From: Candidatus Curtissbacteria bacterium
GTDB taxonomy: Bacteria; Patescibacteriota; Microgenomatia; Curtissbacterales; GWA2-41-24
DNA: 37,995 nt
NCBI GenBank assembly: GCA_016183325.1
Contig: JACPEV010000018.1
Span: forward strand, 1 to 37,995
Direction: 5' to 3'
In this document: positions 1 through 37,995 of the stretch, one piece after another
Position numbering within the stretch: position 1 is the first letter of the stretch
Layout of the letters: every line of letters starts with the position of its first letter
The notes under the pieces: generated by a model
The model's input: the letters and a program-made list of their open reading frames with translations, nothing else
The model's database searches: none
Told to the model about the DNA's origin: nothing
Program-made: the position numbers and the translations under genes

Positions 1-1332
1 ATTATCGGCGGAAACATTCGCGAATGGAGACAAGGTAACGACGTCTCTCCGACAATCAATAGTGTTAACGATTCTAATTCTCAAGAAGTATTTCGAGGCC
101 TGCCCAATACTTTTCTTGGAGGACCGGCGGTAATTGATATGTTGAGTGTAAACTTACCACAAAATTTCCAAGGAAAAACATTAAAAAAGATCACCCTGAC
201 TGATATCATTATTCTTCCTCATCCGACAACTGGTCCGGGATCCGCCCCAGGGTTCATATGGATGGGACTGACCGTCCAGGGTTCTGTCGTCTCACCTACC
301 CCTACCCCTACCCCCACCCCCGTCCCCATCCCCTTCCTCGATTTGCCATGGGATTATCAAGGGAAAACGTTTGAGAATGCGGGCCTTGATCCGGTCTCAT
401 GGTTCGACCATGAATATCCATTACAAAATGTTTCTTGTTGTGAAGAACAGGTCAAGAACTACACTGGCAACACCATAAGTAAACCATATAGATCTCACAA
501 TGGATACGATTATGGACTCAAAAATGGCGTTGAGCTAAACACCCCAGTCTTAGCAGCGGCCTCAGGTACTGCAACTTTCTCCGATGATTGTGGAGCATGT
601 GGGAATATGATTCTCATCGACCATGGTAACGGTTATCAAACAAGATACCTTCATTTACAAAAGGATGGATTGATCGTTTCCGAAGAAGGTGAAGATCATA
701 AGGTATCCGTAGAAAAAGGTCAACAAATTGGCAAAACCGGTATGACTGGCAAGGCAACCGGTCCTCATATTCACTTTTCAGTCTTTCAAGATACCGATGG
801 TGATGAATCTTTTGATGATGAAAATCCTTACGGAGTAACAGATCCGCTAGGATGGGAAGGAAGTCTTCCTGATCCCTGGAGTGAATACAAGTTTGAAGGC
901 AATCCTGATGATGAAACTGATGATAAAACCGGTACGGCAAGTTTTAATCTGTTTATCAAAAGAGCTGCTCCTCAAACTGTTGCCGTTGACCAAAATGGCG
1001 GCACCTTCACTTTCGGTAATCTTGAGGTAACCGTTCCTGCGGATACCGTAGTTGCTCTTTCCAAACTAAGCAACAACTGGGGTCCCTTTGAATCAATCAA
1101 AGATTCAATAAAAAGTATCATCCCCTCATTCTTCCTTGAATTGAAAGACAGTTCCGGCCAAAAGATCACCCAATTCTCCAAGCCAGTACAAATCTCCTAC
1201 GATTATTCCAGTGCCGATCTAAAAAACATCGATGAAGATAGTTTGCAACTTTATTCATTTAACGATCAGACTAACCAGTGGGATCCAATTGCCACCATCC
1301 TGGACAAAATTAACAAAATCGCCAGGGGGTAG
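1..1332 (+). CDS. M23/LytM-family metallopeptidase, secreted or surface, with Pro-Thr linker and ZU5-like region; 5' end outside the window
   Basis: Frame 1 is open from base 1, so the listed ATG at 139 is internal. HNGYDYG, YLHL and GPHIHFS are the M23 zinc/catalytic motifs. PTPTPTPTPVP linker. Ends at a TAG directly after a GGGGG run. Confidence 0.85.
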   Translation: MIGGNIREWRQGNDVSPTINSVNDSNSQEVFRGLPNTFLGGPAVIDMLSVNLPQNFQGKTLKKITLTDIIILPHPTTGPGSAPGFIWMGLTVQGSVVSPTPTPTPTPVPIPFLDLPWDYQGKTFENAGLDPVSWFDHEYPLQNVSCCEEQVKNYTGNTISKPYRSHNGYDYGLKNGVELNTPVLAAASGTATFSDDCGACGNMILIDHGNGYQTRYLHLQKDGLIVSEEGEDHKVSVEKGQQIGKTGMTGKATGPHIHFSVFQDTDGDESFDDENPYGVTDPLGWEGSLPDPWSEYKFEGNPDDETDDKTGTASFNLFIKRAAPQTVAVDQNGGTFTFGNLEVTVPADTVVALSKLSNNWGPFESIKDSIKSIIPSFFLELKDSSGQKITQFSKPVQISYDYSSADLKNIDEDSLQLYSFNDQTNQWDPIATILDKINKIARG

Positions 1333-2081
1333 CACCAACAACCCAAGTTTTAATCAGTGGAGAAAAAGGCCAAGATAATTGGTACCGTTCCGATGTCACA
1401 GTTGAGTTAAACGGTCAAGACAATGATGGCGGAATTGGTCTGCAATATACTCTCTACACCATTAACGGCAATGACTGGTTCGAGTACACTTCTCCACTGG
1501 TTTTTAAAGATGAAAGGACCTTTCAAATTACCTATCAATCATTCGATAAAGCCGAAAACAAAGAAGAAAGGCAAACCCTAATATTTCATATCGACAAAAC
1601 TGCGCCTGAAGCAAAAATATATATTGATCAAGATAAACAGGATTTAATTATCGAAGGTCTTGATCAAAATCAGACTACGGTAGATCGAGAGGACGCTTTC
1701 GCTAAGAAACAAGATGATGCAATTTATACAATTACCGATCTTGCCGGTAATAGTCTGGTTTTAGAGGTAAGAGATAGAGATAAGGCGAAACAAGATACAT
1801 TTAAGATCTATTCCCTAAAATACAATCAGGACTTACCAATAGAGTTGCCGGATAATCACTATAATGTGAAGTACAAGGGCAAAAAGAATAAGTTAAATGT
1901 TGATGAACAAAATTTTGTGATCTGGGGCGAAGTCAAAATAAGGATTAGATATGATCGCAAGAAAGACCAAAGCACAATCATGACCAAAGAGTCAGGCAAA
2001 GAAAGAATCAAAGAGGTAAAAAACGGCTTAATCTTGTTGCAACTTACCACCAATCAAGGTAATCTGGAATATAGCTATTGA
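1329..2081 (+). pseudogene. C-terminal continuation of the M23 protein in another frame (Ig-like/OmpL47-like 'GLQYTLYTINGNDWFEYTSPLVF...FDKAEN...IDKTAP')
   Basis: Frame 3 is open from about 1329 to 2081 with no good start codon. One extra G in the GGGGG run at 1325-1329 would fuse it to the upstream ORF (...ARGVAPTTQVLISGEKG...). The listed ORF 1845-2081 is just its tail. Confidence 0.7.
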
Positions 2082-2083
2082 CA

Positions 2084-2680
2084 ATGAAAAACCTTGCCCG
2101 AAAAGGGAACATTTTAATCGTTGTAGCGATTGCTGCACTAATCACAATTGGGGCAGCATTATATTTCAAGGCAAACCCAAATACTTCAACGTCACCAAAA
2201 GAGCAATACAGCGAGTCACCTCGACCAAAAGAAACAATCAATAATAATTTTAAGAGTTATACCAGTCAAGCGTTAAAAATTTCCTTCAAATACCCGAGTG
2301 ATTGGTTCATAGATGACCGCTACCAAATGGTACTCCTAGCCAATTATCAGACCAACTTAAACAGAGACGATAGACCAAAGGACAATCAAATTGAGATTTT
2401 GATAAATAACTTCTCTAATTGTTTCCCCACTCTAGAAGAAGATTTAATTGATCCTGCCTGTGGACAAGGTAAAGTCAAAAATAAGATTATCTCAAAAGAT
2501 GTTAAGCAAACTTCCGGAGGGCACTTTCTTAAATATACGCTTGACTCATACGATGAAAATCAAAGGATTCAATATTTTTTTCAAAAAGGCGAAAAGATTT
2601 TGGATATCGAAAAACAGCCTGACCCTTCCCAATTTGAAAAAGAATTTGACGAAATCGTTAATTCAATTAGGTTTCTATAG
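2084..2680 (+). CDS. Membrane-anchored protein with PsbP-like/unknown extracytoplasmic domain
   Basis: N-terminal TM helix after RKG, then a polar linker and 'YTSQALKISFKYPSDWFIDD'. ATG at 2084; the listed start at 2078 is a TTG. Confidence 0.55.
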   Translation: MKNLARKGNILIVVAIAALITIGAALYFKANPNTSTSPKEQYSESPRPKETINNNFKSYTSQALKISFKYPSDWFIDDRYQMVLLANYQTNLNRDDRPKDNQIEILINNFSNCFPTLEEDLIDPACGQGKVKNKIISKDVKQTSGGHFLKYTLDSYDENQRIQYFFQKGEKILDIEKQPDPSQFEKEFDEIVNSIRFL

Positions 2681-2787
2681 ACTAAAGGACTTGACCAAAT
2701 CGCCCAATCGTTTAGATATACCCCTTAACTCCTTCAACTTTAAGCTGTAGCCAGAATCTTCTTTAAAATTGTATACTCGTCTGGTGA

Positions 2788-4035
2788 ATGTTTCTAAAAA
2801 TTAAAAATCTTCTTTTTACCCAAACCGCCAAAGATAGCGCAATTGTCCTTTCGGCAACATTAATCAACGTTGTCGCCGGCGGCCTCTTTTTTATTTTTGT
2901 GCCAAGAATTCTCGGGCCTGCCGATTACGGTTTGTTTTCTGTGGTTATCCTTACCACTTTCGCTCTCGCGGCTTTTGCCAATTTCGGCATTGATACCGGT
3001 ATTCTAAGGTTTTTTAAAGCGGCCGATTCTCGAACCAATCAAATCCTCAAACTGGCACTCGAAGCCTATCTGGTAATCGGAATTGCTATCTTTATCGCGG
3101 GAATTTTTCTCTCATCCCTTCTGGCAAATTTTCTGGGTCAAGAAGTTCTTGAGCCGCTCTTTAGAATTGCTTTTTCCGGGCTCATTCTTATTCTTTTGAC
3201 CGATTTTTTTGTCGCAACTCTTCAGGCAAGAAAACAGTTTTTAAAAGCCTCAATCGTTCATGTATCTTCCAATATAGTGCGTCTTTCAATCCTTTTTGTT
3301 GCAGCTTATTTTTTTACAGTTAATCTCCACTTTTTAACAATTTTGTTTTTTGCAGTCTATATTATTTCCATTATCATCGGCAAAGGTTTTGTATCGTTCG
3401 ATTTTTTGTCGGCAAAAAATCATCGTCTGCAGATAAAGAGTTTTTTCGGATTTAATTTTTGGATAGCGGCATCTTTGGCAATTTCTTCAATCCCAATAGA
3501 TAATTACTTACTTTTGATGTTTGCCGGAGCGACTGTTACCGGAATTTATGCCGCGCCTTATAAGATTTTGACATCCCTCGATCAGTTTGCGGGTAACTTC
3601 AGCCGGGTTCTTGCCCCAAGGTTTGTCTCTTTCAATACCAATTCTCAAGCAAAAGAATTCGTCAAAAAAACTATTCCTATTGTTCTTTTCATTTGTTTTG
3701 GAATTTTGATGACGGTATTTGCAGCAAATCCAATAATTAACTTACTACTTGGCGCCCAATACACAGATTCAGTGCTGATATTCCAGATCATTGCCATAAG
3801 TTATATTTTCTATTTTGGCAATACCATACCTGTCAGCTTAATTATTTACTATTTTGGCCAATCAAGAACCGTCTTTTTAATAACCTTAATGGTTAAAACG
3901 GTTTGGGCCATTTTTTCTTTCATATTGATACCCATTTATCAGGCAACTGGTGCCGCTCTTGCCCATGTTATTGCCGCTGTTGTCTCCCTTTCGCTATTTA
4001 CTGCATATGCAGTTTGGCGACTGCAAAAAAAATGA
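2788..4035 (+). CDS. Polysaccharide flippase (Wzx/MATE-like)
   Basis: 415 aa, about 12 TM helices, 'ATLINVVAGGLFFIFVPRILGPADYGLFSVV' typical of polysaccharide biosynthesis flippases. Confidence 0.85.
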   Translation: MFLKIKNLLFTQTAKDSAIVLSATLINVVAGGLFFIFVPRILGPADYGLFSVVILTTFALAAFANFGIDTGILRFFKAADSRTNQILKLALEAYLVIGIAIFIAGIFLSSLLANFLGQEVLEPLFRIAFSGLILILLTDFFVATLQARKQFLKASIVHVSSNIVRLSILFVAAYFFTVNLHFLTILFFAVYIISIIIGKGFVSFDFLSAKNHRLQIKSFFGFNFWIAASLAISSIPIDNYLLLMFAGATVTGIYAAPYKILTSLDQFAGNFSRVLAPRFVSFNTNSQAKEFVKKTIPIVLFICFGILMTVFAANPIINLLLGAQYTDSVLIFQIIAISYIFYFGNTIPVSLIIYYFGQSRTVFLITLMVKTVWAIFSFILIPIYQATGAALAHVIAAVVSLSLFTAYAVWRLQKK

Positions 4036-4763
4036 CCAGTAAAGTTAAACTTTCGGTAATCGTCCCTTGCTACAACGAAGAGAGTCGCTTTCGGAAGGGG
4101 TTTAATCATTACTATTCTTACTTCAAAAAACAAAATTACTCCTGGGAATTAATTCTTGTTAATGATGGTTCGAAAGACCAAACTTTAAACCTCATGCATA
4201 AACTTGCCGGCAGCAAAAATAATGTAAAAATAATAAGTTACAAAACCAATCGCGGAAAAGGTTTTGCCGTCATTCAGGGAGTTAAAGCTGCCAAGGGTCA
4301 ATATATTCTCTTTACGGATATCGATTATTCAGTTCCTATTGATACGATTGAAAGTTTTTATAAATATTTCAAAAAGGGTTTTCCGGTGGTTATCGGTTCA
4401 AGACGTGTTAAAGGTTCAAAAATCCTAGTTAGACAGAATCTCTTAAGAGAACTTTTAGGGAGGGGATTTACTTTCTTAGTCAATTTATTAATTTGGGGTG
4501 TTCACGATGCCACCTGTGGATTTAAGGCGTTCAATAAAATTGAAGCCAAAAAGGTATTCCAGAAAATAACTATCTATGATTGGGCATTTGACGCAGAAAT
4601 ATTGTTTATTTGCCAAAAATTAGGCATAAAATTTATCCAAGTTCCTGTTAATTGGCGGGATGTTAGGGGAACAAAAGTGTCTTTGCTAAGAGACGTAGCA
4701 AAATCCCTCGTTGGTATTTTTAAAATCTGTTTGAATAATTTCTTTGGAGTGTATAGCAAGTAG
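4032..4763 (+). CDS. GT2 glycosyltransferase, DPM1/ALG5-like polyprenyl-phosphate sugar synthase
   Basis: MTSKVKLSVIVPCYNEE..., VNDGSKDQT, DIDYSVP, GSRR, DATCGFKAF. ATG at 4032 overlaps the flippase stop (ATGA). Confidence 0.85.
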   Translation: MTSKVKLSVIVPCYNEESRFRKGFNHYYSYFKKQNYSWELILVNDGSKDQTLNLMHKLAGSKNNVKIISYKTNRGKGFAVIQGVKAAKGQYILFTDIDYSVPIDTIESFYKYFKKGFPVVIGSRRVKGSKILVRQNLLRELLGRGFTFLVNLLIWGVHDATCGFKAFNKIEAKKVFQKITIYDWAFDAEILFICQKLGIKFIQVPVNWRDVRGTKVSLLRDVAKSLVGIFKICLNNFFGVYSK

Positions 4764-6131
4764 ATGTTGATATTTCTTCCAATAGCTGTCCAGTTATATT
4801 TACTTTTAAATACCAGGTTCACTTTATGGCCAGAAATGGTAGTGTACCCGTTTTTAATGAATAATGGCTTTACACTTTACAAAGATATTATTAATCCGTA
4901 TCCACCCCTCTTCACTGGGTTTTTAGCAACTTTTTCTAAAATTTTTGGATATTCCCCTCTGCCATATCAATATCTTACTTGGATTTTAATATTATTAATC
5001 GATTTTTTGGTTTTCTTTATCTCTCAAAAAATATTTAAGAAATTTAGATATAGTTTTTTCTCTTTGATATTTTTTTCCATCGTCTCTATTCCATTTTCAA
5101 TAAATGGGCTATGGTTCGATTTAGTCCAAACACTGCCTATTCTTCTCGCTGTTTATTATTTCTATAAATTCACAAAAGAGCAAAATTCAGATAAATTGTT
5201 TTTCTCTATTTTATTCCTAACCCTTGCGTTTTTTATTAAACAACAAACTATCTGGCTTCTTTTTTGGTTTATGGCAATTTTAATCTTTAAATTCCGTTCA
5301 ACAAAAGATATCATTTTCAAAAATTCCAAGATATTCTTGCCCTTTTTTATCTTATTAATAATTCCAGTAATAATTTTTGCTCAAAAAAATTTATTAAAAG
5401 AGTATCTTTTTTGGAATTATTATTTTCCCTTTTTTCAAGCTTCTTCGATGCCGGGTTATATCCTAATTCCAACAGCAAAACAATTACTCGTTGTTATCTC
5501 TCTCCCATTATTTTTTTTGCCTTTAATTTTTAAAAAAAGATCCACAAAATTTTTCTTAGGATCAAGTTTTGTCAGTTTTTTATTTGCATATCCTAGGTTC
5601 GATTACTTTCATCTTGTTCCAGCTCTGGCAATTATGTCTATAGTAATATCTGAAAACTTTAAAGCCTTTGCTAAATCTCAATTATCGGTGAAATTAATAT
5701 TTCTGATAAGTCTAATTTTTCTTTCTATTCTGTTCACAAGATACCTTGCTAGAAACTGGACATCTGAAATTAGATTTTTTGAAAAAGATATCACCCAAAC
5801 TGCTCGATTTATTCAAAACATTACAGACTACGACGAAACTATCTACATTCAAAATGGTCCAGATCAACTCTTCCCGCTCGCCAACAGAATTCCTCCAAAA
5901 CCTTGGGCCGATGAATTTCCTTGGTATCTGGAAATAGCTGGCCTGCAAGATAGAGTCATTTCTGGAATTTCCCAGTCCAACCCAAGATTTATCGTTTTTA
6001 AACCTTATACAGTTGCCAAGCGTTATGAAATTGGAGCTTACACACCCGAAAAAATCGCCAATTACATCGAAATTAACTATCAAAACCTTTACCAAATATC
6101 TGAGTCCTTATGGTTAAAAATAAAGAAATAA
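4764..6131 (+). CDS. GT-C type polytopic glycosyltransferase (PMT/ArnT-like)
   Basis: Multi-TM protein, 'FTLYKDIINPYPPLFTGFLA' resembling the first-loop motif of GT39/GT-C enzymes. Confidence 0.6.
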   Translation: MLIFLPIAVQLYLLLNTRFTLWPEMVVYPFLMNNGFTLYKDIINPYPPLFTGFLATFSKIFGYSPLPYQYLTWILILLIDFLVFFISQKIFKKFRYSFFSLIFFSIVSIPFSINGLWFDLVQTLPILLAVYYFYKFTKEQNSDKLFFSILFLTLAFFIKQQTIWLLFWFMAILIFKFRSTKDIIFKNSKIFLPFFILLIIPVIIFAQKNLLKEYLFWNYYFPFFQASSMPGYILIPTAKQLLVVISLPLFFLPLIFKKRSTKFFLGSSFVSFLFAYPRFDYFHLVPALAIMSIVISENFKAFAKSQLSVKLIFLISLIFLSILFTRYLARNWTSEIRFFEKDITQTARFIQNITDYDETIYIQNGPDQLFPLANRIPPKPWADEFPWYLEIAGLQDRVISGISQSNPRFIVFKPYTVAKRYEIGAYTPEKIANYIEINYQNLYQISESLWLKIKK

Positions 6132-8035
6132 AAGAACGAAAGCTTTTGGTTGCCCTTTTTATTATTTGCTTATCTTTTTTTGCTCCATTTCTCATAAAAC
6201 CCGAGCTTTTAACAACAAAAGATAATGATCTAGGACGAACTTATATCCCCATTGCAAATTTCATCCACAAATCGTTCGCAGATTATAAACAATTTCCCTT
6301 GTGGCGGTCTGACCAAATGATGGGAGAAACATTTATCGCAAATCCTGTTTCTTCAATTATTTATCCTGCAAATTTTCTATTTTTTTCAAACAATATTAAT
6401 TTGGCAATTATTATTTACTTATTGATCCATTTCGAGGTTGCAGCCATATCAACTTATTTTTTGGCAAAGTCCTTTAACTTATCACTTTTGTCCTCCTTTG
6501 GTGCGGCTATTTTCTATGCTTTTTCAATAAAAATGTTTTTTCATCTCTCAGCAGGTCACCTCACAATGATTGCCGCCTTTTCATATTTCCCGCTACTTTT
6601 TTTATCAGTCAGAAAAGTACTTTTTAAACAAAAATTTGGCTGGCAGGCAGTAGGGGCAATATCTCTAGCTTTCATTTATGCAACATATCCCACTATTTTC
6701 TTTTACAGCGTGGTTTTCATAATTCTTTATTTTATTTATTTTTGCTTGAGCATTAAAAAAATTACTTTAGACCAAACAACTGCCTTGATCTCCATGTTCA
6801 TTATCACTTTTTGTCTTTCAGCTATTGTCATATTACCCCAGTTAGAATTTGCTCCACTTTCAACCAGGTCTACCTTAAAAATAGAAGACGTCGCTTTACC
6901 CCTCTGGAATTTTAGGAGGTTTTTGACAAGTATTTTTTTGCCTTATCTTGATTTTAACAGTTTTGATCATGAATCATTTCTCTATCTTGGATTAGTTCCA
7001 ATATTTCTTTCAATTTACACATTTTTGAAACTTCCTAAATTTAAAAAATTATTTTTATTATCAATAGGTTTTTTAACTTTACTTTTCATTGTTGGTCTCT
7101 CAACTCCTTTTTTTGAACTTACTTATAAACTCGTTCCATTTTTAAAATATTCACGAATCACGACTCGGCTTTGGTTTGTAGTTGCCTTAGTCACCGCCAT
7201 ATTGGCAGCATTTGCTCTTGAAAGAATTAAAAATCAAAAATTCAAGCTTTTAATTATTGTTTTTTTTATTTTCGAGTCTTGTTTTATAGCTATTAGAAAA
7301 ATTAATAGTGTCCCAAGTTTAACATTCGCAAATGAGGAACTTTATAGGTACTTATTGCAAGATAATGATATTTTTAGAGTCTATTGCACAACTTATTGTT
7401 TTAATCCTCAACAAATTTCAAAATTTAAAATTCATCTCTTAAACGGCGAGACTCCAATCCAGGATGCAAAATTTATTAAATTTTTAGAGATAGCAGGTAA
7501 TTATAATTATTCGGATTTTGCAGTAATATTCCCCCCTTATCAGATTTGGCAACAAGAAAATCCCCCGATCCCATACTCCAAACTTTTGGGTCAGGCAAAT
7601 GTGAAGTATGTAGCCTCCACTTATCAAATAATAAGTTCGGAATTTGATTTTATTGACAAATTTGACAATATCTATTTATATAAAAATAAAAATTACCAAA
7701 AAAGAGTATATTTTAAGCTGTCATCCGATTCTGCTCAAATCGAAAAATATTATCCAAATAACGTTATTATAAAAGTAGAAAGATCATCTTCCACTCGGGA
7801 AATGATATTTTCGGAAAATTATTTTCCTGGATGGTATGCATATTTTGATCATCAAAAATACGAAGTTGAACCAGCGGATTATAATTTCAGGAAAATTATC
7901 ATTCCTCCTAATACAGAAATGGTTGAGTTAAAATATCAACCGCAGAGTCTTGCGGCAGGCAAGACTATTACTTTTGCAAGCGTTATAAGTTTGTTAATAA
8001 TTTATATCCATATTAGAAAAAGAAAAAATGGCTAA
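6110..8035 (+). CDS. YfhO-like large membrane protein (putative GT-C glycosyltransferase)
   Basis: 641 aa, polytopic, 'SRITTRLWFVVALVTAILAAFALERI' and C-terminal 'SENYFPGWYAYFDHQKYEVEPADYNFRKIIIP', characteristic of YfhO-family proteins. Confidence 0.7.
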   Translation: MVKNKEIKERKLLVALFIICLSFFAPFLIKPELLTTKDNDLGRTYIPIANFIHKSFADYKQFPLWRSDQMMGETFIANPVSSIIYPANFLFFSNNINLAIIIYLLIHFEVAAISTYFLAKSFNLSLLSSFGAAIFYAFSIKMFFHLSAGHLTMIAAFSYFPLLFLSVRKVLFKQKFGWQAVGAISLAFIYATYPTIFFYSVVFIILYFIYFCLSIKKITLDQTTALISMFIITFCLSAIVILPQLEFAPLSTRSTLKIEDVALPLWNFRRFLTSIFLPYLDFNSFDHESFLYLGLVPIFLSIYTFLKLPKFKKLFLLSIGFLTLLFIVGLSTPFFELTYKLVPFLKYSRITTRLWFVVALVTAILAAFALERIKNQKFKLLIIVFFIFESCFIAIRKINSVPSLTFANEELYRYLLQDNDIFRVYCTTYCFNPQQISKFKIHLLNGETPIQDAKFIKFLEIAGNYNYSDFAVIFPPYQIWQQENPPIPYSKLLGQANVKYVASTYQIISSEFDFIDKFDNIYLYKNKNYQKRVYFKLSSDSAQIEKYYPNNVIIKVERSSSTREMIFSENYFPGWYAYFDHQKYEVEPADYNFRKIIIPPNTEMVELKYQPQSLAAGKTITFASVISLLIIYIHIRKRKNG

Positions 8036-9122
8036 AATCGCGATCTTAAGTTTCTATTCTCAAGTGGTTGAAAGAGGAGTAGAAACTTTTGCACTTGAAA
8101 TAGGCAAGAGACTCTCTCAAAAACATAAAGTTACAGTTTTTCATACCGGTCAGCAAAAAACACAAAATTTTGCGCAAATTAGCAAATCATCCGGCTTAAA
8201 TTTTGTTTCAATAAAAATGACATCTGCTTCTCCGATAAGCTCAAAGGGCTTATTGGGGAAACTCAATTTAGATAAACAATCATTCAGAATATTGGTTTTT
8301 ACTTTAAAAGTTTCGCCAATAATTTTTAAAAATAAATATGATTTGATCATTCCGTTAAATGGAGGATGGCAAATAGCCATCGTCAGAATTTTATCAAAAC
8401 TAACAGGCTCAAAAATTTTAACTTCTGGCCACGCAGGTGTCGGATCGGATGATGCCTGGAACCTTCTTTTTAGGCCAGACGTCTTTGTGGCTCTTACGTC
8501 TGCCCAAGCTAAGTGGGCTAAAAGACTTGCACCAGAAGTCAAAATAGCCCTCATCCCTAATGGAGTAGATTTGGCTAATTTCAATCCTAAAGTTAAAGCC
8601 AAAGATATCCCTCTCCAAAAGCCAGTTGTCATCTGCACATCTGCTCTGGTTCCATACAAAAGGGTAGAACTAACTATAAAAGCAGTCGCTAAAGCCAAAG
8701 ATCTTAGCCTACTTGTTTTAGGCGATGGTGAAATGAGAGGTGTTATTGACAGTGTCGGGAAAAGAATACTGGGCAAAAGGTATCTAAGGCTGGTAGTGCC
8801 GTACGATAAAATGCCTGCTTACTATAGAGCTGGAAATGTCTTTACGTTGGCATCAAAAACTGAAGCTTTCGGAATTTCCTACGTAGAGGCAATGGCCTGC
8901 AACCTGCCTGTAGTTACGACCTATGATAGTTCAAGGGAAGAAATCGTTGGACAAGCCGGTATTCTCACAAATCCTGTCGACATTGACCAGTATGCTAAAG
9001 ATCTCAAGATAGCCTCCCAAACAGAATACAGAAATATTCCATATAACCAGGCTCTCAAATATAGCTGGAATAAAATAGCCGGAAAATATTCTAATTTGAT
9101 AAATCAAATGTCACACGAATGA
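8028..9122 (+). CDS. GT4 glycosyltransferase
   Basis: VCTSALVPYKRVELTIKAVA, FTLASKTEAFGISYVEAMACNLPVV: GT-B/GT4 C-domain motifs. Confidence 0.88.
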   Translation: MAKIAILSFYSQVVERGVETFALEIGKRLSQKHKVTVFHTGQQKTQNFAQISKSSGLNFVSIKMTSASPISSKGLLGKLNLDKQSFRILVFTLKVSPIIFKNKYDLIIPLNGGWQIAIVRILSKLTGSKILTSGHAGVGSDDAWNLLFRPDVFVALTSAQAKWAKRLAPEVKIALIPNGVDLANFNPKVKAKDIPLQKPVVICTSALVPYKRVELTIKAVAKAKDLSLLVLGDGEMRGVIDSVGKRILGKRYLRLVVPYDKMPAYYRAGNVFTLASKTEAFGISYVEAMACNLPVVTTYDSSREEIVGQAGILTNPVDIDQYAKDLKIASQTEYRNIPYNQALKYSWNKIAGKYSNLINQMSHE

Positions 9123-10609
9123 ATCTCACACGCAAAATTAGGGAATATTATATTCTAATTCTCATCTTAATTTTTGCTGGTATTCTAATATCCATCAATC
9201 TTGACAAACCATTCATTGGGCATCATGACTGGAACGGTGCATGGTATTCTAATTTTGCCAGGAATTTTACAAGATACGGTCTTCTTCAAACAAAATTCGG
9301 CTCTGTCTTAAATTATGATTTTGTAAACCCTTCTGATTTTCGTTATTTTACTCACTATCCGCCATTATTGCCTATTTTGCTATTTGTCAGTTTCAAAATC
9401 TTTGGCATTAGTGAATGGTCGGCAAGGATTGTTCCTCTTTTGTTTTCTCTGGCGACAATAAGCGCAATTTATTTTTTGGGACTTAAATTTTTTGACAAGA
9501 AAACGGCAGTTTTGGCTGCTGCTATTTCGACAGTTTTTCCCATTATGATCTACTTTGGCACCATGCCTGTCCAGGAAGTTCTTGTCCTGCCGCTGGTGTT
9601 AGTTTCTGTCTATTTTTATTTCGTTTTTTTTGAGAAGCCAGATCGCGGCAACTTTCTAAAGTTAATTGCTGTTCTTTTTATATCTCATCTTACCAATTGG
9701 CCTGCTTATTATCTGACGCCTTTATTTTTTTTGCATTTTTTAATTTTTGCAAAATCAAAATGGAAATTGCAGCTCGCACTTGCTTTTCCTGTTTTTAGCC
9801 TTTTGATGTTTGGTTTACATATGGCCCATCTTATTTGGTTGACCGGTAAACCATTTGGAGGTGGCATGATCGAGGTTTTTCTCTATCGTGCCAACTTTGG
9901 CGAAAAACTAATCGGATACAGTACCTTAAATTTTCTTAAAACACAAGCCAGGATGTTGGTCGTTTATTTCACAAGACTTGCGATTGTTCTTAGCGCTGTT
10001 TCCTTATTGTGGATGATTATCAAGATGAAAAATCACCAAATCGAAAGACAAGTTCAGTTAATCACAATTCTTGGAATTTTCGGCGTGACCCACAATTTAA
10101 TTTTCAGAAATATGGCCTTTATTCACGATTACATGATTATTTATCTTTTGCCATTTTTCGCGATTGGCGCATCTCATGGATTTTTTCTGATAGTCAAAAA
10201 TTTTAGGATTTCAAAAACAATTCAGTTTATTCTAGTAACGATTATCCTCGCTCTTGTTCTTTTTGAACGCAATCAATTTGTAAGGACTCTTAAAACAAGC
10301 CAGAATTTTTCCGAAGGAGTCAGGCTGGGGTTGATTATTAAAAAGCTGACTCAATCAGGACAAAAAGCTTTAATTTTGTCGCCTGATTTTAAAAAATACT
10401 ATGAAGTTTTTACGGGATATTATGCAGACCGGAATATTGATTATGATTTGCCACCTTTGGAAAAGATGCAATTAACCATGCAGGAAGGGAGGTATAAACT
10501 GATCGTGGCAATTCCATCACGTGACACGCCTCAAACGCACCTTGATGTTTTACAACAGCACTATCAGATGACTAAAATTGACCAGTTCTATGTTTTTAGC
10601 AAGCTATGA
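9119..10609 (+). CDS. GT39-like membrane glycosyltransferase (PMT_2)
   Basis: 'NLDKPFIGHHDWNGAWYSNFARNFTRYG', 'YPPLLPILL...GISEWSARIVPLLFSLATISAIYFLGLKFFDKKTAVLAA'. Confidence 0.82.
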   Translation: MNLTRKIREYYILILILIFAGILISINLDKPFIGHHDWNGAWYSNFARNFTRYGLLQTKFGSVLNYDFVNPSDFRYFTHYPPLLPILLFVSFKIFGISEWSARIVPLLFSLATISAIYFLGLKFFDKKTAVLAAAISTVFPIMIYFGTMPVQEVLVLPLVLVSVYFYFVFFEKPDRGNFLKLIAVLFISHLTNWPAYYLTPLFFLHFLIFAKSKWKLQLALAFPVFSLLMFGLHMAHLIWLTGKPFGGGMIEVFLYRANFGEKLIGYSTLNFLKTQARMLVVYFTRLAIVLSAVSLLWMIIKMKNHQIERQVQLITILGIFGVTHNLIFRNMAFIHDYMIIYLLPFFAIGASHGFFLIVKNFRISKTIQFILVTIILALVLFERNQFVRTLKTSQNFSEGVRLGLIIKKLTQSGQKALILSPDFKKYYEVFTGYYADRNIDYDLPPLEKMQLTMQEGRYKLIVAIPSRDTPQTHLDVLQQHYQMTKIDQFYVFSKL

Positions 10610-11487
10610 CTCCTAACAGTCGCTTGGTCTCCGTCGTTATTGCAGTCTATAATGAAGAAAAAGTTATTGAGGACTGTCTCAAGTCACTCCAAAACCAATC
10701 TTATCGGTTTTTGGAGATTATAGTTGTTGATGACGGATCAACTGATAATACCCAAGAAATAATTGGAAAGCGAGGTTTTGCTTCGCAAAATTGGAAATTT
10801 GAAATTGGAAATTTGAAATTACTCTATCAGAAGCATCATGGTCCTGGCCCTGCCAGGAACTTAGGTGCCAAGAAGGCGGCAGGAGAGATTCTAGTCTTTG
10901 TCGATGCGGATATGACTTTCGATAAAAATTTCATTAAAGATCTAACAGCGCCCATATTAAAAGGAGAAACTATTGGAACTTTTTCTAAGAATGAGATCGT
11001 CAAAAATAATGACAATATCTGGTCAATTTGTTGGAATATTAACAGAAATTTACCACCAGACCGAATGATTCCAGAAAATTATCCAAAGAAAGCACCTGTT
11101 TTCCGTGCAATTACCAAAAAAAAATTTAACGAGGCCGGTGGATTTGACCAAACAGGAGAGTATACAGACGATTGGAGTCTATCAAGAAAATTGGGGATCG
11201 AATCAGATGTGGTCAATGGCGCCATCTATTACCATTCGAATCCCGCAAGTCTTTTCGAAGTCTGGAAGCAAGCTCGATGGATAGGTAAAAATAAATTTAT
11301 CTCAGGAAATTTGATAAGAAGATTCAAGTCATTAATTTTATACAGTCTGCCAATATCACTTACCAGCGGTCTTTTTAAGTCAATCACTAAAGGCCAATTA
11401 TCATTTATTCTGTTTAAACTGTTGTATGACTTAGCGATCACAACATCAGTAATTAAATCATTTTTAAAAGAACAGAAATCTAAATAG
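10606..11487 (+). CDS. GT2 glycosyltransferase
   Basis: SVVIAVYNEEKVIEDCLKSLQNQSY, VVDDGSTDNT, FVDADMTFD, EYTDDWSLSRKLG. Confidence 0.9.
   Translation: MTPNSRLVSVVIAVYNEEKVIEDCLKSLQNQSYRFLEIIVVDDGSTDNTQEIIGKRGFASQNWKFEIGNLKLLYQKHHGPGPARNLGAKKAAGEILVFVDADMTFDKNFIKDLTAPILKGETIGTFSKNEIVKNNDNIWSICWNINRNLPPDRMIPENYPKKAPVFRAITKKKFNEAGGFDQTGEYTDDWSLSRKLGIESDVVNGAIYYHSNPASLFEVWKQARWIGKNKFISGNLIRRFKSLILYSLPISLTSGLFKSITKGQLSFILFKLLYDLAITTSVIKSFLKEQKSK
10788..10820. repeat. 14-bp tandem repeat AAATTGGAAATTTG x2.4 inside a GT2 gene
   Basis: Two exact copies (10788-10801, 10802-10815) plus AAATT. Confidence 0.85.
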
Positions 11488-12088
11488 GTTTTAAGTGAGA
11501 AATATCATTAATTAACTCTTCTTCAACTCTGCCATCAACCATTTTTAAAGTTGTCAGAGAAGTATTATGGAATTTAAGATCAAGACTTTTCTCTCTGTTA
11601 ACGTTCTTCAGTATATGAAACAAAGCTCTGATAGTTCCTCCATGTGTAATGACCAGCACGGTTTGTCCCTCATTTTTTCCTATCAGTCTTTTAAAAAATT
11701 TAAGTAGCTTTTTTTCAAACTCTCGCCAAGATTCTCCACCTATTGGCTTGTAATCAAATCTTCTTTTTACATCCATCTGATCTAACTTTTTAAACACGCT
11801 TTCTTTGTCCTTTCCTTCGTAAATTCCCCAAGATCTCTCATTCAAATATTTACTGTAAATAATCTTTTTATCTAGGGTTTTTGCTATAATTTGTGCGGTT
11901 TGTGCGGCTCTTTTTAGTCTTGAGCTATAAACAACGTCAACTGCTAAGTCCTGGAGCTTTTTTGCCAGTGCCTCTGCTTGTTTCTTACCTTTTTTGGTCA
12001 AAACGGGTTTATCTGTCAAACCAGCTAATCTTCCGTCTCTATTCCAGTCAGTTTCACCATGCCTGGCCAGAATTAAAGTTATCATCAC
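11480..12088 (-). CDS. Histidine phosphatase superfamily (phosphoglycerate mutase-like)
   Basis: LILARHGETDWNRDGRLAG, VVYSSRLKRAAQTA, VLVITHGGTIRAL. Convergent with, and overlapping by 8 nt, the upstream GT2. Confidence 0.92.
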   Translation of the reverse strand: MMITLILARHGETDWNRDGRLAGLTDKPVLTKKGKKQAEALAKKLQDLAVDVVYSSRLKRAAQTAQIIAKTLDKKIIYSKYLNERSWGIYEGKDKESVFKKLDQMDVKRRFDYKPIGGESWREFEKKLLKFFKRLIGKNEGQTVLVITHGGTIRALFHILKNVNREKSLDLKFHNTSLTTLKMVDGRVEEELINDISHLKPI

Positions 12089-12153
12089 GAGCCTTATATT
12101 CTATCTAAGTCTATAAGTAATCTTGGATCAAATGTTACAATACCAAACACTAG

Positions 12154-13587
12154 ATGATTTGGCTAATTCTTCTTACTGCTTTTATCCTCAGACTCGTTTC
12201 GATTAATCAAAGTCTTTGGCTTGACGAAGCTATTAATATCAATAATGCTGCCAGTCTTGATCTTAAATCTCTAGTCCTCAATTATTCTCTTGGTGATTTT
12301 CATCCGCCTCTTTTTCATATCCTTTTACGGGGCTGGATACTTTTATTTGGGACTTCGGAAATTGCAACGCGCATCCCTTCAGTAATTTTGGGAGTTTTCA
12401 CAGTTTATCTCACTTATCTTATTGGCCAAAAGCTCTTTGAGCGAAAAACCGCCCTAATTGCCGCTACTTTGATGGCGACCGCGCCCCTTGCCATTTACTA
12501 TTCTCAAGAGGCGAGAATGTACATGTTGGCCGCGGCCCTCGCCTCTCTTTCAACATACTTCTTTATTTCCCTTATCAAAAAAGAAAACCTCATGCTTTGG
12601 TTTGGTTTCATCATCTCAACAGCCTTACTACTTTATACGGATTATCTTCCTTATTTAATGATCCCTGTTTTTATAGGTTATTTATTTGTCAATCGCCAAA
12701 GAATCAAAAAGTCAACCCTCAGATCTTTTATTCCAGCCTTTCTTCTAATATTGATTCTTATTGCTCCCTGGCTAATTATATTGCCAAAACAACTACAAGT
12801 CGGACTTTCCGCCGCCGCCGCCTCCCCAGCCTGGGCTCAAGTAGTCGGCAGCCCCAATTTGAAAAGTCTGGCCGTTACCTTTGTGAAATTCACAATCGGG
12901 CGTATTTCGACTGATAATGATTTAATTTACGCGCTATTATTTGCTCCAGTTGCAGCTTTCATCATCTTTTTATTTTTGTTATCTCTTTTCCGTACGTCTC
13001 ACTTAAGATCAATTCTCTGGTATTGGTTGTTCGGGCCAATCTTTCTAGCATTTATCATCGCGCAGTTTGTCCCAATTTTTGCCTATTTTCGTTTTATTTT
13101 CGTTTTGCCTGCGTTCTATTTAATTGCTGCATCTGCCATCAATACTATCAACTGGGTTCCCTCAACCAGACTTTTCTTAATTATTTTTCTTGTAATCAAC
13201 CTGATTGCCACCATCATTTACTTTATGAACCCGAAATTCCAAAGGGAAGATTGGCGGCAGGCCACAAACTTCGTCCATGCTAATGCCAGCCCCAAAACAA
13301 TTGTTCTCTTTGAATCCAATTTTCCTGCCGCTCCTTTTGATTATTACAATAAGAACAAAGTCCCCTCATTTGGTGCACTATCAGGGTTTAATGCCGAGTA
13401 CGAATTCGTCAAACAAAATCTTAAAAAACTGACTGAAGATAAAGACAAAATATTTTTATTCCAATACCTTTCACAAATTACCGATCCCCAAGGATTAGTT
13501 TCTCAAGAATTATTTAATCTCGGTTTCACAAGTAGCAGAATCCGTGATTTTAATAACGTTGGTTTTGTTTATGAATTTATAAGATGA
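12154..13587 (+). CDS. GT39-like membrane glycosyltransferase
   Basis: RLVSINQSLWLDEAININ..., GDFHPPLFHILLRGW..., GTSEIATRIPSVILG. Confidence 0.88.
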   Translation: MIWLILLTAFILRLVSINQSLWLDEAININNAASLDLKSLVLNYSLGDFHPPLFHILLRGWILLFGTSEIATRIPSVILGVFTVYLTYLIGQKLFERKTALIAATLMATAPLAIYYSQEARMYMLAAALASLSTYFFISLIKKENLMLWFGFIISTALLLYTDYLPYLMIPVFIGYLFVNRQRIKKSTLRSFIPAFLLILILIAPWLIILPKQLQVGLSAAAASPAWAQVVGSPNLKSLAVTFVKFTIGRISTDNDLIYALLFAPVAAFIIFLFLLSLFRTSHLRSILWYWLFGPIFLAFIIAQFVPIFAYFRFIFVLPAFYLIAASAINTINWVPSTRLFLIIFLVINLIATIIYFMNPKFQREDWRQATNFVHANASPKTIVLFESNFPAAPFDYYNKNKVPSFGALSGFNAEYEFVKQNLKKLTEDKDKIFLFQYLSQITDPQGLVSQELFNLGFTSSRIRDFNNVGFVYEFIR

Positions 13588-14369
13588 GTAAATCAATTAC
13601 CAAAATCACCACAAAATCCAAAGATTTTTTTGTCAATTTTGTTATAAAATCCTTCGCCAAATATTTTTGGCGACAACATCCGGAAACGGCATTGCGTTAT
13701 TTGCCGGTCGTGCGAGAATTAAAAAAAGCCCATCTAGAAGACTCAAAAATTTTAGAAGTCGGTTCTGGTTCTTTGGGTATAACCCCTTATCTAAAAAGAA
13801 AAATTGATGGTCTGGATATTGATTTTTCAGGTCCGCCCTCACCACTTATTAATAAAATTAAAGGAGAAGCCGATAACTTGCCTTTCAGAAAAAATTCTTA
13901 TGAAGTTGTTGTTTCTGTGGATGTCATAGAACACTTGGAAAAAAATCGTCGAGAAAAAGCCATTTTTGAAACGTTAAGAGTCGTGAAAAAATTAGCGTTG
14001 ATTGTTCTGCCAGTGGGAGAAAATTCAGAAAAACAGGATCGCAAGCTCCATTTCTACTGGCAAAAAATTTTTAAAGAAAAAAATCAATATCTTTTGGAGC
14101 ATGTCGAAAATGGTTTACCGAAAATTAATGAAATTTTGGTCCTAATAGATAAATCTCTAAGAAAGTTGGGCAAGATTGGTAAAGTTTCTTCATCACCAAT
14201 TTTAAACCTTCAAGTTAGAAATATTTTAATGAGAACTTGGATTACTAAAAATAAATTTATCTATTATCTTTATTTAAAAGGTTATCTTCTTTTAATCCCT
14301 TTTCTCAAGTTTGCCAACTTCGGTAACTGCTACCGTCGAATATTTATAATAGAACTTGCTAATCGGTGA
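13584..14369 (+). CDS. SAM-dependent class I methyltransferase
   Basis: 'DSKILEVGSGSLGITPYL', 'ADNLPFRKNSYEVVVSVDVIEHL'. Confidence 0.85.
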   Translation: MSKSITKITTKSKDFFVNFVIKSFAKYFWRQHPETALRYLPVVRELKKAHLEDSKILEVGSGSLGITPYLKRKIDGLDIDFSGPPSPLINKIKGEADNLPFRKNSYEVVVSVDVIEHLEKNRREKAIFETLRVVKKLALIVLPVGENSEKQDRKLHFYWQKIFKEKNQYLLEHVENGLPKINEILVLIDKSLRKLGKIGKVSSSPILNLQVRNILMRTWITKNKFIYYLYLKGYLLLIPFLKFANFGNCYRRIFIIELANR

Positions 14370-14403
14370 AAATCAGTCAAAAATCTGCGATAATCAGCGC
14401 TGT

Positions 14404-15537
14404 ATGAGAATAGGTATCGATATATCTCAGGTAGTCCACGGTACGGGCGTCTCAGGCTATACTTCGCAATTAGTCGAAAATTTGGCAAAAATCGACAAAA
14501 AGAATCAGTATATTCTTTTCGGTGCTTCGGCAAGAGCCATAGGCAAATTTAATGATTTAAAAGAAAAACTCAAAGATCACCCAAACTTCCGATTTAAAAT
14601 TGTCCCTATCCCGCCCACAATTTTAGAAATCCTCTGGAATCGTTTGCACATCTTGCCCGTAGAAAAGTTCATCGGCCAAGTCGATATTTTTCATTCTTCA
14701 GATTGGACCCAACCGAAAATACAATCGCAAGTAACCAAGAAAGTAACCACAGTCCACGATCTAGTAGTTTATCTTTTCCCCTCAAGTGTTCATCCCAAAA
14801 TTATTGCTGTCCAAAAACGCCGACTCAATCTTGTTAAAAAAGAAGTCGATATCATCTTGGCTGATTCCCAAACCACTAAAGTTGATCTGGTAAAATTTCT
14901 GCAAGTTAAAGAGGAAAAAATTAAAGTGGTTTATCTTGCTGCTTCTGGCGAGTTCAAACCCCAGGACGAAGATCAAATAAGTCAAATTTTACAAAAATAC
15001 AAAATCAAAAAACCTTATCTTTTGTCTGTTGGGACTCACGAACCTAGAAAAAACATCCAAAAGCTTCTTGATGTCTTTGAGCTGATTGTGCAAAAAAACC
15101 CAGGTTTTAGTCTAGTCTTAGTCGGTAAGTACGGTTGGGGTCCTAACTTGGAAGGTTACCATACGGGCGAAAACGTCATTTGGACAAGCTTCGTTCCCAA
15201 AGAAGATTTAATTAGTCTTTACAGCGGCTGTCGAGTTTTTGTCTATCCATCCCTCTATGAAGGATTTGGTTTGCCTGTTCTTGAAGCCATGGCCTGCGGT
15301 GCTCCTGTTGTGACTTCCAATAATTCATCAATGGCTGAAATCGCCAGAGATGCCGCCATTTTAGTTGATCCAAGGAATGAAACCCAGCTTCAGCGTGCAA
15401 TCGAAATGGTTTTATCTTTAAATTTAGAAAATTACCAGAAAATGGTAAGAGCAAGTCTGGATCGAGCAAGACGATATTCATGGATCAAAACCGCTCGTGA
15501 AACTCTCAAAGTCTACGAGGAGGTGGCAAAAAGGTAG
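14404..15537 (+). CDS. GT4 glycosyltransferase (mannosyltransferase-like)
   Basis: MRIGIDISQVVHGTGVSGYTSQLVENL, SVGTHEPRKNIQKLLDVFELI, VYPSLYEGFGLPVLEAMACGAPVV. ATG at 14404 fits better than the listed 14356. Confidence 0.9.
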   Translation: MRIGIDISQVVHGTGVSGYTSQLVENLAKIDKKNQYILFGASARAIGKFNDLKEKLKDHPNFRFKIVPIPPTILEILWNRLHILPVEKFIGQVDIFHSSDWTQPKIQSQVTKKVTTVHDLVVYLFPSSVHPKIIAVQKRRLNLVKKEVDIILADSQTTKVDLVKFLQVKEEKIKVVYLAASGEFKPQDEDQISQILQKYKIKKPYLLSVGTHEPRKNIQKLLDVFELIVQKNPGFSLVLVGKYGWGPNLEGYHTGENVIWTSFVPKEDLISLYSGCRVFVYPSLYEGFGLPVLEAMACGAPVVTSNNSSMAEIARDAAILVDPRNETQLQRAIEMVLSLNLENYQKMVRASLDRARRYSWIKTARETLKVYEEVAKR

Positions 15538-15560
15538 ATGGTTAATAGTTCATGGAAATT

Positions 15561-15596
15561 AAACTATGAACTATAAACTATGAACTATAAACTATG
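15561..15596. repeat. 14-bp tandem repeat AAACTATGAACTAT x2.6, ending in the start codon of the next gene
   Basis: 15561-15574, 15575-15588, partial 15589-15596 (AAACTATG); the final ATG is the start at 15594. Confidence 0.9.
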
Positions 15597-16940
15597 TTAA
15601 TCGGAATTGATGGAAATGAAGCCAATGTCAAACAAAGAGTTGGGTCTGGTCAATACGCTTTCGAGCTTCTGAGACAATTCCACCTGATGTCAATGCGAGC
15701 GAAACGAAGCAATCTCCATCTTCGTCATTCTGGGGAGCGAAGCGACTCCAGAATCGATTCTGGACAAGCCAGAATGACAAAAATGGAAAATGTCATTCTG
15801 GGGAGCGAAGCGACTCCAGAATCAAAAAAAGTGCCAGATCGTACTTTTCTTATTTACCTAAAAGAACCTCCTCTACCGGATCTTCCGCAAGAAACCGAAA
15901 ATTTTAAATATAAGGTTTTCGGTCCGAAAAAGTTTTGGACTCAGTTTGCCCTTCCAATCAGACTGTCAGTAGGGGAGAGACCTCAAGTTTTCTTTTCGAT
16001 GGCTCACTATGGACCAAGATTTTCAAAAGTGCCATATGTCGTGACAATTCATGATCTATCATATCTTCATTACCCCGAATTTTTTAAAAAAAACGATCTA
16101 TACCAACTAACGTCATGGTCAAAATATTCAATCGAAAATTCCGTGCACATTATTGCGGTTTCTGAAACCACCAAAAAAGACATCGTCAAAAATTACGGTG
16201 TTGCCCCTTCTAAAATTTCAGTGACCTACGAGGGGTATGATTCCAAACGCTTCAAACCCCAGTCGCAATCCGCGATTGATAAGGTCAAAAAGCGATACGG
16301 AATTAGCGGTTCCTACATTATTTTTGTTGGCACTTTGCAACCCCGCAAAAACCTCGAACGCTTAATCGAAGCCTTCTCTCTTCTTCCCGCCTCCGAGGTG
16401 GGCTTTGACTCCTCGGAGGTGTCTAATTTGAAATTAGTTATTGTCGGCAAAAAAGGTTGGCTCTACGATTCCATCTTCGAAAAGGTCAAGCAGTTAAAAC
16501 TGGACGACAAAGTCATCTTCACCGATTACGTCCCTGATGACGATCTACCAGCCCTGATCGCTGGCGCCAAGGTCTATGTCCTTCCGTCGCTTTGGGAGGG
16601 CTTCGGCATTCCCGTCATCGAAGCCCAGGCTTGCGGAGTCCCAACTGTTGTCTCCAACACCTCAAGCCTCCCAGAAATAATTGGAGCCGTTTCCTTCACC
16701 CCCGAGGTGAAGTCAAGACGACACTTAGAGAACACCTCGGGGGTGGGCCAAATTGCCAGCGCCATGCTTGTCGATCCGCAAAATGTTGACTCAATCGTAG
16801 CCAGCATCAAAAAAGTCTTGATTGATGAAAAAACGAGGTCCGATCTTATCAAAAAAGGCTTTGCCAACATCAAACGCTTCTCCTGGCAAAAATGTGCAGA
16901 GCAAACTTTAGAAGTTTTAGAAAAAGTAGCCTCAAAATAG
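15594..16940 (+). CDS. GT4 glycosyltransferase carrying several repeat-derived in-frame insertions
   Basis: MLIGIDGNEANVKQRVGSGQYAFELL, FVGTLQPRKNLERLIEAF, VLPSLWEGFGIPVIEAQACGVPTV. Palindromic DNA at 15689-15823, 16390-16419 and 16697-16745 lies inside the ORF. Confidence 0.9.
   Translation: MLIGIDGNEANVKQRVGSGQYAFELLRQFHLMSMRAKRSNLHLRHSGERSDSRIDSGQARMTKMENVILGSEATPESKKVPDRTFLIYLKEPPLPDLPQETENFKYKVFGPKKFWTQFALPIRLSVGERPQVFFSMAHYGPRFSKVPYVVTIHDLSYLHYPEFFKKNDLYQLTSWSKYSIENSVHIIAVSETTKKDIVKNYGVAPSKISVTYEGYDSKRFKPQSQSAIDKVKKRYGISGSYIIFVGTLQPRKNLERLIEAFSLLPASEVGFDSSEVSNLKLVIVGKKGWLYDSIFEKVKQLKLDDKVIFTDYVPDDDLPALIAGAKVYVLPSLWEGFGIPVIEAQACGVPTVVSNTSSLPEIIGAVSFTPEVKSRRHLENTSGVGQIASAMLVDPQNVDSIVASIKKVLIDEKTRSDLIKKGFANIKRFSWQKCAEQTLEVLEKVASK
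15689..15823. repeat. Cluster of palindromic elements inside a GT4 ORF
   Basis: GTCATTCTGGGGAGCGAAGCGACTCCAGAATC twice identically (15724-15755, 15792-15823), an inverted relative GATTCTGGacaagCCAGAATGAC (15756-15778), and a CAATGCGAGCGAAACGAAGCAATCT element (15691-15715). Confidence 0.9.
16390..16419. repeat. Inverted repeat CCTCCGAGG...CCTCGGAGG inside the GT4 ORF
   Basis: 9-bp perfect arms. Confidence 0.8.
16697..16745. repeat. Inverted repeat CACCCCCGAGGTG...CACCTCGGGGGTG inside the GT4 ORF
   Basis: 13-bp perfect arms, 23-nt loop. Confidence 0.9.
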
Positions 16941-16987
16941 AACCCATAGTTTGAAAATTTTGTTCAAATTTGATATCATTCTTACTC

Positions 16988-17281
16988 ATGAAAGAGCAAT
17001 CAGAACAAACTGATTATGAGCAAATAGCATTCGAAAATTGGGTCAGAACTGTACCTTGGAATCACGCCCTTGAAATTTCCGCCAAAATTGCAAGAAAAGT
17101 ACCTCAAAAAAGACGTAATAAAATAGCTAAAGGGTTTATACAGGATTTACGAGAATTTGGTGAGGAAGAATTATTGAATATAGTCGATAATTACGAAATT
17201 TGGATGCAAAATGATAAAAACCTTGACAAATTACTTGACCGCCTTAAAGAGATACTTCCAAAGCAAAGAATTGCAGCTTAA
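16988..17281 (+). CDS. Small conserved-looking protein of unknown function (97 aa)
   Basis: Complete ORF, ATG at 16988 preceded by TTGAAA-17-TATCAT. Helix-rich composition. Confidence 0.55.
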   Translation: MKEQSEQTDYEQIAFENWVRTVPWNHALEISAKIARKVPQKRRNKIAKGFIQDLREFGEEELLNIVDNYEIWMQNDKNLDKLLDRLKEILPKQRIAA

Positions 17282-17298
17282 TAGTTTATACTAAATAT

Positions 17299-17895
17299 AT
17301 GAAGGATCGCATGGGAAGAGAGCTCACAACCGCGGAAACTATACATAAGGCCACGAAAAGAGGAGTAAATATCCTTGCTGATTTATGGCTATTTTGTCTT
17401 TATGAAATTGGCATCAACGTGCCGTTTCATTCAATCCGCAAATTTTTCTATCGAGCCTCTGGAATGAAAATCGGCAAGGGGTCGACCGTGCACATGTGGG
17501 CCGGATTTTTCAATCCCGGAGGAATTACAATAGGCGAGGATACAGTTATCGGCGATCATGCCTTCTTGGATGGCCGCGCTCCTTTGAAAATCGGCAATCA
17601 TGTCGATATTGCTTCCCATGTCCTAATCTACAACTCCGAACACGATATAAATTCCGAAGGTTTCGATCCGATTGAGGACTCAGTAGAAATAGGGGACTAC
17701 GTCTTCATCGGTCCAAGAGCTATTATTCTTCCCGGCGTCAAAATCGGCAAAGGCGCTGTTGTCGCCGCCGGAGCAGTTGTTACATCCGACGTCAAAGAAT
17801 TTGAAATTGTCGGAGGCGTTCCGGCCAAAGTCATTGGCGAGCGCAAAAACAAAAATCCTCACTACAAACTCGGCCGCGTCCGCCTATTCCAATGA
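17299..17895 (+). CDS. Left-handed beta-helix (hexapeptide) acyltransferase
   Basis: Hexapeptide repeats: 'IGKGSTVHMWAGFFNPGGITIGEDTVIGDHAFLDGRAPLKIGNHVDIAS', 'IGDYVFIGPRAIILPGVKIGKGAVVAAGAVVTSDV'. Confidence 0.92.
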   Translation: MKDRMGRELTTAETIHKATKRGVNILADLWLFCLYEIGINVPFHSIRKFFYRASGMKIGKGSTVHMWAGFFNPGGITIGEDTVIGDHAFLDGRAPLKIGNHVDIASHVLIYNSEHDINSEGFDPIEDSVEIGDYVFIGPRAIILPGVKIGKGAVVAAGAVVTSDVKEFEIVGGVPAKVIGERKNKNPHYKLGRVRLFQ

Positions 17896-18353
17896 CAAAT
17901 CTTAAAGAATTAATCGCTGAGTACTTAAGAGATGCCAAGCTGATGCAAGTTGCGACGTCACAAAATAACAAACCATGGATAGCAACCGTATGGTATGTAA
18001 ATGACGAAGATTGGAATCTTTATTTTATTTCCAGAAAAAACAGAAGGCATTCGCTTGAAATCAATAATAATCCCTATGTTGCCGGAGCAATAGTCTTGCC
18101 CCACACAAAAGGGAGCGGAGAAAAAGTCAGAGGGCTACAATTCGAAGGCAAAGCCGAGGAAGCCAAAGGGAAAGCACTTAAAAAAGCACGAAACTTATAT
18201 TTAATCAAATACTCTTCGGCAGAAGATATACCCTTAAAAAAATTAGAGGATCCAAAATTTATTGCTACTTTTTATGTGATCCATCCGAAAGCCTTTATCT
18301 TGTTTGACGAAGTAAACTTTCCTGATAATCCACGCCAGGAATTAAAATTATGA
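17892..18353 (+). CDS. Pyridoxamine 5'-phosphate oxidase-like flavin-binding fold protein
   Basis: 'LMQVATSQNNKPWIATVWYVNDEDWNLYFISRKNRRHSLEINNNPYVAGAI'. Confidence 0.8.
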   Translation: MTNLKELIAEYLRDAKLMQVATSQNNKPWIATVWYVNDEDWNLYFISRKNRRHSLEINNNPYVAGAIVLPHTKGSGEKVRGLQFEGKAEEAKGKALKKARNLYLIKYSSAEDIPLKKLEDPKFIATFYVIHPKAFILFDEVNFPDNPRQELKL

Positions 18354-19093
18354 AGAGTTTTCTTGAAGGGAAAATCGTTTTAATTACAGGTTCTTCACGA
18401 GGTATAGGATTATCGACCGCGAAATTAGCAACACAATATGGAGCCAAAGTAATCCTTCATGGTCGCACAAATTCTGCTTCTCTTAAAAAGCTGGTCAGAG
18501 ACTTAAAAGCAGACTGCATAATCTGCGATGTTTCTAATCAAAAAGATGTTCTGAGAGCGGTCAAGGAGATTGTCAATAAGATTGGTAAAATTGATGTACT
18601 TATCAATTGTGCTGGAATTGTTGCAGTAGAACCTTTTCTAAAATCAAGCGATGATCATTGGTTAGAATTATTCAAAGTTAATTTCCTGGGAACCGTCCAT
18701 TTTTGTCAAGCTGTCATCCCTTACATGCAAAAGGCCAAGTATGGCCGAATTGTAAATGTCAGCTCTGTTAGGGGTCACCCTGTAACAGTTAGTAATAGGG
18801 GAATGGCTTATTCTGTTTCTAAGGCTAGTGTAATTAATTTAACCGCCGCTTTAGCTAAAGAATATGCTCCAGAAATTGCAGTAAATGTTGTCTCTCCTGG
18901 TTTTGTTAACACAGATATGGCCAAAACTTGGAACGAGAAAGTCTGGCAACAAGCAAAAAGCGCTCTATTAGGAAGAATTGCTGAACCAACAGAAATTGCT
19001 GAGGTCATTCTGTTTCTTGCAAACGACAAGTCTAGCTTCATCACAGGTCAAACTATTGTTGTTGATGGAGGTTATACGCTTGCTGGCAAGTGA
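18350..19093 (+). CDS. Short-chain dehydrogenase/reductase (FabG-like)
   Basis: VLITGSSRGIG, NCAGIV, NVSSVRG, YSVSKAS, VVSPGFVNTDM, DGGYTLAG. Confidence 0.92.
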   Translation: MKSFLEGKIVLITGSSRGIGLSTAKLATQYGAKVILHGRTNSASLKKLVRDLKADCIICDVSNQKDVLRAVKEIVNKIGKIDVLINCAGIVAVEPFLKSSDDHWLELFKVNFLGTVHFCQAVIPYMQKAKYGRIVNVSSVRGHPVTVSNRGMAYSVSKASVINLTAALAKEYAPEIAVNVVSPGFVNTDMAKTWNEKVWQQAKSALLGRIAEPTEIAEVILFLANDKSSFITGQTIVVDGGYTLAGK

Positions 19094-19102
19094 GTTTCTT
19101 TA

Positions 19103-19993
19103 ATGATTATTATAATCTTCATTGCGCTGTGTTTAGTTCTTGGTGCTAACTCTCCACTAGTCAAATTTACAACTCAAGAATTCAGTCCAGTAATAACTGT
19201 AACTCTTCGCTCGATATTAGCTATACTGATTCTCCTGCCTTTTATTAATTTTAAAAAATTGTTTTTGGTTAAAACTTCTAAGAAATATCTTCTGCTAGTA
19301 AACTTGTTGTTTGCCGGAAATTGGCTGCTTTTCGCTTATGGTATACAGCACACTAGCGTAATAATGTCAGCGGCTATCTATTTGCCATCATCACTTATCG
19401 TTGCTATTTTCGGCTATTTATTTTTGAAAGAAAAATTAGGTAATTTTCAAATAATCGGAATGATTTCAACTTTAATGGGTATGTCCCTTTTAATTTATGG
19501 GTCTGCTATGAGTCAAGATATACGCTCGCTTGGCACGCTTCAAGGTAACTTTCTTATTCTCATTGCACTGCTAAGCTGGTCCTTCTTCTTAGTTGTTTCA
19601 AGAAAAATAAGCCAATCGATCGACCCTTCTATCATTACTTTGTCTAACTTCATCGTAAGTTTTTTAGCTTCATTAATATTTATCTTCATTGAGTTATTAC
19701 TCGGAAATCAGCTAAAATTATCAGTGTCATTACCCGCAGTAGTTGGAATTTTATCCTTGGCTATTTTTTCTTCTTTGATCGTCTATTATCTTTATCAATG
19801 GCTCCTAAAACACGCTCCAGCATTTATATCTTCTCTGGCTATTTACCCCGCAGCGGCCTTGGCAAGTTTATACGGAATCATTTTCTTTGGCGAAAGAATC
19901 ACAGCTACATTTTTATTTGGAGCCTCTTTAATTCTTTTTGGAGTTTTTCTTGCTACATCTTATAAATATGTCAAAATTAAATTAATAAAATGA
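19103..19993 (+). CDS. EamA/DMT-family transporter
   Basis: About 10 TM helices in two repeats; 'AAIYLPSSLIVAIFGYLFLKEKLG' and 'AIYPAAALASLYGIIFFGERIT'. Confidence 0.85.
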   Translation: MIIIIFIALCLVLGANSPLVKFTTQEFSPVITVTLRSILAILILLPFINFKKLFLVKTSKKYLLLVNLLFAGNWLLFAYGIQHTSVIMSAAIYLPSSLIVAIFGYLFLKEKLGNFQIIGMISTLMGMSLLIYGSAMSQDIRSLGTLQGNFLILIALLSWSFFLVVSRKISQSIDPSIITLSNFIVSFLASLIFIFIELLLGNQLKLSVSLPAVVGILSLAIFSSLIVYYLYQWLLKHAPAFISSLAIYPAAALASLYGIIFFGERITATFLFGASLILFGVFLATSYKYVKIKLIK

Positions 19994-20907
19994 GCGTTGA
20001 CTTATCAGTGATTATCGTTAACTGGAATACGAAAAAACTTTTGGAAGATTGCCTTTCTTCAATCTTCAAATTCACTAAGGGCATTAGTTTTGAAGTAATT
20101 GTTGTCGATAATGGATCAACAGATGGCTCCCGGGCTATGGTGAAGAAAAAATTTCCTCAAGTAACATTAGTATCCAATAAAGAAAATCTCGGTTTCACCA
20201 AAGCCAATAATCAGGGCATAAAAGTTGCCAAAGGCAAGTATATCTTACTTTTAAACTCCGACACTTACCTTATTGAAAATTCCTTTCCAAAATTAGTGGC
20301 TAAGGCTCGTCGTCTTAAGGGTTCAACCCTCTCGAGGGTTGAACCCTTAGGGGCTCTTGGCCCTTTGCTTTTAGGTGAGGATCAATCGATTCAGCAATCC
20401 GTTGGTTTCTTTCCTTACTTGCCACAAATCTTTTGGTGGATGACTTTCATCGATGATCTTCCCGGTGGCACAATTCTCAAACCTTATCACGTTGATCACA
20501 ATTCTTTTTACCGACAAGATCGCAAAGTCGATTGGGTTACAGGCGCTGCCATTTTGGTCCCAAAGTCGGTGATAAACAGGGTCGGACCCTTGGATGAAAA
20601 AATCTTTATGTACGGAGAAGAAGTCGAATGGTGTTACAGAATAAAAAAGGCTGGCTATTCCATTTGTTTCTCCCCGGTTACCAAAATCATTCACATCGGC
20701 CGGGGGTCACAGAAGATTCCGACAAAATCATTCATCGGTGAATATCAAGGAATAATCTACTTTTACCAGAAGTACAAAGGCAGGCGTTCTTTGCAAATTG
20801 CCCGCCTCTTACTTAAAATGGGAGCACTACTTCGAGTCGGTGTTTTCGCCATTTTAGGCAGAAAGGAGCTTGTCAACGCCTATGTCCAAGCTTTTAAAGT
20901 GGTTTGA
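19990..20907 (+). CDS. GT2 glycosyltransferase (rhamnosyltransferase-like)
   Basis: LSVIIVNWNTKKLLEDCLSSI, VVDNGSTDGSR, NLGFTKANNQGI, LLLNSDT, FMYGEEVEWCYRIKKAGY. Confidence 0.92.
   Translation: MSVDLSVIIVNWNTKKLLEDCLSSIFKFTKGISFEVIVVDNGSTDGSRAMVKKKFPQVTLVSNKENLGFTKANNQGIKVAKGKYILLLNSDTYLIENSFPKLVAKARRLKGSTLSRVEPLGALGPLLLGEDQSIQQSVGFFPYLPQIFWWMTFIDDLPGGTILKPYHVDHNSFYRQDRKVDWVTGAAILVPKSVINRVGPLDEKIFMYGEEVEWCYRIKKAGYSICFSPVTKIIHIGRGSQKIPTKSFIGEYQGIIYFYQKYKGRRSLQIARLLLKMGALLRVGVFAILGRKELVNAYVQAFKVV
20316..20349. repeat. Palindrome TAAGGGTTCAACCCT-CTCG-AGGGTTGAACCCTTA inside a GT2 ORF
   Basis: 15-bp perfect arms. Confidence 0.92.
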
Positions 20908-22447
20908 TGATCACATTCTTGAATATCTTTGCTTTGCTCTCTTAATCTTTATTCCTCTATACCCAAAAATTCCTTTTGCCGACTTGATTCCCGGATATAT
21001 CGTCAGACTCAGACTTGACGATCTTTTGGTAGCCACCGCTTTTATTATTTGGATCATCTGGCTTATTCGTGGTAAAGTTACTCTCCGAGGCAATCCTCTT
21101 TTAATCCCAATAGCAATTTATATTTTCGTGGGATTTCTCTCCGGCCTATCAGCAATCTTTGTCACCAAAACTGTTCCCATAGATGCAAATTTCCTGCACA
21201 TCAGCAAATTATTTTTGCACTTTGTCAGAAGAATTGAATATATTTCTATCTTTTTTATTTTCTTTTCTTCAATAAAATCTCTTGCCCAAATTAAAAAGTA
21301 TGTCTTCGTAGCTGCCATAGTCTTGTTGGCTGTTTCTCTTTATGGTTTTGGCCAGAAATATCTCTACTTTCCAGCTTTTTCAACTATGAATCGGGAATTT
21401 AGCAAGGGAGTTAAGCTTTATCTTACAGAACACGCAAGAGTCCTCTCAACGTTCGGTGGCCATTACGACTTGGCAGCTTATTTAATGTTAGTTTTAACCC
21501 TTTTCATTCCTCTTGTTACCACAGTTAAAAGTTGGCTTCAAAAAAGCTTATTTTTAATTATTTCTCTCTCAGGATTTTGGCTCTTGATCTTAACTGTCTC
21601 CAGAACATCTTTTTTGGCTTATCTTGTGTCAATTACGGTTCTATTCGGGCTTCTTGCAATTAAAAAAGGTTTGGTCTTCGCCTTAATTAATTGGTTTGTT
21701 GTGATTACTATTTCTCTTGCCATTATGCTCTCGTTTGGTGACCTTTCAGATAGATTTGCCCACGTTCTCAAGCTCGACAAATTTAAATTTTCAGCCGCTC
21801 TGAAACCGCTAAAAAAAGAACCCCCAAAAGGAGCTGGAGTTGCTTATCTTGACGTAGGTTCTAAATCAGACACACCTCCTTCAAAAGAAAAGCCAACGAC
21901 AGGCGTCCAAACTGCCAGACCTCAAGATGTCTATGAAGATATTCCTGAATTTGGCGCGACAAGTGCAGGACTTCCAGCATCACTTGCTGCAAAGCCTAGG
22001 ATTTATTCGCAAACAGCAGTTCAGTACGATCTTTCTACAGGAATTAGGCTTGATTACACTTGGCCCCAAGCGATAAAAGGATTTTTAAGAAATCCTCTTT
22101 TGGGGTCCGGCTACTCAACTCTTACCAAAAGGAATATCGAAGACTTCACAGAAGCCGAATCAACAGATAATGACTTTTTAAGAGCTTTGGGAGAAACGGG
22201 CCTGCTAGGATTCCTAGCATTTTTTGGGACCATTGTTTTTACCATATACTATGCCTTAATCAACTTCAAAAGTATCAAAGATCCGTTCCACTCCACTATT
22301 GTTGCAGCCCTTGTCGCTGCTATCATTGGACTTTTAGTCAATGCCATCTACATCGATGTTTTTGAAGCCTCAAAAGTCGCCTATACTTTCTGGATTATGG
22401 TCGCAATCCTTATAGCAACAGTTAAGTTGGCAGTTGGAAAAAGATAG
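20882..22447 (+). CDS. O-antigen ligase/polymerase (Wzy_C/WaaL-like)
   Basis: Polytopic; large soluble loop; 'NPLLGSGYSTL...ESTDNDFLRALGETGLLGFLAFF' Wzy_C signature. ATG at 20882 overlaps the GT2 end. Confidence 0.85.
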   Translation: MSKLLKWFDDHILEYLCFALLIFIPLYPKIPFADLIPGYIVRLRLDDLLVATAFIIWIIWLIRGKVTLRGNPLLIPIAIYIFVGFLSGLSAIFVTKTVPIDANFLHISKLFLHFVRRIEYISIFFIFFSSIKSLAQIKKYVFVAAIVLLAVSLYGFGQKYLYFPAFSTMNREFSKGVKLYLTEHARVLSTFGGHYDLAAYLMLVLTLFIPLVTTVKSWLQKSLFLIISLSGFWLLILTVSRTSFLAYLVSITVLFGLLAIKKGLVFALINWFVVITISLAIMLSFGDLSDRFAHVLKLDKFKFSAALKPLKKEPPKGAGVAYLDVGSKSDTPPSKEKPTTGVQTARPQDVYEDIPEFGATSAGLPASLAAKPRIYSQTAVQYDLSTGIRLDYTWPQAIKGFLRNPLLGSGYSTLTKRNIEDFTEAESTDNDFLRALGETGLLGFLAFFGTIVFTIYYALINFKSIKDPFHSTIVAALVAAIIGLLVNAIYIDVFEASKVAYTFWIMVAILIATVKLAVGKR

Positions 22448-22527
22448 TCATTCTGGAGTGGCAACGACCACGATAGAATCTTAATATTTTAGATCCTATC
22501 GCTGCACTTCGTTTGCTCCAGGATGAC
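22447..22527. repeat. Imperfect inverted repeat GTCATTCTGGAG...CTCCAGGATGAC between wzy-like and GT39 genes
   Basis: About 34-nt imperfect arms; same GTCATTCTGG ends as the copies at 15724/15792. Confidence 0.8.
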
Positions 22528-22538
22528 CCAAAAGAAAT

Positions 22539-23975
22539 ATGAAAAAGATAGAAATAATTATCTTGTCGGCAATTCTAATACTCGCTTTTGCCGTCAGGCT
22601 TTACAAGATAGACAGGCCAATTGCCGATTGGCACTCGTGGAGACAAGCAGACACAGCGGCTGTTGCCAGAAACTTTATTAAAGAGGGATTCAACCCACTC
22701 ATCCCAAAATATGATGATAAGTCTTCCCAGGCTAATGGTCTTGATAATCCCCAAAGATATCGATTTGTCGAGTTTCCGATATATAATTCGCTGATCGCTG
22801 CTGTCTGGTCAGTTACAGGCATCGATAGCATTTCCGCCAGGCTAGTCACTGTCTTCATAACTTTAGGATCAACATTTTTCTTATATTTTTTAGTCAGATT
22901 CCTCTCAAACTGGCAAACAGCCGCCTTGAGCGCCTTTTTTTTTGCAACTATTCCTTATAACGTTTTTTACTCATCCACCGTTCTTCCCGGACCCTTCATG
23001 GTTTTTAGCCTTTTAGGGCTTTATTTCTCCTTTGCCAAATGGATGAAAATTGACCGGTGGGAGTGGGGCATAGTCTCAATTCTATTTGCAAACTTGGCTA
23101 TTTTATCCTGGCCAATTGCTATTTTCTTTTTACTGCCTATTCTTTACTTAGCTTTTAATAAATATGGTTTAACTTTTTATCAAAAACCTAATTTGTGGAT
23201 TTTTGCAGTCTTGTCTCTAGCCCCTTTTATTGCTTGGCGTATTTGGATGACACAATTCCCGGAAGGTATACCTAATTGGCGATTTCTCATAAACGAAGGC
23301 GATATTCGTTTTAAAGGAGCTTTTTTTCGCTGGATTATTGTCGAAAGATTAGGAAAGCTTATCTTAACAGTCGGAGGTTTCTCTCTTTTTATATTAGGAA
23401 TTCTTAAAAAACCAGAACATAAGGAAAAATTATTCTATTATGTTTGGCTAGCTTCTTCAGCACTCTACTTCACCGTTTTTGCTTCTGGTAACGTCAGGCA
23501 TGATTACTATCAAGTACCCTTCATCCCAATTGCCGCTATCTTCATGGCCATAGGCACCAAAACACTCCTAGCGCTTCCTTCAAAATATTTTAACCAATAT
23601 ATTGGTCCTGCAGTTGCACTGTCCTTGGTCGCATCAATGTTCGCTTTTGGATTTTTTGAAGTTCGGGGATTTTATTGGATCAACAAGCCTCAAATAATCG
23701 AAGCTGGTAAGGCTGCCGATAGAATTCTGCCCAAAGATGCTACAATTATCGCTCCTTACAGCGGTGATGCCGCTTTCCTTTATCAAACTAATCGTCACGG
23801 CTATCCGATTGTTGACAGGCCACTGGAAATATTTGTTGACCAAGGCACAAAATTTCTTATTTCGATAGATGTTAACGATCCAGGAATACAAAATTTAGCC
23901 CGCCACTGCAAATTAATAGAAATTTCCGGCCAATATGTTCTTCTCGAGATGTACAGAGAATGCATTGGGAAGTAA
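22539..23975 (+). CDS. GT39-like membrane glycosyltransferase
   Basis: 'AVRLYKIDRPIADWHSWRQADTAAVARNFIKEG...', multi-TM. Confidence 0.8.
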   Translation: MKKIEIIILSAILILAFAVRLYKIDRPIADWHSWRQADTAAVARNFIKEGFNPLIPKYDDKSSQANGLDNPQRYRFVEFPIYNSLIAAVWSVTGIDSISARLVTVFITLGSTFFLYFLVRFLSNWQTAALSAFFFATIPYNVFYSSTVLPGPFMVFSLLGLYFSFAKWMKIDRWEWGIVSILFANLAILSWPIAIFFLLPILYLAFNKYGLTFYQKPNLWIFAVLSLAPFIAWRIWMTQFPEGIPNWRFLINEGDIRFKGAFFRWIIVERLGKLILTVGGFSLFILGILKKPEHKEKLFYYVWLASSALYFTVFASGNVRHDYYQVPFIPIAAIFMAIGTKTLLALPSKYFNQYIGPAVALSLVASMFAFGFFEVRGFYWINKPQIIEAGKAADRILPKDATIIAPYSGDAAFLYQTNRHGYPIVDRPLEIFVDQGTKFLISIDVNDPGIQNLARHCKLIEISGQYVLLEMYRECIGK

Positions 23976-23978
23976 TCT

Positions 23979-24076
23979 AAAAGTATTAAATGTATCAAAA
24001 GTATCAAAGGTATCACAAGTATTTGTTTAAAAAAACTTTTGGTACATCTGGCACCTTTCGTACTTGTGGTACTTTT
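23979..24076. repeat. Long imperfect inverted repeat built from ~10-bp AGTATCAAAG-like units
   Basis: Left AAAAGTATTAAATGTATCAAAAGTATCAAAGGTATCACAAGT; right ACTTTTGGTACATCTGGCACCTTTCGTACTTGTGGTACTTTT, reverse complement similar to the left. Confidence 0.7.
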
Positions 24077-24081
24077 CAAAC

Positions 24082-25272
24082 ATGAAGATCCTAATGATCA
24101 CCCCCTATCTTCCTTATCCTCTGGTTTCTGGCGGGCAAATCAGAACCTACAATCTTCTTAAAAATTTAGCTCAAAAACACAGGATAACTCTGGCTTCATT
24201 CATTAGAGCAGAAGAGGAAAAAAAATATATCCGCGAACTTGAACCATATTGTCAAAAAGTCATTGTTTTCAAAAGAAGAAAAGCTTGGTCTCCCATCAAT
24301 ATTTTGCTATCAGCTCTCACGCCTTTCCCCTTTTTGGTTTGTATTTACTTTGATATCAGAATTAGAAGAAAGATTAAAGAAGAATTGACCCGCGAAAATT
24401 ATGACTTAATTCACGCCGAAACATTTTACGTCATGCCAAACATTCCCAAAACAAAAATCCCTATTTTTTTAGTTGAGCAAGTTATTGAGTATTTAGTCTA
24501 TCAGCGTTTCGTAGAAGGTCTGCCGGCGTGGTTTTTACCTGTAAAACCATTACTTTTCTTGGACGTTGAGAAGATTAAGTGGTGGGAAAGATACTACTGG
24601 AAGAAGTCTAAAAGACTTGCCACAATGTCCGAGGAGGATCGCCAGTTTATTCAAAATAACCAGCCCAATCTAAAAATCGATATAATCGCCAACGGTGTAG
24701 ACATTGAATATTTTGCAAAAACTAAAAAACAAAAACCTGCTCACCCAACTGTTCTTTTTGTTGGTCAATTTAAATGGTTACCAAATCGTGACGCTACCAA
24801 ATTTTTGGTCGAAGAAATCTGGCCCAAAATCAAAAAGTCTATAGCAGGTGCTAGACTTTGGATTGTGGGAAGAAATCCGCCCCACGATATTTTAAATTAT
24901 GCCAAAGGTGATATTCAGGTTGATGGGCAAGTAGAGGACATCAGACTTGCTTATGCAAAAAGCGATGTTCTTTTGGCACCTATCAGAAATGGTCGGGGTA
25001 CTAAATACAAAATATTGGAAGCCATGGCTACCAGAACGCCAATTGTTGGCACCAGACTTGCCGTTGAAGGCATTAATGTCCGAAGTGGTAAGGAAGCTTT
25101 GGTTGCCCAGTCAGCAACTCAGCTTGCAGAGGCCTCAGTCAAAGTCCTAAAAGATAAGAATCTTGGACGAAATCTAGCAACGGCTGCCTATGAACTTGTC
25201 AAAAATCAGTATAGCTGGGGTAAAATTTCTGACAAACTTGATGAAGTTTACCAAGAAGTAGGGAAGCGTTAA
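24082..25272 (+). CDS. GT4 glycosyltransferase
   Basis: MKILMITPYLPYPLVSGGQIRTYNLLKNLA, VLFVGQFKWLPNRDATKFLVEEI, LLAPIRNGRGTKYKILEAMATRTPIV. ATG at 24082. Confidence 0.9.
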   Translation: MKILMITPYLPYPLVSGGQIRTYNLLKNLAQKHRITLASFIRAEEEKKYIRELEPYCQKVIVFKRRKAWSPINILLSALTPFPFLVCIYFDIRIRRKIKEELTRENYDLIHAETFYVMPNIPKTKIPIFLVEQVIEYLVYQRFVEGLPAWFLPVKPLLFLDVEKIKWWERYYWKKSKRLATMSEEDRQFIQNNQPNLKIDIIANGVDIEYFAKTKKQKPAHPTVLFVGQFKWLPNRDATKFLVEEIWPKIKKSIAGARLWIVGRNPPHDILNYAKGDIQVDGQVEDIRLAYAKSDVLLAPIRNGRGTKYKILEAMATRTPIVGTRLAVEGINVRSGKEALVAQSATQLAEASVKVLKDKNLGRNLATAAYELVKNQYSWGKISDKLDEVYQEVGKR

Positions 25273-26189
25273 TGGATATTTCAGTGGTTATAGTTTCTTA
25301 TAACACCGAAGAACTCCTCAAAGACTGCCTTAATTCTTTAAAGACCGCCTTAAGAAAGGTCAAATCAGAGGTTTTTGTTGTTGATAACAATTCCCAGGAC
25401 GATACAGTTGCCTCTATCAAAAAAGATTTTCCGTGGGTAAAACTTTCAGTTAACAGCCAAAATGTTGGTTTTTCCAAAGCCAATAACCAATCTCTCAAAA
25501 AAGCAAGAGGCAAATATATTTTAGTTCTTAATCCTGATACACAATTGATGTCTGAAACTATCGGCAAAATGATCAACTTCATGGAAAATCGGCAAGATGT
25601 GGCAGTTTCGACTTGTCGAGTTGAACTGCCCAACGGTCAACTGGATCGCGATTGTCGCCGACATTTTCCCACCCCTTGGCGAGCCTTCAGCCATTTTTCT
25701 GGCCTTGCAAAAATATTTCCCAAATCAAAAATTTTCGATCAATACTACATGGGTTATCAAAAAGACACCCAAGATCACGAAATTGATTCCTGCGAAGGTG
25801 CCTTTATGATGGTCAGGCGAAGTGCCATTAAAAAAGTTGGCTATTTTGATGAAGATTTTTTCTTTTACGGTGAAGATTTAGACTGGTGTTGGCGCTTCAA
25901 AGAAGCGGGATACAAAGTCATGTACACCCCATCTGCAAAAATCATCCACTACAAAGGCGCAGCATCTGGCATGAAATCAAGCTCAATTCATTTAACCAAA
26001 GCAACTCGCGCGTCAAAAATAAGAGCAATCAAAGAATCAACCCGCGCCATGGAGCTGTTTTATCGGAAACATTACGCTAATATTTATCCCTTTTTCATCA
26101 CTTGGTCAGCTATTTTAGCAATCAAGATATTAGCTTTCTTTAGGTTGATAAGAGTGAAGATTCAAAGCTTAGGGTTGAACCCTAATTAG
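25272..26189 (+). CDS. GT2 glycosyltransferase
   Basis: ISVVIVSYNTEELLKDCLNSL, VVDNNSQDDT, NVGFSKANNQSL, VLNPDTQL, FFYGEDLDWCWRFKEAGY. Last codons (LGLNPN-stop) lie in a palindrome. Confidence 0.92.
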   Translation: MDISVVIVSYNTEELLKDCLNSLKTALRKVKSEVFVVDNNSQDDTVASIKKDFPWVKLSVNSQNVGFSKANNQSLKKARGKYILVLNPDTQLMSETIGKMINFMENRQDVAVSTCRVELPNGQLDRDCRRHFPTPWRAFSHFSGLAKIFPKSKIFDQYYMGYQKDTQDHEIDSCEGAFMMVRRSAIKKVGYFDEDFFFYGEDLDWCWRFKEAGYKVMYTPSAKIIHYKGAASGMKSSSIHLTKATRASKIRAIKESTRAMELFYRKHYANIYPFFITWSAILAIKILAFFRLIRVKIQSLGLNPN

Positions 26190-26200
26190 GGTTCAACCCT
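26171..26200. repeat. Perfect 30-bp palindrome AGGGTTGAACCCTAATTAGGGTTCAACCCT at the GT2 3' end
   Basis: Exact self reverse-complement; same GGGTTCAACCC core as 20316-20349. Confidence 0.95.
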
Positions 26201-26208
26201 CGACAGGT

Positions 26209-27399
26209 ATGAAGATCGGTATTGATGCCAGGTTTGTAGGCCCTCAAGGGACAGGTCTGGGCAAATACGCGGAAAAACTCATTACTCATCTTGTTAAAAT
26301 CGATCGCAATAATTTTTATGTAATTTTTCTTAAAAAAAACAATTGGGATTATTTAGATCTTGGTGAATACAAAAATTTTAAAAAAGTTTTGGCTGATATC
26401 CCCTGGTATTCGCTTCAAGAACAAGTTAAATTGCCCAAAATTTTCTCAGATGAAAATCTCGATCTTCTCCATATTCCCCATTTCAATGTCCCGATATTCT
26501 ATTTTGGGAAATTTGTAGTGACTATCCACGATCTTATTCACCATCATTTTCAAGAGCAAGCAACAACTACTCGCAACCCCATCATTTTTCGCCTTAAAAG
26601 ATTAGGTTACAACGCGGTTATCAACATTGCCGTCAAAAAGTCAACAAAAATTTTGGTTCCTTCAAATTTTGTCAAAAATGAGGTTGTTAGAACCTTTAAA
26701 ATAAACCCCCAAAAAGTAGTTGTTACCCATGAAGCAGCTGAAGAAGAATACTTCCAAAATGGCAAAGGGCAAATGGCAAATGGTAAATGGCTCGAAAAAT
26801 ACAACATCAAACAGCCATTCGCCATCTATGTCGGTAATGCTTACCCACATAAGAATCTCAACAGGCTCCTTGATGCCGTTAATCTATTAGGACACTTCCG
26901 AGGTGAAAGCTCCTTACACTTCCCAGGTGGGGGGAATTTGCAATTAGTGATAGTTTCTCCTCGTGACGTTTTCACCGAGAAACTTCAGCAGGAAATCAAA
27001 AAGCGCAACTTAGAAAATCACGTTAAGCTACTCGGTTATCAAACGGCAGATAATCTTGCTATGATTTTTCAAAAAGCCGCGGCCTATATTTCCCCATCTC
27101 TATCTGAAGGCTTTGGTATTCCAGGTCTTAATGCGATGGCAACGGGGCTTCCGGTTATCGCCTCAGCTATCCCCACGCTTGAAGAAGTCTATGGTGAGGC
27201 TGCCCTTTATTTTGATCCCCAAAATCCCTACGACATCGCCGAAAAAATTAAAGAGGTTCTAACATTTCCAAAATTAAGAAAGAAACTCATTGCAAACGGC
27301 CAAGAGCAAGTTAAAAAATATTCCTGGCAGAAAATGGCCCAAGAAACTCTAAAAGTCTATCAGGAAGTTGCTTCGCAACAGACAAAAACAAACTTCTAA
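26209..27399 (+). CDS. GT4 glycosyltransferase with internal tandem repeat
   Basis: MKIGIDARFVGPQGTGLGKYAEKLI, IYVGNAYPHKNLNRLLDAV, ISPSLSEGFGIPGLNAMATGLPVI. Confidence 0.9.
   Translation: MKIGIDARFVGPQGTGLGKYAEKLITHLVKIDRNNFYVIFLKKNNWDYLDLGEYKNFKKVLADIPWYSLQEQVKLPKIFSDENLDLLHIPHFNVPIFYFGKFVVTIHDLIHHHFQEQATTTRNPIIFRLKRLGYNAVINIAVKKSTKILVPSNFVKNEVVRTFKINPQKVVVTHEAAEEEYFQNGKGQMANGKWLEKYNIKQPFAIYVGNAYPHKNLNRLLDAVNLLGHFRGESSLHFPGGGNLQLVIVSPRDVFTEKLQQEIKKRNLENHVKLLGYQTADNLAMIFQKAAAYISPSLSEGFGIPGLNAMATGLPVIASAIPTLEEVYGEAALYFDPQNPYDIAEKIKEVLTFPKLRKKLIANGQEQVKKYSWQKMAQETLKVYQEVASQQTKTNF
26757..26791. repeat. 7-bp tandem repeat (AAATGGC-like x5) inside a GT4 ORF
   Basis: AAATGGC AAAGGGC AAATGGC AAATGGT AAATGGC; encodes part of NGKGQMANGKW. 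Confidence 0.85.
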
Positions 27400-27648
27400 A
27401 TTTCTCTAATAATCTAGATCATTAGAGTAAAGTTTGTCGAACTTTTATATGGGTTATATTTTTTTTGTGAAAGTAATTCTTATCTCCGAAGACTTCAATC
27501 ATTAGGCCCGCAGAGAAGCGAGGACCGCATGCCAGGGCCCTAAATGTATTTGAAGGAGCACTGTATATTAGGTTTTTACTTTGGAGCGTATTGATAGGAC
27601 TTTTGCCATACTATTCTGACCAAATTTTGATGTCAATAAACAAAAAAG

Positions 27649-27677
27649 TTGACGGCCAAAAATACAAGCTATAGAAT
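27649..27677 (+). promoter_or_regulatory. Sigma70-type promoter for the 442-aa gene
   Basis: TTGACG (27649-27654), 17-nt spacer, TAGAAT (27672-27677), 18 nt before the ATG at 27696. Confidence 0.6.
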
Positions 27678-27695
27678 TAGCACACTGCTCAATAT

Positions 27696-29024
27696 ATGAC
27701 TCAAGACAGAGACACTGGCAGTCCCCAAGAACTTTCCCCCGAAGATTTAGAGAAACGCACCTCGATCATCAAAGCTTTAGGACGGACCCTAGAATCAGGA
27801 TTAGACTTGGTAAATGGTCTTGAAATCCCTCAAGCAGACAAAGACCTTTACTATGATGGTTTCTCAAACGGAGTTGCCTCTTCGCAATTTGTTATAAGAG
27901 TCTCAGATAAAGAATACGAGATGGACCGACCGCCACAATTCTCGTGGGTAAGCCCTTGCGGTATTGAGGTGCCAACTTTTTCAAGAGGATTAAGTGTTTC
28001 TTTGTTGAACCATAGAAGGTATGACCAAAATATGACAGATGACATTCCTGAAGAAGACATAGTTGAAACATTGGACCAAGCAGAAGCGGAGGATAAAATA
28101 TCAAGGGATATGGTTGAAGAAATAAAATCAAAAGCTGTCAGCGAAGGGCCACAAGCACTATTCCACTACCGTGATGCATTTTTAGGCGAATCAGAGAATA
28201 TGTCTCTTGTTGTAGCGAATACACTCTTTGCAACCCACATGGCGAAGGGAATGGCAGATGGAAAATTCCCTGTAGGGAAAGGGAATCCTGGAACAGAAGA
28301 GTTCAAAGCACATTTAATTGATGGTTTGAAATTAGTTAAAAGATTTGTTTCAGCCCTGGACGAGGATAATTTCTCAAAACTAAACCAGCATCTCAGAAGG
28401 TTTAAACAAATGGAAGACGCAACTTTAGAGGAGTACGCAGAGCAATTCTTACTTACAAGGGTCGGGGTTGTTAAAAGTCCCGGCATAGTGGATGACTGGA
28501 GTGTAGAAAGAAGAAAACGGCAATTAGGTCCAAAAGAGGCAATAGAAGCAGGCAAAAGTTACCTTAATTGTGATTTTAGAGATTTACCACTGAACGAGGG
28601 GGTTGTCGAAAAAGCGCAACCGCCACAACAGCCCTGGCGAGAATATACAACAAATACTTGGGACAATGACCATCAACTTTTTGGTAGGTATGAATTAACA
28701 GAAGGTGAGTCTAACCTACAAATAGATTATATGTTAGACAGTACTCATTTCCCAGCAAAATACGGATTCTTTTCTGATATTGAAATAACATTAAAAGCAG
28801 CTGACGGGATTTCAAGAAGAATATTAGTTGGACAGGAAGTGGGCGGACCAGAACTTGTATTCCCAATTGTAATTGCAGGAGATTTTGACTTTCAAGATGA
28901 GCAAGTTAGAAACAAATTAGAAACTCTTGCATCTGATCCAAATGTTAAACCAGATGTCGGTAGAGTTATTGAGGACATTTTAAGAATATCAGCAGCAGGG
29001 CAATTAGAAAGAATCTCTTCGTGA
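27696..29024 (+). CDS. Hypothetical protein, 442 aa, no recognised domain
   Basis: Long ORF with good promoter. Soluble composition, no TM, no motif I recognise. Confidence 0.8.
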   Translation: MTQDRDTGSPQELSPEDLEKRTSIIKALGRTLESGLDLVNGLEIPQADKDLYYDGFSNGVASSQFVIRVSDKEYEMDRPPQFSWVSPCGIEVPTFSRGLSVSLLNHRRYDQNMTDDIPEEDIVETLDQAEAEDKISRDMVEEIKSKAVSEGPQALFHYRDAFLGESENMSLVVANTLFATHMAKGMADGKFPVGKGNPGTEEFKAHLIDGLKLVKRFVSALDEDNFSKLNQHLRRFKQMEDATLEEYAEQFLLTRVGVVKSPGIVDDWSVERRKRQLGPKEAIEAGKSYLNCDFRDLPLNEGVVEKAQPPQQPWREYTTNTWDNDHQLFGRYELTEGESNLQIDYMLDSTHFPAKYGFFSDIEITLKAADGISRRILVGQEVGGPELVFPIVIAGDFDFQDEQVRNKLETLASDPNVKPDVGRVIEDILRISAAGQLERISS

Positions 29025-29066
29025 AAACAAAACTATCGGGCAATTAGGATAGGGTTTGAAGTCATA

Positions 29067-29090
29067 GACCCTGAGCGCAGTCGAAGGGTC
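29067..29090. repeat. Small palindromic repeat (GACCCTgagcgcagtcgaAGGGTC)
   Basis: 6-bp perfect arms around a GAGCGCAGTCGA core; related in core to 36560-36610. Confidence 0.6.
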
Positions 29091-29325
29091 AAAGATCATG
29101 AGTGTAATCGAAGGACTAAAATCTCCAAACTGACAATTTTTCCAATACCCAAACCACCGGTAACTACTCACAGGTATTGATACGGTTCTATTCTTCGAGT
29201 GCAAGCGAGGAGTTTAGTTCTCGGCTGTTAGCCTCGAACAATAATTGACGTATCAGTAATGGTGAATGATTACACCCACCGCGCAGAATTGACATATCAA
29301 CTGCATGTGATATTTTTGTAATAGG

Positions 29326-30438
29326 TCAGATTACTTTTTCTAGGGGGTAATATTTTAGATTAAATGCCTCACAAACAGCCTTGTAGGTGCACTTACCATC
29401 AATTGTATTAATTCCCAGGGAAAGAGCAGGATCATCAAAAACTGCTTTCTTCAAACCTTTATTTGCTATATCCATGGCATATCTAAGTGTTGCGTTTGTC
29501 AGAGCCAAAGTAGATGTATAGGGTACTGCCCCGGGCATATTTGTCACGCAGTAGTGAATAATCCCGTCAACTTCGTAAATCGGATCGGCATGAGTAGTTG
29601 GTCTGGAAGTCTCAAAAGTCCCTCCTTGGTCAATCGAAACATCAACCAAAACAGCACCCTTTCTCATTTTCGTGAGCATTTTTCGAGAAACCAGCCTTGG
29701 AGCTTTTGCCCCAGCTACCAAAACTGCTCCCACTACCAGATCGGCGTCAGTCAGCGCATTTTCGATTGCCCCAGGATGAGAAACTTCTGTCGCAAGTTGC
29801 GAGCCAAAAATGTCATCTAAATATCGAAGTCTTTCAAGATTTCTTCCAAAAATAGTAACTCTGCTCCCCAGTCCGACAGCCATCTTGGCAGCGTTTGTTC
29901 CGACGACTCCTGTCCCCAAAATCACTACATGTCCCGGAAGAACTCCCGGAACACCTCCCAACAATTTTCCTTCGCCTCCATTTGGTTTCTGTAGAAACCA
30001 GGCCCCAACCTGAATCGCCATTCTGCCGGCAACTTCGCTCATTGGCGTCAGAAGTGGTAAAGATCCGTCCGCAAGTTCAATTGTTTCATAAGCAATCCCG
30101 ATCACTTTTTTTGCCACAAGCATTTTTGCCACCTCGGACTCTGCGGCTAAGTGTAAGTATGTGTAAAGAATTAGTCCTGGCCGATAATATTTAAATTCAG
30201 TCTTTTGGGGTTCTTTGACTTTTATTATCAACTCAACTCGTCTATAAACTTCACCAGCCGCATTTATAATTTTTGCCCCCGCCTTAATATATTCATCGTT
30301 GGAAAATCCGCTCCCGACTCCGGCATTTTTTTCAATCAATACCTTATGATTATTATCGACCAAAGCTTTGACACCATACGGAGTCAATCCTACCCGATTT
30401 TCCCCTATTTTGATTTCCTTTACACATCCGACAATCAT
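29326..30438 (-). CDS. ald: Alanine dehydrogenase
   Basis: MIVGCVKEIKIGENRVGLTPYGVKAL, 'PLLTPMSEVAGRMA', GVPGVLPGHVVILGTGVVGTNAAKMA, DVSIDQGGTFETSRPTTH. Confidence 0.95.
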   Translation of the reverse strand: MIVGCVKEIKIGENRVGLTPYGVKALVDNNHKVLIEKNAGVGSGFSNDEYIKAGAKIINAAGEVYRRVELIIKVKEPQKTEFKYYRPGLILYTYLHLAAESEVAKMLVAKKVIGIAYETIELADGSLPLLTPMSEVAGRMAIQVGAWFLQKPNGGEGKLLGGVPGVLPGHVVILGTGVVGTNAAKMAVGLGSRVTIFGRNLERLRYLDDIFGSQLATEVSHPGAIENALTDADLVVGAVLVAGAKAPRLVSRKMLTKMRKGAVLVDVSIDQGGTFETSRPTTHADPIYEVDGIIHYCVTNMPGAVPYTSTLALTNATLRYAMDIANKGLKKAVFDDPALSLGINTIDGKCTYKAVCEAFNLKYYPLEKVI

Positions 30439-30442
30439 TTTT

Positions 30443-31489
30443 TTAGATCAAGCGTTTTGCCAAAAGCAACTCTGCATTCAGTATAGCTGCTCCCGCAGCT
30501 CCACGGATAGTATTATGTACCAGAAGCACAAGTTTAAAGTCAAGAACAGAAGATTCTCGCACTCTTCCAACTGCAACCGACATTCCATCCCCAATATTCC
30601 TGTCTAAAACCGGTTGTGGTCGATCTCTCCCAGGAAGATAAACAATCGGTTTTTTGGGAGCGCTGGGTAAATCTAATTTGTAAGATTCGCCCTTAAAGCC
30701 CGAAAGCACTTTTATAATGGCATCCCTTGCAGGTTTCTTTTCAAATTCAATTGTCAAAGTTTCTGTGTGACCGTCGCGAACACTCACTCGATTGCAATGA
30801 GCACTTATTTTGAGATCACGATCAACTATCCGTCCATTTTTAAACTCTCCGAGGATTTTTAGAGGTTCTGTCTCCAATTTTTCCTCTTCACCATCAATAT
30901 AAGGAATCACATTGTCCAGGGCATCCAAGGAAGCAACTCCTGGATAGCCAGCTCCGGACAAGGCTTGCATTGAAGTCACTATTACTTTTTTCACTCCAAA
31001 AGCGTCGTCAAGGGGCTTCAAAACTAATGTTAAACCACAAACTGTACAATTTGGATTGGTTACAATAAAACCGCGCAAGCCCCATCGTTTCTTTTGGATT
31101 TCTATAAGCTTCAAGTGACTTGCATTAACTTCCGGAATCAAAAGCGGGACATCACTGTCCATCCGGTGATTGCGACTATTACTGACAACCACATAACCAT
31201 TCTTTGCAAAGTTTTCCTCAATTTCACCGGCCACCGATGAGTCCAGCGCCGAAAACACTAGCTTTGCGTCAATCGTTGGTTCACATAGTCCAACCTTTAA
31301 TTTTGCAATCTCACCTGGGATACCTGTAGAAATTTTCCAATTTACGATATCCCCGTAAGGTTTCCCCGCAGATTTCTCGGATGCACAGAGGGAGTTTATT
31401 TCAAACCATGGATGATTAGTTAAAAGCTGTACGAGTCTCTGACCAACTGCACCAGTAGCTCCCAGAATCCCAACTTTTATCTTCTTCAT
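30443..31489 (-). CDS. asd: Aspartate-semialdehyde dehydrogenase
   Basis: VGILGATGAVGQRLVQLL, 'IVTNPNCTVCGL', 'ISAHCNRVSVRDGHTETL', 'DRPQPVLDRNIGDGMSVAVGRVR'. Confidence 0.95.
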   Translation of the reverse strand: MKKIKVGILGATGAVGQRLVQLLTNHPWFEINSLCASEKSAGKPYGDIVNWKISTGIPGEIAKLKVGLCEPTIDAKLVFSALDSSVAGEIEENFAKNGYVVVSNSRNHRMDSDVPLLIPEVNASHLKLIEIQKKRWGLRGFIVTNPNCTVCGLTLVLKPLDDAFGVKKVIVTSMQALSGAGYPGVASLDALDNVIPYIDGEEEKLETEPLKILGEFKNGRIVDRDLKISAHCNRVSVRDGHTETLTIEFEKKPARDAIIKVLSGFKGESYKLDLPSAPKKPIVYLPGRDRPQPVLDRNIGDGMSVAVGRVRESSVLDFKLVLLVHNTIRGAAGAAILNAELLLAKRLI

Positions 31490-32376
31490 ATCAACTTGAG
31501 ATTCGCAAGAACCCGCCGCAAAACCTCTTTGTTCTTTTCGGACATGGCAATCAGAGGCAAGCGGAAAGATTCTTTAATTTTTCCCATCATGAAAAGGGCT
31601 GTTTTAACCGGTATTGGGTTAGTTTCAATAAAGTTAACATTCATGAGGTCAAACAATTTATAATGCAAATCCCTGGCCTTTTTAAAATCGCCATCTAAAG
31701 CAGCTGCTACTAATTTGGAAAATTCTCTGGGAACCTCATTGGCAACCACGGAAATACATCCATGTCCTCCAGCCGCTATAAGTCCCAGGGTAAAAACGTC
31801 ATCACCAGACAAAATCGAAAAATCGCCAGACGCCTCCTTGATAATCTCCATCATTTGGGGATAATTTCCTGAAGCTTCTTTGATTCCGACAACCTGGGGA
31901 ATTTCCTTGGCGATTCTGAGTGTTGTTTCTGCCGTCATATTCAAACCAGTTCTGCCCGGAACGTTATAAATGATAATTGGCAAATCGCAAGATTTCGCAA
32001 TCGCCTTGAAGTGGGCGACAAGACCGTCATTGGTTGGCTTGTTGTAATAGGGAGTTACATGTAAAAGAGCATCAGCTCCGGCGTTTTTTGCCAATTGTGA
32101 AAGATGAATGGCCTTTGCTGTATCGTTGCTTCCGGCTCCTGCAATTACCGGAATTTTACCGTCAACTTCCGCAACAGTTATTCTAACCACAAGTTCATAC
32201 TCTTCTAGGTTCAGGGTCGCCGCTTCTCCGGTTGATCCGCAAGGCACGATTGCATTGACACCGCCCAAAACAAGAAATTTTATAAGCGATTTCAAAGCCG
32301 GCTCGTCCACTTTTTTCTTTTCATCAAAAGGCGTAACCATAGCTGGAATTGCTCCGGTAAATTTTTTAACTTTCAC
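31486..32376 (-). CDS. dapA: 4-hydroxy-tetrahydrodipicolinate synthase
   Basis: GAIPAMVTPFDE, 'VPCGSTGEAATLNLEEYE', 'VTPYYNKPTNDGLVAHF', 'IIYNVPGRTGLNM', 'VGIKEASGN'. Confidence 0.97.
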   Translation of the reverse strand: MKVKKFTGAIPAMVTPFDEKKKVDEPALKSLIKFLVLGGVNAIVPCGSTGEAATLNLEEYELVVRITVAEVDGKIPVIAGAGSNDTAKAIHLSQLAKNAGADALLHVTPYYNKPTNDGLVAHFKAIAKSCDLPIIIYNVPGRTGLNMTAETTLRIAKEIPQVVGIKEASGNYPQMMEIIKEASGDFSILSGDDVFTLGLIAAGGHGCISVVANEVPREFSKLVAAALDGDFKKARDLHYKLFDLMNVNFIETNPIPVKTALFMMGKIKESFRLPLIAMSEKNKEVLRRVLANLKLI

Positions 32377-33110
32377 TATATCACCCCCCGTTCAAAAAGG
32401 TCTTCGAATGCAAATAATCCCCTATTGTTTTTAATAAAATCTGCGGCCAGAAACGCTCCCTGAGCAAAACCGCGCCGCGAGTGCGCAGAATGGGAAAGTT
32501 CAATCTTATCCGCCAGACTGTCAAAAATCACCTCATGGTGTCCGGGGTTAAAACCTCCCCTGATGGAAGCAAAATGCAGCTCATCACTTCTTATCTTTCT
32601 ATCCAGTTTCTCAGCTTGTAACTGTTTTTTCTCTTTTGTGGAAGATAAGATAATTTCAGCTATTTTTTTTGCCGTACCGCTCGGACTGTCCTTTTTCCCT
32701 TTGTGATGAATTTCAAAACCATAAACGTCATATCCGCCATATTTGTCAAAAAGTTTACTGGCAAAATAAACAGTCTTGAAGAATATATTCGCTCCCACAG
32801 AAAAATTTTTAGCATATATTAACCCGGCTTTATATTTTGCCACCATTTTTTTAACAGCAGGTAATTTGTCATACCAGCCAGTAGTGCCTATGACCATTTT
32901 GGTACCCAAAGGCAAAATAGCCTGCATATTTTTCAAAACAACCTCAGGCGAAGTAAAATCCAAAGCTACCTCTGCTTTTTTAACTCCGGCAATATCTAAC
33001 TTGTCCGTCATTTTTCTAAAACTTACAGAGACAATCTCATCATTTCTCTCAAGGGCGAGCTTTTCCAGCTCCTGGCCCATATTTCCATAACCAACAAGCG
33101 CTATCTTCAT
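32376..33110 (-). CDS. dapB: 4-hydroxy-tetrahydrodipicolinate reductase
   Basis: IALVGYGNMGQ, 'VIGTTGW', 'KNFSVGANIFF', 'EIHHKGKKDSPSGTAKK'. Confidence 0.95.
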   Translation of the reverse strand: MKIALVGYGNMGQELEKLALERNDEIVSVSFRKMTDKLDIAGVKKAEVALDFTSPEVVLKNMQAILPLGTKMVIGTTGWYDKLPAVKKMVAKYKAGLIYAKNFSVGANIFFKTVYFASKLFDKYGGYDVYGFEIHHKGKKDSPSGTAKKIAEIILSSTKEKKQLQAEKLDRKIRSDELHFASIRGGFNPGHHEVIFDSLADKIELSHSAHSRRGFAQGAFLAADFIKNNRGLFAFEDLFERGVI

Positions 33111-34441
33111 TTCTCCTCGATCAGATTTTTATGAAGAGCCTTTACTAGTCCTTCAACTCGGTCATATTGTACCACCAGGCTCAAATTTATATCTGTTGCT
33201 CCCAGAGAAACCATTCTTACCAAAGTTTTTTCTTCGTCTAAAATGTCGAATATTTCCCTTATTGTTGATGGAGACTTAACTATTCCTTCGCCAACCAATG
33301 AGACCATTCCCAAATTACTTTCTATATTAATTGAAGCAAACTTTTCAAGATCGCGCGCTGCTTTCGAAAGCGAATCATAGCTATTCAAGGTTACGGAAAC
33401 GCTTACCTCAGATACGCTTACTAAATCTACTGAAATATTATTTTTGGCAAATACATCAAATATTCTTGCTAAAAATCCTTTCGAGAAAAGCATTTCGGTT
33501 GAATAAATATTTACAAGAGTGACCTCTTTTTTATAAGAAATAGCGCTCACGGCTCTTTTTACAATAGTCTTACCAGTGATTGTTGTTCCAGCACCCTTAG
33601 GGCTGAATGTGTTTAAAACCCTAACAGGAATGCCCATTTTTATAGCCGGTTTAAGAGTTCTTGGATGCAAAACCTTTGCTCCGAAAAAGGCAAGTTCCGA
33701 AGCTTCTCTATACGAAACAGACGAAAGCAGTCTTGCCGCGCTTACGATTCTGGGATCAGCACTAAATATGCCATCAACATCTGTCCAGATTTGAACCTCA
33801 GAAGCACCGAGGGAAAATGCCAGTATTGAAGCTGTGTAATCCGACCCTCCTCGCCCTAGTGTCGTAGTTTTACCATCTTTTGTTCCACCTATAAACCCAG
33901 TCACAACGGGTACCACCCCATTCTTAACAAGTGGTATCAGCCATTTCCTGCACCTGTTTTTTGTAATGCCGACTATAAACTCGGCTGAACCAAAGTTGCT
34001 GTCGGTAATGACAAAGTCGGTGGAAACTGCACAAATAGCATTAATCGATTGTGATTTTAGAGACTCACAGACAATATACGAAGAAAGAATCTCACCATAT
34101 GAACAGAGCTTATCCAAAGCAGCCTGATTCAACTTGCCCCGTCTGAGCAATCTTTCTGCATCCTTTAGTTTGGAGTTTACAAATGCCAAAATCTCAACTC
34201 TTTTTTCATCTTTCCCCCATAGCTTTAAAACCAAATCCTGATGGATTTTAAAAACACCCTCAATTTCTTTTTGTCCTCTGCCGTGGGAATTGCCGGCTGC
34301 AATTAAAAGATCAGTTACCCCGCCAAGAGCGGAAACCACGATTATGGGGTCCCTCTCGATCTCTTTTTTTACTATTTCACAAATATTTTTAATATTCTTG
34401 GCAGAGGAGACAGAACTTCCGCCAAATTTTAGAATAATCAT
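33107..34441 (-). CDS. lysC: Aspartate kinase
   Basis: MIILKFGGSSVSSAKNI, 'TTLGRGGSDYTASILAF', 'VDGIFSADPRIV', tandem ACT-like C-terminus. The listed start (34468) is 9 codons too long. Confidence 0.95.
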   Translation of the reverse strand: MIILKFGGSSVSSAKNIKNICEIVKKEIERDPIIVVSALGGVTDLLIAAGNSHGRGQKEIEGVFKIHQDLVLKLWGKDEKRVEILAFVNSKLKDAERLLRRGKLNQAALDKLCSYGEILSSYIVCESLKSQSINAICAVSTDFVITDSNFGSAEFIVGITKNRCRKWLIPLVKNGVVPVVTGFIGGTKDGKTTTLGRGGSDYTASILAFSLGASEVQIWTDVDGIFSADPRIVSAARLLSSVSYREASELAFFGAKVLHPRTLKPAIKMGIPVRVLNTFSPKGAGTTITGKTIVKRAVSAISYKKEVTLVNIYSTEMLFSKGFLARIFDVFAKNNISVDLVSVSEVSVSVTLNSYDSLSKAARDLEKFASINIESNLGMVSLVGEGIVKSPSTIREIFDILDEEKTLVRMVSLGATDINLSLVVQYDRVEGLVKALHKNLIEEK

Positions 34442-34608
34442 ACGAACCCAGAGGGAATTATATGCCAAAAAACCTACTGTATCAAACTATTTCAATCCCC
34501 CAAAATCCAAAGTCTTGAAATAATCATCCACGGTTTCCGCACATGGCAATTTGTTCTATTAATTTTTGCCATAGTTTTCTGTCGGGCGCCAATTGTAGAC
34601 CTTCCCTC

Positions 34609-34637
34609 TTGACAAATGCAAGCAACTCTCATATATT
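34609..34637 (+). promoter_or_regulatory. Promoter upstream of the Fur-family gene
   Basis: TTGACA (34609-34614), 17-nt spacer, TATATT (34632-34637). Confidence 0.75.
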
Positions 34638-34658
34638 AAATGCAAGTCTATTGCATTT
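34638..34658. promoter_or_regulatory. Candidate Fur-family operator AAATGCAA-GTCTA-TTGCATTT
   Basis: Perfect 8-bp arms, 5-nt spacer, between the -10 and the start codon. A further direct half-site AAATGCAAG at 34614-34622 overlaps the promoter spacer. Confidence 0.7.
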
Positions 34659-34664
34659 AGAATC

Positions 34665-35087
34665 ATGAGTGTAAATCACGACTGCAGGAACGAGTTAAAA
34701 GAAGCGTCGCTTAAAGCAACCCCTGCTCGTCTTGCTATCCTTAAACTTCTGGAGTCAACGGAAAAACCCGTAGATGTCAAAGCTGTCCGTTCTTTTATCA
34801 GAAAAAATAATAGCAAAACCGATCCGGCCACAATTTTTAGGATTTTAAATTCATTTACCAAACGCGGCCTTGCCAGACAGATTTACCTGAATGAGTCAAA
34901 GGCAAGATATGAAAGAGCTAACAAGATTGAACATCATCACCTTATTTGCCAAAGTTGTGGCCAAGTGCAAGACATTTTGGATTGCACGATTTTTGATCTT
35001 GAAAAAGACATTTTGAAGAAGAAAGGATTCCTGGTCAAGACCCATTCAATGGAATTCTTCGGCCTGTGCCTGCGATGTCAACATTAA
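34665..35087 (+). CDS. Fur-family metalloregulator (Fur/Zur-like)
   Basis: 'KATPARLAILKLLESTEKPVDVKAVRSFI', 'DPATIFRILNSFTKRGLARQI', 'EHHHLICQSCGQVQDI', C-terminal CLRCQH (paired CxxC). Confidence 0.9.
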   Translation: MSVNHDCRNELKEASLKATPARLAILKLLESTEKPVDVKAVRSFIRKNNSKTDPATIFRILNSFTKRGLARQIYLNESKARYERANKIEHHHLICQSCGQVQDILDCTIFDLEKDILKKKGFLVKTHSMEFFGLCLRCQH

Positions 35088-35839
35088 CATACATCATCTT
35101 ATTCACATTTCTTGGCAGCCTCGGAGCCTTAATTGGCGGCTTTATACTCCTTTGGAGAAAAAAATTTGCCCTCAAGATTTCTCATTTTCTTGCTTCTTTT
35201 GCTGCCGGAGTACTGCTTGGGACTGCTTTTTTCGATCTTCTGCCCGAAGCAATGCTTGAGGCAAAAGATCTAGGAATTAACATATTTTTCTGGACGCTTA
35301 TGGGCATTGTTATCTTTTTTCTGATGGAAAGATTCATCCACTGGTTTCACCATCATGAAGAACATCACGCACATGAGAAAGAATCAAAATCGACTATTCC
35401 CTTAATCATCATAAGCGATACAGTGCATAATTTTTTAGACGGGGTTGTTATTGCCTTAACGTTTCTTATTAGTATTCCTTTGGGTATTGTGACAACCCTT
35501 GCGGTTTTTGCCCACGAAATTCCCCAGGAAATTGGAGATTTTGGACTTTTACTGCATAAAGGCCTCTCAAGAACAAGAATTATCTTGGTTAATATCCTCA
35601 GCGCTGCCGTCTCAATTCTTGGGGCAATAATCGCCTATTTAGCAGGAGATTTAATATCAAACTATATACCGGTTTTTCTTGCGCTAACCGCCGGTTTTTT
35701 TATCTATATTGCTACCTCTGACCTAATCCCAGAAATACATTATGAAAAAAGACAGGGCTTTGCCCTAATCGAAAGTTTACTCTTGATTTTAGGAATAGTA
35801 GTTATTGCTACATCTGTCTCATTGATTGAGAACGGTTAA
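35075..35839 (+). CDS. ZIP-family metal transporter
   Basis: Polytopic; His-rich loop HWFHHHEEHHAHEKE; 'SDTVHNFLDGVVIALTF', 'AVFAHEIPQEIGDFGLL' ZIP TM4/TM5 motifs. ATG 35075 overlaps the fur-like stop; the listed start at 35066 is a GTG. Confidence 0.93.
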   Translation: MSTLTYIILFTFLGSLGALIGGFILLWRKKFALKISHFLASFAAGVLLGTAFFDLLPEAMLEAKDLGINIFFWTLMGIVIFFLMERFIHWFHHHEEHHAHEKESKSTIPLIIISDTVHNFLDGVVIALTFLISIPLGIVTTLAVFAHEIPQEIGDFGLLLHKGLSRTRIILVNILSAAVSILGAIIAYLAGDLISNYIPVFLALTAGFFIYIATSDLIPEIHYEKRQGFALIESLLLILGIVVIATSVSLIENG

Positions 35840-35886
35840 AAACCATAGCATCAATAAATGCCACAGATCCTGACCCAGTGCAAGCC

Positions 35887-36300
35887 TTAGAGTTCCACAA
35901 AAGTAATCTCTTTTTTCTTCCCGTCTAGAAAAATATTAAATCTGTCTAAAATTCCTGCCCTACCCAAAAGAATTGGCACTTCGTTATTTGGATTAAAAAC
36001 ACAAGGAATTTTGAAATCTCTATCGCCAAACTCAATCGCTATTTGGGATTTATAGACAGAAATCGTAGTTCCCTCATAACCACTCATCGGTAATTGGGGA
36101 CATCGATCAAGATCAATGCCTAATCTTTTAGCGGCTGAGGTTGGTAGTGATGCAACATCAGCCCCTGTATCAAAAAGGAAAGAAAAGGGAATTACACCAT
36201 GGGCCGACTTAACGTTTAGCCATAAATTAATTGTGGGGATTGAGCCAAACTCAAAGGAAGATTCAATTACGTAGGGAAACTTTAACTTCATAAATAGCAA
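35887..36300 (-). CDS. Retropepsin-like aspartyl protease (clan AA)
   Basis: 'FSFLFDTGADVASLPTSAAKRLGIDL' D-T-G-A catalytic motif, 'VPILLGRAGILDRFNIFLDGKKKEI'. Confidence 0.85.
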   Translation of the reverse strand: MLFMKLKFPYVIESSFEFGSIPTINLWLNVKSAHGVIPFSFLFDTGADVASLPTSAAKRLGIDLDRCPQLPMSGYEGTTISVYKSQIAIEFGDRDFKIPCVFNPNNEVPILLGRAGILDRFNIFLDGKKKEITFVEL

Positions 36301-36475
36301 CAGTACCCGCAGGTTTGACGAATTGAACAGCTGGCAACTTGTAACCTTTCTTCTCTGCTATTTTGAAAGCTTTGTCCAAATTTTTGTCCGCCGCTACAAT
36401 TCTGCCATCTGGCTTGTCCATTAAGACATACATACCACCATACTTTTTTTGTAGTTTCGCGTAAGAGACTTTCAT
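36263..36475 (-). CDS. Small protein, DUF5678-like
   Basis: 'KLQKKYGGMYVLMDKPDGRIVAADKNLDKAFKIAEKKGYKLPAVQFVKP'. Overlaps the protease gene by 38 nt. The family name is a tentative recognition. Confidence 0.6.
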   Translation of the reverse strand: MKVSYAKLQKKYGGMYVLMDKPDGRIVAADKNLDKAFKIAEKKGYKLPAVQFVKPAGTVAIYEVKVSLRN

Positions 36476-36559
36476 ATCACATGTATTTTATCACAAACCA
36501 GTAAGATATAATCATCACTGATGAAAATAGCCCTCGTATACGATCCTTAGACGAGTTTA

Positions 36560-36733
36560 CCCTGAGCGAACTTGTCCTGAGCGAAGCCGAAGGAGTCGAA
36601 CTACTCAGGGCAATTGCTCCAATCTCGGAGGTTTTTACTTTGGAGCGATGTGACCTGCCTGCTCCTCGAGTCTGAGCGACGGTTCGACTGAGCTCACCGT
36701 CGAAGTCCTCGGAGTCGAAGACCGGCAGGCAGG
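36560..36733. repeat. Composite palindromic repeat region
   Basis: CCCTGAG (36560-36566)...CTCAGGG (36604-36610), and CCTGCCTGC (36654-36662)...GCAGGCAGG (36725-36733) with nested CGACGGT...ACCGTCG. Confidence 0.8.
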
Positions 36734-36803
36734 GTAGGACTTTCGACAGGGTTCACTGACCAATTTTTGATGTCAATATTTAAAAAGTGCTAAACTGAAA
36801 TTA

Positions 36804-37466
36804 ATGAGAAAAGGAGTAGTCCCAATAGTAATTTTGGCGATAGTCGCACTAATAACAGTAAGCATCGCCGCAGTGGGATCAAAAGTCGCCCAAAAACAAA
36901 ATACAAAAAATCAACAGAGCCTAGAAAGTACAAACTCTCCTAGTCCAACTAGTTCTCCAGGTACCAAAACTAGCCCAAAGCAAACAAATTCTCCAACTCC
37001 AAAAGCAAGTCCAACACCCATTTCAAGTCAAGCGTCTCCAACTCCGGCACCCAGTAAGATTAACTGGAGCACTTCTGTAGTATCTTTAGAAGCAGATGAT
37101 TTTTATGTAACGGTTGATGCCAAAAAATTCGCAGACGTTGGCGGTATGCACCTAACTTCTGACCCTGGCAAAGTTAATCAAACCTTGGAACTTACCTGGT
37201 ATGAGAACGATATTGAAATGAGACTAAACATCTACTTTGTAGCAGAAGGAAATAACTGGAAAGTCTCGGAAGTAAGAACTTACAATGGTCAAAAACCGGG
37301 AGACTGGATTTTTTACAATGGTTTCAGCGGAGGAGAAATTGGCAAAAAAACAACTTTAGGTACAGTTACATGGGAAAGTAAAGCGCCTCCCACTAGCGTC
37401 TATGGATCATACAGTGGAACTGTCTACTTCAAAAATCTCAGACTTCAACCTTTTTTAAACAAATAA
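36804..37466 (+). CDS. Membrane-anchored protein with Ser/Thr/Pro-rich stalk and unknown C-terminal domain
   Basis: MRKGVVPIVILAIVALITVSIAAVGSK anchor, then 'SPSPTSSPGTKTSPKQTNSPTPKASPTP'. Confidence 0.7.
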   Translation: MRKGVVPIVILAIVALITVSIAAVGSKVAQKQNTKNQQSLESTNSPSPTSSPGTKTSPKQTNSPTPKASPTPISSQASPTPAPSKINWSTSVVSLEADDFYVTVDAKKFADVGGMHLTSDPGKVNQTLELTWYENDIEMRLNIYFVAEGNNWKVSEVRTYNGQKPGDWIFYNGFSGGEIGKKTTLGTVTWESKAPPTSVYGSYSGTVYFKNLRLQPFLNK

Positions 37467-37483
37467 GGAAATATCAAATAATT

Positions 37484-37858
37484 ATGAGGAAAGGTTTTGT
37501 ACCATTAGCATTAATAGCAATTGTCGGCTTGATTGCTCTAGGGGCTATGATCGGTTCTAAGGCTATTCAAAAGGATGAATCGAAAAATCAGCAAAGTCCA
37601 AGCCCAACTCCGCTCTCTGAGCAAAGCCCAAACCCTCAAGAATCACCAACTGTACCCTCAACTGAGAGTAAGAGCACAAATTCAACAAAAAGCAGTCCAA
37701 GCAAAGCTCCAACCACAAAAACATCACCGAGTAACTCTCCAATATCTACGACCACTATTCAATTAGATTCAGTGAGCCCCTCAGCTGCAAAAGGCAACGA
37801 GGTTGTAACGCTAAAAGGCAAAGGTTTTGGAAATTCTTATGGAACAGTAATATTTTAG
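37484..37858 (+). CDS. Paralogous membrane-anchored protein with stalk and truncated IPT/TIG domain
   Basis: MRKGFVPLALIAIVGLIALGAMIGSK anchor; 'IQLDSVSPSAAKGNEVVTLKGKGFGNSYGTVIF' is the first third of an IPT/TIG domain and then stops. Confidence 0.6.
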   Translation: MRKGFVPLALIAIVGLIALGAMIGSKAIQKDESKNQQSPSPTPLSEQSPNPQESPTVPSTESKSTNSTKSSPSKAPTTKTSPSNSPISTTTIQLDSVSPSAAKGNEVVTLKGKGFGNSYGTVIF

Positions 37859-37871
37859 GGTCTAGATAACT

Positions 37872-37995
37872 TTAGAGCGGTTTTTGTCTAAAGTTTTTTA
37901 GTAACTCCTGATACGTATTAACATGATTTATCCTCATGTTCCAACGGAATTCTGATTCCTTTAAGTGTAACAGAAATTTAGCCTTGTGGATACCA
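37872..37995 (-). mobile_element. C-terminus of a transposase (IS1595/IS1016-like), truncated by the window edge
   Basis: Minus-strand reading at the edge: GIHKAKFLLHLKESEFRWNMRINHVNTYQELLKNFRQKPL-stop, resembling the 'HLKE.EFR.N.R...Y..LLK' tail of these transposases. Not in the ORF track because it lacks a start. Confidence 0.6.

Follow-up and report, generated by a model that had tools for sequence, protein, structure and literature searches.

In-frame insertion of small palindromes of two dispersed families into protein-coding genes of Candidatus Curtissbacteria

A glycosyltransferase gene of a Candidatus Curtissbacteria bacterium carries three palindromic insertions, all of them in frame. 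These are probably copies of two small, non-autonomous families of mobile palindromes, which are kept in loops and whose encoded peptide is incidental: the CACC family (insertions b and c), derived from terminal hairpins of the RAYT/TIRYT type, and the ATTCTGG family (insertion a), a CGTC-tagged REP. We analyzed the insertions in the window (the whole 37,995-nt stretch of contig JACPEV010000018.1), in the genome to which it belongs (G000), and in relatives (all other G numbers; those with names are likewise Candidatus Curtissbacteria).

Results

Three palindromic insertions in one GT4 gene

The gene encodes a protein of 448 amino acids, which Pfam assigns to the GT4 glycosyltransferases (Glycos_transf_1, PF00534, 1.8e-38; also PF13439). 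Its reading frame is uninterrupted through all three repeated segments (Table 1), and the repeats were found where the initial annotation had placed them. Insertion (a) consists of four REP-like units instead of one. The 32-mer GTCATTCTGGGGAGCGAAGCGACTCCAGAATC occurs in it in two exact copies (15724-15755 and 15792-15823), and the decayed first unit now folds no better than shuffled sequences. Insertions (b) and (c) belong to one family and differ in their spacers of 8 and 23 nt, respectively. The spacer of (b), ggctttga, recurs between different arms elsewhere in the genome (G000:C15:13920), and insertion (c) has perfect 13-bp arms (16697-16709/16733-16745). Relative to shuffles, single-strand folding gave z-scores of -3.8 for (b), -4.3 for (c), and -3.9 for the REP dimer of (a).

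Table 1. Positions of the GT4 genes and palindromic elements in the window
Feature	Position	Strand	Remarks
GT4 glycosyltransferase gene with three in-frame palindromic insertions	15594..16940	+	Pfam; orthologs from 11 genera within the family
Decayed REP unit GTCAATGCGAGCGAAACGAAGCAATCTC, insertion (a)	15689..15716	+	25/27 identical to GTCATTGCGAGCGAAGCGAAGCAATCT in RF1 of relative G004
CGTC-tagged REP unit, insertion (a)	15723..15755	+	in-frame reading RHSGERSDSRI
Inverted partner in head-to-head REP dimer (GATTCTGGACAAGCCAGAATGAC), insertion (a)	15756..15778	-	
Second exact 32-mer copy, insertion (a)	15792..15823	+	other frame, VILGSEATPES
Insertion (b), CACC-family double palindrome, subtype 13-8-13	16388..16421	.	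peptide ASEVGFDSSEV; imperfect repeat
Insertion (c), CACC-family double palindrome, subtype 13-23-13	16697..16745	.	peptide TPEVKSRRHLENTSGV
Neighboring GT4 gene, matching positions without insertions	14404..15537	+	Pfam
Third GT4 paralog	26209..27399	+	Pfam
Decayed CACC-family element (13-11-13) in third GT4 paralog	26893..26929	.	loop homologous to (b); folding lost
Intergenic REP dimer, ATTCTGG family	22447..22527	.	adjoins stop codon of ORF 20882-22447

An AlphaFold2 model of the GT4 protein, computed from 32 sequences, reached a mean pLDDT of 88.6, with values mostly above 90 outside the inserts. Its low-confidence residues (approximately 50-80, 261-280, and 361-385) are the three inserts, with pLDDT values of 49-57, 72-74, and 50-72 for (a), (b), and (c), respectively. 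The model supports a location of the inserts in loops, in agreement with the surface-loop placement suggested initially, and predicts that the core fold is intact despite them.

Both families are dispersed, and identified CACC hosts are mostly housekeeping genes

The repeats are enriched in the window: GTCATTCTGG was found 7 times with one mismatch allowed, compared to 1.7 expected from shuffling, and CACCYCCGAGGTG 11 times with two mismatches, compared to 0.39. Genome-wide, GTCATTCTGG..CCAGAAT has 24 sites per strand (control 0) and CACCYCSGRGGTG, with one mismatch allowed, 113 sites (control 2). The elements are therefore not confined to this locus. This dispersal, together with the empty sites in orthologs described below, bears out the initial view of small palindromes inserted in frame, except that insertion (a) is unrelated to the family of (b) and (c): there are two families, not one.

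A CACC element consists of two 13-nt arms, each self-complementary around an odd center, and the spacer between them (CACCYCSGRGGTG-spacer-CACCYCSGRGGTG), and is 34-82 bp long. The spacers fall into classes of 8, 11, 17, 20, 23, 32, and 56 nt, that is, steps of three; classes of 9 and 10 nt are rarer. Exact CACCYCSGRGGTG sites number 71 in G000, 31 in G009, 18 each in G010 and G011, 13 in G003, and 14 in G032, with few or none in most other relatives.

The position of the elements relative to genes was determined on stretches fetched around matches, and genes outside the window were called with a small dicodon script, which is not a standard caller and reproduces the genes of the window. Among the matches listed, the G000 genome has 46 CACC clusters, 32 of them genic, 10 intergenic, and 4 at an edge. 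Seven of 11 clusters are genic in G003 and 11 of 18 in G009, so that 50/75 of the clusters listed for the three genera lie inside genes; about 30% of the classified clusters are outside.

According to the same dicodon caller, the ATTCTGG family has 10 genic clusters out of 32 (21 intergenic, 1 edge), a distribution that differs from that of the CACC family (Fisher p = 0.001). Its commonest layout is a head-to-head dimer, TGTCATTCTGG..CCAGAATC..GATTCTGG..CCAGAATGACA. A CGTC/TGTC tag followed by a stem starting with AT is present (CGTCATTCTGG at 15723, elsewhere mostly TGTCATTCTGG). The core stem is ATTCTGG/CCAGAAT, its inner part is longer and variable, and the tail is C, not CCA. We also noticed MITE-like intergenic units of about 190 bp with the ends GCTGAAAACCT and AGGTTTTCAGC that contain a dimer of this family (L127, L129, L132, L137, L138, L146). 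Some intergenic copies may have spread as passengers of these units.

CACC elements reside in frame in, among others, genes for TsaD, GatB, LepA, RF1, trigger factor, class II (FBP) aldolase, NAD kinase, and MiaA, as well as UvrD, a PurL-like protein, a PolA exonuclease domain, a RecF/SMC-like ATPase, and membrane mannosyltransferases, all with Pfam support. Most identified hosts are housekeeping genes, with roles in translation, tRNA modification, DNA repair, and central metabolism. The proposed restriction to glycan enzymes is ruled out by hosts such as TsaD, GatB, LepA, and RF1. As a separate observation, a UvrD-like helicase-nuclease gene (L126:3-3536, 1178 amino acids open) combines an intein match (PF14890) with CACC and REP insertions.

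The same loops are empty or differently filled in paralogs and orthologs

Of the paralogs in the window, the neighboring GT4 gene is compact at the matching positions, as annotated initially, and the third paralog carries a decayed CACC element itself. We also compared eleven orthologs from the same GTDB family. These proteins (65-74% identity) mostly lack the three segments, the exceptions being shared or differing inserts; insert lengths are approximate at the base level, with relatives only about 60-70% identical in protein. At site A, differing REP-type inserts are found in G001, G006, and G003, and site B is filled by other repeats in G003, G009, G014, and G015. A CACC element is present at site C, with a 23-nt spacer in G000 and G009 and with an 8-nt spacer in G003. 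In the G003 ortholog (L030, whose assembly has a short stretch of Ns around residue 215) all three sites are filled, each unlike the window's insert. In the GT4 tree, G009 groups with G003 (support 91) and the backbone lacks resolution. We considered whether insertion (c) is orthologous in G000 and G009 and did not adopt this view: the position is the same, but this tree does not distinguish descent from repeated insertion.

A further kind of repeat was seen near and in these genes. The spacer upstream of the GT4 gene (15541-15590) is made up of a tandem aactatgaactataaactatg unit, and a similar unit, GTTCAxAGTT, is found in frame in TsaD of G009 and, in both G009 and G015, at site B of GT4. 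Besides the two palindrome families, units of this type are a third sort of repeat that enters coding loops.

Comparable patterns were observed in other hosts. One loop of RF1 contains CACC elements, not all of one subtype, in G000, G003, and G009, and the same linker holds CGTC-type REPs in G004 and, judged from the peptide, in G001. TsaD has several unrelated inserts at one single loop. In GatB, approximately 20 residues are missing exactly at the element in nine relatives, and the TsaD and GatB sequences with solved structures are devoid of the segments. One insertion in a PMT gene is common to G000 and G003. In 5/13 genera of the RF1 alignment, CACC or CGTC-type palindromes sit in the linker ahead of the central domain (RF1 genes L249, L250, L251, L260).

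In relatives, CACC palindromes flank Y1 transposase genes from a single clade

The G000 genome harbors six RAYT-sized Y1 (PF01797) genes. The 13-mer palindromes next to them are different ones, in one case arranged as a double palindrome in the manner of CACC (AAGGTGCCACCTT-gacat-AAGGTGGCACCTT). The exact CACC consensus flanks none of the six in this assembly, which is about 95% complete. In the relatives, it is found on both sides of three Y1 genes (L184, L185, L206) and on one side of a fourth (L205), and CACC...GGTG variants flank five more on both sides (L186, L192, L193, L194, L199); each of the nine genes has a CACC...GGTG palindrome on either side. In the tree computed for 33 Y1 proteins, one clade contains all of the nine CACC-flanked ones (9/15 versus 0/18) together with four from G000. 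The hypergeometric p value for this concentration (~1e-4) treats the proteins as independent, which they are not. From these matching ends we infer that a Y1 transposase of this clade moves CACC elements in trans. The 32 dimers examined gave no consistent target duplication, with a 2-bp direct match in seven (about two expected, p ~0.007), and no common flanking motif was evident among them.

The palindromes could instead be immobile now, as old shared insertions that were passed on by descent and through recombination or gene conversion among the copies. Such a history would account for positions common to different genera, for decayed copies such as 15689-15716 and 26893-26929, and for G000 Y1 genes none of which is CACC-flanked. 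But many copies keep perfect arms, orthologs carry different subtypes in the same loop (GT4 site C, RF1), and the GT4 orthologs are mostly empty. We therefore regard present-day immobility as unlikely.

Insertions are read in two frames, and CACC copies avoid the third

Within the GT4 protein, the two exact 32-mer copies of insertion (a) are read in phase 1 and phase 0, respectively, indicating that it is the DNA and not the peptide that spreads. The CACC family behaves similarly. An arm that opens a codon gives HLRG or HPRG, and an arm beginning at a codon's third base gives TSEV or TPGV. Since HLRG and TSEV occur in different hosts, the DNA is again what is conserved. The remaining phase would encode PPR, followed by Cys, Trp, or a stop. 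It was observed in 0/50 of the intragenic clusters listed for three genomes, compared to 29% expected from the share of open frames; the nominal p value of 5e-8 is too small because copies are shared by descent, and G000 alone gives ~2e-5.

A three-base regularity was also evident in element length. Among the intragenic dimers listed, 35/38 are 3n+1 long, so that the two arms start a multiple of three apart and share one frame. Of the distinct exact dimers in the genome, 26/31 already have this length, and the rule may therefore be a trait of the family rather than of each insertion. Because the arms are self-complementary, they are near-direct repeats, and a slip between them removes a multiple of three. 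The PurL-like gene, with one arm in G000 and two in its G009 counterpart, would fit a deletion of this kind. Phase avoidance and arms sharing a frame would both be expected if the segments are translated and then filtered by selection.

Selection might be dispensable if a target sequence steered insertion into coding loops or into a particular codon phase. The empty third phase (0/50) and the repeated use of the same loops in several genera could be explained in this way, but a flanking motif in common is not evident, about 30% of the copies are non-genic, and a third phase consisting of PPR plus Cys, Trp, or stop means that a filter at the protein level suffices. Targeting is hence quite improbable. 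Likewise, the palindromes might be removed before or during translation, by RNA excision or translational bypass, leaving normal proteins. Strong hairpins and tolerance in essential hosts would agree with removal, but open frames, the three-base rule, and avoidance of the third phase are all seen and would be needless under it, which makes it very improbable. If the segments were ordinary loop extensions, functional, specific to the lineage, and selected for their peptide, with palindromy only a by-product, they would lie in natural loops and be common to genera, as some inserts are (site C in G000/G009, the PMT gene in G000/G003), but this reading is already largely refuted, and its chances are slight, given one DNA sequence in two frames, arms giving HLRG or TSEV in unrelated hosts, 113 genome sites with about 30% of classified clusters non-genic, and relatives filling the same loops with different palindromes.

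We therefore favor mobile palindromes of two families. A CACC element would combine both terminal hairpins of a Y1 (HUH) transposase gene of the RAYT/TIRYT type, and a transposase of this kind would disperse it in trans by working on single-stranded hairpins. The ATTCTGG family would be a CGTC-tagged REP related to RPE-4/6/7. Genic copies would survive if they lie in a surface loop, add 3n bases, and are free of stops, and the encoded peptide would be incidental. The insert peptides are presumably translated, as the reading frames suggest, and they are probably neutral to their hosts. The initial annotation had proposed that the palindromes tolerate or favor in-frame insertion: they are tolerated in coding loops, but favoring does not follow, as survivorship and a length stepping by three explain the pattern equally well. 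More tentatively, and with somewhat less than even confidence, we propose that the CACC family represents a miniature, Y1-transposase-borne element that has adapted to coding sequence and is now mainly intragenic, with spacers stepping by three, arms sharing a frame, and slips deleting multiples of three, and that essential proteins throughout a CPR family have repeatedly gained loops from it.

Discussion

Our search of the literature on REPs and coding palindromes in CPR/Patescibacteria, with subscription papers mostly outside its reach, found no earlier report. As far as searched, what is new lies in the lineage, in the mainly intragenic residence of the CACC family in housekeeping genes and its three-base regularity, and in the transposase ends that match the palindrome. 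The results describe a counterpart to the Rickettsia phenomenon in a distant lineage with reduced genomes, where housekeeping genes are the main hosts, and with a candidate transposase clade with matching ends the entry of such DNA into coding sequence becomes testable. They also point to a steady supply of new protein loops in CPR genomes, and of errors in annotation and alignment.

Palindromes lying in frame within genes of Rickettsia have been described since 2000, and we know of no mobilizer for them. The elements studied here resemble RPE-1 to RPE-7 and the Wolbachia WPE in being dispersed, in frame, and located in loops of protein genes, including essential ones, with empty sites in orthologs. 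Different RPE groups can occupy one position in Rickettsia orthologs (PMC3767692). The analogy to Rickettsia drawn initially holds in particular for the ATTCTGG family, which shares the CGTC/TGTC tag, the head-to-head dimers, and the ATGAC end, a motif of RPE-4/6/7 (PMC3767692). The CGTC REP superfamily, which includes RPE-4 and RPE-6, has an unpaired CGTC/TGTC tag, a stem of 8-9 bp starting with AT, a loop of 4-5 nt, a CCA tail, and mainly head-to-head dimers, and is stated to lack a transposase (PMC3733652). Unlike the RPEs, our elements come from a lineage distant at the phylum level, and the CACC family has other arms, a length of 34-82 bp, and a matching Y1 clade in relatives; we do not claim RPE membership for it.

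The palindromes of RAYT/TIRYT systems flank a Y1 HUH transposase gene and are dispersed as dimers, sometimes within genes (PMC3733652). The CACC family is similar in that Y1 HUH genes are palindrome-flanked on both sides, in relatives and not in G000. REPs are described as mostly intergenic, whereas about two thirds of the CACC clusters listed are genic and in frame. Nematomorph mitochondria also have inverted repeats within coding sequence, but those palindromes are long, perfect, and actively maintained, and their authors set them apart from dispersed selfish palindromes (PMC6649704). Taken together, the phenomenon is real and general and is closest to the Rickettsia palindromic elements and the RAYT-associated REPs. 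The best reading is that the elements are miniatures of the RAYT/TIRYT type, tolerated in coding loops in the manner of the Rickettsia RPEs.
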